NCBI GenBank assembly: GCA_039707465.1
Contig: CM077643.1
Span: 325,567,919-325,631,918 of the forward strand
From: Rhabdophis nuchalis
Taxonomy: Eukaryota > Chordata > Lepidosauria > Squamata > Natricidae
Length of the DNA: 64,000 nt
Direction: 5' to 3'
Both the position numbers and the translations under genes were made by a program. Positions 1-64,000 of the stretch are shown one piece after another; positions within the stretch are counted from its first letter, which is position 1; every line of letters starts with the position of its first letter. The notes under the pieces were generated by a model that saw nothing but the letters and a program-made list of their open reading frames with translations, made no database searches and was not told where the DNA came from.

Positions 1-170
1 GGAGGACACCCAAGTTGCGAACCCTTCCTGTGGGGGATAAGGTCTCCCCCTCCCCCTTAGCCAGCAATGGAACCAGCTGACTGTAACGGGACGTCGGGAA
101 CCACAGCCATTCGGTCTTGGAGGGGTTGAGCCTGAGCCTGTTCCTCCCCATCCAGATCCGCACGGCCTCC
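1..170 (-). mobile_element. L2-clade LINE fragment (reverse transcriptase C-terminal part)
   Basis: Read on the minus strand, this matches the part of the L2 ORF2 after the YADD box, around the KTEWLWFP-like stretch. The same stretch occurs at 31860-32050 (minus) and 48980-49140 (plus) in this window. It runs off the left edge and stops abruptly near 170, where the sequence becomes AT-rich and unrelated. Frames are broken, so it is a dead fragment. Confidence 0.8.
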
Positions 171-459
171 ATATTTCATATTTATGAAATAAAGTGAGGA
201 GCCACTTAAAAGCAGATAACTGAATCAGGGTTAGGTCTTTCAAAGAGCTGTGCAAATTCTATAGGTTTTGGGTGGAGTTGCTGCTTTTGGGGATTTTGCA
301 GATAAAAAATGATGTTTCAATCCACACCACAGTTAACTATGGTCAGTTCCCCATATTTGATATATTGATCACATTAAACACAATGACAGTATGAAGTGCA
401 AGGGATATATGTTTTGAATACTTGGCAGCAGATATATTTCCGATGTTAACCCAGGTTTG

Positions 460-462
<3 letters not shown>

Positions 463-498
<36 letters not shown>
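463..498. repeat. (TC)n microsatellite
   Basis: An uninterrupted CT dinucleotide run directly abuts the solo LTR that begins at 499. The 290 bases before it (171-462) hold nothing I recognise. Confidence 0.95.
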
Positions 499-500
<2 letters not shown>

Positions 501-1051
501 TTCTGACATAGGCTTCCCAGCAGCATGAAGCCGAGTTCTCGTCCCGATAAACCCTTTTATTTAATTTACAGTGAATTCCTCTCCAGCAAAGTCTTTCCTC
601 TCCCACAGTCTTTCAAGATAGTTCACAATTACTGACCTTTATCAAGCTTGGAGAGTGGCCAGGCTGATATCTTTCAGGCCAAAATACTTGGCAAGAATGC
701 AGGAATGAACTTATTTTCTCCTGCAAACACCCCTTTTGCTCCTCTTTTATTCCCTGTGGGAGGGGCCATTCACCATCCACTGCTGCCTTACTCCCAAGTC
801 GCCCCTTAGCTGTTCCTTCGTCTGGCAACTTTGTGCATGTGCACACTGGGAACAGGCTCCAGCTGTTTGTCTGCCTCACTTATGTCTGACTCGGAAGGCA
901 GATTATAACTGTCAGACGGCCCTGGCCCCATCTCTGCCTCTGATGCAGAGCACTCATCAGAGCTTTCCCCAGACTCCAGGACCAGCCCATGTTCCTCCCC
1001 AACCTCCTCACTGTCCAAATCTGCTGCCAGCTCCACTGGCAGGTCACAACA
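499..1051 (-). mobile_element. Solo LTR, family A (Ty3/gypsy- or ERV-like)
   Basis: The unit begins TGTTCTGACATAGG and ends CACAACA, so both ends are TGTT...AACA. A second copy with the same ends and internal blocks lies at 30327-30922. On the minus strand an AATAAA-type signal lies close to the LTR 3' end. The flanking 5-mers, CTCTT and CTTTT, match at 4 of 5. No internal gag, pol or env sequence adjoins it, so it is a solo LTR. A frame on the minus strand (about 806-1051) is conserved with the other copy: acidic, with DSEEVGEEHG and GPGPSDSY blocks. Confidence 0.75.
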
Positions 1052-2269
1052 CTTTTTCAATTAACAATTGTTGTGTTCCTTTGGATCTCAACCCCAGGGA
1101 AATTCTGTGATTTCCCATTTCCAAACACCGAATGAGGCTTCCATTTGAGACCATTTCCAAAACTTCACCACTCCTTGGGGCAATAAGAAGGAAGTTTGGT
1201 TCTCTAGACAATATTTGAGCAATGCTTTGTAGAGACAGAATTCATTGACAGGGTAGGAGTCATTCTTTGCTAGGTTGTGCAGAGCTTTCTGATGGGCGAC
1301 TCAATTTAGTGATGCTTTTGTCAACTCTCATCATCAAAGGAGATTCTCACACTGAAGCAGAGTCCTGCATCAAAGGGATGACTAGTATTGGATGACTCTA
1401 AAAGGAGAGCTGACAGGTTTTCTGCTGATCTTGGAATTCTTAGAGAGAATATCTAATGGAATATATTTCAGTTTCCTATAAGGAAGAGTTGAATAGCGTG
1501 ATGGGTTTTGTGTCATTCGTTGGAGCAGCTATCCACGGAGTTTTCAAATTTATCATAGCTCCTTTGAGGTAGCATGACTAACATTACTTTGGGTTTCATT
1601 CCCTTTATCAGGTTCTTGAATGTGACCAGTTACAAGACTTAACTTTGTTCTCACATGTCACACTTCCAGATTGGGTCTATCAGCAGTATTAGGAGTTGAG
1701 CTCAGTAATCACCATTCAGCTATATAGTCACAAAACTAACCAGTCAGGAATATAGCCATGGTTCAAACCAAGTATTCACTAATGGGGCTGATCTTGCCTG
1801 ATTATGGCAAACTTAAGTCTCACTGTGAGTGAATGGGTGCCAGGTTAATTGCAGATGCTATTTTTTAAAAAGGGAGGGGAGAAATTTGTAAGGGTTCAAA
1901 ACCCAGAAAATAGGCAGAATTTAGTTAATCTCAAAAAGCAGAGTAGGACTCAACTAGATTAGGCGCAAACACATCTGTGAAGTCACTAAAGACTTAGGTG
2001 CAACTAGAAGGAGCCTGTCTTTATCTTACTGCTACTTGGACTTCACTATGACAATGTGCTTATGCCTCCAGTTAAGGCAATGGGCAATACCCTTCTGACA
2101 CTGACCAGATGCTGCCAACCTACATCTCCTCCTAAACTTTGAGAACGAATAATACAACCACAACTGTAGGTTTTTAAATCAATGTTAAAATCATAATATT
2201 TTAAGATAAACGAATGTATGGATGAGAGGCTTTCATGGTTGCTCTTTTTCTGCAAGTGAAAATTAGTTT
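1052..2269. other. Unassigned single-copy-looking DNA
   Basis: About 1.2 kb of AT-rich sequence with no open frame, repeat end or microsatellite that I recognise. It separates the solo LTR from the GC-rich hAT-like element. Confidence 0.5.
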
Positions 2270-2573
2270 CCAACCTCCAGTGGCGTAGCGTGGGGGGTGC
2301 AGGGGGTGCGGGCCGCACCGGGCGCAACATCTGGGGGGGCGCGCTCGCACTCGCAGCTCCCCGTCGCTTCGGGAAAGGGGATTGAGTAAGGCAGGAACAG
2401 CGGCAGCCGGGGAATGTGGCCACCGCCGCGGGGACCGGAGAAGCGTCGCCCGAAGCAAGAGCGGCTGCAAGAGGAGGCGTTTTCTCCCCGTCGCCCCGTC
2501 TTCTTCCTTGGGGAAAGGATCTTAGGGGATTTTTCATATTTTTATTAGTATTATTTCTCGGGCGGGGGAGGGG

Positions 2574-2937
2574 GGATCCAGAATCCAGGAAACCGGGAGG
2601 GGGCGGGAAATCGCAGGGAAAAGGAAGGGAGCTCGGCGGGCAGAAGGTGGGGAGAGCTCGCGCGTTCCAGCTGATTCAGCAGCGGTCTTGTGAATGCGTG
2701 GAGATGTAGCTGACAGGGCGGGAGAGGCGTCCTGCTCTCCGGATCGAAGGGAGGCCAGCTCTTTCGGGTACCTGCCGGCTGCGGCTGCCTCCCCTACCCT
2801 GCTGCCGTCGGATCTTCCTGCACCCCTCCTCTCCCCCCTTCCCGTTTCTCGCTTCCCCCCCGCTCCGCATGCTGCGCCCTCCCTGTCCTCGATGCCGCTG
2901 CTTCCTCCGGGGGAGGGCTAGAAAGACACCGAGAAGG
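2574..2937 (+). promoter_or_regulatory. Putative captured GC-rich promoter/5' UTR-like segment
   Basis: This part of the 470-bp extra block lies directly upstream of the NRG3-like start codon. It is GC-rich with many CpG pairs and pyrimidine-rich stretches, as in CpG-island promoters and leaders. The role is inferred only from composition and position. The adjoining GC-rich stretch 2340-2573, shared with the 371-bp sister, could belong to the same captured DNA. Confidence 0.35.
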
Positions 2938-3043
2938 ATGAGCGAAGGGGTTGCCTCGCCGCCGGGTGCCACAGCCGCTGCCGAGGAGGGGGCGGCGGCG
3001 GGCGGGGGCCCTGCGGCGGGCGATGGAGTGGAAGAGACTCGAG
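2938..3043 (+). pseudogene. NRG3: Neuregulin-3 N-terminus-like exon fragment inside a transposon
   Basis: An ATG in good context (GAAGGATGAGC) opens 35 codons. They show, in order, MSEG, ASPPGA, AAAEEG and AAAGGGP, followed by an acidic stretch. From memory, human NRG3 begins with the same ordered blocks: MSEG, ASPPGA, AEEG, then Ala repeats and GGGP. NRG3 is a membrane-anchored EGF-family ligand of ERBB4. The similarity ends at the transposon junction (CGAG | TGCTAAAATCC), well before the EGF domain or membrane segment, and the frame stops about six codons later. It cannot make neuregulin. Ala/Gly bias is a caveat, but the ordered non-repetitive blocks are hard to explain by composition alone. 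Confidence 0.55.
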
Positions 3044-3126
3044 TGCTAAAATCCAGGGGTTAGGGGGCACAAATTACTTGCCTTGCCCCGGGTGCTGACA
3101 ACCCACGCTACGCCACTGCCAACCTC

Positions 3127-4679
3127 TCCCCCCACTTCCTAAACATTCTGCTTTTTGGAAAATTTACATAGTGTGACAAGTGCAGTGATTGGGAAGGAAG
3201 TTATGAAGCTTTGGGGATAATTGAGTCCATTCAGCAATTTTCCCTAGATGGCGCAGTAGCCTTGTCACTTCAGGAAAAATCAGCCTGAGAATTCTTTTAA
3301 AAAGAACATCAACACATTTGTCTGTTCTTCTCCAAGCTGCATTTCATGGTATCTTTATTCTGTTTACAGTATAGACCTAAGTGTGATTAGGGAGATGGTT
3401 TGCCTTTATACATCATTAATCAATTTGGCCCATGTGTGCATGATAGCCCCATCCACCTGCCTCCCACCTGTAATTAGCTCTGTCATTTTTATATATGCAA
3501 ATATATACACATACATATTTATACTTACTCTGGCTGATTAAAATGAATACCCATCTTGCCTTTTTTCTTTGTGTGAAGTGGCTCTTAACCAAAAGTGATG
3601 GGTTAAGTATGATGTGTAAATGCAGAGCAACCATCATTTCTAGGTAGCACTAATCACAAATTGAAGAGCCTACGAATAATAATATTTTCTGCTTAGCACA
3701 ATAGTCTTTTCGTGTCATGCTTACCCAGAGAAGAGCCACTGACAATTACGTGCACTGGAAGTGATTCAGGCGGTAGCATGCGTGGTCATACTAACTAGCC
3801 TGAATAGTTTAATGTAATTGTCATGCAAATTGTCTCACAAAGTATCACTTTGAGATTTCAATCATTCCGTATTGTAAACCTCTCTGTGGATGGGAGAAGT
3901 GGAAATTAACCTACTAAGTTGGTAAAAGTAAGGATGTCCTTCAGCAAAGCTTGACCTCTGGTAGAACTTGACTTGTCAATGTACCCATATTGTTTTCCAG
4001 TTTGGAAATAGTTTCCTGCCTTATTCTTCTTCCCAGTCTAATCAACAGCCCTGGAATTTCCTGTGTTTTTCCAATCAAGGACCAATCAGGCTCTACCTTG
4101 CTGAATTGCCAAGTATAGACTACATTATCCAAATACTGCCATCTGTAGCCTGGATCAGATTCAGACTTCCTGGGGCATCATCTGTCTTTCAGTAAGTATC
4201 TCTCTTGGCAGCCTTCCCCCAAAATCAGTGTCCTCCCTCCCAATGCATTGATTTCAATTCCTGAACAAGAACAGATCTGAACAAGTGTTGAGTGAAGCCA
4301 GTGAGAGTGGCCAGTGAATTTAATTGGGCTGCGGGGTGGATCCAGAGGGGAACTCTAGCTTCTGTCGCTTTGTATAATGTAGCCTTTCCTAACCTCATTT
4401 GCTTGCCTGCCTCCTTCATGAAAGGGAAGCAAAGAAATAAGCAAAATTCAGATCTGCCATAAAGAGCTCCAAAAAGCAGGATGTGTGTTCATTTTATAAA
4501 ATCACCAAAGCAATTACAAGCTAGAAATCAGAAGACTACAAGTTCTAGTCTGGACATGATTGAACAGAAAGTGAAAAGACTTCACTTATTCCCATGTGTA
4601 CCAGAATGCATAACAAAATAAACAGTGATATTTGGCTCAAGAAGCCAAATATCCTACTTTCATATTCCTAAAAACATAG

Positions 4680-4682
<3 letters not shown>
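3127..4682. other. Unassigned single-copy-looking DNA
   Basis: About 1.5 kb of moderately AT-rich sequence. The small frames here have no recognisable domain, and I see no repeat ends. It could be intergenic or intronic. Confidence 0.5.
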
Positions 4683-4746
<64 letters not shown>

Positions 4747-4748
4747 GG
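4683..4748. repeat. (GT)n-(GA)n compound microsatellite
   Basis: About 21 GT units pass directly into about 11 GA units, followed by a G-rich purine stretch to about 4790. Confidence 0.95.
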
Positions 4749-5117
4749 GGGGGGCGAAAGGAGAGGGAGGGGGAGAGAGCGAAAATCAATTGCAGTGGGC
4801 AATCATGATTCATATCTGCAAAGCAGATGTTGCACAGCCTTCTAGATACAGCCTATGAATTTAGCATATTTGCAGACCAATCTAGAGGTAATATGGCTGC
4901 AATGTAATAATAGGCCATTGGAACATGGCAGGTTGCCTTATTGAGATGAAAAGGCAATATGGCCTCATGGAGATGCATTGGGCATTGAGATGCATTACTT
5001 CTTGTTCTCCCTCCAGTTGCTTTGGAGAATAGGTTAACTCCTCTCTTTCAGCCCCCCAAATATTGGAAGATTGCTATCATGTAACCTCTAGTCCCTAATA
5101 TAAATCGTTCCATTCTC

Positions 5118-5325
5118 TACCATTCCTCAGAACTGAGGAAGCTTCTTCAATGAGAAGTGAAATGTCTTCAAGGAAAAACAAAAAAGGTCTAGACCAGGGG
5201 TGCCCAACCTTTGCAACTTTAAGCTGGCTGGAGAATTCTGGGAGCTGAAGTCCTTCAGACTTAAAGTTGCAAAGGTTGGGGACCCCTGGTCTAGATGCTT
5301 TTTGAAAAAAGCACCTTTGGGTCAC
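5118..5325 (+). mobile_element. Penelope-like retroelement end relic, split by a MITE
   Basis: The string around 5133-5170 (CTGAGGAAGCTTCTTC, then GAGAAGTGAAATGTCTTCAAGG) and the text resuming after the MITE (TTTTTGAAAAAAGCACCTTTGGG) form one unit. The same unit occurs as both arms of a palindrome at 52496-52621. I associate this repeat with Penelope-like element termini. The 5133-5166 part resembles a degenerate hammerhead ribozyme core (see findings). The family name is by recall only. Confidence 0.45.
5195..5288. mobile_element. Palindromic hAT-type MITE
   Basis: The ends are CAGGGGTGCCCAACC and GGTTGGGGACCCCTG. The right arm is nearly the reverse complement of the left, so it would fold into a hairpin. 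The flanking 8-mers are GTCTAGAC and GTCTAGAT (7 of 8). It sits in the Penelope-like relic. Relatives lie at 8537-8671, 20708-20843, 57727-57832 and 61747-62798. Confidence 0.85.
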
Positions 5326-5475
5326 CCCTAGTCCTTCTTATTGTTAAACTAGACATACCCAATTCCTGCAACCATTCTTCATATGTTTTAGCCCTTAGTC
5401 TAGATTCTTACTATCTTTTTTGTAATCGTGGTCACCAAAACTGGACACTAAGAGTTTTTACAGAAATGCAAAAGA
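5326..5475 (-). mobile_element. CR1 LINE fragment
   Basis: On the minus strand this corresponds to the ORF2 region that reads as GMSSLMKRR, with upstream text, in the CR1 copy at 61779-62700. AAACTAGACATACCCA and GTGGTCACCAAAACTGGA are the shared blocks. It is short, frameshifted and dead. Confidence 0.6.
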
Positions 5476-5637
5476 TCAAAGAAGGAAGTTGCTTGCTCAG
5501 CTAAGGTCTGAAACCATGCACATTCCTTTTTGTTGAGAACTGATGTGAGACAGGGGTGGGATTCAGCTGGTTTGGACCAATTTGAACGAACCAAATTTAA
5601 TTTTAATCTGGTTTGCTGAACGGTAGGTAAAAGGACT

Positions 5638-6060
5638 TGTTAGGAATATAATCCTAGTGTTGGGCTGGCAATATATATAAGCCATGATTGGAATTTGTAT
5701 CTGTAACTTTAACTGCTACATTGAGATGTGATTGGCTGCTGCTTCCTCAATCAGCAATAAGAGGGACCCAGAATCACTTGGATGAAGTCTCTGTATGTCC
5801 GTTAGATCAGCAAAGCAAAGAGAATCATGAGTTGAGCAACTATTAGCCAACATTTGAGTAGTAGACTGTATATATTATTCAGGACTACCTATCACTTGTT
5901 TGTGAAGAAGTATATCTTACTTTATTTTTCCACCGCAAGTAAAAGTCTACTTGTTTTTACCATCAGTGTCGGTGACTGTTAGTGTGGATACCTAGCAACA
6001 TATCTCTTGCTACATTCCGTTGCACACACTTTCGGTCTCCTAACGGAGATATCCTTAACA
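5638..6060 (+). mobile_element. Solo LTR, family B
   Basis: It begins TGTTAGGAATATAATCC and ends ATCCTTAACA. The flanks are an exact 5-bp duplication, GGACT (5633-5637 and 6061-6065). A TATA-like ATATATATAAG lies 40-60 bp in. A second member, in reverse orientation with its own perfect 5-bp duplication, is at 13110-13637. No internal coding region is present. Confidence 0.8.
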
Positions 6061-6392
6061 GGACTGGCTGACTCTGCCCGCCCCTCCCCTGCCCTCCCAG
6101 GAGTCTCCACACAGCTGTTCATCATGCCAGGTAAGTGCAGGGCCTGTGCAGAGGCTCTGGGAGAGCAAAAAATGGGCCTACCGGAAGTACCGGACGTCCA
6201 GAAACAGGTGCGTTTCCAGCCTCCAGAGGACTTCCAGGGCTTGGGGGAGGACATTTTCACCCTCCCGGAGGGTCGAGAAAAGCTTCCGGAGCCTGACGAG
6301 GGTGAAACACCACCCCCTGCCACGTGGTGCAGGAAGCCGACTGGGCCACACCCCTATGACCACTCCCACCTAGCAACTGGGCAGAGAACCAG

Positions 6393-6833
6393 TTACATGC
6401 AAGACTGTCTCCTGCCCCATACATCCCTTAGACTGATACGCTCCCACAGAGAGGGTCTTCTCAGGGTGCCGTCGGCCGGACAATGCCGACTGGCAACACC
6501 CAGGGGAAGGGCCTTCTCTGTGGCGGGCCCTGCCCTGTGGAACAACCTACCCCCTGAACTCCGTACCATCACCGACCTCCGCCTCTTCCGCCAGTGTTTA
6601 AAAACACACCTGTTTCATCAAGCCGGCCTAACATAGCCTCCGCTGTGACTAGTATTAGATAGTTTTAAAATGGGGGATTTTAATTGGTTTTAGCGCAGGT
6701 TTGAATATTTAATAGGTTTTTAAATTTTGTATTTTGTATTATTTATATGTTATTTTAAATTCCTGTGCGCCGCCCTGGGTCCTTTTGGAGAAGGGCGGGA
6801 TATAAATCAAATAAAACTAAAACTAAACTAAAA
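6393..6833 (+). mobile_element. L2-clade LINE, 3' end
   Basis: The final ~78 codons of ORF2 are open (to about 6636, with SHREGLLRV and LPPELRT blocks). They are followed by the L2 3' UTR with the GCGCCGCCCTGGGTCC...GGGCGGGATATAAAT end and an AAACTA-rich tail. It is 5'-truncated at about 6393, where it entered the hAT-like element. Confidence 0.85.
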
Positions 6834-6859
6834 AATTTCAATCCCACCCCTGTGTGAGA

Positions 6860-7107
6860 GAGAATAGAAGCTAGGAACATCATTATACCAAAATGCAGAA
6901 GCAGAATTAGATAATGCTCAGGAAATCAGCTACAGAGAACTTTTACTGGATATTACTGGATTTGAGGATATTAACAACTGCATAGGCTCAGTAAAATTTG
7001 ATACCACTGTGGTGCCATGAATATTAATATGGGGAAGCCAAGAATTACAGTATCAATGATAACTTGGCATGGTATAAAACAGACTACAGTATATATACCC
7101 CACAGTG

Positions 7108-7147
<40 letters not shown>

Positions 7148-7819
7148 GACTTTGTTTTTTGCAGGGAATGTTGATAGTTTGAACAAATTCTTTCTTTGCA
7201 GAAAGGTGGGGGGTTGACAGAAATAAAGTACCAGGAAAAAGGATGTGATTGTTAAAGCTCTGTAATTAAAATATCTAAGAGCTTAGCTTGAGGTACAGTT
7301 GTAAATATCAGTAATGCATTTGGTAATCTGCAAACTTTAACATATGAAACAACCCCAAACAGGTGAAATTTATATATTTTTTCCTTTACCTAAATTTACC
7401 TTGTATAACTCTTCTAAATGATATTGGACAAATGCAACCATCATTTCTGAGGGAAAAAGGAATCAAAAGTCCTTTTTGGAATGGTAACGATTTGAATAAT
7501 TTCTTCCTCAAACTATTTTCAGTCGAAAGAGGCAAAAACTAGGAAGATTTGAGCAAAAAGCTGCTAACATTGCCTCAAGCTTGGTCTTTAAGAGCATTTT
7601 TTAAAATTTATTTATTTTCAATTATTAATGTGGTCATTTCAATTTACTTACAACCTGCTTTGTGCTGCATAATCCTGGGAATTAGTTAAATTTTTATAAC
7701 CAATGGTGGTTTTTTTAAATTTACACAATATAATCCCCTTAGAAAAGTTGAAAACCTTTCCTTTCTTTTTTTCCTCCCCTCCCCCTTTTTCTTTCTTTCT
7801 TTCTGGTGTATTTGTGAGG
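6860..7819. other. Unassigned AT-rich DNA with a (GT)n tract at 7110-7145
   Basis: Apart from an ~18-unit GT run and short pyrimidine runs near 7760-7803, I see no repeat ends or coding signal in this ~1 kb. Confidence 0.6.
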
Positions 7820-7827
7820 GGTTAGTC

Positions 7828-8262
<435 letters not shown>

Positions 8263-8401
8263 GGTTAGTCACATTTTCCAAGGCTCATAAAAATCAGACC
8301 ATGTGTAAATCATTTATTTTGGCCACCACCAGATGGCAATGCTGGGCCATCTTAATTTTCATTGTGCTTGTTTCTGATCTGTGGAATTTGGCAGAAATTA
8401 T

Positions 8402-8745
8402 TAAAGGTAAAAAGGTAAATGCTTGGCCTGCCCAGTTATGTCCTGTTCTAGAGGCCATTGCTCATCTCTGTTTCTTAGTCAAGGGAGCCAGTGTTGTCTG
8501 AAGACCCATGATCATGTGGTCAGCATGACTGTACAGCAGGGATGTCCAAACTTGGGAACTTTAAGACTTGTGGACTTCAACTCCCAGAATTCCCCAGCCA
8601 GCATAGCTGGCTGGGGAATTCTGGGAGTTGAAGTCCACAAGTCTTAAAGTTCCCAAGTTTGGACATCCCTGCTGTACACCAAGACTCATGGAATGCTGTT
8701 ACCTTCCCACTGAAGTGTTACCTATTAATCTACTTACATGGAGAA
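8402..8745 (-). mobile_element. Sauria-type SINE, split by a MITE
   Basis: It begins with AAAGGTAAAAAGGTAAATG, the reverse of the Bov-B-like TTTACCTTTACC tail. It then follows the body of the better copies at 40388-40741, 45352-45707 and 57951-58307. The tRNA-like head is lost. The palindromic MITE at 8537-8671 interrupts it. Confidence 0.75.
8537..8671. mobile_element. Palindromic hAT-type MITE
   Basis: A near-perfect 135-bp hairpin with ends CAGGGATGTCCAAAC and GTTTGGACATCCCTG. The flanking 8-mers are CTGTACAG and CTGTACAC (7 of 8). The interrupted SINE predicts CTGTACAC as the original site. Confidence 0.92.
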
Positions 8746-8827
8746 CTATTATTACCGATTACCAATCTAAATTTCAGCTAGCCCACTTGAACATTTAAAA
8801 GTAGGGAGGTAATTTTTATTGGCCAAA

Positions 8828-9303
8828 TCACTGGATATTTGGATTCAGACTTTGACTCTCTTTTACAGCCTTCTTTGTTGTTGCAATGTATGGCTGTAAA
8901 GGTTGGACCAAAAGGAAGGCTGAGCACCAAAGAATTGAGGCCTTTGAACTATGGTGCTGGAGAAGACTCCTGCGAGACCCTTGGACTGCAAGGTGATCAA
9001 ACTGGTCAGTGCTAGAGGAGATCAACCCTGACTGCTCTTTAGAAGGCTAGATCCTGAAGATGAAACTCAAGCACTTTGGTCACCTAATGTGAAGGAAGGA
9101 CTCACTGGAGAAGAGCCTAATGCTGGGAAAGATTGAAGGCAAAAGAAGGGGACGACAGAGAATGAGGTGGCTCAATGGAGTCATCGAAGCAGTAGGCGTG
9201 AGCTTAAATGGACTCGGGGGATGATAGAGAACAGGAAGGCCTGGAGGAATGTTGTTCATGGGGTCGTAATGGGTCCGACATGACTTCGCAACTAACAACA
9301 ACA
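8828..9303 (+). mobile_element. Bov-B (RTE) LINE, 3' end
   Basis: Broken plus-strand frames carry the Bov-B ORF2 C-terminal pattern: CMAVK near 8890, then a tryptophan/arginine-rich stretch, then a KRRGRQR-like stretch near 9145. It ends with the family's GGGTCCGACATGACTTCGC and an (AAC)n tail. 5'-truncated and frameshifted. Confidence 0.75.
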
Positions 9304-9941
9304 AATGTTATTGTCATGCCTAATAACACTATTTGATTGCAAAACATTGGTTTTTATCTCATTCCCAACTCTCAAGTGAAACAGTCTTAGCTGGTTGCCA
9401 TTAGGTCAGGTTTCTGTTTCCTGTATGACAAAAATGCTCTACTTTCAACTTGACCCCAGCAGTAATTCAGAGACTTGCCTAGACGTTGAATGATAGACCT
9501 GATTCCACCCATCTACCTTATCTGTTGTCTTTCCCTCCACCTTGACTGTTATTTTTTCCCCAATCCATCATTTACTCACATTACGTGTCCCAAAATAGAA
9601 GAGCTGCTTACTAATCATCACCTGAAGGGAACAGTCAATCTTTATTTCTTCCAGGACCAATTGATTGGTTGGTCTTGCAGACTGTGATACTCTCAATTAC
9701 CAGATCCATCATTTGAAGGCAAAATTTCTCTCACTTTTCCTCAGTGTCTAGCTTTCATTGGGGGGGGAGACCCCACTGCTTTAACCATTTTGATTGTTGT
9801 TGCCATGGAAACATCCTTCAGGATCTTATCTAAGTTTGGCATTGCATTAATCCTCCCTTGCATTCATCTATTTACTTTTCCATCACACCTCGGTGTATTT
9901 TTACTCTTTGAGCTCCAAAACCAACACTATCTACCAACTTG
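9304..9941. other. Unassigned DNA
   Basis: No recognisable repeat or coding signal in about 640 bp; the short frames are not convincing. Confidence 0.5.
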
Positions 9942-10436
9942 TAGAGATAGTCCCCGACTTGCAACAGTTCATTTAGGGACCATTCAAAGATACAATGGCA
10001 TTGCAAAAAGTGACTTATGACCATTTTTCACACTTATGACCTTTGTTGCATCGCCATGATCATGTGATCAAAATTCAGATGCTTGGCAACTGGTTCATAC
10101 TTATGACCGTTGCTAAGTCCTAAGGCCATGGAATCCCCCTTTGCAACTTTTTGACAAGCAAAATAAATGGGGAAGCCAGATTCATTTAACAACCATGTTA
10201 CTGATTTAACAACTGAGGTGATTCACTTAACAAATGTGGCAAGAAAAGTCGTAAAATGGGGCAAAACTCACTTATCGCTTTTTTCACTTAGCAACATAAA
10301 TTTCGGTTCAGTTGTGGTCATAAGTCAAGGGCTACCTATATATTGCCAGGAACTGGAATCGTGATTACATGACACCCCACCTCCAATGGGAGTGAACAGC
10401 CACTAAAGAAATCATTGTAAGTTAAGGACTACCTAT
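9942..10436. mobile_element. Terminal-inverted-repeat DNA element ('dial-tone' TTAAGTGA-rich family)
   Basis: It begins AGATAGTCCCCGACTTGCAAC and ends ACTTA...AAGGACTACCTATA-like, so the ends are imperfect inverted repeats. The body is full of CACTTAACAA/TTGTTAAGTGA motifs on both strands. Relatives lie at 18046-18270, 18945-19322 and 45738-46083. The superfamily is not certain and I could not fix a target duplication. The nickname is descriptive only. Confidence 0.6.
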
Positions 10437-10455
10437 AATACAGTGGTTTTGTAAT

Positions 10456-11624
<1,169 letters not shown>

Positions 11625-12160
11625 ATCGAGGTTGATTTGATTTTAATTGATTTTATTCCATTTCTATACCGCTCCTATCTCCCCAATGGGACTCAGGGCG
11701 GTGCACAGGAAAGTTTAAAAAGAATACAAACATACAACCTGTAATAAATACAAACACAACAACTAAAATATAATTAAATTAAATATGGCCTGTGCTAAAA
11801 GTATAATTAAAACTGGTAAAAAGTTAAATCCACTAGTCTGTAAAAAATTACCTCAGGATCTAAGCTAGGCTGGCTAGATGAAAAAAGTGGGTCTTGAGTA
11901 ATCGGCGGAAAAGACGAAGATCCATGGTGGTACGAAGTTCGGGGAGTAGGTCGTTCCAGAGGTAGGGCCCTTCCCCTCGGGGCCGCCAGCCGGCATTGCC
12001 CAGTAGACGGCACCCTGAGAAGGCCCTCCCTGTGGGAGCGGATCGGCCGAAGGGAGGTGTGTGGTAGGAGGCGGTCCCGCAAATAGCTAGGCCCCGTGCC
12101 ATGGAGCGTTTTAAAGATGGTTACCAACACCTTGAAGCGCACCCGGAAAGCCACCGGTTC
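11625..12160 (-). mobile_element. L2-clade LINE, 3' end
   Basis: The plus strand shows the reverse of the L2 3' UTR (ACCGCTCCTATCTCCCC...GGGCGGTGCACAGG). It continues into the reverse of the ORF2 C-terminus (SHREGLLRV region near 12020), ending near 12160 where L2 similarity stops. Confidence 0.85.
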
Positions 12161-12599
12161 TACCCCTTTTTAATGTCGGTTCACACATTGCCCCCACACA
12201 AGGCTTTAATCACCTGAGTAGGCCCAAGATTTTGAAACCAGTCACGACCACTAACAAATATCCCATTCTTCCCTCCTTAGTTTTCGAAATGAACTTTTCC
12301 AAGGCATCCAACCAGATACTGTGTAAAAAAGTAGTTTCCCTATTTTGTTCAGAAAATAAAAATGCCATATATTTGTGCAACTTCAAAAGGGTAGCAGGAT
12401 AGATGTAGCACCCTCAATTTTCCTCACAGCAAGATCCCAAATATAATAAAGGCATCCAAACTTGGATTTTTTTGCTTGATTTCCCGTTTCCCAGTATCAT
12501 TCCATTTCCCAGTATTATTCCAGTCATTTTCATTTTAAAGTGTCCGGCTCCATAGGATGTAGCTAGCTGCAGAATCTGGGCAGGGCCTGATCTCTTGCT
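12161..12599. other. Unassigned DNA
   Basis: About 440 bp between the L2 end and a hAT element; nothing recognisable. Confidence 0.45.
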
Positions 12600-12607
12600 C
12601 TCTAGGG

Positions 12608-13069
12608 CAGTGATGGTGAGCCTTTTAGAGACCGAGTACTCAAACTGCAACCCAAAGCCCACTTATTTATCGCAAAGTGCCAATACGGCAATTTAACCTG
12701 AATACTGAGGTTTTACTACCTAAAATAATGATAAACAAGGCAGAGTTCAGCTAATTGTTCTAAGAAAAATGTGATAAATGCACTTTTATGCCCCTTCAAT
12801 TTTTTTCTGCTTTTGAAATATTACATTTAGCAATGATAGAAAAGAAAAACTTTTGTAATATCATTCCTCTCTTTTCCTCCCTCTCTCTTTCCCTCGCTCC
12901 CTCCTCTCTTTCTCTCTCCCTCCTCCCTTCCCTCTCTTTCTTCCCCTCCCTCCCTCCCTCCCTCTCCCTCCCTTCCTCCCCACTGTGGGAGAAACACAAT
13001 GGAGCTGGGCTGGGCAATGGCACACCTACCCACAGAGAGGCTCTGAGTGCCACAGGTTCACCACCATTG
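12608..13069. mobile_element. hAT-like non-autonomous element with a polypyrimidine core
   Basis: The ends are CAGTGATGGTGAGCC and GGTTCACCACCATTG. The flanks are an exact 8-bp duplication, CTCTAGGG (12600-12607 and 13070-13077). A ~110-bp CT-only tract lies at 12870-12980. Frames over that tract (E/R/G-rich or S/L/P-rich) are not genes. Confidence 0.9.
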
Positions 13070-13109
13070 CTCTAGGGCATCTTCCTAAATGTGTTTGGTT
13101 GATGTTACT

Positions 13110-13637
13110 TGTTAGGAACTCTGGGTTCAGAACCAGTGTTACAACTCTGGTCCCGTAACCAGTGTTAGGGGTAACAAACACCCCCGTTTGAATGTAAATG
13201 CAGAATAGTGTAATACACCGGACAGTAAAGAGATACGTTGCTTTAACCACACACAAACTCTAAAACTCTGATAGTAAGAAAAGAAATAGTCTTTACTTTG
13301 TAGCAATTAAAATACCTCTTCCAACCAGTGATACTAACTTCTCAAAACAATAACAGTCCTTCACCAAACACAGAGTTATCTTACAGTGATGCAAAACAAA
13401 TACTTCTTCTTTCTTCGGTCTCCAATATTCAGCTACTCAGCAGCAAACAGTAAACAGGAATCAAAGGGAATCGAAAAGGGAATGAACTGTGTTTCTGAGC
13501 TTGCTTGTATGGTAGAGCTAAGAAGCACAGCCAATTAGAATCCAACATAGTTCTTAAAGCTACATATACTCTTTAAGAATACTGGCTTATATATATATAT
13601 ATATTGTCAACCCAACATAAGGATAAATATCCTAACA
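13110..13637 (-). mobile_element. Solo LTR, family B
   Basis: On the minus strand it starts TGTTAGGATATTTATCC and ends CAGAGTTCCTAACA. The flanks are an exact 5-bp duplication, TTACT (13105-13109 and 13638-13642). An (AT)n TATA-like run lies about 30 bp in, as in the copy at 5638-6060. No internal region. Confidence 0.82.
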
Positions 13638-13647
13638 TTACTAATTT

Positions 13648-14078
13648 GGTAATACGTATGCTCCCATAGAGAGGGTCTCCTCATGGTGCAGTTGGCTAGA
13701 CAACGTCGACTGGCGACACCCAGGAGGAGAGCCTTCTCCGTGGGAGCACCTGCCCTCTGGAATGAATTGTCCCCAGAATTAAGAACTATCCCTGATTTAC
13801 GCACCTTCTGCCGCGGTCTCAAAACCTTTCTCTTTCAACATGCCGGGGTGGCATAAAACATGATTTAAAATTTTTTTAATTTAAATTTTTAAATTTAAAT
13901 TTTTGTATTTTAATCAGGGTTAGTTTGGTTTTTTCCCACGTTTCGGCCAATATTTTAATTATGTCTTTTAAAAGCTTTCCTTTTAACTTTTATATATTTG
14001 TTTTTATTTTGGCTGTACACCGCCCTGAGTCCTTCGGGAGTAGGGCGGTATAAAAAACCAATAAACTCTAAACTCTAA
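13648..14078 (+). mobile_element. L2-clade LINE, 3' end
   Basis: The last ~70 codons of ORF2 are recognisable, followed by the 3' UTR ending CACCGCCCTGAGTCC...AGGGCGGTATAAA and an (AATAAACTCT)-like tail. 5'-truncated. Confidence 0.85.
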
Positions 14079-15138
14079 TTTGGAGGTAGGATGGGTAGGG
14101 AGGAGAGGAGGGTAGGAGGGCAAATGGAGGGAAGGGAGAAGGAGAGGGAAAAGGGGAGAGAAAGGGAGAGGGAGAGGAGAGGAACAGACTAACCAGTCCT
14201 GAAAAGACAGGCAGCGGCCTGAGATCAGCTGCCCCCTATTCATTCTCCCCCTATAGTAATTCATGTGCTGAGGTAGAATTGCTCAAGAGCAAGAACCCTT
14301 TTTCCCTCCAACTCCGGGCACCTTGCCTAGAACAAGGAGCACGCTTGGGAATCCAGCAGTGACTGTGAACTGATGTAATACAGTCAGGCGAGAGATTGGC
14401 AAGGACAGCCAATTTTGTGTAATAACTCAAGGATAGATTGATAGAACTTTAATTCAATAGTGGAGAAATGTCCTTCGGGGAAAAAGAATCCCTATTTCCC
14501 TTACTTTGTGAAATTTACTGAGCTTATTGAATGTTCTGAATACATTATACCAACAAAGCCACCTTGAATTCAGGAGGGACACGCTTCCAGGTAAGGTTTT
14601 AGTTCTATTCCCTTGCTATTAGTGCTGAGTCACAGAGTCATACTATCCAGATCTATCCTACCAAAATGCTTATAATACACATTGCCCTTTTGTCTAATCT
14701 TCAAAGAGCCAAGAAGCATTAAAGGAGAACATCTGGTTCCAATTTCTGAGGTGGAAAAAAAATCCTTCCAAACTCCATCTCTTATAGTATTTTTCTCACC
14801 TTTTCAAGAAATACCTTTTGCATGGTGAGAAACGAGCACAAATTGTTAACTTATCTACGAGAGAGTCCCATCAGTTTATTTTTTCCTCTCTGACCATTGT
14901 TTACCACTGCTAAAAACATTCCCAAATTTTGAAGGAAAGACAACCTCAGCTGCCTATAGACAAGGGAACTCAAACTCATCTGTCTTCAGGCACCGTTCTT
15001 GGTGCCTCCCATGTTTTCTGGCTCACGTGACTCTTTACAAAAGATTATTTTCATTAGGAAAAGAAAAGGTTGAAACACTCCTAGGACTTTGTAACAGAAT
15101 GCATGAGGTGGGACTGGGACTGCAATGATTTTTTTTTA
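14079..15138. other. Unassigned DNA with a polypurine tract at 14085-14185
   Basis: A ~100-bp G/A-only tract follows the L2 tail. The remaining ~950 bp shows no repeat ends or coding signal. Confidence 0.55.
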
Positions 15139-15470
15139 ATTAGTTTGTCAAACTTACAAGATAACAGGTATAGGTATAAACATGGACATGAACAAGAGAA
15201 ATGGGGACAGTGGGACAGGAATGGAAGGCACGCTGGTGTGCTTATGCACGCCCCTTTACAGACCTCTTAGGAATGGGGTGAGGTCCATAGTAGACAGTTT
15301 AGGGTTGAAGCTGTGGAGGTTAGAGGATGTAACAATGGAGTCAAGTAGAGCATTCCAGGCATTGACCACTCTGTTCCTGAAGTCGTATTTTCTGCAATCA
15401 AGTTTGGAGCGGTTTACCTTGAGTTTGAATCTGTTGCCTACAATAGGTACAATTGTCTGTATTTATCATT
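15139..15470 (-). mobile_element. CR1-L3-type LINE fragment
   Basis: Read on the minus strand, broken frames give an ORF2 C-terminal pattern (NRVVNAW, then a Leu-rich tail) followed by a 3' UTR ending ATCTTGTAAGTTTGACAAAC. A second copy with the same layout is at 22930-23395. Confidence 0.65.
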
Positions 15471-15582
15471 TCACAATTGTAAGTACCTTCAACTCTCTCA
15501 AACCTTTTGCTAGTGAGGGTAGCACTCATGGTTCAGAACAATCATAGCATGCCAATTCTAGGGCAACGCGGTATCAATCCTG

Positions 15583-16536
<954 letters not shown>

Positions 16537-16755
16537 AATAGCAATAGCACCTAGAATTACTGTAAATCACAGTGCTTTGCAGCCCTCTCTAAATGGTTTA
16601 CAGAGTCAGCATATTTCCCCCCAACAATCTGGGTCCTCATTTTATTGACTTCAGAAGGACGGAAGGCTGAGTCAACCTTCAGCGGGTCAGAATTGAACTC
16701 CTGGCATAAGCAGTGAGTTACCTGCAGTACTGCATTCTAACCACTGCGCCGCCAC
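16537..16755 (-). mobile_element. tRNA-derived squamate SINE
   Basis: On the minus strand it starts GGTGGCGCAGTGGTTAGAATGC (box A region), followed by a decayed box B. It then has the body block GTTGACTCAGCCTTCCGTCC and a 3' part with TGTAAACC...AGAGAGGGCTG. It is a different family from the Sauria-type SINEs here. Confidence 0.7.
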
Positions 16756-16950
16756 CAATGTTTCTTCCAACAGACTGCTAAGGAAAGACTGCCTTTATAT
16801 ATTCATATGAGGAAATTTGTTTGGGTTAGTTAACTTTTGAAGTTTAAAGAGTGTGCTGAAAACCATATGCCAGGGGAATCAGAAATTCCAGGCAGGTCAA
16901 GTGGGTATAAAGATGTATTGCAAGATTAAACTTTCTACAAGAATCTGAAC

Positions 16951-17321
16951 CAGTGGCGTAGCGTGGGGGGTGCAGGGGGTGCGGGCCGCACCGGGCGCAA
17001 CATCTGGGGGGGCGCGCTCGCACTCGCAGCTCCCCGTCGCTTCGGGAAAGGGGATCGAGTAAGGCAGGAACAGCGGCAGCCGGGGAATGTGGCCACCGCT
17101 GCAGGGACCGGAGAAGCGTCGCCCGAAGCAAGAGAGGCTGCAAGAGGAGGTGTTTTCTCCCCGTCGCCCCGTCTTCTTCCTTGGGGAAAGGATCTTAGGG
17201 GATTTTTCATATTTTTATTAGTATTATTTCTCGGGCGGGGGAGGGGTGCTAAAATCCAGGGGTTAGGGGGCGCAAATTACTTGCCTTGCCCCGGGTGCTG
17301 ACAACCCACGCTACGCCACTG
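16951..17321. mobile_element. GC-rich hAT-like transposon, short form
   Basis: It has the same ends as the 841-bp element (CAGTGGCGTAGCGTGGG...CCACGCTACGCCACTG) and its own exact 8-bp duplication, ATCTGAAC (16943-16950 and 17322-17329). It lacks precisely the 470-bp block 2574-3043, joining GAGGGG directly to TGCTAAAATCC. Near-identity elsewhere implies a recent common source. Confidence 0.92.
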
Positions 17322-17329
17322 ATCTGAAC

Positions 17330-18045
17330 TACTAAAGATCCAAGCAAATTGGCAATAGATAAGAGTCAATGGAAATCAAGGTGAGCTGGACTTAGATCTC
17401 TTGTGGGTGTGCAAGGACTCATGATTGGTGACATGTTTGATTCCTCCCTTAGGCTCAGCCTGGTCGTCTCCTACACTGGGTAGTCACAACGGCTGACAGT
17501 TGATTGTTCTCTTGAGAACTGTGCAATGTTTCCATTTTGGAAAAGAGAGAGAAATTACAGAAGCAAAACTAATCTAGATGTAAACAACTAAATCTGCTTG
17601 AATTCCCCTGTTGGAAGGTCCTTCGTCTCCCAGCCTGCCTCTCAATATCACTCCAGCTGACAGCAGATGTCTCATTAAAATAAATTTGAATTTCAAAAAC
17701 GACAAAAACCTGTTATCCACACCTGGTTTCCAAGAGTTTTCTCTTCCCTGAGAAAAAGTTAAAAGGCCTCCCAAAGTTATTAATGGAGATTGCATGCTTT
17801 AATGGGTAAAATGAGATTCTAGACGTTTTAGTTGATTAACCAGTGAATTTATTAATATGGAAATATGCTTTAATTGTAAGGTTTTCTGACAACATTTTGA
17901 GGCAGGGGATTAAGCTATCTTGAGTCAAGAAACAATTAACAGAATCTCAATAATGATTCTTCAAATTAAAAACTGCTCCAAAATTCTATAAACACTTAAG
18001 CCAAATGCTTTGGCATGGTTACAAAAATTGAAAAATTATACACAA
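17330..18045. other. Unassigned DNA
   Basis: About 700 bp with no recognisable repeat or coding signal. Confidence 0.5.
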
Positions 18046-18270
18046 TTACAGATAGTTCTTGATTAAGGACAGCTCATTCAGCAACCATTTTAAGTTATGG
18101 TGGTGGCGAAAGAGTGATGCTAAGTTAAAACCATCTCTCAAAGTTCTGGCTGTTTCCCGTGGCCATATGATAGCAACGGCTTGCACTTACAACAAAGGCG
18201 GTTGACGTGTCCTATAATTATGTGATCACCATTTGTCACCTTCCTGTAGGGAAAGTCACAAGTCACTCAG
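18046..18270. mobile_element. TIR DNA element fragment (TTAAGTGA-rich family)
   Basis: It begins ACAGATAGTTCTTGATTAAGG and shares the spaced body motifs of the copies at 9942 and 18945. The other end is lost. Confidence 0.5.
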
Positions 18271-18944
18271 GTAAGTCTCTCATGCCCAGCTGTAGCTACA
18301 TCTAGCCTCATGGCACTTGTGCAGCACCACACACTGCCAGTTCCTCAACACCCTCACACATCCTCTGCATCCTGCACCAGCCACCCTAGCCACATGACAA
18401 CAGTTTTCTGCATACTCTCGTCACTAGAAAGCTGCTTGGATACACCTTGATGCTAGAGGGTACCATGTTGCCTACCTCTGCATTAGACCAGAGTGTAAAC
18501 AGAACTCGCTGGCTTGCCCAGTGAATGGATATGTCAGCCCTGGAAGCCATCTTTTGCTTTGGGTCTTCAGGCCTGCCACAATTATTGCTGTGAAAAACTG
18601 GGGGGGGGGGGATTATATGGCGTAGATAGAGTCAAAATAACATTCCTTTCTCAAAGTGTCAAGGTCATCCTTCACTGCACTTGGAGTGGCGTGACTGGGA
18701 GGCATCTCCAGTTGGGACGGTGTTTGATTGGGTCATGTGATGGACATGGGGGTGCTGGGCAGGGACTTGAACTTTCATTTCATGTGGGGGAAAACTTGGA
18801 AAGTTTCAGATTTCAGTTTCCCCAGATGGATCAATATGACATCTCTAATAAAATGGAACTTTGAGGAATCTTCAAGCCCCGGAGTTTTCTTTCCTTGGGG
18901 GTTTACTTGGAACCCTGACAGGATATCTTCACAAATTGCATTTA
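18271..18944. other. Unassigned DNA with a G11 run near 18601
   Basis: About 670 bp lacking repeat ends. A homopolymer G run at 18600-18611 is a likely spot for length errors. Confidence 0.45.
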
Positions 18945-19322
18945 CAGGTAGTGCTCGACTTATGACCACATTTGAGCCCAACATTTTGGTTGCTAAGTGA
19001 GACAGTTGTTAAGTGAATTTGGCCCCATTTGACCACCTTTCCTGACACAGTTGTTAAGTGAATCACTGCAGTTGTTAAATTAGTAACATGGTTATTAAGT
19101 GAACCCGGCTTCCCCATTGACTTTGCTTGTCGGTAGGTTACAAGAAGTGATTGTGTGACCCAGGGACGCTGCAAAAGTCATTAATATAAGTTGCCAAGCG
19201 TTTGAATTTGGATCATTTGACCATGAGGATGCAAGTGTGAAAGAGAGGCATACGTGACTTTTTTCAGTGCTGTTGTAACTTTGGACAGTGACTAAATGAA
19301 CTGTTGCAAGTCAAGGACTAAT
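18945..19322. mobile_element. TIR DNA element (TTAAGTGA-rich family)
   Basis: It begins ACAGGTAGTGCTCGACTTATG and ends TTGCAAGTCAAGGACTA, an imperfect inverted pair. The body is a dense set of TTGTTAAGTGAAT motifs. It is the clearest copy in the window, with no coding capacity. Confidence 0.7.
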
Positions 19323-20699
19323 GAGTTTCTGAGTTTTCATATGCAGACATGCGTTGGTGAGAGCTTTGTCCCTGAAGATACTCCTGTTCCATAGACAGGT
19401 GTTAACATTCATGAAATTGGGTGGAGTCAGTCAGCATTATTCATCCATACATCTCTCTCAACTGTGATTTTCCAGTTGTGCTACAGTTCCCAGCAGGTTC
19501 TGCCATTAATTATGCTGGCTGAGGCTACCGGAAATGATAATTTACCCGTATCTGAAAGCCTCTAGGTTACCCTCTATATATTAAAGAAATGTATGAGTGA
19601 TCGCTTTTTGAAAAATCTGTTATTTCCTTTTCTCCAAAGCACAAGTAGAATCTTGGCATAAATCTACTTATTACATGGAATTAGATCTGCAAGGCAGATA
19701 TTATAATATAGGTGATTATTTCAGGATTTAAAAAAATAGGACTCCGAAGCAAATGTAGCATTGCTTATTTGCCGAAGTTGGGCTTGGTTATTTCATACTA
19801 AGATCTGTAGCTGGTCACAGTGTGGGGCAAATTTTAATTCATTTATTTATTACTAAGTTTCTATGCCAATCGCCTTCCCTACAAGGTGATTCAAGAGGGC
19901 AGGCCCAACCCTCTCTGAACCTGCATGCAACTCTGAAATATGTATAAAATGGCAAGACTTGTCATCTTGTTGTTTTTTGTACACCCAATGGAGATTTCAT
20001 TTGCACCACTTCCCTCTATGGTAACTTTTGGAACACTGGTACCTTCAATATATTGGAAAGATAATGACAAGGCAGTCTGGCCAATGCTAGATTATAGTCC
20101 CCAAAGAAAGGGTGTTGTAGGAAGTAGTACTCACTACAATCTAGTTGCTAACCAGCGAAGACCAGCTAGATCCCTCCTCTGCTTGCTAAGTAGAGCTGAT
20201 GTTCTAGCTACCAGTTAGTTGTAAGCAATTTGTGAAATTATTTTACAAGGCTGACTATATTATTGATCACCAAGTATTTGTTCCCCCGGGAAACTGAAAA
20301 GCTTCAAAGTAAATTTGACTCTGCTTAAAACTATCGAGTCAACCGGCTGTGAATTGTGGAGCACGGTGAATAAAATCTGTTAGGTTTGCTTTTCATTTGC
20401 TGCAAAACTTCCCTGTAGCATGAGCGATGCAGCCATGCATGTAATCAGTCCCTTGGCTTTGCAGTTTTATTGCTAGTATGAAGATCTACAGCATGTTTGG
20501 GGGGATTCCAATGTTATTGGAGACCAGGTAGTTGGTTCTCCTTTTCCATCCATCCATTCCTAGAAATCTGCACTATTTTTAGCTATTCTTATGATAAAAA
20601 CAGAGCAATTTTGAATATTACTAGTAGTACTACATTCAAGGTGGAAACGTATTACAAGGCACTTCCAGGTTGAAAGGATTAGCTGGTGACGTCACTATT
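19323..20699. other. Unassigned DNA
   Basis: About 1.4 kb. 19830-19920 faintly resembles an old L2 3' end. I recognise no exon or intact repeat. 20340-20470 is locally less AT-rich and could be tested for conservation. Confidence 0.45.
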
Positions 20700-20707
20700 G
20701 CCTGGGG

Positions 20708-20843
20708 CAGTGGTCTGCAAAGTTGGCTCTTTGAAGACTGGTGGACTTCAACTCCCAAAATTCCCCAGCCAGCATGGGGTGGCTGGGGAATTCTGGGAGT
20801 TGAAGTCCACCAGTCTTCAAAGAGCCAACTTTGTAGACCCCTG
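20708..20843. mobile_element. Palindromic hAT-type MITE
   Basis: A 136-bp near-perfect hairpin with ends CAGTGGTCTGCAAAG and CTTTGTAGACCCCTG. The flanks are an exact 8-bp duplication, GCCTGGGG (20700-20707 and 20844-20851). Confidence 0.95.
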
Positions 20844-20851
20844 GCCTGGGG

Positions 20852-21052
20852 GATGTCCAGTTAGAGGTTCCGCTCATGTTCCCATAAAGTTGCCCACTGA
20901 AGTGGTACCTATCTTTCTACTTGCAATTACATGCTTTTCAACTGCTAGGTGGACGGTAGCCAGAGCGAGTTACAGAAGCTCACCCTTCATGTAGCAGGAC
21001 TTGGGTCTGTGCCATTCATCAACCCAATGTCCCAACCACATGAGCCCCTGTG
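20852..21052 (-). mobile_element. Sauria-type SINE fragment
   Basis: It shares TTGCCCACTGAAGTGGTACCTAT, then CTACTTGCA and GCTTTTCAACTGCTAGGT, with the complete reverse-oriented copy at 40388-40741. Decayed head. Confidence 0.6.
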
Positions 21053-21060
21053 CTCTAAGC

Positions 21061-21236
21061 CAGGAATCACCAACCTTTCGGACTTCAGGGACCACTAAAT
21101 TCATAATTTAAAATTCTGCAGACCACTATTATGATTTTTTTAAAGATAAATAGTATTTAGTGCAATATAAAAAATGCAAATAATTTTTCTGCAGACCACT
21201 AAAATTTTCTCGCGGACCACTGGTTGGTGACCACTG
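21061..21236. mobile_element. hAT-like element
   Basis: The ends are CAGGAATCACCAACC and GGTTGGTGACCACTG, flanked by CTCTAAGC and TTCTAAGC (7 of 8). Repeated GGACCACTA/GACCACT motifs fill the interior. Confidence 0.85.
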
Positions 21237-21244
21237 TTCTAAGC

Positions 21245-21756
21245 AATTTTGTATCTATATGCTCTATTTTGAGTGAGTGTCCCATGTATTGCACAGCAGG
21301 ATCTTCCCATGGGATCTTGGAATGCAAGACAAGAAGCCTCTAAGGAAGAAGAAAATGTAAACGACTTGCCAATTAGGCAGGAAGAATTTGCCAATAATGG
21401 AAGGGCTTGCTGGGTAACATCTTCTGACTGATTATTAAGTAATGACTGCAGAGGAAAATATGGTATCCGATTCCCTGCTGCTTTCCTAATTGATATTACA
21501 ATTTATCTTTACAAGTCATGTTTATGGTTGTAAGGACTTTAAGGAAGCTATTTCCAATATGTTCCAACTACCTTTAAACGCAATTCTCCTGGTTTTCACA
21601 GTTTCCTCCAGTCATTTTAAGATGTAATCTGAAATTAAGCAGTTCAATTTGCTCCAGGTTCAAATAGCCTTGGAACGTATTTATGTGACATTATTTACAG
21701 TTGGTTTGACTTGCTGTTACACCCCTAAATAAAAAAGGAGGCAAGATGCAAAGGAA
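21245..21756. other. Unassigned DNA
   Basis: About 510 bp without recognisable features. Confidence 0.45.
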
Positions 21757-21757
21757 G

Positions 21758-21843
<86 letters not shown>

Positions 21844-22190
21844 TTTATTTATAGACCGCCTCCTCTCCCCAAAGGGACTCGGAGAGGTGCACAGGGAAGT
21901 TAAAAAATACAAATATAAAATACATAAATAACTAAAATAGAAAATTTAACAAATTATCCCTGCGCTAAAACCCACTGTACTAAAACTAAACGCCCTAAAA
22001 ACCCAATTAGAAACGGAAGACTAACCTAGGCCGGCCAAGCAGAAAAAGTATGTTTTCAATTTTTGACAGAAGGAGCGGAGGTCCATAGTTGTTCTAATTT
22101 TGGGGGGAAGGTCGTTCCAGAGGGCTGGCATAGCCTAGTCCCTCTCTGTGGGAGCGGATCGGCCGCAGGCATGTATGGGGCAGAATGTAT
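21757..22190 (-). mobile_element. L2-clade LINE, 3' end with an (AAT)n tail
   Basis: A perfect ~86-bp (AAT)n array (21757-21842) is the reversed, expanded tail. It is followed by the reversed 3' UTR and ORF2 end. About 60 bp of the usual ORF2 C-terminus is missing around 22128, an internal deletion. Confidence 0.88.
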
Positions 22191-22528
22191 TAAGGATGTA
22201 TTAAGCAATTTCTCAAATGATAACTTTGGATTGGGAATGCATCTAGAAGATGCAAGCATGGAAAAGAATATGTGAAGGAATTTACTTTTTGATTTGTTAT
22301 CTTGGTGACTGGGATATGAAAAAAAGTTTATTTTTTATTATTTTGCTGTCAAAATTGAAGACGAAGCTACGCCATTTTCTAGGCAGTATTTCTAGCCTAA
22401 CTGAATTTCATATCTCAGGTAAGCATAGAACACATGTTTCCCTCCTCTTAGTCCACCTCTAGACCAAACTGCTGGGTCAAGGCTTAAATTAATGTGTTAG
22501 TGAAAACTGTCACTCATTTAACTGTCAC
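22191..22528. other. Unassigned DNA
   Basis: About 340 bp between two L2 3' ends in opposite orientation; nothing else seen. Confidence 0.45.
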
Positions 22529-22816
22529 TGGAATTACGTACCATCACCGACCTCCGCCTCTTCCACCAATGTCTAAAGACATATTTGCTCCAACAAGCCG
22601 GCCTAGCCTAACCTCCCATGGGGACTTTTTAGGAAGTTTTAAATTTGGGTCTTTTAAAATTTGGTTTTAGCATAGGATAGGATTATTTAATAGTTATTTT
22701 AAATTATATTTATTGTATTTTGTATGTTTTTCAAATTTCCTGTGCGCCGCCCTGGGTCCTCTGTGGAGAAGGGCGGGATATAAATTTAAATAAAATAAAT
22801 AAATAAAAATAAAAAT
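22529..22816 (+). mobile_element. L2-clade LINE, extreme 3' end
   Basis: It follows the 3' end of the long L2 copy (49650-49915) closely, from the last ~25 ORF2 codons through GCGCCGCCCTGGGTCCTC to a (TAAA)n tail, so it is the same young subfamily. Confidence 0.9.
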
Positions 22817-22929
22817 TTGATAGTCAAAAGAGCAAATGTGTGATTTTTTAAAAAATGATGCTTCAAAAGAAATTGGTAGATTCTGCATGTTTGTTTTTTT
22901 AGATGCTAGAAGAAGGCATTTATGTATTT

Positions 22930-23395
22930 ATGTATTTATTTGATTTGTCAATCATTTACAAGATAATTGGTATAAGAATAAACATGAGTATGAATGAAAT
23001 GGGTACAAATAATTGGGGACAATAGGACAGGGATGGAAGGCACAATGGTGCACTTATACATACCCCTTACAGATCTCTTAGGAATGGGGTGAGGTCAATA
23101 GTAGACAGTTTAACTTTAAGGTTAAAGTTTTGGGGATTTTAAGATGTAACAACAGAGTCAGATAGTGCATCCCAGGCATTGACCATTTAGTGATCATTCA
23201 ATGCTGAAGTCATATTTTCTGCAATTAAGTTTGGAGCGGTTTATATTGAATTTGTATCTGTCGTGTGCTCTTGTATTATTGTGGTTGAAGCTGAAGTAGT
23301 CATTGACCGGTAAGGCATTGTGGTGGATAATTTTGTATACACTTAAGTCCGACCATAGGCAGCGTAGTAACTTCAGACCAAGGAAGTATATTACT
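22930..23395 (-). mobile_element. CR1-L3-type LINE fragment
   Basis: It has the same arrangement as 15139-15470 but extends further 5' in the element (to about 23395, CACTTAAGTCCGACCATAGG). Frames are broken. Confidence 0.65.
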
Positions 23396-24325
23396 CAGTT
23401 TTCAAATCAGCTTTCAACCTACTTTTCTCATGAGAATGAAGGCGAAATCTATATTCCAGCAAAAATATTGTAGTTTTAAAATGCTATTTGTGTCATAGTG
23501 CATTGTATGTTGAAATGACTTTTATGCTTGCAGTTCGATTTATTTTGTAAAAAGTGTGAATGTACAGGTCTGTCTTTATATCAAAAATGTTGATGAAAAG
23601 CTTTATAATTTGCATGAATGAAAACAATGTATTTCATAATTGGATTTTTAACACGCGCGAAAGGGACACAACTCATTTTTTGCAGAGAAACACAACAGGC
23701 CATTACTGAACATTTGGCACATACTTCTTGGATTCTGGCTGATCCCCTGAGTACTGATATTTTCAGCTTCTCTTTGCAAACGTTTGTGTATCTCAGAGAC
23801 CTTCCTTGCCATAGCATGTTGTAGATATTTGCAATCTTTGGAGTGTTAAAATGCAATGTGTTGGTAAAGTTCAGTGTTTTTATCTATCATTTTAGCAAAT
23901 GTTAAGCTGATAGCTTTTACACTCAGAGCTACCGAGGAACAGTAATCCATTACTATCTCTTTTGACACCACCATGAAAACAATATTCTTAACAATGTCTC
24001 ATCCCAAGTTCTGAATCAGTCTTCAAACAAAGAATTAAGCAAGGAAGCTGTGAACACACCAATTCTGTTTGCAATATCTTTTTCTATGCAAATAATGGTT
24101 TTCTGTAGTTGCTGTTGCACAGAGGGAATGTTGTTCAATAATAGATGTGGAACAAGACACGAGGGTGGTTATATCTCAAAAATGAAGCACAAGAGTAAGC
24201 AAAATGATCTTTCCCATTGAAAAAGTGGTTTAAATTTTTTGGGGGATGTTTGAGGTTTTTTTAAAAAAAACTGTAATTACTGAAGTTGTAGGATTGTAGA
24301 TGGTATCATTTTAAAATAGAATCAT
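23396..24325. other. Unassigned DNA
   Basis: About 930 bp. A 91-codon minus-strand frame at 23581-23856 has no domain I recognise and no splice-like context. I do not call it a gene. Confidence 0.45.
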
Positions 24326-24433
24326 TGAAATAGAATAGAATAGAATTCTTTATTGGCCAAGTGCGGTTGAACACACAAGGAATTTGTTTTTGGTGCCGAT
24401 GCTCTCAGTGTACATAAAAAGACAAGATACATT

Positions 24434-26457
24434 CCGCCCTCCAATGGCGACGGATGGGTCCCTGACTCGTCCGCCGCTTTGTCCTTTTTTCTGCCCCCCG
24501 ACGGGGGCGAGACGCCCCACCCTGGGGGTCTCCCGTAGGGTTGGCTTGCTGGGGTCGTTCTCTTCCCATGGCGGTGGGAAAGCGACCCTTGTCTTCAGCC
24601 TAGGTGAGGAAAGGCTGGCTGCGGGGGTGAGACGCCTGTCTCCGCCTTCGCCAATGGAGATCGGAACTGTTTTTTCATTGTGAAGAGAGCCGGACGTTCG
24701 GAGTTGAAAGGCTCTCCCGAGGCTCGGCTGCAAGGTGAAGAGTGAGTGTTTTATTTACTATTTTCTCTCCGATGGCAGCGCTGGACTAAAAAGCTTGGAG
24801 GGGGGTGTTTTTTTCGTTAAACCCCCCCTCGGATTTAAAGCGGCGCTTTGAAATGGCTCCTCGTTCCGAGGAACGGTTGTTTTTTCTATGCGGTTTGCCT
24901 GGAACTTAGTGAAAGCGAGTGAAAGTGATTTGCGGCTTGCAACAATGTTTCTAAGTTCGATTGGCTTGCTACAATTTTTTTGTCTTTGTTACTCTCTCCG
25001 GCTGGCTCCCAGCTTGGGCGGTGGAAGATGGCTTCTCTCTGCTCCTGAATGACTATTGTATTTTTGGAAAATTACCAGCATCTCCTTGTGATTTGGACTT
25101 CCTCTTGCTATCAATGAAGAATTTTTTTTTTTGATTAATTGATTCCTTGTCTGGAGTGCCTTTTTACTATAACTATTGATCTGGAAAAGTGTTTCTCTTC
25201 TGGTTTTTGAACTTTTTTACAACCCTGATTTGAAACTTTTACCTCCTGATTTGCCTCAGCTGCCCCACCCAAAAAACGCCATTTTAGTGACACTGACTTT
25301 AACACCCAACCATGGCACAAAAATCAGAATTGGCAGGTCTGGAACAAAGATTGTCCTCTCTGGAATCTGTTACACAAACTTTGGTGCTTGAAATTAAGGC
25401 TCAGAGAGAAGAAAACAACAACTTTAAGAAGGAACTTTTGGAAACTCGGAAACAAATGCAGGAGAATACACAGAAGACTGAAGATCTGGAAGGGGGGCTA
25501 ATTGAGGCAAAGGGAGAGCTTAAAAATGTTAACAGCGAGGTGGGGGAATTAACTGGGCATATGTCTAGGATGGACTTCGAAAGGATGTCATATTTTTTAA
25601 GATTTCAGAATATTTCTGAAGAATCTGGTGAATGCCTGCCTGAACTCATGAGCACAATTTTAGCAGACTATTTACATAAACCTAAAGATGAGATCAGGGG
25701 GGACATTGACCTAGTCTACAGAATAAACTCAGCATATGCCAGGATAAATGAGGTACCCAGAGAGATACACATTAAATTTGTTAGAAGGTCAACCAGGGAG
25801 GGAATTTTGAGGGCGCAGAGAGGGGGTCCCTTAATTTACCAACAAAAGGTGGTCCTCATCTTGAAGCAGGTCCCAAAAAAAATCAGAGAGATGAGAAGGA
25901 AATTTTCCTTCTTATCCAAAACATTGTTTGATCACGGGATTTGGTTCAAGTGGGCGATGCCCGAAGGGATGCTGGTGTTCTGGGAAGGAGGAAGAGTGAA
26001 GATTAAAACAGTTGTTGAGGCGGAAGCCTTTCTTAAAAAACATTCCTCTGTCCTGGGGGAAGATCCAGGGGGGGGCGGAGGGGGCCTCGGCCCCGCCCAC
26101 TGGGGGCCAGGCGAGAGAAAAAGAAGATACAATTGCCAAAAGACTTAGATCCAAAAAATGATTTTGCTTGTTTTTCTTTTTTTTTTACTAATTTTCTTTC
26201 TTTTATTATTCTTTTGTACCAGGATGTTTGCATATGTCTGCCATCTGAGAATTGGAAACGTACTATGTATTCATTTGCCTTTATCTTGTAGTATTTTTTC
26301 GGATAAATTGCTTTACTATTGTTTTATTATGGAGCCCGGGATGGGCCAAAGACTCTGACGCAAAGGTTCTCAAAATGTTTCTGTAACCCTTACCTTACCC
26401 TCTAGAAAATTGTTAAAACTCAATAAAACTTTTTCAAAACAAAACAAACAAACAAAA
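24434..26457 (+). mobile_element. ORF1-only L1-like (HAL1-like) retroelement, copy 1
   Basis: The order is a GC-rich 5' UTR of about 880 bp (24434-25311), ORF1, a ~300-bp 3' region, and a (AAAC)n-like A-rich tail. No endonuclease or reverse transcriptase follows ORF1. The copy at 36183-37721 has the same ORF1-to-3'-region junction. The shared 3' block includes GACTCTGACGC, AACCCTTACC and CAATAAAACTTTTTCAA. A shared junction in separate insertions means ORF2 was already missing in the source. It probably depends on the machinery of full L1s. Confidence 0.75.
25312..26148 (+). CDS. L1 ORF1p-like RNA-binding protein of the ORF1-only element
   Basis: 278 codons, open throughout, beginning ATGGCACAA in the context AACCATGG. 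Residues ~5-90 are heptad-rich (Leu/Glu/Lys/Gln), matching the trimerising coiled coil of L1 ORF1p. Residues ~95-175 form the RRM-like region (SYFLRFQNISEE, then YRINSAYA, then IHIKFVRRSTREGI). Residues ~180-245 match the C-terminal domain (RRKFSFLSKTLF, then MLVFWEGGRVKI, then EAEAFLKKH). ORF1p of this family coats L1 RNA and acts as a nucleic-acid chaperone. The final ~15 residues are out of frame compared with copy 2: the expected EDTIAKRLRSKK end is present in another frame after a G-rich run, implying a 1-nt indel. Possibly still translatable, but host function is not implied. Confidence 0.8.
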   Translation: MAQKSELAGLEQRLSSLESVTQTLVLEIKAQREENNNFKKELLETRKQMQENTQKTEDLEGGLIEAKGELKNVNSEVGELTGHMSRMDFERMSYFLRFQNISEESGECLPELMSTILADYLHKPKDEIRGDIDLVYRINSAYARINEVPREIHIKFVRRSTREGILRAQRGGPLIYQQKVVLILKQVPKKIREMRRKFSFLSKTLFDHGIWFKWAMPEGMLVFWEGGRVKIKTVVEAEAFLKKHSSVLGEDPGGGGGGLGPAHWGPGERKRRYNCQKT

Positions 26458-26775
26458 AAGAATCATAAGGTACAACACTTAATGATAGTCATAAGGTACA
26501 AATAAGCAATCAGGAAACAATCAATATAAATCATAAGGATGCAAGCAACAAGTTACAGTCATGCAGTCATAAGTGGAAGGAGATGGGTGATAGGAACGAT
26601 TTATTTATTTCTTGCCTAACCCTAATCCAATATTAAATCATTAATTTTGTTCATTAGGCAAGTTGTTCGAATTCATTGATTGCTTTAGAAAATGGTGGCT
26701 TGGAAAAGTTTGACACTCCATTTTATTCAGTTAAAATAAGTTGAAATTTTAAAAGTCACTAATGATCCCATAAAG

Positions 26776-27001
26776 CAGGGGTAGTCAACCTTTTTATACC
26801 TACCGCCCATTTTTGTATTTCTGTTAGTAGTAACATTTTCTAACCGCCCACTGGTTCCACAGTAATGGTGATTTATAAAGTAGGGAAGTCAATTAAATAA
26901 AAAAAAGGAAAGTTCTTCAGTATCGGACAAAACCCATACCGCCCACCATGAAAGCTGGAATGCCCACTAGTGGGCGGTAGGGACCAGGTTGACTACCACT
27001 G
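26776..27001. mobile_element. hAT-like element
   Basis: The ends are CAGGGGTAGTCAACC and GGTTGACTACCACTG. The flanks are an exact 8-bp duplication, CCATAAAG (26768-26775 and 27002-27009). Sub-terminal ACCGCCCA motifs occur on both arms. Confidence 0.93.
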
Positions 27002-27317
27002 CCATAAAGCCTCAAACAGTATGACAGGCGTTGACCCACCAATGAAATTATAATTTTTATTAAAAAAAAAACACCTTGTGATAAAAGTGTCAATGTTTTT
27101 ACAAAAGTAACTTGTACTCAACTGAGATATATATATTTTTTAAAAAACTTAACATTCCCCTTACCCTGTCTGATTATGATTTTAAAAAAAATTAAAATGA
27201 AAAGTTGCATGTTGCAAAATTTGCATTCCTGCTACTAGTAGCAGCTTTGTTTTTAAATCCATTTTTGGACTCTAATAAGACGTCAGGCATGCTTAGAAAG
27301 TATAGAGTAAAGTATGT

Positions 27318-27958
27318 GCTGCAATGGCTAATCTATGGCACACGTGCCAAGGTGGCACATGGAACTATTTGTCAGGGCACGCAAGGCTTGCCCTGTCAGC
27401 TGGCCAGTGCGCATGCTGGCTTCAGCCTTCTTTTGAGGCCATTTTTTGCCCTCCGAAGGCTTTAGGAGTTTCTCTGAAGCCTCCGGAGCGCGAAAAACCG
27501 GCCCTACGGGCAAACCAAAGTTCAGGAACGGACTTCCAGTTTGCTCGTAGGGCTGGTCCAGAGCATTCAGGAGCCCTCAGGAGGCTTGCCTGAAGGCTCT
27601 GGATGGCTAAAACCGGCCCTACGAGCAAACCGGAAGTCAGTTCCTGAACTTTTGGTTTGCCCATAGGGCCAGTTTTTCGCGCTCCAGAGGCTTCAGGGAA
27701 CTCCTGAAGCCTCTGGAGGGCCTCCGAGGGAAGCGGGGGAGGCTGTTTTCACCCCCCCCCTCAGGCTCCTATAAAGCCTCTGGAGCTTGGGGAGGGTGAA
27801 AAAAGGATGCCAAGAATGGGGGGGGGGAGCGCTGGTCGTGCGTGCATGCATGCTCCGGTCGTGTGCATAGCATAATGGTTGTGGCATGCCTGCACACGAC
27901 CCCCCCCCTGCGCTTCCCCCGCTTTTGGCACGCGAGCCACAGAAGGTTTGCCATCACT
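27318..27958. mobile_element. hAT-like element ('GGTTAGCCAT' family)
   Basis: It starts near CAATGGCTAATCTATGGCAC and ends GGTTTGCCATCACTG, like the well-bounded copies at 32687-33200, 51078-51441 and 63248-63655. Here the 8-bp duplication is not clear. The middle has facing GGCCCTACGAGCAAACCGG-type segments (27495-27680), an internal inverted repeat. Seen only as a decayed member. Confidence 0.65.
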
Positions 27959-28019
27959 GGCCTAGTGTGTCGTGTAAAAGTGTGCCCACTTCTTCTCCTC
28001 ATAAGGCCTAAGAAAGAAG

Positions 28020-28115
28020 TGATTCTTAACTTCGGCAACTTTAAAATGTACAGACTTCAGCTGCCAGAATTCCACACATCTTAAAATCATGAAGGTTGAG
28101 ATACACTCGTTTACC
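28020..28115. mobile_element. Decayed palindromic hAT-type MITE
   Basis: CAACTTTAAAATGTACAGACTTCAGCTGCCAGAATTCC resembles the arm of the MITEs at 57727 and 8537, and the right arm is shortened. A similar relic is at 61385-61480. Confidence 0.5.
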
Positions 28116-28468
28116 CAATAGGTAGTCAGATCCAATACATTATCAAAGGACGGGAAGGAAATGACAGGGATGGCAACCTAACTATTAGCCTCCTAGTTAG
28201 TTGGTGTTTTGTGAGAATGCACAATTTGCTTTCCAAATTACAGACATCTTTGTTGGCCTCGGGACATCCTATCCATACCATAAGCGTACTCATTTTCTTA
28301 TCCTTTAACATTCTCAGTCTATTTTCCGATGATCTATGAGAGTTTCAGGACCATTATTTGGAATTTCAGTTTGGCACTTGACTCCAGAAAATCGTCAGGT
28401 TTCTTTTCAATAAACATTTTATAGGAACTTTTATTCCAGAAATCCTCCTGCTGTTTGTTCCTCTAAAT

Positions 28469-28803
28469 CAGGGATGTTAAACTCAAGGCCCAGGGGCCAG
28501 ATCCAGCCCACTGAGTACTTAGATCTGGCCCATGGGGCCACCCTGGAAGTAGTGAAGGACTGGCCTGTGGCGCTTCTGCCAGTGAAAATGGGCTCCTGGG
28601 ATCCGTTTTCGGCTGCTATGGCCTCCTGCAATGCTCTGCCAGTGAAAATGGAGATCAGGAGCCAGTTTTCGCTGGCAGAGCACTTGGGCCACTGCAGGTG
28701 CCCCCAATAGGAGTTGTGTTGAGCTTGCCATGCCCATCCCTGTCCCCAGAGGTCAAACACAACCCTGATGTGGCCTTCCATGAAATTGAGTTTGAAACCC
28801 CTG
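28469..28803. mobile_element. hAT-like element, first of a back-to-back pair
   Basis: The ends are CAGGGATGTTAAACTC and GAGTTTGAAACCCCTG. The left 8-mer is CTCTAAAT (28461-28468) and the right is CTCTAGAT (28804-28811). The right duplication also serves as the left flank of the next element. Confidence 0.88.
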
Positions 28804-28811
28804 CTCTAGAT

Positions 28812-28948
28812 CACGGGTGTCAAACCCACGTTGCCACATTGTTTTCACATGATGTATCACAATTATTTTTTTCCCCTTTGCGGAGCTGGGATGGGCATGG
28901 TCTGCGTGTCATGCATCTGGCCGATGGGATGCCAGTTTGACACCCCCG
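28812..28948. mobile_element. hAT-like element, second of a back-to-back pair
   Basis: The ends are CACGGGTGTCAAACCC and AGTTTGACACCCCCG, flanked on both sides by CTCTAGAT (28804-28811 and 28949-28956). It is an internally deleted relative of the first. Confidence 0.88.
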
Positions 28949-29003
28949 CTCTAGATCTACCCGCTGCTGTAATTCATATGGAACTAAAGAAAATGTTTTT
29001 GTG

Positions 29004-29090
29004 GGGTCCTTGGTACTCTCTGTGCTTGGTTGTTTTCTTGCAGGCATCTAGGAAAAAACAACCAAGCACAGAGAGCACCAAGGAGCCCAC
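29004..29090. repeat. Palindrome of a dispersed squamate repeat end
   Basis: The left arm reads GGTCCTTGGTACTCTCTGTG then CTTGGTTGTTTTCTTGCAG. The right arm is its reverse complement with few mismatches (AACAACCAAGCACAGAGAGC, then ACCAAGGAGCCC). I associate the string with a Penelope-like or similar repeat terminus; the assignment is weak. Confidence 0.6.
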
Positions 29091-30210
29091 AGTTTAACCC
29101 TGAGCTACAAATATTCTCTTCTACACACTGAGAATGTTTTTGCAATCACGTTGCAGCTTCAGAATGTTATTAGTGTCTCTGTGGATATATTCAGAGTAAT
29201 TTCAATGCCTGTGAGCCTCTGCTGGTATCCTGGTGACTTCATTTAATAACATTAATGGGATATAAATGTCATAAAAGTCAAATAAAACCTTAATTTGAAT
29301 ATAGTGCTTATTTCCCCCCCCCCCCCCCAAAATGTTTTCAGGCTTAATGACCTAAAGTTTATTTCTTGTTTTTGCTTTGGCTGCAAGTTAAGTGTTGGAA
29401 TATGCCCAGTTTTTCCAAACACATGGTTCTCCATTTGGAATGCAGCCCTTACTACATCATTAAATATGCCTTATTTTTGTGGATTGTAAAGCTTTCATCT
29501 GGAAAGATCAGAGCTGTATTACAGCAGCAAGAAATTCTGTATTGTAGTCATTCAAATTGTAATTACATCTCAGAATTTCTTATGGTTGCTAGATAATTCA
29601 TCTACTTCCCTGGCTGCAGAGCATAGGGAAGCTTTGAATTTCTGCCTCTGAACAAGGTCACCGTGAATTTAAAATGGCCGAGGTGCGCCATTGATTCGAT
29701 CATCCTGACCCATGATTACCTGAAGTTGTGGCTTGCTAACACTGTTGCCTAGGTAGAAATGGAGGTAGGATTTCAGCATCTAGATTTGCAGCATCGATGA
29801 TCAGTCTGCATTTGCCAAATAAAGGTCGATTAAAAGGAACTGCATATTCATGAGCAATTCCAGCAATGGCAGTCCAGTAAAATATCATCTCTTAAAACTA
29901 ACAGATCAGTTCCCACAAATTTACTCTAAATAGGAGGCCTATGGGGATTAGAATGAAATGAAACTCCCTTCCTGTGGAAGTTGGAATGAAAACACGAAAA
30001 CACTCATTAAAAGCTTGTTAGGTTATCACAGTTATTGTTCCTGTAAATCAGGGGCAGTGACACAGGTTTGTTACTATTTTACCAGCATTTGGAGAATCTT
30101 GCAGAACAGACATTAAGTTAGCCTGAAAGCAAGAGATGGTTTGTCTGATGCTGTTGAAAAGCTCAGCCACAACGTTTGAACATAGGTATGTTTTTAACAG
30201 CATCCCAACA
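29091..30210. other. Unassigned DNA
   Basis: About 1.1 kb, with a C14 run near 29316. 29640-29900 is free of repeat signatures and less biased in composition, so it could be a conserved non-coding stretch, but I have no alignment. Confidence 0.45.
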
Positions 30211-30218
30211 CCTTAACT

Positions 30219-30954
30219 CGGGGCTGTCAAACTCATGGCCTGTGGGCTGGATGTGTCACACACTGGCTATGCCTGTACCCCATTTAGTGAACAGAAAAAA
30301 ACTTGCAATATGTCATATGATGACGCTGTTCTGACCTAGGCGTCCCAAGAGCATGAAGCAGACTTGTCCCGATAAACCTCTTTTATTTAGGTTAAAGTGA
30401 ATTCTTTTCCAGCAAAGTCCCAGCAAATATTATTTCATGAGATTTCACAACTAAAGACTTTTATCAGGCGTGGAGAGTTGCTGGGCCAATCTCTTCCAGA
30501 CACTACGCTGTAGCAGCAATTACTTAGCAAGAAGTCAGGAACAGATCTTCATCCTAATGAATTGAACTAATTGTCTCTTGCAAACTCCCCTCCACTTATC
30601 CTCCTCTTTATTCCCTATGGGAGGGGCCATTCACCGTCCACCTGTGCCTTTACAACCTAGTCGGCCCTTATTCCTTAGCTGTTCCCTTCTCCTGGCAGCT
30701 CTGCACATGCACACATCAGGAACAGGCTTCAGCTGTTCTTCTGCCCCACTGATATCTGACTCCGAAGGCAGCTGATAACTGTCAGACGGCCCTGGCCCAT
30801 CTCTGCCTCCAGAGCACTCATTAGAGCCCTTCCCAGACTCCAGGACTAGCCCATGTTCCTCCCCAACCTCCTCACTGTCTGAGTTTGCCACCAGCCCCAC
30901 TGGCTGCAGGCGGGCTACAACAGACGCCGTGAAGATGTGGGTTTGACACTTTTG
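30219..30954. mobile_element. hAT-like element containing a solo LTR
   Basis: The ends are CGGGGCTGTCAAACTC and GGGTTTGACACTTTTG. The flanks are an exact 8-bp duplication, CCTTAACT (30211-30218 and 30955-30962). Removing the LTR and one copy of its 5-bp duplication leaves about 135 bp, similar in size and ends to 28812-28948. Confidence 0.85.
30327..30922 (-). mobile_element. Solo LTR, family A
   Basis: The plus strand starts TGTTCTGACCTAGG and ends GGCTACAACA. The flanks are an exact 5-bp duplication, GACGC (30322-30326 and 30923-30927). On the minus strand AATAAAAGAGG precedes the 3' end. The minus-strand frame 30631-30900 keeps the same acidic blocks as the copy at 499-1051 (DSEEVGEEHGLVLESG, GPGPSDSY, LPSESDIS). 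Confidence 0.88.
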
Positions 30955-31097
30955 CCTTAACTGATAGATATTTTTGTTCTGGGAGGCTGCATGGGAGGTT
31001 TCAGGAGTGAAAAAACCTTGATGGTACTGTTGGTGACTATTTTAAATTCATGATAGGCCACCTTTTGCTGTAGAAACAAACATGTTCCTTATATTAT

Positions 31098-32054
31098 AAT
31101 AATAATAATAATAAATTGGGATTTATTAACCGCACCCTCTCCCCACAGGGACCCGGGGCGGTGCACAGGCATAATTAAAAACAATATACAATAATACAAA
31201 TATTTCTTAAAATCGAATTAAATAAATCTACCCGTGCTAAAAACATAAATTAAAAACCCATTTAAAATTTATAATTAAAAGACAGAGAGAACTATTCAAG
31301 GCCGGCCAGTCGAAAGAGATGGGTCTTCAATTTTACACGGAAGGAGCGGAGGTCGGTGGTCGTTCTAATATCAGGGGGAAGGTCGTTCCAGAGGGCCGGG
31401 CCCGCCACAGAGAGCGCCCTTCCCCTGGGCGTCGCCCGCTGACAAAGTCTAGTGGACGGCACCCGGAGAAGCCCCTCTCTGTGGGAGCGAATCGGTCATG
31501 AGGATGTGTGGGGCAGGATCCGATCTCGCAGATAGCTAGGTCCCGAGCCATGGAGCGCTTTGAAGATGATAACTAACACCTTGAAGCGCACCCGGAAGAC
31601 GACAGGTAGCCAGTGCAGCTCGCGCAAGAGCGGTGTTACGTGGGCAAACCTAGAGGTGCCCATAATTGCTCGCGCGGCCGCATTCTGAACTAACTGAAGC
31701 CTCCGGGTGCACCTCAAGGGGAGCCCCATGTAGAGAGAGTTACAATAGTCCAGTCGGGATGTCACGAGGGCATGAGTGACTGTGCGAAGGGCGTCCCGAT
31801 CCAATAGGGGGCGCAATTGGCGAACCAGGCGAACCTGGTAAAACGCCCTCCTGGCCACGGCTGTCACTTGCTCTTCCATAGACAGCCGGGTATCCAGGAG
31901 GACACCCAAATTGCGCGCCCCATCCACAGGGGCAAGATGTTCGCCCCCTATGGCCAGCGTTGGAGAAAGCTGGTTGAATCGGGCAGCCGGAAACCACAGC
32001 CACTCGGTCTTGGTCGGGTTGAGCCTAAGTCCGTTACTTCCCATCCAGATCCGC
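31098..32054 (-). mobile_element. L2-clade LINE, 5'-truncated
   Basis: The reversed (ATT)n tail and 3' UTR (CGCACCCTCTCCCCAC...CGGGGCGGTGCACAGG) are followed by reversed ORF2 from the C-terminus to the KTEWLWFP stretch. The frame 31496-32044 stays open for 182 codons, showing recent decay. Truncated at about 32054. Confidence 0.9.
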
Positions 32055-32380
32055 TTAGAATGAAAACCATAGGAATTTCAGATAAATGTAATAATGAATA
32101 ACAATTAATTGTTCAATAATTTCATATGAATTAATATCATTATGTGAGCACAACAGATTCCCCCCCACCCCGCTTCAGGAAGTAGTCTCCTTTGATAGTA
32201 GTCGCAAAATGTGACTTTTACCAAATATTGTAGCTTAAAAATGGGTTTTAAAGCAAGTTCAGCTATTTCTATAGATGGTTATATCTTGCCAATACTAACT
32301 TATCCCAGCCCTATTTCCAGCCTATCTCAGATCTGTTCTTCTACTTCAAATCCTCTCCATTTCTGTCTTCCTTCTGAGAT

Positions 32381-33600
32381 GACATCTGTTGAATATTGCC
32401 ATTCTTCTCCCTCTCCTCTTTGTTCAACATAGCAAGCTGCTGGATGAGATAATTCTCATGGATGAAGGATGAAGTATCACTGTTATGCTGATGACCCTCT
32501 ATTGTGTATTTCTACCCACACACCAAGTTAATAATATTGTCAAGGTCATTTCTCAGTTTCTGGAGCCTCTGGGAGCCTGGAGGGATAATGATAGGCTAAA
32601 ACTAAATCCGAACAGGACATGTGATTATGGATTTTGGACCCCTCTGTACTAGGAGATGAAAATTTTCCACTGTGGATTCTATAGGCCCATGATAGCGAAC
32701 CTGTGGCATGAATGCCACAGGTGGCACGTGGACCCATTTGTTAGGGCACGTGAGGTGTTACCCTGTTAGCTTCAGCGTGCATGCGCACATTGGCCAGCTG
32801 ATTTTAGCCTTCTTTTGAAGCCATTTTTCGCCCTGTGGAGGCTTCAGGAAGCTTCCCTGAAAGCTCCAGAGGTGAAAAACAGCCCTACGAGCAAACCGGA
32901 AGTCAGTTCCCAAACTTCCGGTTTACCAGTAAGGCCAGGTTTTTGCACTCCGGAGGCTTTAGGAAAACTCCTGAAGCCTCTGGGGGGCCTCTGGGGGTGG
33001 GGTGGGGGGCTGTTCTCCCCCCCCCCGGCTCCTAGAAAGCCTCTGGAAAGTGGGGAGGGTGGAAAAAGCGCACCAAAAGCAGGGGGTGGCGCATGCATGC
33101 ATGCTGGAGTTGCATGCATAGCATTATGCACACCCACGCACGACCCCCTTGCGCTCCCCCCACTTTTGGCACACAAGCCCAAAAAGGTTAGCCATCACTG
33201 CTATAGGCAGTTGCATTCTCTTATTCAGAACTTTTGGGACATTTTCCTTGGGCTCAAAGCTCTTGCTCAAAGAATAGATAAGAGGTTGCCTAGGGAGGCC
33301 TTTGCACAACTCAATCTAGTGTGCCATTTACACTTGTACTTAGATTGGGAGTTTCTGATCACAGTTACTCACTTCTTAGTCATTTCCTGCTTGGATTGCT
33401 GCAATGCACTCTAGCTGAGTCTGCCCTTGAAGAATGCCACAAGCAATTGGTACAGAATGAAGCACCACATGTAGTTATGGGTGCACCAGGCTAGGCCCCT
33501 TTAACACCACAACTTCACAAACTAGACTGGCTTCCAGTAAGCTTCTGAGGTTCAACTCATGGCGTCAGTTCTTACCTACAAAGCCCTACCCAATACAGAA
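32381..33600 (+). mobile_element. Ancient L2-like ORF2 relic, split by a hAT element
   Basis: Broken plus-strand frames before the insert (32440-32680) recall the YADD-to-DRLKLNP part. After the insert (33205-33600) they recall the CNALY and LDWLPV parts. It is much more diverged than the other L2 copies. The hAT element 32687-33200 interrupts it. Confidence 0.5.
32687..33200. mobile_element. hAT-like element ('GGTTAGCCAT' family)
   Basis: The ends are CCATGATAGCGAACC and GGTTAGCCATCACTG. The flanks are an exact 8-bp duplication, CTATAGGC (32679-32686 and 33201-33208). The interior shares the CCGGAAGTCAGTTCC and GGCTTCAGGAA blocks with 27318-27958. Confidence 0.93.
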
Positions 33601-33969
33601 CTAAGTGATTTGTGGAGCTATTTATTTATTTCTCCTTGTCCCATATGCTTTTAAGGATGGGCATTTTCTAGACTTTTCTGTTGTGGTGGTTGCTCTTTGT
33701 AATAGCTCCCCCACCTTCGAGATTTGGGTGCCTCTTAAGCCTTTAGGAAAGTTTTTAATTGTGTTTAGGGCATCAATAAATCCAGATCAACAACAAATGG
33801 TTGTGCTATTGAATCTGCCTTCCAGCAGAACAGCATTGATTAGGCATTTTCACAGCAAGGAGATAGCTGATAATTTAAGTCAGATGAGGCTCCTGAGTTC
33901 AACCCATTTTGCTTTTCCACTTCCTCATATTAATCTAAGATTAACAAAGCCTTCTGGCTCTATTACTGT

Positions 33970-34252
33970 GCCCCCCCACCCCCCACCCCATAAAAAACCC
34001 CTCCTCGGATAATATGCCTAATCAGGCTTTTGAGTGCATGTGCTAAAATAAGCCCTCCCCCAAAATAAGCCCCCCTGAAAATAAGCCCCCCCTGAAAATA
34101 TTGCAACACAGTAGCAGCCATGAGGTGACCATGATTGCCGCCTCCTGCATCTCAAAAATAATAAGACCTTCCCAAAAATAAGGCCAAGTGCTTATTTGGA
34201 TGGGGTCAAAAGAAAATAAGACCCTGTCTTATTTTGGGGAAAACATGATATA
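33970..34252. mobile_element. MITE with AAATAAGACCCTG termini (Tc1/mariner-like)
   Basis: It shares its body (CAGTAGCAGCCATGAGGTGACCA) and right end (ACCCTGTCTTATTTTGGGG) with the better copy at 56736-56969. The left end is obscured by C-rich low-complexity sequence. Confidence 0.6.
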
Positions 34253-34954
34253 ATTCGTGGAGATGGGCATCAAAAACCAGGACCAATTCTGTAGGAAGCT
34301 TGCCAGTTTTCTTGCATAGATCTCAACCAAAACCCAGTCTTAGTTAGAGAGAGACTGCCTAAAACCAGGAAGGTCTTGAAACCATGTTACCAACTTCTGC
34401 ATCCTAGCTCATAAAATTCATGACAATTCGATTGTTTTTTGCTTAGCATGTGACATAGATTTAGATATTTTTTAAACAACACAGGCCAGGTTTAACCAGA
34501 TTATTTATTACATGCATTTAGGAAAGTAAAATTTTACCTACATGATTGGTTTAGTAGTTTGCATGCTGCATCAGCTCAAAAGCAAGGAGCAGAGCAGATG
34601 GTGCAAAAAAGATCTGCCCCTTGCCCCTCCCTTCACCAAGTGAGTGTTTTAAAGACTGACATTTAAAATAATGCAAGCTAAGATATCTTAAAAATATTTC
34701 AACAGCTGGAAGAGGAGCACTTACAAGAGAAATTGCACTATGCATTTTTATTTGTTGGCAAATGACTTCACTCTTGGGTAATTGTTGGGAAGGAGAAATG
34801 TTTCTTAAATTGAGAGGAAATGGCATTTTGTGGATCAAGAAACAGGATTGGCATGGACATTTTCTGCATGCCAATACGCCTTCCCCCAAGGTCATCTATC
34901 CCATAATTACAATTTCCCCAAATCCAGGCATAAAACCCTATTTTCTTTGCTACC
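34253..34954. other. Unassigned DNA
   Basis: About 700 bp. A 114-codon minus-strand frame at 34551-34895 has no recognisable domain. Confidence 0.45.
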
Positions 34955-35640
34955 AGTTCGGGAGCGGGCACTTCTGGGCATTCGCAGGACCTTCTATGCA
35001 TGTGTGATGATGTCAGCTTGGCTGCCACTATTGATTTGGCCGAACTGGTGATGACATCAGCACCGCCGCCACTGCCGGTTCAGCCGAACCGGTGCGAACT
35101 GGCAGAATACCACTTCTGCCCAAATCTCCAAAACGATCTGAAGGTCACCAGCCTGAAGGAAGCTAAATGAGCAGAAATTATGTAGAATTTTCTTGGCAAG
35201 TTTTTTGCAGAGTAGATCACCAGGTCCACAAATTAAATATTGGAATAAAATGAAGCTCAGAAATAAATACTGGGATTGCACTGGGTCGCCCAGCAATGAT
35301 GCACATGAGGCAAATTTGGAAACGCAAGGACATCAGTCTGGCAAGCAAATGTAAGTTATCCTCTCTATTATGTTTCCCGTAGCAAGTGGTTCTGCTTAGT
35401 TCAGCGAACCGGCAAATCCCACCACTGGCTGTCGCCCCCCCCCCCGGTGAATCACAAAGCAAAGCTCACATTTTGTAAAACCCCTGCACCCCGTTTTGAC
35501 TGGCAGAGTTCTGCAGGAGACTGAGTGCTGTCACACCCCTGGCCTGGCCCACCCAGCCATGCCCACCCAGCGAGTCATTAGGGCAGAGAACCAGTTGTTA
35601 AAACATTTACAGCCTACCACTGCCCATATCTACCTATGGT
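34955..35640. mobile_element. Fragmented hAT-like elements (GAACCGG family)
   Basis: Several blocks match the family of 7828-8262 and 5551-6852: CTACCAGTTCGGGAG at 34960, GGTTCAGCCGAACCGG at 35078, CAAATCCCACCACTGG at 35413, and AGAGAACCAGTTGTTAAAA at 35586. At least two insertions are mixed. 35110-35400 between them is unassigned. Confidence 0.5.
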
Positions 35641-36035
35641 TGTGAAAGTGGGACCTGAAAAAAAGCAAGACAGGAAGAAAATCAGCTAGTTTGAGCTGTA
35701 GTGCTGAAGAAGGCACTGCATATTCCTTGGACAGCAAAGGTGACTAACAAGCAAATACTACGTAGAGCGCATAACACCAGACCTGTCACTGGAAGGCAAA
35801 ATCACAAAACTGTGTCGCAGTTACTTTGGCCATGTCATACAGAGGAATTCATTGGAGAAAGCAATTAGGTTTGGAAGAGTTAGCAGTAAAAGTAAACCAG
35901 GCCATTAAAGAACCTGGTGGCTGGACACCATTGAAACTGACAGGAGCAAAGAACAACTCAAAGAAATAGGGCAAGATTGGAAGTTGTGGAGAGACCTGCC
36001 CAGAGAATCAGCAGGCATGACTGAATGGATATCAT
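35641..36035 (+). mobile_element. RTE/Bov-B-related LINE fragment
   Basis: Broken plus-strand frames follow the Bov-B-like C-terminal order: a tryptophan/arginine-rich stretch, CAGTTACTTTGGCCATGTCATAC (a YFGHV-like box), and GAAATAGGGCAAGATTGGAAG near the end. It is diverged from the 8828 copy and probably a sister family. Confidence 0.5.
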
Positions 36036-36182
36036 CCTCATTTTTCCTATAGCCATGATGGCAAACCTAAGGCACACATGCCACAGGTGGCACACAGAGC
36101 CCTCTCTGTGGGCACAAGAGCCAATGCCCCAGCTCAGCTATGCTGCACATGCATGCGCGTCTCCTGCTGCCAGCTGATTTTT

Positions 36183-37721
36183 TTATATTGAAAAAGTTTT
36201 ATTGGTTTTACAGTTTTTCAATAGGATAGGGTAAGGGATACAAAGAAATTTTGAGAGCATTCACGTCAAAGTCGTCGGCCCTACCGGGACATCAAAATAG
36301 ATCATTAATAAAAAACATTTTCCATACACTACAAAGTAAAAGCAAGTACATATTTCTAAGTTCTCAGTTCTACGCTGTCAGTCATTTACAAAAATCCAGA
36401 TGCACATGTTTTATTATACAATATTATTCAAAAAATCAAGGCAAAGTTATTTTTTAGATCTAAGTCTCTTGGCAATTGTATCTTCTATCTCTCCTTCCAG
36501 GCCCCCAGCGGGCGGGGCCGTGGCCCCTCCTGCCCCCCCTGGATCTTCCCCCAGGACAGAGGAATGTTTTTTAAAAAAGGCTTCCGCCTCCGCAACTGTT
36601 TTAATCCTCACTCTTCCTCCTTCCCAGAACACCAGCATCCCTTCGGGCATCACCCACCTAAACCAGATCCCGTGGTCAAACAATTTTTTGGACAAGAAGG
36701 AAAATTTCCTTCTTGCTTCTCTAATCTTTCTTGGGATCTGCTTTAGGATAGCAACCTCCTTTTGTTGGTAAATTAACGGACCTCCTCTTTGCACTTTGAT
36801 TTCCTCTCTGGTTGACCTTCTAACAAATTTAACATGTATCTCTCTGGGTACTTCATTTATCCTGGCATATGCAGAGTTAATTCTGTAGGCTAGGTCAATG
36901 TCCCCCCTGATCTCATCCTTAGGTTTATGTAAATAGTCTGCTATAATTGTGCTCATAAGATCAGGGAGGCATTCACCAGATTCCTCAAAAACATTCTGAA
37001 ATCTCAAAAAATATGTCATCCTTTCCATATCAATCCTAGACACATGCCCATTTATTTCCACAACCTCATTAGTAACATTTTTAATCTCTCCCTTAGCCCC
37101 CGCCAGCCCCCCTTCCAGTTCTTCATTCTTCTGTGTGTTCTCCAGCACTTGTTTCCGTGTGTCCAATAATTCCTTTTTAAAGTTGATATTTTCTGCCCTC
37201 TGGGCCTTGATTTCTTGTACCAAAGTTTGTATAACAGATTCAAGAGAGGCCATCCTTAGTTCTAAACTTGCCAGTGCTGATTCTTATGCCATGGTTAGCT
37301 GTTAAAGTCAGTGCCACTAAAATGGCGTTTCTTGGGTGGGGCTGTTGAGGCAAGTCAGGAGCCAAAAGTTCAGTTCAGGGTTGTAAAGTTCAGGAACCAA
37401 GAGAGAAACAATTTTCCAAGTCAATAAGTATAATAACGAAGGCACTCCAGAAAAGAAATCACCAATCCCCAAAAAAAATTCTTCTTTAGTAACCAGAGGG
37501 AGTCCAAATCACAAAGAGACGCTGGGAATTTTCCATAAGTAAAATAGCCATTCAGGGACAGAGAGAAGCCATTTTCCACCGCCCAGACTCAGAGCCAGAA
37601 GGAGAGAGGGGTAAAAAAAAAATGTTTCAAATCAGCCAGACCTAGATACATTGTTTCAAAGACAAACCGCAGACCACTTTCCCTTGTTTCAAACAGTCCA
37701 GATTAAAGATATCCGCTCCTC
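36183..37721 (-). mobile_element. ORF1-only L1-like (HAL1-like) retroelement, copy 2
   Basis: It is bounded by an exact 17-bp duplication, GCTGCCAGCTGATTTTT (36166-36182 and 37722-37738), as expected for target-primed L1 integration. On the minus strand it has ~430 bp of 5' UTR homologous to copy 1 but starting later (5'-truncated), ORF1, the shared ~270-bp 3' region and an AATAAAACTTTTTC end. The target duplication proves this is one integration, so ORF2 was not lost afterwards on either side. Confidence 0.85.
36447..37292 (-). pseudogene. L1 ORF1p-like gene of copy 2, early nonsense
   Basis: The start ATG (37292-37290) is followed by GCA and then TAA, where copy 1 has CAA, so codon 3 is a stop. 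Downstream the frame 36447-37253 stays open for 268 codons with the same coiled coil, RRM-like region (TYFLRFQNV) and C-terminal domain (KFSFLSKKLF, MLVFWEGGRVRI). It ends EDTIAKRLRSKK, presumably the family's normal C-terminus. Re-initiation at an internal start would remove only ~13 residues; whether that happens is unknown. Confidence 0.8.
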
Positions 37722-38115
37722 GCTGCCAGCTGATTTTTGAATCTCTACCATACATGCGCGGGGAACGGGGCGCATGTGGGAGATGTGTGTGCATGCACAG
37801 GGGGCGGGCAGTACCATTGGGGGTGCGGTGCTCCCCCCATGTCCCATGTTTGGTCCCAGGAGGCTTCAGGGAGGCCTGCTCAGCCCAAAACAGGCCAGGG
37901 GAGTGCACTGCCTCCCTGGTGCCCATTTTTTGGTCCCAGGAGGCTTCAGGGAGGCCTGCCCAAAATGGGATGGGGGGCCATGTGCACATGCATGGGGGGC
38001 AGGGGGCAGGGAGGTGTCATGCGCTCATTTCATCGGTGTGGGCACACAACTGTCGCACACATGTGCGTGCTATCGGCACACAACGACAAAAAGGTTAGCC
38101 ATCCCTGTCCTAAAG

Positions 38116-39204
38116 ATAGTGTAGTCCCCAATTCGGGTCTGAGCCTGGTGCCGAAGCCAATGATGGATGCCAGGCACGAGGTGCAGGTTTTCTGATTGCT
38201 TTTTATTGGAGTATTTTTAAAAAACATTTTAAAAAAAAATAAAAATAAAAGTATAATTTTAAAGAAGAGGTTGATCATTCAAACCTTTTTCCTACTGTGA
38301 TTTTTCCACTCAGAATCTATACACAGCAATTTGGTTTTCCAGCTTGAGGGTAAAATACATGAGAATTGTAGCTAACTACCATGCAACTGTAAAATACCAC
38401 CATGGCATTTCTTAATCTGTCTACAAGCCATCTCTGAAGGCCAATATTCTGTAAATATGTAACCTATTTTTAAACACATGCTATGAAAGCTACATTAAAC
38501 CATTTCAGCCCATTTAATGCCAAGCTTCTTATTTGTTCTTCTTGTTACACTGATTAACTAGGAAATTTACAACTTGTCACAAATAATTCTGCATAATCCC
38601 TTCGGCGGGAGATTTTATGGATTTGTGCATGTAGTGTTAGGCCTGAATATAAATGAAAAAGGAATGTAAGGTTTGTTGCCGGTGGACTGAATCCCCAAGG
38701 CAATTGAATCTGCTGTCTAAGGGCCACATTATTATATTCATATCTAAAATGAGAGGGGAATTGACGATCTGTATTTGTTTTATAGTTTTGTATCCCAACC
38801 CAATTCAGCAACAATAGTTTCCAAATTTTTCAGGACGCAAAACCTGTTACCTTTTTTTAAAAAAAAAATCTCAAAACCTCTCATCAAGAAGACATTAATC
38901 CAGAGACATAAAAGTTGTGGGATTCAGCTGAATTTCCCCCCCTTGCCCTTAATTTTCTCACTTGATGGAACCCTATCAAGTTCCCACAAAACTCCAAATT
39001 CTGTAGAACACAGTTTGAAGTAATTTGCCACAGAATAAAGAAACAGGATAATCTCCTCTCCTCCACCAAAGGCCCTATAAATGTTCAGTTCTAATGAAAA
39101 GGGTGGTGGAATATTGTTGTTTTTATGGCTGCCAAGAGGCTGTAGGAACAAGGAGTGCAGGCTCATAGCAGAAAAGGCCACCTAGATGGTCCATATTCTT
39201 GTGT
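38116..39204. other. Unassigned AT-rich DNA
   Basis: About 1.1 kb with A/T runs near 38220-38260 and 38855. No recognisable repeat ends or coding signal. Confidence 0.45.
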
Positions 39205-39525
39205 TGCAGAGGTGGGTTGCTCCCGGTTCGGCTTGGATCAGGCGAACTGGTAGTAGTGGCAGTGGGAGGCTCCGCCCAACCGGCCAGATGCTTCTGTGCA
39301 TGCGCAGAATGCCATCAATCATGGTATTCTTTTGGACCAGCTTTGAAAGTTGGGAATAGGAGGCACTGTTTTATGATAGTTCTCCTTACTCTGTGGTGAG
39401 TTTCAATTGGTATTGAAAGGTGGGGGGAGATCTTACTCATAGTCTCCCAGGGCTCAATACTCTCCTGCAGGGCTCAATACTCTCTCCCCCTGTTTAACAT
39501 CTACATGAAACCAGTTTGATAAACA
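39205..39525. mobile_element. hAT-like left end plus a scrap of L2 reverse transcriptase
   Basis: 39205-39310 matches the GTGGGTTGCTCCCGGTTCGG-type left end of the GAACCGG family. 39440-39515 reads as the QGSILSP...NIYMKP box of L2 ORF2, with the 17-bp string CAGGGCTCAATACTCTC present twice (39449 and 39468). Confidence 0.55.
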
Positions 39526-40374
39526 AACCTTATATATGTAAGAGTAAGTTTTAGTGAACCCATTAGGGATTACTTCTGAATAAATCTGTGTTGATTTGCA
39601 ATTCCAGCCTTTGTTGTTTTACTTGTAAGTACAGTATACCTATAGTGCCTGGCTTTTAATACACCAGGCAGTTTACAAATAAATGATGCCATGCTTTTTC
39701 AGGACACTTGCAAATTTGGGGTCAGGATTTAAGAGTATAACTGCAATTCACTTTCTTTTCAAAGCTTGACTGATATATTATGGATATGTCTGAGAAAATA
39801 CAGTAGAACTTCTGGTCACAATAATAATTTGTTCCATAATTTTGGTCACAAACTGATTTGGTTGTCACCACAACCTAATTTTGGAAATTTGGTGCTTACA
39901 AAAAAAATGGCACAGAAAGGAAATTGGCCAGGGGGGGGGGGGGGAGGATTGTGAATTTTTTGGCCAGAACCCAATTTGGTTGTAGTCAAGAGCATTCATG
40001 ACCAGAGGTTCTACTCTATGGAGAAATTTAAAAAGAAAGCTATTGCTATCTAATAATTATCTTGTCAAACTTTACTATGCATTTTCCCATTTTAACCCTT
40101 TACCCTGTGTTTTAGCTATTGACTGTGGAAACATCATCTGCATAAGTTAACACAGCAACATTTTTTAAAGAGAATATCAAACTAATACTTTATATAAATA
40201 TTTTAATTGACAGGAGTTAGAAAAAGTTCGCACTGATGGCCTGATTCTGTGTCATATTTTTTCCAGATTGTTTTTGCAAAGAAGCCCAGTTTAATTTTTA
40301 ATTTTTTTAAGCCTATTAGGATGGGATTTTAAAAAATCAACTCAAATATTTACCACTACCCTTCAATTTTTCCA
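39526..40374. other. Unassigned DNA with a G13 run near 39938
   Basis: About 850 bp. Around 39795-40015 the text reads like a faint inverted repeat (AGTAGAACTTCTGGTCACAA and GACCAGAGGTTCTACTCTA), probably an old DNA transposon of ~220 bp. Family unknown. Confidence 0.45.
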
Positions 40375-40387
40375 ATTATAATATTAG

Positions 40388-40741
40388 GTAAAAGTAAAGG
40401 TGCCCCTTGCACATATGTGCTAATTGTTCCTGACTCCAAAAGGTGGTGCTCATCTCCATTTCAAAGCTGAAGAGCCAGTGCTATCCAAAGACGTCTCCGT
40501 CGTTGTGGCCAGCATGACTAAACACCAAAGGTGCATGGAGTGCTGTTACCTTCCCGCCAAAGGTAGTTCCTATTTTTCTACTTGCATTTTTATATGCTTT
40601 CAAACTACTAGGTTGGCAGAAGGTGGGACAAATAATGGGAGCTCACTCCATTATGCGGCGCTAGGGATTCGAACTGCCAAACTGCCGACCTATCTGATTG
40701 ACAAGCTCAGCATCTTACCATTGAGCCACCGTGGCCCTTTT
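40388..40741 (-). mobile_element. Sauria-type SINE, full-length
   Basis: On the minus strand it has a tRNA-like head (GGGCCACGGTGGCTCAATGG as box A region, CAGTTCGAATCCC as box B), the family body, and a Bov-B-like tail ending in ACCTTTACTTTTAC. The flanks are an exact 13-bp duplication, ATTATAATATTAG (40375-40387 and 40742-40754). Confidence 0.93.
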
Positions 40742-40754
40742 ATTATAATATTAG

Positions 40755-41797
40755 CAACCTTTTTTCACTGCAGTTATTTATTAGGGGAAAATGAAAAATG
40801 TAAAGTGTTATAATGAATTCAGAAAATGGATGGGTCAGTGCTTTAAAGGAGAAGGTTGATTTTTCACTTACATATTCAGTGTAATTAATTAAAAGCCATT
40901 CCAGAACAACATTCCCAAGTGATCTTTGCAAACCACATTTTCCCTTGTGTATCTTAAATAATTAGGAAGACTTCCTTTGATTAGCATATCAACAACAACC
41001 AAATGAGCATACTGTTTACAGTTAGAATTCTATATTTTTTCCATTCAGTGAAATGATATGATTAATGTTTGTATTAGAATAGATCAATAACAATAAAAAG
41101 ATCAGAAGTTCTGCTTAATTACAGGACCCGTAACTTGATTATATTGTGTCAACTCTAATATTAAAGAAAGAAATGTAATAAAAATAGCATCCAAATAAGA
41201 ATGTAGTGAAAAGAGATGGAAAACAGCCCATTTAGAAAATGTATATAGATAAGTAAGATTGCCTCCAAATTCCCAGATACTGAAATTCATTTGAAAGACA
41301 AGTTCTTGGACTTTTAGCTCAGTTTAGGTGTTGTAAGTATGTAGCTATTGAACTTGAGCTGTTTTAGTGCTCATGTATCATCCAATATTTAAACCTGTCA
41401 GATCAGGAAGTATTGCCATAAAGGGCTCTTCTAAACAGATGTCTATATCACTTCTGAATTGGCTTTATCCCATTCTACCATCACAGTTGAGCAACAGAGC
41501 CAAATCATCAGCCACTAAAAGGAGAAAATTGTGCAGTTGGAGTGTGGCCACTTAGACAGATTCCCCTTTGTAGGAACAATGGTCTCTCATCCCACCTCTG
41601 ACCTTCTCAGCCTCCCACCTGACCGTTGTAATTTAAGCATTGCAAAACCAGAACATTCCTTCACTGCCTTTCTGAAAATGAGGACAAATAAGAGTTCATA
41701 AGCAGTTCACAGACTTGCAACAAGAACTTCAATGAGGAAAAATGTGAGGTTTCCACAAATCATTTAAGAAAGATTGGTGAGGATAAAATGTTGGTGA
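40755..41797. other. Unassigned AT-rich DNA
   Basis: About 1 kb with no recognisable repeat ends, domains or microsatellites. Confidence 0.45.
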
Positions 41798-41805
41798 GGA
41801 CATAT

Positions 41806-42299
41806 CAGTGGAGGGTTTCAAAAAAATTTAGAACCTCTTCTGTAGGTGTGGCCTGCTTTGTGGGAGTGGCTTGCCAGCCATGTGACTGGGTGGGAGTGGC
41901 TTGCCGGCCATGTGAATGGGTGGGAGTGGCTTGGCAGTCATGTGACTGGGTGGGCATGGCCAACTTGTAAAATGTGGTGAAACTCACTTAACAATGCTCT
42001 TGCTTAGCAACCAAAATGTTGGCTCAGAAACTCTGGCATTTGAAGCATGCAAGTCTTAAAGCTATCAAGTTATAAGACCCTTGCACCCCTAACCCTTTAG
42101 GGAAAAAACCCCCAGGGGTGTTCAAACTTGACAGCTTTAAGACTTGTGGACTTCAACTCCCAGAATTCCTCCTCTCGCTCTTCATCTTCATCATGTGCGG
42201 AGGGTGGGGGGAGGGAGCTGGAACTGGTTCTAAACGGCACCGTAGATTTGTGGAACCTTTTCTATAGAAGAGGTTAGAACTGGCAGGAACCCACCCCTG
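41806..42299. mobile_element. hAT-like element with a minisatellite and MITE pieces inside
   Basis: The ends are CAGTGGAGGGTTTC and AACCCACCCCTG. The flanks are an exact 8-bp duplication, GGACATAT (41798-41805 and 42300-42307). Inside are three 30-bp tandem units (41861-41950). At 42045-42165 two arms of the palindromic MITE family meet tail to head (AAGTCTTAAAGCTATCAAGTT and AACTTGACAGCTTTAAGACTT). Confidence 0.9.
41861..41950. repeat. 30-bp minisatellite, three units
   Basis: Units of the form TGGGAGTGGCTTGCC + AGCCATGTGACTGGG repeat with 2-4 substitutions each, followed by a partial unit. Repeats are adjacent with no spacers. Confidence 0.9.
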
Positions 42300-42447
42300 G
42301 GACATATACACAAAAGTGTCCATAATGTCATTGTCAGTTCTGCACAATGGAGTCCATCAACTGGGGCTGTAGTGTGCCAGATGCAGATTATGGTGCCAAC
42401 AAAGATATATTTTAAGATGCTTTCAAATTTCAAAGTTAATAATAGAT

Positions 42448-44017
42448 ATCAATCAATCAATCAATCAATATTTAATTTGTAAACCGCACCCTCTCCCCGA
42501 AGGGACTCAGGGCGGTGCACAGGAAATTAAAAAGCATATAAACATAAACAAATTATAAATATTTAAAATCCAATTAAGCAAACTATAACCCTGCGCTAAA
42601 ATCATTAAAATCCTTAAAACTATACCCCTTAAAATCCCGATTAAAACAATTTAAACATTCAGACTGAAGACTGGCGAGGTAGATTAGGCCAAGTCGGCCT
42701 GATGGAAGAAGTATAGAATAGAATAGAATAGAATATTTATTTCTATAACCGTGTCCTCTCCCTGAGGGGACTCGGAGCGGTGCACAGGGAGAAATTAAAA
42801 CAACATAAAATATATACATAGATAAATACAATAAAAACAAATTAAATCTAACTATCCCTGCACTAAAATTCCCATTTTAAAATTAACATTTCCTAACCCC
42901 TGAGGTAGAGACTAACCTAGGCCGGCCAAGCAGAAAAAGTGAGTTTTTAATTTCTGACGGAAGGAGCGGAGGTCCGTAGTTGTTCTAATGTCGGGGGGAA
43001 GGTCGTTCCAGAGGGCTGGGCCCGCCACAGAGAAGGCCCTTCCCCTGGGCGTCGCCCGCTGACAAAGTCTAGTGGACGGCACCCGGAGAAGTCCCTCTCT
43101 GTGGGAGCGAATCGGCCGGGAGGATGTATGGGGCAGAATCCAATCCCGCAGATAGCTAGGTCCCGATAAAGTAGGTCTTTAACTTTTGGCGGAAGGAGCG
43201 GAAGTCCGTAGTTGTTCTGAGTTCGGGGGGTAGGTCATTCCAGAGAGTTGGGCCCGCCACAGAGAAGGCCCTTCCCATGGGCGTCGCCCGCTGGCATTGG
43301 CTAGTGGACAGCACCCGGAGAAGTCCCTCTCTGTGGAAGCGAATCGGTCGAAGGGATGTATGGGGCAGGGTATGATCCGGCAGATAGCTAGGTCCCGTGC
43401 CATGGAGCGCTTTAAAGATGGTAATCAGCACCTTGAAGCGCACCCGAAAGGCCACAGGCAGCCAGTGCAGCTCGCGCAGGAGCGGTGTCACGTGGGAATG
43501 CCTAGAGGCTCTCAAAATTGCCCGCGCGGCCGCTTTCTGGACTAGCTGTAGTCTTCGTGTGCACCTCAAGGGAAGCCCCATGTAGAGAGCATTACAGTAG
43601 TCTAGACGGGATGTCACGAGTGCATGAGTGACTGTGTGAAGGGCATCCCGGTCCAATAGGGGACGCAACTGGCATACCAGGCGAACCTGGTAGAACGCCC
43701 CCCTGGCCACGGCTGTCACTTGATCTTCCATAGACAGCTGGGTATCCAGGAGGATGCCCAAGTTGCGTGCCCCATCCACAGGGGCTAGATGTTCACCCCT
43801 ATGGCCAGTGATGGAGTAAACTGGTTGTACCGGGATGCCAGAAACCACAGCCACTCGGTCTTGGACGGGTTGAGTTTGAGTCTGTTCCTTCCCATCCAGA
43901 CCCGCACGGCTTCCAGGCACCGGGACATCACTTCGACGGCATCGTTGGGGTGGTTCGGGGTAGATATGTACAGCTGCGTATCGTCAGCGTAGAGATGGTA
44001 CTCTACCCCAAAACCAC
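42448..44017 (-). mobile_element. L2-clade LINE copy, interrupted by another L2
   Basis: The outer copy has its 3' UTR at 42470-42712 (preceded by an (ATCA)n tail) and its ORF2 C-terminal half at 43168-44017, up to the YADD region (TACAGCTGCGTATCGTCAGCG reversed). The 3' end of a second L2 sits between the two pieces. Confidence 0.85.
42713..43167 (-). mobile_element. L2-clade LINE 3' end inserted in another L2
   Basis: A complete L2 3' end with its (ATAGA)n tail at 42713-42735, a 3' UTR (GTGTCCTCTCCCTGAGG) and the ORF2 end. AAGTA flanks both sides of the join in the outer copy. It has the same orientation as its host. Confidence 0.8.
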
Positions 44018-44050
44018 CTGCCCCTCCTGATATATAATCAGGAGGGGCAG
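44018..44050. repeat. Perfect 14-bp inverted repeat (hairpin)
   Basis: CTGCCCCTCCTGAT and ATCAGGAGGGGCAG are separated by ATATA, immediately at the 5' boundary of the L2 insertion. It is not part of the L2 sequence seen in the plus-strand copy at 47213-49915. Confidence 0.9.
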
Positions 44051-45340
44051 AAGATATATGTCTTTCCTTCCTTATTTCTGTTTTGCAAATATGTCACTGG
44101 GAGAGTTTGGTGAATGTCAGAAATGTCATCTTCAGATCACTAAATCTGGGAAAGTAAGATTGCTTTGACAACTCTTAAATGAGTAGAAAGTAAAAAGCAT
44201 TGCATTTGACATACAGGGGAAAAATCAATATATGCTAGATGGTACTTGCAAATCAATAGATGGATGGAATTGTTTGGAGCAATATAAATAGCATATGTTG
44301 ATCTATTCTTCTCTCATACACACTTATTTCAGAATCAATCTTGATATAAGAGCACCTTTTCTAAGTCTTCTGTTATAGAAGATTAATTTACCAAATTTCT
44401 TGCTCTGGTTATGTCATTGTCAGTCATTTTCTCATGGACTAATAAACTGCTGTTTTGCAGAGTGGGTAAAAAGCAGAGCTTTTGAAGCAAACCTGCCCCA
44501 TTCCTATTGTCTAATTTTCTTAGATGCTAATTTTATTATTATAATTATAAAATTTATTAAAATTATTATCTAATTTTATTATCTAATTTTCTTAGATAAA
44601 CTAGACTTAACGACTAGTTAAATACACTTTTAACCAATACAGAATGGTTATTTTCAATCCCATTTTAAACATTCTCATAGAATATAAATGTAATGTATGC
44701 ATTTTCTGTTAATTAGATAAGATTTTAATTCCCTTTCAATAGGTATCATTACATTTTTTAAATTTGTCAACCAGCATCACTGCTATGAAATAGATGGCCA
44801 TATAAAATATTTAAATAAACAAATTTAAAAAGTTATTTGGTTTTAACATAGCAAGCCTTAAGAAAGGGGAATTGAAACTCTTGATTTGTAATTTTATATA
44901 ATTAAGTATCACCATTATTTCTAAACAGCAGGTCAGGATTCTTCCTGAACTAACCATAGCCATTTTTTTTCACACTAATTTCTACTACTTGAAAATTTTC
45001 TTGAAATACATTTATTGAAAATTCTCAGGGATATGTTTTCCTTTGAAAGCATTAAATGAAATGCATTAATACATTTTCACATTTATTGAGGTCCTATATG
45101 TTTCCCTATTTATCTAACACTATACCACATCCAGCCTTGCTTATTGTCATTCTTAGAAACTTGGCTGTGTCATAACTTTTTGCTGCTCAGTTTATAGATT
45201 CTCTAATTTACTGTATTTTTTTAATTTCCAAATGCTTCCACATTTTGATGCAGGGTTGCTCTGTATTCTCAAACACCTGTTAAACTTTATTTAAAAGAAG
45301 TCCATGATCGTGCCTAATTTAGCATTTATTATATCCATGT
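44051..45340. other. Unassigned AT-rich DNA
   Basis: About 1.3 kb, strongly AT-rich, with local TTATTATAATTATAA-type simple sequence at 44530-44590. No repeat ends or genes recognised. Confidence 0.5.
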
Positions 45341-45351
45341 ATTACACTCAA

Positions 45352-45707
45352 AGTGATGCGGTGGCTAAGTGGCTAAGATGCTGAGCTTGTCAATGAGAAA
45401 GGTCAGCAGTTTGGCAGTACAAATGCTTAGCACTGCATAATGGAGTGAGCTCCCGTTACTTGTCCCAGCTTCTGCCAACCTAGCAGTTTGAAAGCATGTA
45501 AAAATGCAAGTAGAAAAATAGGAAACACATTTGGTGGGAAGGTAACAATGTTCTGTGCGTCTTCGGCATTTAGTCATATTGGCCACATGACCATGGAGAC
45601 ATCTTCGGACAGCGCTGGCTCTTCGGCTTTGAAACGGAGATGAGCACCGCCCCCTAGATCCAGAAATGACTAGCACGTATGTGTGTGGGAACCTTTACCT
45701 TTACCTT
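45352..45707 (+). mobile_element. Sauria-type SINE, full-length
   Basis: It has a tRNA-like head (GATGCGGTGGCTAAGTGG), the body block AAGCATGTAAAAATGCAAG and the Bov-B-like tail CCTTTACCTTTACC. The flanks are an exact 11-bp duplication, ATTACACTCAA (45341-45351 and 45708-45718). Box B is damaged (GCAGTACAAATGC). Confidence 0.93.
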
Positions 45708-45737
45708 ATTACACTCAATGATCTTAAGTTTCTGCTT

Positions 45738-46083
45738 ATACATTGAGTCCTCAAACAACCACTTGTTATGCGGTTCAGAGATGCAACAGCGCTAAATGGG
45801 GGAGACTTATGATTGGTCCTCATAATTCCAGTTGTCATCATATCCCCACATTCATGTGACTACCATTTGCAATCACTGCAGGCTTCCAATAAGCCATGTC
45901 AGTGGGGGAACCGGCAAGAAGTCACAAATGGCGATAGTGTGACTCTGGGAGGCTACAATTGCATTGGAAGTGCCTAACGACAGCAACTTTAATCACTGCA
46001 GCTGTCACTGTAAGTCAGTGCAGCCACATGCCACTGTATAATACAACAATGTATTAACCATCAATAAGCAAGGACTACCTATA
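45738..46083. mobile_element. TIR DNA element (TTAAGTGA-rich family), decayed
   Basis: It starts ACATTGAGTCCTCAAACAACC and ends AAGGACTACCTATA, with family motifs (GCAATCACTGCAG, AATCACTGCAGCTGTCACTG) between. A further old hAT-like scrap (GGGGATCCCCCAAGACCC) follows at about 46090-46150. 46150-46329 is unassigned. Confidence 0.5.
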
Positions 46084-46329
46084 CTATATTCTAATGTTTC
46101 TTAAATGTGGTCCTAGGACACCTGGGGATCCCCCAAGACCCTTTCAGAGACCCACAAAATCAACATTATTTGCCACTGAAATGACCTATGAAGCGAAAAT
46201 GAAGCAGGAGAGTGACTTTCCAATTTCCACCATTTAATTTTTCACCGCTAACACAATCTTCAAAAAAAACCAACCAATTCCTCTGTACACAGACATCATC
46301 AAGTGATCTACACAGAAATCAGGTTGATT

Positions 46330-47190
46330 ATCTTATTGATACAAGGAGGTGAGGTGAAGAAGCTCAGTTATAACAACAAAGACACGACCAGAGGGAAATT
46401 ATGGAATTGATGGTCAAAAACCTACAGATTTGTGGTTTAAGCTAAGCCAACATGCTAGTCAGCCCCAGAATGACAGAATAAAGTGAAACAGACTTGGAGC
46501 CAAGAAGCCAAGCTGTGTGTTCCCTCCTTGTTTATTCAACCTATGTATGAAATATTTATCAAGGGAAAGAAGAGAGGCAAGGTTATAAAACTAGAGGAAG
46601 AAAATCAATAGCCTTGCTATGCCTGATAGCTGAAAATGCAAATGATCTGCAAGCTTCATTAATGAGAGTCAAGGAGCACAGTGAAAAAAATGAGACTAAG
46701 ACTGAATACAAAGAAGACCAAAGTAATGACAACAGGTAATCCAATCAGCTTTAAAACTGACATGAAGATATGGAAATTGTTGATAGTTTTTGCTTTTAGA
46801 AGCAACAATGTGAAGGAAGAAGCAATCAAATAATATGGCACTTATTAGCACTTGGTAGTGTAAACAAGGAGGCCTTGAAAAGGATATTCAAATGCCAGAA
46901 TGTGACTGTATCTACAAAGATCAGAATCACAGACGATGGTGTTCCCTTGACTTTCAAGAAACAAGATAAAAAGATTGACATTTTTGATCCTTGATGTTGA
47001 AGAAGACTCCTGAGAATAGAGCCAGCTGATAAAACAGAACAAAAAATGGTTCATCAAATAAATTACTCCAGAGTTCACTCTTAATATACTAATAACCAAG
47101 CCCAAATTACCATATTTAGGACATATTATGCAAAGAACTAACAGTCTGGAAATGTCTCTAATGCTGGGTATGGTGGAAATGAAGTTAGGG
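46330..47190 (+). pseudogene. Bov-B (RTE) LINE ORF2 C-terminal relic
   Basis: The frames are shifted many times but the ordered pattern is that of Bov-B ORF2. LFNLCMKY-like text near 46530 (after the polymerase core) is followed by KTKVMTT-like text near 46720. VSTKIRI-like text lies near 46910, and PYLGHIMQRTNSLEMSLMLG, the best-preserved box, lies at 47110-47170. The reverse transcriptase active site is not preserved. The L2 element starts just after it, so the L2 probably inserted into or next to this Bov-B. Confidence 0.65.
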
Positions 47191-47212
47191 AGCATGTTTG
47201 AATTAATGAGAT

Positions 47213-49721
47213 GGGGCCTAGGGAGGCAGTTGGGTGTGTTAGTTGTATACCTGGCTCCTCGCTATACAACAACAGCCCTGCCCGAGCTCCTAGAGGTGAT
47301 AGACGAGGCGGCAGTTGAGACCCCCAGACTAGTAGTCATGGGGGACTTTAACTTGCCGTCGGCGGGCGAAGCCTCTGGAGCAGCTTGGGAGTTCATGGCC
47401 TCCATAACGGCCATGGACCTGACCCAGGTAGTTTTAGGCCCTACTCACGAGGGGGGAAACACGCTGGATTTGATCTTTGTCTCAGGACAGTGGAGCTGTG
47501 ATCTGGGAATAGGGGATCTAGTCATCACTCCCTTGTCATGGACAGATCGCGCTCTCCTTCGGCTGGACTTTCCAATCGCGTCACCTCACCGCGGGGAGGC
47601 GGAACCGGATACTCCTATATGGTTCCGCCCCAGGCTTCTAATGGACCCGGAAAGGTTCCAGAGGGAGCTTGGGCCAATTCCTGTGACCCTGCCTCGCGAC
47701 TCGACTGAGGACTAGTGGCCGCATGGTTAAGTGCGGCTGCAGGGGCCTTGGACCGAGTTGCGCCCTTGCGGCCTCTCTTGCGGCGACGAATCACCCAGGC
47801 TCCCTGGTTTACTGAGGAGCTTCGGGGGATGAAGCGCCACAAGAGACGCCTAGAGAGCAGATGGAGATCCTCTCGCTCCGAAGCCGACCGAACACTAGCA
47901 AGAACCCATATTAGGGCTTACTTAGTGGTGATAAGGGTGGCCAAGCGTGAGTATTGTGCCACCCTTATTGCATCCGCAGATAACCGCCCTGCCACCCTGT
48001 TTGGGGTGACCCGCTCCCTCCTTCATCAGAGGCCGCGGGAAGCCCCTTTGCAAGGGCGAGCAGAGAAATTTATCTGCAGGAGAAAATCACTCGGATTCGG
48101 AAAGAGCTACCCTCCATCGACAGTGGTCCTGTGGGACTGTCCGAGACTAGTCTTGTGGCTCCTTCTTGGGAGGAGTTTGACTTTGTTACCACCGAGGATA
48201 TGGACAGGTTGTCAAGGAAACTTAGGGCGACCACATGTTTATTGGACCCGTGTCCCTCCCGGCTTGTACTGGCATCCTGGGAGACGACACGAGGCTGGCT
48301 CCAGGGCATTGTCAATGCATCTTTGAGTGAGGGGTCCTTACCTGCCATCTTGAAAGAGGCGGTAGTGAGGCCCCTCCTCAAGAAGCCATCCCTGGACCCA
48401 GCATTATTAGAGAACTATCGTCCGGTCTCCAATCTTCACTTTTTGGTGAAGGTTGTTGAGAGTGTGGTAGCCCAACAGTTTCCGCGACACCTGGAGGAAG
48501 TTGATTATCTAGACCCGCGCCAGTCCGGCTTCCGACCTGGTCACAGCACCGAGACGGCATTGGTCGCGTTGGTCGATGATCTCTGGAGGGCGCGGGATAG
48601 AGGTTATTCCTCTATCCTAGTCCTATTAGACCTCTCGGCGGCTTTTGATACCATCGACCATGGTATCCTATTGCACCGACTGGGGGGGTTGGGGCTGGGA
48701 GGCACCGTTCTGCGGTGGTTCTCATCCTACCTCTCTGGTCGGTCGCAATATGTGTTGACAGGAAGGTAGAGGTCGACCTCGAGGCCTCTCTTATGTGGGG
48801 TTCCTCAGGGGTCGGTCCTCTCGCCCCTCCTTTTCAACACATATATGAAGCCGCTGGGTGAGATCATCCGTGGTTTTGGGGTGGAGTACCACCTGTACGC
48901 TGATGACACCCAGCTGTACATATCCACCCCAAACCACCCCAACGATGCCGCCGAAGTGCTGTCCCGGTGTTTGGAAGCCGTACGGATCTGGATGGGTGGT
49001 AACAAACTCAAGCTCAACCCTGCCAAGACTGAGTGGCTTTGGTTTCCGGCACCCCAGTTCAGCCAGATTATTCCAACTCCAACTCTGGCCATTGGGGCGA
49101 AACACTGGCCCCCGTGGAGAGGGCGCGCAATTTGGGTGTCCTCCTGGATTCCCGGCTGTCCATGGAGGACCATGTGGCGGCCGTGGCCAGGGGGGCCAAT
49201 TGCGCCTCTTACTGGACCGGGCTGCACTTCGCACAGTCACTCAAGCTCTCGTGACGTCCCGACTCAACTACTGTAATGCTCTCTACATGGGGCTTCCCTT
49301 GAGGTGCACTCGAAAGCTACAGCTAGTCCAAAACGCAGACGCGCGGGTGATTATGGGAGCCACTAGATGCTCCCACATAACACCGATCCTGCGCGAGCTG
49401 CATTGGCTTCCTGTGGCCTTTCGGGTGCGCTTCAAGGTTTTGACGACCATCTTTAAAGCGCTCCATGGCTCGGGGCCTAGCTATATGCGAGACCGCCTCC
49501 TGCCCCATACATCCCTTAGACCGATACGCTCCCACAGAGAAGGCCTTCTCAGGGTGCTGTTGGCCGGACAATGCCAACTGGCGACACCCAGGGGAAGAGC
49601 CTTCTCTGTGGCGGGTCCAGCCCTCTGGAATGACCTGCCCCCTGAACTACGTACCATCACCGACCTCCGCCTCTTCCGCCAATGTCTTAAGACGTATTTG
49701 TTTCAACAAGCCGGCCTAGCC
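47213..49721 (+). pseudogene. L2 endonuclease-reverse transcriptase (ORF2), frameshifted
   Basis: The endonuclease end is in the frame to 47715: VYLAPR, then the catalytic-type MGDFNLP, then GNTLDLIF. A premature stop and frame change lead to a basic linker (47715-48060). The reverse transcriptase is in the frame 48131-48769, with RPVSNLHF, SGFRPGHSTETAL and the first catalytic Asp in LVLLDLSAAFDTIDHG, then WFSSYLSGR. Another shift leads to QGSVLSPLLFN and the HLYADDTQLY active-site box at about 48890-48920. KLKLNPAKTEWLWFP follows, and the C-terminal part lies in a third frame to 49721 (LPPELRTITDLRLF). At least three frameshifts make it inactive. Confidence 0.92.
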
Positions 49722-49915
49722 TAACCTCCCATGGGGACTTTTAGGTAGTTTTAAATTGGGTTTTAAAATTTGGTTTTAGCGCAGGATAGGATTATTTAAT
49801 AGTTTTTTTAAAATTATATTTATTGTATTTTGTATGCTTTTTAAATTTCCTGTGCGCCGCCCTGGGTCCTCTGTGGAGAAGGGCGGGATATAAATTTAAA
49901 TAAATAAATAAATAA
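47213..49915 (+). mobile_element. L2-clade LINE, longest copy in the window
   Basis: It runs from the apurinic endonuclease C-terminal part, through a linker and reverse transcriptase, to the 3' UTR (GCGCCGCCCTGGGTCCTC...GGGCGGGATATAAAT) and a (TAAA)n tail. It is 5'-truncated at about 47213, lacking ORF1 and the endonuclease N-terminus. It serves as the reference for the other L2 pieces here, and 22529-22816 is its closest relative. Confidence 0.92.
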
Positions 49916-50126
49916 ATGGTTAAGACACCAGGCTAGAAACAAGGAAACATGGAGTTCTAACTTCACCTTAGGCATTAAAGCTGGCTGGGCAACTTAAAGA
50001 CCATCACTTTTTCTCAGCCTAAGTTACCTCATAGGTTTGCTGTTTCAGGGAAAATCAAAGAAGATAGAAATATTGGGTATGTTCACCATCTTGAGTCATT
50101 TTTAAAAATAGTAAAAGTAGGATAAT

Positions 50127-50128
<2 letters not shown>
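49916..50128 (+). mobile_element. tRNA-derived SINE directly after the L2 tail
   Basis: The string GGTTAAGACACCAGGCTAGAAAC...GAGTTCTAAC (box A/B-like spacing), CTGGCTGGGCAACTT, and the end CACCATCTTGAGTCATTT...TAGTAAAAGTAGGATAA has the layout of a squamate tRNA SINE with a LINE-type tail. It abuts the L2 tail with no spacer. Confidence 0.6.

Positions 50129-50197
<69 letters not shown>
50129..50197. repeat. (GATA)n-(GACA)n microsatellite
   Basis: About 4 GATA units followed by about 13 GACA units at the SINE tail. The VCLS-repeat frame over it is an artefact. Confidence 0.95.
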
Positions 50198-50755
50198 TAA
50201 AGTCACCTAGAAACTGGACTACATGCTGATTCCATGACTCCATGTGACTGGAGACTCTGGGGGAAGTGACAAAGTTTTAGTTTTAAACGGGTGTAAAACC
50301 AGTGGTAACATAGAGCCAGTTTTCCACCAAATCTGTGCCAATTTGATATGTCCCAATAAAATGTTCTTTGAGGAATATACCTGCCTCAAAGTTCTTATTG
50401 AAGGGGATGTATTACTTGAAACCTTGACAGCACTTTTTAATGCAATATGCAGCTATAAGGAATCTTTAAAAAAAATAAAGAGCATCATTAGAAGATCTAA
50501 CGCATTAGGTTGGGACAGATACTCTTGGAGAACATCTATTTATGTGGTTGCTAAAAGTGAACAGCAATTTGATGGCATATAATTAATCAATCAATTATAT
50601 GAACAGAAGTGCAAATATAATAAACTGTAGCCCAAACATAAATTGTGTGGAAATCTAATCTTCCACAACATTTTAGGTAAAACTTTATCCGAAGTGTATC
50701 AAAAGTTTTTTGTGTATTAGCAAAGCTAGTATCACTTGTTTATCTTTGTCAACAT
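50198..50755. other. Unassigned DNA with a 112-codon frame
   Basis: A plus-strand frame at 50244-50582 has no recognisable domain, coding bias or repeat membership. I regard it as chance. Confidence 0.4.
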
Positions 50756-50962
50756 GTTGTTGTTAGTTGCGAAGTCATGTTCGACTCATTGCGACCCCAT
50801 GGACAAAGTTCCTTTAGGCCTTCCTGTCCTCTACCATTTTCTGGAGTCCATTTAAGATCACATCTACTGCTTCAGTGACTCCATCCAGCCCCTCATTCTG
50901 TGTCATCCCGTTCTTCTTTTTCCCTCAATCTTTCCCAGCATCAGGCTCTTCTCCAATGACTC
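50756..50962 (-). mobile_element. Bov-B (RTE) LINE, 3' terminus
   Basis: It begins with the reversed tail (GTTGTTGTTAGTTGCGAAG, TCATGTTCGACTC) and runs into the reversed ORF2 end (CTTCCTGTCCTC, TTTCCCAGCATCAGGCTC), the same boxes as 9100-9303 in the other orientation. Confidence 0.8.
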
Positions 50963-51077
50963 TGTATTATATTATCTGTATTGACAAACTGTATTGTCCA
51001 CATACACATTTACTAGATTATCCAAAAGCCTTATGTTATCCAAACCTTGATTTTCCTCATAGAATCAGATTATATAG

Positions 51078-51441
51078 CCGTGATGGCGAACCTATGGCAT
51101 GGATGCCACAGGTGGCACGCGGAACCATTTCTTAGGGCACGCGAGGCGTTGCCCTCTCAGCTCCAGCGTGCCTGTGTGCGCTGGCCAGCTGATTTAGGCC
51201 TTCTTTTGAGGCCGTTTTTTGCCCTCTGTGGGCCTCAGGGAAGCTCCTGAAGCCACTGGAGGTGGGGGGGAGGCTGTTTTCACCCTCCCCAGGCTCCTAG
51301 AAAGCCTTTGGAGCAAGGGGTGGAGCGAAAAAAATCACGCCAAAAGTAGGGGGTCGTGCACATTGCATTATGGGTGTGGCACGACTCCCCTGCGCTCCCC
51401 CTGCTTTTGGCACGCGAGCCAAAAAAGGTTAGCCATCACTG
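51078..51441. mobile_element. hAT-like element ('GGTTAGCCAT' family)
   Basis: The ends are CCGTGATGGCGAACC and GGTTAGCCATCACTG. The flanks are an exact 8-bp duplication, TTATATAG (51070-51077 and 51442-51449). Confidence 0.95.
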
Positions 51442-51449
51442 TTATATAG

Positions 51450-52160
51450 GATAAACCCCTGCAGGTAATACCAGTTGTAAACATTGTAGCTCTTGGAGTC
51501 TTAGCATCAACATTTAACAGACTCATCAGGTATAGTTTGTATAATAGGTAAACAGTCTCCAAAATAAGTGAATAGAATCAAGCTAGTGGAGATTTGTTTT
51601 TATAATATATCTGAAATTATTCTAAATATATAAATACTGTTATTCCATCAGGCTCATAAAAAAGAAATGCTGGACTTATTTTAGGGCAGCATCTATTAAA
51701 AGCACTGGGAACTTAATTTCACACATGATTATTACTATAATGTCTTCCTGATGTAGTAAATTAATCCCATTATTAGGGAAAATGACAGCCAAACCTGAAA
51801 CAAGAAAAACAGGGGAAACTTTTGAATTTAGTGTTACCCTTTGCTAAACCTTTAACATTCCCCACCTCTGAAAGGATCTCTTTAAAATGTTTCCAGAACT
51901 TCAAAACATGAAGAAATTACCAGAGAGAAAACGGGGAGGGCCTAATTTTGAGCTGGATCTTCAAGCTGCCATAACTGCTAAGGCTCTTAGTGATAGAGGT
52001 TTGTGCTTCCAATAATTACTTCCAATGGAGAAAATGTCTATAGCCTTCCAGTTTAGTTGAATTCAGTGTAAGATATCCATATTAAACTACAGATGGGACT
52101 AAGAATTCTGGAAGAACTACTTTCCAGAGAGCCTCTCCTTACTGATCTAACGGTGCCTTT
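51450..52160. other. Unassigned AT-rich DNA
   Basis: About 710 bp, no recognisable features. Confidence 0.45.
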
Positions 52161-52495
52161 TAGAATAGAATAGAATAGAATAGAATTCTTTATTGGCCAA
52201 GTGTGATTGGACACACAAAGAATTTGTCTTGGTCCATATGCTCTCAGTGTACATAGAAGAAAAGATACATTTGTCAAGAATCATAAGTTACAACACTTAA
52301 TGATAGTCATAGGGTACAAATAAGAAATCAAATTATATTAGGAAACAACCAATATAATCGTAAGGATACAAGCAACAAAGTCACAGTCATATAGTCTTAA
52401 GTGGGAGGAGATGGGTGATAGGAATGATGAGAAGATTAGTAGTAGTGCAGACTTAGTAAATAGTTTGACAGTGTTGAGAGAATTATTTTTATTAT
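52161..52495 (-). mobile_element. Snake-abundant CR1-L3-type 3' repeat, uninterrupted copy
   Basis: (AATAG)n is followed by TTTATTGGCCAAGTGTGATTGG, GCTCTCAGTGTACAT, AATCATAAGTTACAACACTT and GTGGGAGGAGATGGGTGATAG. It provides the empty-site sequence for the L1-like insertion at 24434-26457. Confidence 0.75.
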
Positions 52496-52690
52496 TTTTC
52501 AAGAGGTAACTGGACTTTCTAGTTTTTCTTTGAAGATGTTTCACTTCTCATCCAAGAAGCTTCTTCAGAGAAGTCAAACGTCTTCAAAGAAAAACCAAAA
52601 AGTCCAGTTGCCTCTTGAAAAAGCACCTTTGGGACAACCATGATCTGGATGACTGAGAATTTCCATAGACACTCTCCTTACTGAGTACAA
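52496..52690. mobile_element. Penelope-like terminus as an inverted palindrome
   Basis: The left arm (52496-52550) and right arm (52567-52621) are reverse complements with few mismatches: TTCAAGAGGTAACTGGACTT against AAGTCCAGTTGCCTCTTGAA, and TTTGAAGATGTTTCACTTCTC against GAGAAGTCAAACGTCTTCAAA. The right arm continues with AAAAAGCACCTTTGGGACAACC. The minus strand at 52536-52571 has the hammerhead-like string. Confidence 0.6.
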
Positions 52691-52831
52691 AATTGGGTTG
52701 CTAAAGAACTTGGAGTGTTGGTTGTGGACCATAGGACTGTCCACAGTGTGAGAATGACGCTTCAAGAGACCATGTGAATATCTAGAAGAAAGAACTGGAG
52801 AGAAAGCCACAGATCAGGAAAACTTAATATC

Positions 52832-53047
52832 TGTTAGATATTATTAAGACTGGAGCAATAGGTTCCACCAAGGTCCTCCATTCCAGCAGAAAAATACTGG
52901 AAACTGATTGGCTGAGCCATCTGACAGCTCCCTATAAAAGGGCTAGCTGTCAGACAGGCCAGCACTGGATCTGTACATAGTTGCTGAATAAAGAAATGTT
53001 GCTGTCACTGAAGCCTGAGTCCTCTCCTCCATTCCCCCTATCCAACA
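52832..53047 (+). mobile_element. Short LTR-like unit
   Basis: It begins TGTTAGATATTATT and ends CCCTATCCAACA (TG...CA). It has TATAAAAGGGC at 52934 and AATAAAG at 52987, the expected promoter and polyadenylation order of an LTR. The flanking 5-mers do not match, so this may be one end of a decayed element or a recombinant solo LTR. Confidence 0.5.
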
Positions 53048-53673
53048 GTTTCCATGAACAGAAAATAAATTGGGATTTTTTTTCACCAGAAAGATTTTTT
53101 TTTAAATGCTTGACTGTAATAGGTAGCTTTGTAATTAATTCATGCAAGTCAGAAACAAACATCAGGTAAGCAATTCTTCCAAAAAGAGACAGAGAGAAAA
53201 ACACCTCACTGAATATATAAACAAAGCAAAAAAACCCAAATCTTACTATTTATATGAGATTTATTTGCTTTTTTGTTGTTTGGTTTGTTTTTCTTAGAAC
53301 ACCGTATCTGCATTTTATTTCAATTCAGTAAGCATAATTTACTGCTCACCTTGAGGAAAGTGCTGTTGTTCTGTTCCAAAAATATTTTTTCCTCTTCCCT
53401 TACTTCCCTTGTTATAAGGCAATCATTTTGTATCTCTCCAATCTTTGACAGTCACAATCAGAGATAACCTCTCATAGGAGGATAACGATATTCACAATCA
53501 GAATACATCAATATGCATCTATTGAGCCATTGCAAAGTGTACCACGGATGTAAATATGAAGACTACACTTGGCTCATGTTGATGTTAGCCTTATTTATGT
53601 CCTTAATTACTTGCTGAGAGGCATAAAATGGAATAGATCCAAAGAGATGTTTCTGGGGAAACATGTTTATACC
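53048..53673. other. Unassigned AT-rich DNA
   Basis: About 630 bp; nothing recognisable. Confidence 0.45.
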
Positions 53674-53822
53674 AGGGGTGGGTGAAGGCAGGCACTACTG
53701 CCGTTTCGCTTGAAACAAGATGGCGGTGCCTATGGCGCAATCCAGGAAACCAGTTTGGGGGCATGGCAGGCTTGAGTCACTGCCGGTTTCAGTGACCCAG
53801 GCTGCCAAACCACTACGGGTCC
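53674..53822. mobile_element. hAT-like element fragment
   Basis: Starts CAGGGGTGGGTGAAGG, like other CAGGGGTGGG ends in the window, with a C/G-rich interior. The right end is lost. 53823-54082 beyond it is unassigned. Confidence 0.5.
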
Positions 53823-54082
53823 TATGTTTCCCAAATATTGTTCTGGAGATTTGGATGACCCTGTTTAACTCCAGGAATGTGTAGGGAAGAATAGTGCTGG
53901 AACTGCAACAAACCTATGGATTGTGTTCCATATATGCATGTTCCTGGCCTTTTGGAAATGTCTGAAGATCTGGCTCTATCATATTGTTTGGAGGTCACAG
54001 AAGAGCACAGAGCCGTCGGGCTGGTTAGCAGCTTCAAGGCTCTCCTCCTGCCTAAAACTTTGAATTTTAACTGTCTTTGCCT

Positions 54083-54325
54083 CACATTTTCATGTGTTTA
54101 TATTTTACTTGTATACTGCCCAGAGTCCATTTGGGAGGGACACAGGCAGCTTCCAAGTCTGATAAATAAACATAAAGAAATCTTGCTCCCTTCCTTCCCA
54201 TTTTTCCCCAATTTTAAACCAATTGTAATGTTATTAATTATTTTAATGTTTTATATTGAGGTGTTTTTTTTAACTGATTGTAAGCCTCTAGGCAAGCTGG
54301 GCAGCCTATAAATTAATAAATAAAT
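54083..54325 (+). mobile_element. Two old LINE 3' ends (L2/CR1-like)
   Basis: ATACTGCCCAGAGTCCATTTGGG...GATAAATAAA (54110-54169) and GTAAGCCTCTAGGCAAGCTGGGCAGCC...AATAAATAAAT (54280-54325) each have the conserved GCCCAGAG.../GGGCRGCC stem and tail of L2-type 3' ends. Coding parts are not recognisable. Confidence 0.5.
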
Positions 54326-55449
54326 GAAAACAAAGAAATCAGATAAAAATGAGATATACCAATAACTTCCATTTGTTTTGAATTCTAAAGTTTTGACACA
54401 TTGCATGTCCAATGGACATGTTTAAAAAATTAAGGAATTCAGAAAAGCAAGAAAGGTGACAGAGCAAGTTATCTTTCACCTCTTAAGTTACAACCTTGAG
54501 TATTGACTCGCATTTTCTGTATTACGTATTTCATCTTCACATGAAAATCAGATGACAATCAAGTGGAGATATGAGTGAATAGCCTTTTTTCTGCTCGTTT
54601 GACATTTGCACAAAGCAAATTTATTTTGCACAAACCCTTTGGAAAGCATCTCCTGTATATCTCCTCAGCTTAAAATTTAATAGCCATTAAATTTGGACTG
54701 CCATTCCTACCATGTCCAAACATTGAGGCCTTCAGCCAGAAAATTATGTGTTATAATGAAGTAGTGTGTCAGTGCCAACAGCCACTACAGTACATTCACT
54801 GGCTTGAAAGAGAAATAGGTCCTTGCGGGCAAGCTGTGCTTCGAATATGTCATTCACAGATATTGATGCCGTAGTGCCATAGGCAGAGAAAAATCATTGT
54901 AGTGTTTAGAAGGGAACAATCATTGGCACGTTGAATATAAATAGTTCTATTCACAGGTGCATTAGATTCAATTAAAACTGGGCTCTTATGTCATTGCATG
55001 AAAATGATATTGTATCAGACCATTTCTGTTTGGAAATACTTATATGTATGGAACCTACTTTACACATACATGCACCAGAGGCCTGGAGAGAAGATTGTTT
55101 GCATCTCTTTGAAGTTTGGCCTAAATATTTGGTGTAAACTGAGGCCACTTGCATAGTAATTGCTTTTCCCATAGCTGTGGCTTCAGCACAGATGATTTGC
55201 AGGACCATCTATGTCCGTACATGCTATTCCACATTGTTAGATGTTTAGTGAGGCTCCTTTTGCTAATTTTGCCATGGTTATGGGGTTTTGATTTAACGAC
55301 AAGTTGTGGAGTAGGTGAGAATGATCCCTTTACAGTTATAGTTTAATAATGGGGTTAACATTCCACCCCCCTCCATCCAAAACTTTTTCCATTTCTAAGG
55401 GTGAGACTTTTACCATTGTAGCTTACCAATATTTAACTCTTATTTAATA
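54326..55449. other. Unassigned DNA
   Basis: About 1.1 kb lacking repeat signatures. 54700-55200 has balanced composition and could be tested for conservation. I see no exon. Confidence 0.4.
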
Positions 55450-55999
55450 ATGCCTTGGTAAAACTATACTTGGAATACTGCATATATATTTTTATTGTGA
55501 CAGTGTAAAAAAGATGTTGAAACTCTAAGAAGAATACAGAGAAGAGCAACAAAGATGATTGGGAGGCTGGAGGCTGGACCCCGGCGGCTGAAACATATGA
55601 ACAATGGTTGCAGGAACTGGGTATGTCTAGTTTAATGAAAAGAAGGACCAGGGGAGACATGATAGCAGTCTTCCGATATCTCAGAGGGTGCCACAAAGAA
55701 GAGGCAGTCAAACTATTCTCCAAAGCACCAGAAGACAGGACAAGAAGCAATGGATGGAAACTAATCAAGGAGAAAAGCAACCTAGAACTAAGGAGATATT
55801 TCTTGACAGTTAGAACAATTAATCAGTGGAACAACGTGCTTCCAGAAGTTGTGAAAGCTCCACCACTGGAAGTTTTTAAGAAGATGCTGGATAACCATTT
55901 GTCTGAAGTGGTGTAGGGTTTCCTGGCTGAGGAGAGGGTTGGACTAGAAGACCTCCAAGGTCCCTTCCAACTCTGTTATGCAGTATTCTGTATTCTGTA
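55450..55999 (+). mobile_element. CR1 LINE, 3' end
   Basis: The ORF2 C-terminus starts at the LEYC box (CTTGGAATACTGC), with frameshifts near 55505-55590. It then stays open to 55913 (GMSSLMKRRTRGDM, WKLIKEKSNLELRR, PEVVKAP). The CR1 3' terminus follows, GGTTGGACTAGAAGACC...CCCTTCCAACTCTG, with ATTCTGT repeats. Confidence 0.92.
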
Positions 56000-56733
56000 A
56001 CTTGGGATCCACTGGAATCTCAAAATGTGCTTCTGGAGTTCAGCGAATAACTTCATTATCTGTGCTCTTTTATTTTAAATCAGTTTTTACATAAAAGTAA
56101 AAACTATATGATTTATACAATTCAAAGGAAAGGATATACTTCAAATGTAGAGTCTACTTAGTCTTTTTTCACTAGAAAAAAATATTTCTGATTTTCAGAT
56201 TTCTGAAATATGCTATAGCTGCAGCTTCAAATTAATTGCTCATAAATAAAACAAAAAAACTACCCAACTCTGAATATAACTTACCCCAGGAATTTATGTA
56301 TTTTCAATGGCAAAAACAGATTCTTTGAAGGAGGAGGAAGGAGGGAGGGATTTTTTTTTTTCTAGAATGCTCCTGTCTTAATAAAGTGAAGATTTTGGTA
56401 TACTACACCGTGCAATATGAACTTTGAAGTTGATGTTGATGTTACCCATTCAGTCATGTCCAATATCAGGTAACACTGCTTATTTGGTGGATGTTGTCTT
56501 TTATGAGAACCTTTCTAATCACAGCATCTATTTAGGTTCTCTCATCTATGGAGAACCAAAGAAAGAGAGAGAACATACAGCAAGTAGCAATGTACATAAA
56601 TATACATTGAAGATTTTTATACACCTTTTCATGCAGTTCTGGGACTACTGTAGAGTTGCTATTGTACATGGCCATGACCAAGAGATGGATCTATGATCAT
56701 AAAACTATTGATGGCCACTGCACTGGGGGATCC
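56000..56733. other. Unassigned AT-rich DNA
   Basis: About 730 bp with a T-run near 56350; no recognisable feature. Confidence 0.45.
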
Positions 56734-56735
56734 TA

Positions 56736-56969
56736 CCCTGTTTCCAGAAAATAAGACCTCCTCAGATAATGAGTCCAATCGGGCTTTTGAGCGCATCCCC
56801 CCAATATAAGCCCTTCCCTAAATATTGCCACACAGCAGCAGCCATGAGGTGACCACACTCGCCACCTCCTGCACCTCCAAAATAATAAGACCTCCCCAAA
56901 AATAAGGCCAAGTACTTATTTTGGGGGGGGGGTGTCAAAAGACCCTGTCTTATTTTCAGGGAAACACGG
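56736..56969. mobile_element. MITE with AAATAAGACCCTG termini (Tc1/mariner-like)
   Basis: The ends are ACCCTGTTTCCAGAAAATAAGAC and GTCTTATTTTCAGGGAAACACGGT, an inverted pair, flanked by TA on both sides (56734-56735 and 56970-56971). A TA duplication is typical of the Tc1/mariner superfamily. No transposase. Confidence 0.8.
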
Positions 56970-56971
56970 TA

Positions 56972-57718
56972 GACTTCCATTAACCTTCTAAGTCATCGGG
57001 AAGCCCGAGCAATTTATAGTTTACAGTGATGCCTTACTTAATCCTGACAATCTTTAATTTCAGTTCAGTTACTTACACTTTTTTGACATTCCAAAACTCA
57101 TGCAGTTTGGTGACTTATATTGCTCTGATCATTATTAATTTTTCACTAATGGTACTTAGTAAATGCTCCCCAAACTGAAATTATGGTGGATGTCACATTA
57201 ATATTTATTAGAGTTCGCCTCCATGCCAATTTTTCCATGCTGAAGGGTATTTAATCTTCTCAGTATATTTTATGTTATTTCACTACATGCTGATAATAAA
57301 GTATAAAAGGTTATTAGTTTTTTTTAGAAATACAAAATTAAAGGGCTTCTGGGGGAAGGCAGTCAGCAATTGTGGCAAAGATCAAGGAACTGGCCTTATA
57401 TTTATCAATTTAAAACCTTATGCCACAATAAGTGCCTTACACTTGGATCCAGAGTTTTTATTTATTTATTAAATGTGTATCTGCACATGTTAAGCTAGAG
57501 GTGTTAGAGTTAGCCATACATAGAGTAAATCAATTGAAATATTGAGCTTTCAACGACTCATGCTAATTTTCTTAAAGGTTTCAGAACTGAAAGGCAATCT
57601 CAGAATTTAGGAAAATTACTATGGTATTCATTGGTTTTTCTACCATTACTAGATTCATTTCTAATTTAGAATTCTTTTGTTTTTCTTCTCTACTTCTCTC
57701 TCTATGCCAGGAGACATG
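56972..57718. other. Unassigned AT-rich DNA
   Basis: About 750 bp; nothing recognisable. Confidence 0.45.
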
Positions 57719-57726
57719 GCTTAGTG

Positions 57727-57832
57727 CAGGGGTCTCCAACCTTTGCAACTTTAAGTCTGAAGGACTTCAGCTCCCAGAATTCTGGGAGCTGAAGTCCTTC
57801 AGACTTAAAGTTGCAAAGGTTGGAGACCCCTG
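57727..57832. mobile_element. Palindromic hAT-type MITE, nearly perfect
   Basis: A 106-bp hairpin: each arm of 53 bases is the reverse complement of the other almost without mismatch, so it has no loop. The ends are CAGGGGTCTCCAACC and GGTTGGAGACCCCTG. The flanks are an exact 8-bp duplication, GCTTAGTG (57719-57726 and 57833-57840). The arm identity suggests a recent insertion. Confidence 0.97.
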
Positions 57833-57950
57833 GCTTAGTGGATGATGGGAGGGGTGTGGAACTTGTTAGCTTATTTGTAGTAGTTTCTTACTTCTTATGA
57901 AAATATTACTTCTGGTAACCTACATTTGACACAGTATAGGTGTAATGGGA

Positions 57951-58307
57951 CATGGTGGCTCAGTGGCTCAGTGGTTAAGATGCTGAGCTTGTCGATCAGA
58001 AAGGTCAGCAGGTCGACGGTTCGAATCCCTAGTGCTGCGTAATGCAGTGAGCTCCTGTAATGTGTCCCAGCTTCTGCCAACCTATCAGCTTGAAAGCATG
58101 TCAAAATGCAAGTAGAAAAATAGGCACCACCTTGGTGGGAAGGTAATAGCGTTCCATGCGTCTTTGTCATCTAGTCATGCCAGTCACATGACCATGGAGA
58201 CGTCTTCAGACAGCGCTGGCTCTTCGGCTTTGAAATGGAGATGAGCACCGCCCCCTAGAGTCAGGAACACCTAGCACATATGTGCGAGGTAAACCTTTAC
58301 CTTTATC
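57951..58307 (+). mobile_element. Sauria-type SINE, full-length with intact box B
   Basis: tRNA-like head with TGGCTCAGTGGTTAAGATG (box A region) and a perfect GGTTCGAATCC (box B) at 58019-58029. The family body and the CCTTTACCTTTAT tail follow. The flanks are a 14-bp duplication with one mismatch, TAGGTGTAATGGGA and TAGGTGTAGTGGGA. Confidence 0.95.
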
Positions 58308-58321
58308 TAGGTGTAGTGGGA

Positions 58322-59014
58322 AGTAGGAATAATCTTGAGGAACAGAAGGAAAAGCTGCAAACAAGACAATGATCTGATAAAAGAAATCTGAGCCTGGTCA
58401 GATATGTAGTTTGACTGAGCATCTCAGACTTGAGCCTCATAGAAATAAAGAGATAGGGCAGCACGTTCAGATTTACAAATTCTGTTATTGTTACCTTACA
58501 ATAAAGTAGGACACCATAACTTTGGTGTCCTAGTCTAGCTCTCACCTTGAAGGGCTAACAATTAAGGCTAGTAACCTGTGCTTTTCCTCACAACAAATAG
58601 CTATATATTTCTAAGCCTGTCCCTCTGGCAGTTTGAAGATTTCTTTGGGTAGCACTCCAGACAAGTTTGTCTACCCTTCCCAGATCTCTCTCTTCAGGTC
58701 CCTTCCCTCTGGAATTTAAATTAGAAGGTGATTTCCTTTGCTACAATTCTACAAAGAGCCAGTCATTATCGCAAGAGGTATTTCTCTGCAGTAATTTGGG
58801 AAACACTGTTCATGATTCAGGAAGCAAAACTCCTACAGGAAACAAAAATCCCTCACGCATAAAAAACAACCTTTTTTTCTCCAGATGTGTACTAAAAGGT
58901 GTGTTGTTGTGACTTTTTGTTCATGTTGCCTTAGTCTTATAATATTTTGATATATTTTCTCTTGCATACCAATGCTATTGTGTTTATAGTACAAAGCCTA
59001 TACGTGAATAAAGA
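58322..59014. other. Unassigned DNA
   Basis: About 690 bp; nothing recognisable. Confidence 0.45.
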
Positions 59015-59110
59015 AGAGAAAATTATTTGGAAAAATAATATTGGAAAATTATTTGGAGAATTATTTGGAAAATTATTTGGAAAATTATTTGGAAAATTAT
59101 TTGGAAAAAG
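59015..59110. repeat. 12-bp minisatellite (GGAAAATTATTT)n
   Basis: About seven units. The later units (59053-59108) are perfect apart from one A-to-G change; the earlier ones are degenerate. Since 12 is a multiple of 3, it stays open in two frames (KLFG and ENYL repeats), which are by-products. 59111-59559 after it is unassigned. Confidence 0.95.
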
Positions 59111-59563
59111 TGCCTCAGATCTTCCACAAGCACAAGCATATAACTTCTCTTTTATTTATTAAAGAAGCCCATCTTGGTTCCTGTGGAAGCTTTAATATCT
59201 GCATTGAGGCACTGCACACAATAAACACAGTATGAAGCTTGTATTTCAATGTCATTTTGATGAAATCATCAAATTCTATTGATGCCTCTGGATGCAGTTT
59301 CATTAAGAGTCATCTTGAGTCAACTCCTTATGACATGGTTAGGGATTTGAATTCAGCAGGAGACCTTGAGAACATAAGCAGAGTGCTTGAAAGAATACTG
59401 AATGAGTAATGTTCCTAATATAGGTTGTCGTGGATGCAGAATATGTGTTTGACTATTGAATGGTAGCAGATGTTTGTTGTGTTTGAAGAAAAAGCTTATT
59501 TAAAAAGACATGAGTAGAGAAAGAAAAACCTCAGTTCTATCCAAATTTTATTTTGAAATGAGA

Positions 59564-59750
59564 GGAGAAGGAGAAGGAGAAGGAGGAGGAGGAGAAGGAG
59601 AAGGAGAAGAAGAAGAAGAAGAAGAAGAAGAAGAAGAAGAAGAAGAAGAAGAAGAAGAAGAAGAAGAAGAAGAAGAAGAAGAAGAAGAAGAAGAAGAAGG
59701 ACAAAAACAACAACAAAAAGAAAAAGAAAAAGAAGAAGAAGGAGTTCCTT
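59564..59750. repeat. (GGAGAA)n/(GAA)n microsatellite
   Basis: GGAGAA-type units merge into about 32 GAA units (59605-59698), then degenerate AAAAAC/AAAAAG repeats. The GAA tract is long enough to form triplex-type structures. Poly-Glu, poly-Leu and poly-Phe frames here are artefacts. Confidence 0.95.
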
Positions 59751-59756
59751 TCGCAT

Positions 59757-60216
59757 GTTAAATGCACAAAGACTCATTTAACAAGCAACAGAACAGGTAA
59801 GAAGTAGATGTGGAATATAATATAGGTGATACTATTGGTGAAAGTTGGTTTAGCCAAGTGGGGCTGACAATACTGAAAAGCTAAGCAGAGTCTGATATGA
59901 TTAATAATCTGGATGAGGGGCGATCAAGATCCAAGTATGTTAGACTGGATGGCAACAAATCACCAATCCAAAAAAGCCAATGGCAAACCATTTCTTTGTT
60001 ATCACCAAGAAGATCTCATGGGGGTTCCATATAATCGAGAGACCAGCTTTATTCATTGACTTTACTTTCTGTGTTTTGTTTCTTAAGATGAAAAATTCTG
60101 CCACTGAAAACAGACTTGATTTCAATAGCACACTACGAGGATCCATGATTAAGCCACGGTATGCCCATTCCTGGTCTAGGAAAAGGATCCTCTAGGATCA
60201 GTTTCCCTTCTCTATT
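59757..60216. other. Unassigned DNA
   Basis: About 460 bp; 59900-60000 contains text like GATGGCAACAAATCACCAATCC that may be an old repeat, not identified. Confidence 0.4.
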
Positions 60217-60224
60217 GCTACTTG

Positions 60225-60452
60225 CAATGGTGGGCTGCTGTCGGTTTGGACCGGTTCAAGCAAACTAGTAGTTGCGACCTGAGTGCGCAATCCCATCCTA
60301 TATCGCTGTGTTTTTGATGCCACACACATGTGTGGAAGGTGCATACAAGTGAATTGCTAAGTATTTTGATGCCGCAAGCATGTGCGGATGTGCACACTCA
60401 CATTTCTGGTGCTGGGCGAACCGGTTGTTACAGTATGTGATGCCCACCTCTG
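60225..60452. mobile_element. hAT-like element (GAACCGG family)
   Basis: The ends are CAATGGTGGGCTGCTG and GATGCCCACCTCTG, flanked by GCTACTTG and GCTATTTG (7 of 8). Two imperfect internal repeats (TTTTTGATGCC..CACACATGTG and TTTTGATGCC..GCATGTGCG). Confidence 0.85.
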
Positions 60453-60460
60453 GCTATTTG

Positions 60461-61534
60461 TCCTAGAAGTTCCAATTATATTTTACTACCCTATACATTT
60501 ACTGATTTGCTCTTATTTCATGCTATGCTATAATTGTTCCTAGTATTTTTGTCATTAGTCTATTGTACAATACCTTGTAAACTGGTCTATTCAGGTGCAT
60601 TTTAATCTGGAATCTGGAGAGCCTTTACTTATTTTAAAAACTAAGCCTATCAATCTTACCTTTTCGGTTGTTTTCACGGTGGTAGATTCACAGTAGATTG
60701 CTTTTTCCTCTTTTCCAAGGCCAAAAGAGAGGGGCAGGGAGAGACTGAAATAGAAAACAATTGCTTTCATTATTGAGCTTGGCAATAAAATGCTGCTGAA
60801 TTGTAATCTCTGGCTAGGTTTTTTTTTTTTAATGATAAAAGCATCTATTTAAAAAAAATCTTTAACTTTATTTCTGCTTTCGCTTTCTGTATTTCTAATT
60901 TTAGAGTATAGAATGCCAATAATAATGTAGCTTAAGCTTTTGCTCCTCTTAATATTTAATTGGCTCATTCTATATTAGAAGTTTCTATCAGCTGTATATC
61001 AAATCAGTTTTTCTTGAACATCACCAATGTCTTCCTAAGATTGCATGCATTACCAGCTGAAGGTATACATTCGAATTTCAAAAAACTACATCCTGCTAGT
61101 CCAGGATAGAGCATAAATACCCAAATCATTGGAGAGTTAAGCATAATGCTACAATAGAACTAAAACGTGTAACCAGGTTATCCACATTCCTGGCTCCAAT
61201 TTACAAGCCACCATCTTCCAGTATCATTTCCATTAAAGTATTTGAATCTTTAATGTGCCCATAAATCTTTATAGAGGTGATCGAGAGATACAGGCAATTG
61301 TTTATTTGAACGGTGTCCAGCTAAGCAGAAAAAAAGCATTGGCAAACTTAGACAGTAGGTAACATCCTGTCATACATGAAGAGAGGTCCACTGTTTCTCA
61401 AATGTGGTAACTTTAAAATGTATGACTTCAACTCTCAGAATTCCCCTGCCATACTTAAAATAGCCAAGTTTGAAAAACTTTGGGCTGGGCTGAGTGTTAA
61501 CATAGCACATTGGAAACTTCTGAATTGGTTACAC
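60461..61534. other. Unassigned AT-rich DNA with a decayed MITE
   Basis: About 1.1 kb. 61385-61480 resembles a worn palindromic MITE (GTAACTTTAAAATGTATGACTTCAACTCTCAGAATTCCCC). The rest is unrecognised. Confidence 0.5.
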
Positions 61535-61778
61535 TAACCTGCCACTAAGGAGAAAACTTTTGACAGTGAGAACAATTCACCAGTGGAACAGCTTTGCTTC
61601 CAGAAGTTGTGGGTGCTCCATCATTGGCGGCTTTTAAAAAGAGACTGGAGAGCCATTTGTCCAGAAAAGCATAAAATCTCCTGCTTGAAGAAGAGGTTGG
61701 ACTAGAAGAGCTCCAAGGTCCCTTCCAACTCTGTTATTCTCTATTCCAGGGGTTCCCAAACTTGGCAACTTTAAGACT

Positions 61779-62625
61779 CATCAACAATTTGGATGAGGGG
61801 ATAAATGGGGATCTCATCAAATTTGCAGACGACACCAAGCTGGCAGGAATAGCCAACACTCCAGAAGATAGGCTTAAGATACAGAAGGATCTAGACAAAC
61901 TTGAACATTGGGCACTATGTAATAAAATGAAATTCAATTGTGAAAAAAGTAAGGTCCTACATATAGGCAAGAAAAACCAAATGCACAAGTACAGTATAGG
62001 TGGTACCTTGCTCAATAGTAGCAACTGTGAGAGGGATCTAGGAATCTTAGTGGACAACCATTTAAATATGAGCCAGCAGTGTGCAGCAGCTGCCAAAAAA
62101 GCCAACACAGTTCTAGGCTGCATAAACAGAGGGATAGAATCTAGATCACATGAAGTGTTAATGCCACTGTATAGTGCCTTGGTAAGGCCACACTTGGAAT
62201 ACTGCATACAGTTTTGGTCGCCACGATGTAGAAAAGACGTGGAGACTCTTGAAAGAGTGCAGAGAAGAGCAACCAAGATGATTAGGGAACTGGAGACTAA
62301 AACATATGAAGAACGGCTGCAGGAGCTGGGTATGTCTAGTTTGATGAAGAGAAGGACCAGGGGAGACATGATAGCAGTGTTCCGATATCTCAGAGGGTGC
62401 CACAAAGAAGAGGGAGCCAAACTATTCTCCAAGGCACCTGGGGGCAGGACAAGAAGCAATGGGTGGAAACTAATCAAGGAGAGAAGCAACTTAGAACTAA
62501 GGAGAAATTTCCTGACAGTTAGAACAATTAACCTCTGGAACAGCTTGCCTCCAGAAGTTGTGAATGCCCCAACCCTGGAAGCCTTTAAAAATATGTTAGA
62601 TAGCCATTTGTCTGAAATGGTATAG
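61779..62625 (+). pseudogene. CR1 reverse transcriptase C-terminal half, open but truncated
   Basis: About 281 codons are open without interruption from the insertion point to the natural stop. The reading starts just before the FADDTKLAG active-site box. GKSK-type text is followed by the RDLGILVDNHL thumb region, then ALVRPHLEYCIQFWSP, ERVQRRATKMI, ELGMSSLMKRRTRGDM, WKLIKERSNLELRR and PPEVVNAP. The endonuclease and the first half of the polymerase were never copied in, so it is dead on arrival. The unbroken frame shows that the insertion is young. Confidence 0.93.
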
Positions 62626-62700
62626 GGTTCCTGCCCACGCAGGGGGTTGGACTAGAAGACCTACAAGGTCCCTTCCAACTCTGATATTGTATTGTATTGT
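61779..62700 (+). mobile_element. CR1 LINE, 5'-truncated (inner layer)
   Basis: It inserted in the MITE with AAGACT on both sides (61773-61778 and 62701-62706). It ends with the CR1 terminus GGTTGGACTAGAAGACC...CCCTTCCAACTCTG and an (ATTGT)n tail. Confidence 0.95.
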
Positions 62701-62820
62701 AAGACTTGTGGACTTCAACTCCCAGAATTCTCCAGCCAGCATAGCTGGCTGGAGTTGAAGTCCACAAGTCTTAAAGTTGCCAAGTTTGGGAACCCCTGCT
62801 CTATTCTGTATCCTATGGCT

Positions 62821-63239
62821 GCTGTTTTCCTAATTTTGCAATTATAAAATGGATGTATTTTTTTCTGTGACTGGCCTGCAAAGGACTGACAAAGATTAAA
62901 TATATTCTGGACAAAATAGAGCTGCTAATTATTCTGAGGACTGTACAGAGGTGTCCCCAGGATATGATCTTAAAAAGTTATCAGTGATCAGTGCAGTGGG
63001 TCCCTCACTGATCCTGTCTGAATTGATCTTCAGACTAGAACAGCTGATGGTTGAGTGGCAGAAGTAATAAGAAAGAGGACAAAGAACTCTTGTGGTCACT
63101 TGTTTGTATCCTTTTCTCTCTCTCTGAATATCTAATTCCTGATGCCAGAAGGCAGGCAGTACGTGAGCTACAATGAGAAGGAAAAGCAGTCCATGGAGGG
63201 TGAATTTCCATCATGGTATGCAAAACACCAAGAAGTAGA
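62821..63239. other. Unassigned DNA
   Basis: About 420 bp; nothing recognisable. Confidence 0.45.
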
Positions 63240-63247
63240 TTCTATAG

Positions 63248-63655
63248 CCGTGATGGCAACCCTATGGCATGCGTGCCACAGGTGGCATGCAGAGCCCTTG
63301 ACTGCACATGCGTGCACGCCTCCCACCACTCAGCTGATTTTCGGCTCTCTGACATGCTTGCATGGGGCAGGTTGCCTGTGGGAGACACATGTGGGTGTGT
63401 GAGGAGGCGGGGGGGTCACGTGCGCATGTGTGGGGTGCAGGGGGAGTGTAGGGGGGTGTAGTTTCCCCACATGGTCCATGTGGCCCATTTTAGTTCCAGG
63501 AGGTTGCAGGGAGGCCTACTAGTCCCAAAATAGGGCATGGGGGGTGTCATGCATGCATGTGCAGGGGGTTGCACGGAGAGGGTCCTGCATGCATTGTATT
63601 ATGGGTGTGGGTATGTGCTTTTGGCACGTGATGACAAAAAGGTTAGCCATCCCTG
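63248..63655. mobile_element. hAT-like element ('GGTTAGCCAT' family)
   Basis: The ends are CCGTGATGGCAACCC and GGTTAGCCATCCCTG, flanked by TTCTATAG and TTCCATAG (7 of 8). The interior GTTCCAGGAGGTTGCAGGGAGGCC matches the block in 36053-38107. Confidence 0.9.
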
Positions 63656-63835
63656 TTCCATAGGATAAAAAACTTGCTTCTTTTCTCATTTTAAAGTCAT
63701 CCACCGCAGTCGCATCAGTACTGCAGTTCAAGATGGTCAAGAGGGAATTGGGTTGCAAGTCCCCACTTTTAAAGCATCAATGCAACATTGATGCATGTAC
63801 AGAAGGGTAAGAGCTACATCGTGGCATTCTGTCTG

Positions 63836-63963
63836 CATTACTGGAGGTTGAGTCAAGGATAGACTGGACAACCATTTGACTAGAATGGTATAAGGCTCCT
63901 GTCTTGAGCAGGATGTTGGACTAGAAGACCTCTGAGATCACTTCCAGCCCTATGATTTTGCAG
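63836..63963 (+). mobile_element. CR1 LINE, 3' terminus
   Basis: GACTGGACAACCATTTGACTAG followed by GGATGTTGGACTAGAAGACCTC and CTTCCAGCCCTATGATT is the CR1 3' end. A very short 5'-truncated copy. Confidence 0.85.
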
Positions 63964-64000
63964 AAGCCCCCGATCAACTGAGTTTTAGAATGGCACAACT

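Follow-up and report, generated by a model that had tools for sequence, protein, structure and literature searches.

The window, by which we mean the whole 64-kb stretch of DNA analysed here, carries an 841-bp element at 2278–3118 that has perfect 17-bp terminal inverted repeats (TIRs) and is bounded on both sides by the perfect 8-bp target-site duplication (TSD) CCAACCTC. A 371-bp sister lies at 16951–17321 and bears a perfect TSD of its own, ATCTGAAC. Both had been recognised in an earlier note on this DNA, and both descriptions held. TIR matches in the window numbered 4, as compared to 0.05 expected, and a blastn search of the element against the window found no family copies beyond these two. 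The features of the locus are as follows.

2270–2277, no strand: left TSD CCAACCTC
2278–2360, + strand: hAT left arm, element positions A1–83, including the 17-bp TIR CAGTGGCGTAGCGTGGG
2361–2518, + strand: captured NRG3 upstream DNA, corresponding to host L044:6245–6402, 558–715 bp 5′ of the ATG, at 99.4% identity
2516–3028, + strand: captured NRG3 upstream/5′UTR DNA and codons 1–30, corresponding to host L044:6537–7050, at 96.7% identity
2574–3043, + strand: block named by the earlier note, equal to the stretch missing from the sister; its edges differ from the capture edges
2938–3063, + strand: ATG frame of 30 NRG3 codons, 11 transposon-arm codons and TAG
3029–3118, − strand: hAT right arm, A752–841, with the TIR at its end
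3119–3126, no strand: right TSD CCAACCTC
16943–16950, no strand: left TSD ATCTGAAC of the sister
16951–17321, + strand: 371-bp sister B with a private 470-bp internal deletion, joined at 17245/17246 (one base ambiguous)
17322–17329, no strand: right TSD ATCTGAAC of the sister

The assembly comprises 348 contigs and 1.92 Gb, and the parent NRG3 locus, which is without the element arms, is found at another place in it. When the assembly was searched with the human NRG3 protein, the best match was NRG3 exon 1 at C3:111992962–111993729 (67% identity, E 7e-81). The last exon was found at C3:112929460–112929966 (65% identity, E 3e-62), on the same strand and 0.94 Mb downstream of exon 1; given that the two exon matches share one strand, they also support the human query sequence. 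No match to the element arms was obtained in the exon 1 locus (region L044; ATG at position 6960), the DNA of which aligned with element positions A84–241 (host 6245–6402) and A239–751 (host 6537–7050) at E values of 2e-78 and 0.0, respectively. The earlier note had asked for a separate NRG3 exon 1 locus with more than 80% identity; the locus on C3 exceeds 96%, and the true first exon lies there rather than at the very spot of the element, the placement that the note had named against its own reading. The NRG3 likeness could in principle be a chance product of an alanine/glycine-rich, GC-rich frame, as the peptide is of low complexity. A peptide-only shuffle test (score 90; 20,000 shuffles with mean 50.7, sd 6.5 and maximum 84) may fail when corrected for the selection of one protein out of all, the correction being an estimate, and this test was set aside as insufficient and superseded by the locus comparison. 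DNA identities of 99.4% and 96.7% to the real exon 1 locus speak against chance, which is the least credible of all the explanations considered here.

The two NRG3 pieces, 2361–2518 and 2516–3028, overlap by three bases (AGG) at their junction, which skips 137 bp of the host locus. The captured NRG3 DNA is 2361–3028, running from 715 bp 5′ of the ATG through base 1 of codon 31 and amounting to 668 bp of DNA from an identified host gene. The capture had previously been equated with the GC-rich block at 2574–3043, but its real span starts 213 bp earlier and ends 15 bp earlier. On the right side, 3029–3061 resembles the right arm of three other family members (L099, L105 and L108) with single-base differences, while a near-identical left arm, starting CAGAGG, is found in members without NRG3, such as L107. 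The ATG frame, which starts MSEGVASPPGATAAAEEG, had been described as NRG3-like. This is true of its 30 NRG3 codons, but the residues past MSEGVASPPGATAAAEEGAAAGGGPAAGDG are those of the transposon arm, with no NRG3 there. Since the arms and the NRG3 DNA explain all 841 bp, the element is non-autonomous and free of transposase. The repeat AATCCAGG, common to the start of the block and the right arm, was taken for chance. No match was obtained in an Rfam search of the window, in a PDB search with a 39-residue frame or in a search of a phage collection. One scan of viral contigs for the TIR was empty, and another returned three single 17-mer matches, which we took for chance.

Elsewhere in the window, a near-perfect palindrome occupies 8530–8678 (two 73-bp arms, 100% complementary, with a 3-base spacer). 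At 42946–43397, a 232-bp unit forms a tandem pair with 87% matches and overlaps an ORF that we take to be reverse-transcriptase-like.

The sister had been regarded as the form lacking the captured DNA, that is, as ancestral, and the capture itself had been equated with the 470-bp block. The arithmetic behind this view is correct, as 841 minus 371 is exactly 470, and the block is flanked by no duplication; the two elements differ at only 6 of the 371 shared positions, apart from the 470-bp stretch with its one-base edge ambiguity. However, the NRG3 homology begins at 2361 and continues across the left edge of the block, the right edge of which falls within the transposon arm. The sister itself retains host 6245–6402 (17034–17191) and host 6537–6594 (17189–17246), and because it carries NRG3 DNA, it is not a pre-capture element. 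The 27-base deletion junction of the sister occurs once in the 1.92 Gb, as compared to 356 occurrences of the internal host junction common to the intact copies and the sister; uniqueness in the genome points to a private deletion. At the subfamily-diagnostic bases (positions 106 and 792), the sister agrees with two copies sampled through their TIR, and not with the 841-bp copy of the window. An ancestral sister is very improbable, and we read the sister as an independently inserted copy with a private 470-bp deletion.

Two types of elements carry NRG3 DNA. The first type comprises the window-like elements, and the second has the NRG3 5′UTR and typically codons 1–168 within the same kind of arms. 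Genome-wide, we counted 356 exact internal junctions of the first type (178 + 178), 33 exact left junctions of the second type (32 within regions already read and one new) and 1946 exact copies of the right TIR, with 0 in the reversed control in each case. As exact patterns overlook mutated copies, these counts are lower bounds. Among the two NRG3 types, the first outnumbers the second.

A search with the block gave 440 first-look candidates, of which the best 40 matched at 98–100% identity. The first-type sample consists of 30 of these best 40 of 440, the window copy among them, and both TIRs were found in 29 of the 30, spaced 811–844 bp apart. As a measure of divergence, this sample is skewed to the subfamily of the window copy, and two TIR-sampled copies belong to another subfamily. 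In the protein search, 62 of the 105 candidates were scored; two fell in the real NRG3 gene, and the other 60 were spread over 58 separate regions, all 58 of which matched NRG3 exon 1 DNA at 91–99% identity. These second-type loci start at host 6796–6888 and end at 7204–7463, mostly covering 6825–7463, with several starting from 6796 and a few shorter. Both TIRs were present by the pattern used in 47 of the 58 loci, leaving 11 without.

Over the 88 loci, including the window copy, the TIR pair was present in 76 and absent by the pattern used in 12. Perfect 8-bp TSDs flanked 71 of the 76 two-TIR elements and were imperfect in five; 70 of them were distinct, since two second-type loci on C13 (L038 and L050), which may represent a local duplication, carry one common TSD. 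The start CAGTGG, which makes the TIR perfect with respect to the right end, occurred only in the first type (29/29, as well as L106 and L114). The other elements read start with CAGAGG, and the second type has CAGAGG in 46 of 47 and CAGAGA once. The 8-bp TSDs and the short CAG…CTG TIRs, perfect and 17 bp long in the window element, are those of the hAT superfamily, and an identified, element-free parent locus, an interior without transposase and multiple copies with distinct TSDs are the marks of a Pack-hAT. The proposal of the earlier note, a vertebrate Pack-type hAT with the NRG3 leader and start codon, is therefore supported by the locus match and by the copies, and the further TIR-bounded copies that it had anticipated are many. 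One exon in many dispersed copies might also be expected if NRG3 had given rise to processed pseudogenes or been segmentally duplicated, and the TSD shared by the two loci on C13 would suit a duplication. However, the copies contain DNA 5′ of the ATG and stop at arm junctions within exon 1, they bear the TIRs and TSDs in the numbers given above, and every place hit by the 62 scored matches (of 105) is in exon 1, except the last exon of the real gene. This origin, refuted for the 76 two-TIR elements, is as hard to believe as the ancestral role of the sister.

We favour two separate captures from the NRG3 exon over a single one, and hold this to be probable from a comparison of the two types. 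In their 226-bp NRG3 overlap, the second-type consensus is identical to the host, the first type has three substitutions of its own and one gap, and the two consensuses have no derived change in common. Three of 65 left-arm positions distinguish the two types, and the two left arms resemble different NRG3-free members, the second-type arm being nearly identical to that of L107 and the first-type arm being nearest to those of L095, L100 and L111. One long NRG3 capture, followed by different internal deletions that gave rise to both types, seems rather unlikely, but it is by no means as remote as the explanations dismissed above. The types do overlap in 226 bp of NRG3 within the same kind of arms, and internal deletions do happen, as in the sister and in L082. 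Furthermore, the first-type base at host 6974, found in 29/29 first-type copies, is present in 2 of the 35 readable second-type copies (12 were unreadable), which fits CpG decay and also sharing. Against a single capture, host 6245–6795 was matched in none of the 58 second-type loci read, and the 29 two-TIR elements of the first type, at 811–844 bp, are too short to have room for host 7051–7463 as well. Among the loci read, none had both outer parts of the host segment in one element.

To describe the wider hAT family, we read 20 of the 100 right-TIR matches listed (of 1946), all on contig C1. Of the 18 informative members, three belong to the first type, L109 in truncated form; interior C occurs in four, interior D in three and interior E in two; four overlap a transposase-bearing copy or share long right-end sequence with it; and a 275-bp element and one further member account for the rest. 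At least three other GC-rich interiors are thus present among these 18. In the two-ended sampled members (10/10), the interior GC content was 0.65–0.73 and the CpG observed/expected ratio 0.65–0.89, as compared to 0.42 and 0.37 for the whole window; the pieces read of L102, L103 and L113 had a GC content of 0.57–0.61. Interior C (L096, L097, L104 and L111) is GC-rich and 0.54–0.58 kb long. In L104, it ends in the frame MRALFHLFLLLLWFESGARDYLGE, which is signal-peptide-like, and L096 and L097 are similar by eye. Interior D (L095, L098 and L100) is also GC-rich and comes in two lengths, 657 bp and 359 bp, the shorter of which looks like a deletion derivative of the longer. Interiors C and D are candidate host captures. 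The frame of interior E (L102 and L103) starts MPRRKQQAPRRSA and is followed by GTAACC, in which we presume a resemblance to the opening exon and splice donor of a Teashirt (TSHZ) gene; no text on the Teashirt N-terminus came up in the literature. The 275-bp member, L107, looks like a hAT-derived MITE.

As for the transposase, L105, which is one of these four right-end sharers and has the right arm of the window element, encodes the domain PF05699 Dimer_Tnp_hAT (E 4e-13), and L099 aligns to L105 with 98.7% identity over 608 bp. A Pfam search with a 231-residue frame from L101 gave no match. The members read contain transposase in pieces only, none of them whole, and none combines both ends with a whole transposase. 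That one vertebrate hAT family repeatedly captures the CpG-island 5′ ends of host genes, bursting each cargo to many copies, is a tentative reading, to which we give somewhat less than an even chance. If it is true, the cargoes would include NRG3, taken twice, a Teashirt-like first exon together with its splice donor, and no fewer than two others, and the family would act as a system that disperses promoters and first exons throughout the genome.

Judged by their substitutions, the copies look neutral. Changes from the second-type consensus amounted to 307 nonsynonymous and 130 synonymous, as compared to 278 and 159 expected, with four stops, and thus gave no sign of purifying selection on the second-type copies. 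The consensus frame of this type runs through the NRG3 codons and onward through the right TIR without a stop, so that chimeric frames exist by default. An ATG-started frame of at least 177 codons is present in 24 of the 47 second-type copies, and the start is absent by the pattern used in four of the 47.

The elements might also spread a working NRG3 promoter, with transcription starting at the insertion sites, as the earlier note had suggested. In line with this, the interior is host upstream/5′UTR sequence, its CpG observed/expected ratio is 1.01 (2278–2572) and 0.78 (2573–3042), as compared to 0.18 and 0.14 in the flanks, and the second-type consensus frame is stop-free within the element. 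The decay of the CpG sites argues otherwise. Counting only transitions present in one or two copies, with L050 dropped from the second type as a likely duplicate, the rate at CpG sites was about 12-fold that at non-CpG sites for the first type (22 and 8 changes; bootstrap 6–33) and about 4-fold for the second (134 and 117 changes; 3.2–5.3), the exclusion of changes common to more than two copies being one that also removes recurrent CpG hits. An apparently slow CpG decay in the first type, obtained when all differences were counted, was reversed by this restriction and was rejected. Fast CpG decay, as expected of methylated DNA, argues against active promoters, and the second type displays no synonymous excess. 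On the evidence of the substitutions, the decay speaks against active germline promoters, leaving room for tissue-specific use. The promoter-spreading role finds no support in the sequence, and we consider it improbable.

We are confident in a joint explanation, in which the window element is a non-autonomous Pack-type hAT carrying NRG3 upstream/5′UTR DNA and the start of exon 1, and in which its origin is as follows. A double-strand break or a stalled fork inside a hAT copy would have allowed host DNA to enter during repair, and the scars suggest that this repair proceeded by template switching at microhomologies of 1–3 bp. The AGG overlap at the internal jump points to template switching, as do the right junctions of L070 and L071, which consist of short back-and-forth repeats of cargo and arm. 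In L059, the right end is duplicated. Transposase from full-length relatives would then have moved the elements in trans. Most copies would now be neutral passengers, and the likeliest effects would be incidental, namely chimeric frames that run out of second-type copies and, potentially, a source of small RNAs directed against NRG3. The proposed capture route matches that of Tan et al. (2021; PMC8277862) for multicopy Pack-TIRs, for which their survey infers template switching followed by transposition (FoSTeST).

The hundreds of copies, together with a second type from the same exon, provide a junction series for testing the capture mechanism. They also raise the question of how the host handles a neuregulin exon that is repeated hundreds of times in near-identical form. 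Host silencing of the copies could spill onto NRG3, or the copies could serve as raw material for chimeric first exons. In the accessible parts of the literature on NRG3 promoters and isoforms and on gene capture, we found no report of NRG3 capture by transposons.

In plants, cut-and-paste transposons commonly capture genes. Among vertebrates, the Helitrons of bats have captured host 5′ ends and amplified them to high copy number. Helitrons are rolling-circle elements without TIRs or TSDs, whereas the window element is a cut-and-paste hAT. The hAT-derived MITEs are short, have terminal arms and are mobilised in trans; the window element differs from them by its 668-bp cargo from an identified host gene.

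The other close systems are TIR elements, compared here as far as the accessible parts of the sources extend. The plant Pack-TYPE elements and Pack-MULEs (PMC8903248) are likewise non-autonomous, have TIRs, and capture coding DNA and shuffle it, but here the host is a vertebrate, the arms are those of a hAT and a gene's 5′ end supplied the cargo. The transduplication by Turmoil-1 of C. elegans (PMC2572040) also concerns an animal TIR element with host coding sequence; in Turmoil-1, the host sequences reside in the inverted terminal repeats, whereas here they lie in the interior of a hAT. Across 100 animal genomes, the survey by Tan et al. (2021; PMC8277862) describes 370 Pack-TIRs, of which 208 are hAT and most are present as single copies, and its Pack-hATs, the nearest of these systems, resemble the window element in having TIR ends around a host copy with an identified parent locus. 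Multicopy Pack-TIRs in the 100 reference genomes number four, three in frog and one in alligator (PMC8277862). In one frog case, a 291-bp piece of the CAPSL 5′UTR in hAT-N8_XT is found in three copies with three distinct TSDs, and the fly family Ssk-FB4 has four copies (PMC8277862). For comparison, 36% of the rice Pack-MULEs are multicopy, as cited in the same paper (PMC8277862). In contrast to the animal Pack-TIRs of the survey (PMC8277862), a single cargo here reaches a count of at least 356 by exact junctions, a second type draws on the same exon, and relatives hold other GC-rich interiors. The window element is thus of a known kind, a Pack-type hAT, at an extreme copy number, far above the multicopy cases of the animal survey as accessible (PMC8277862).
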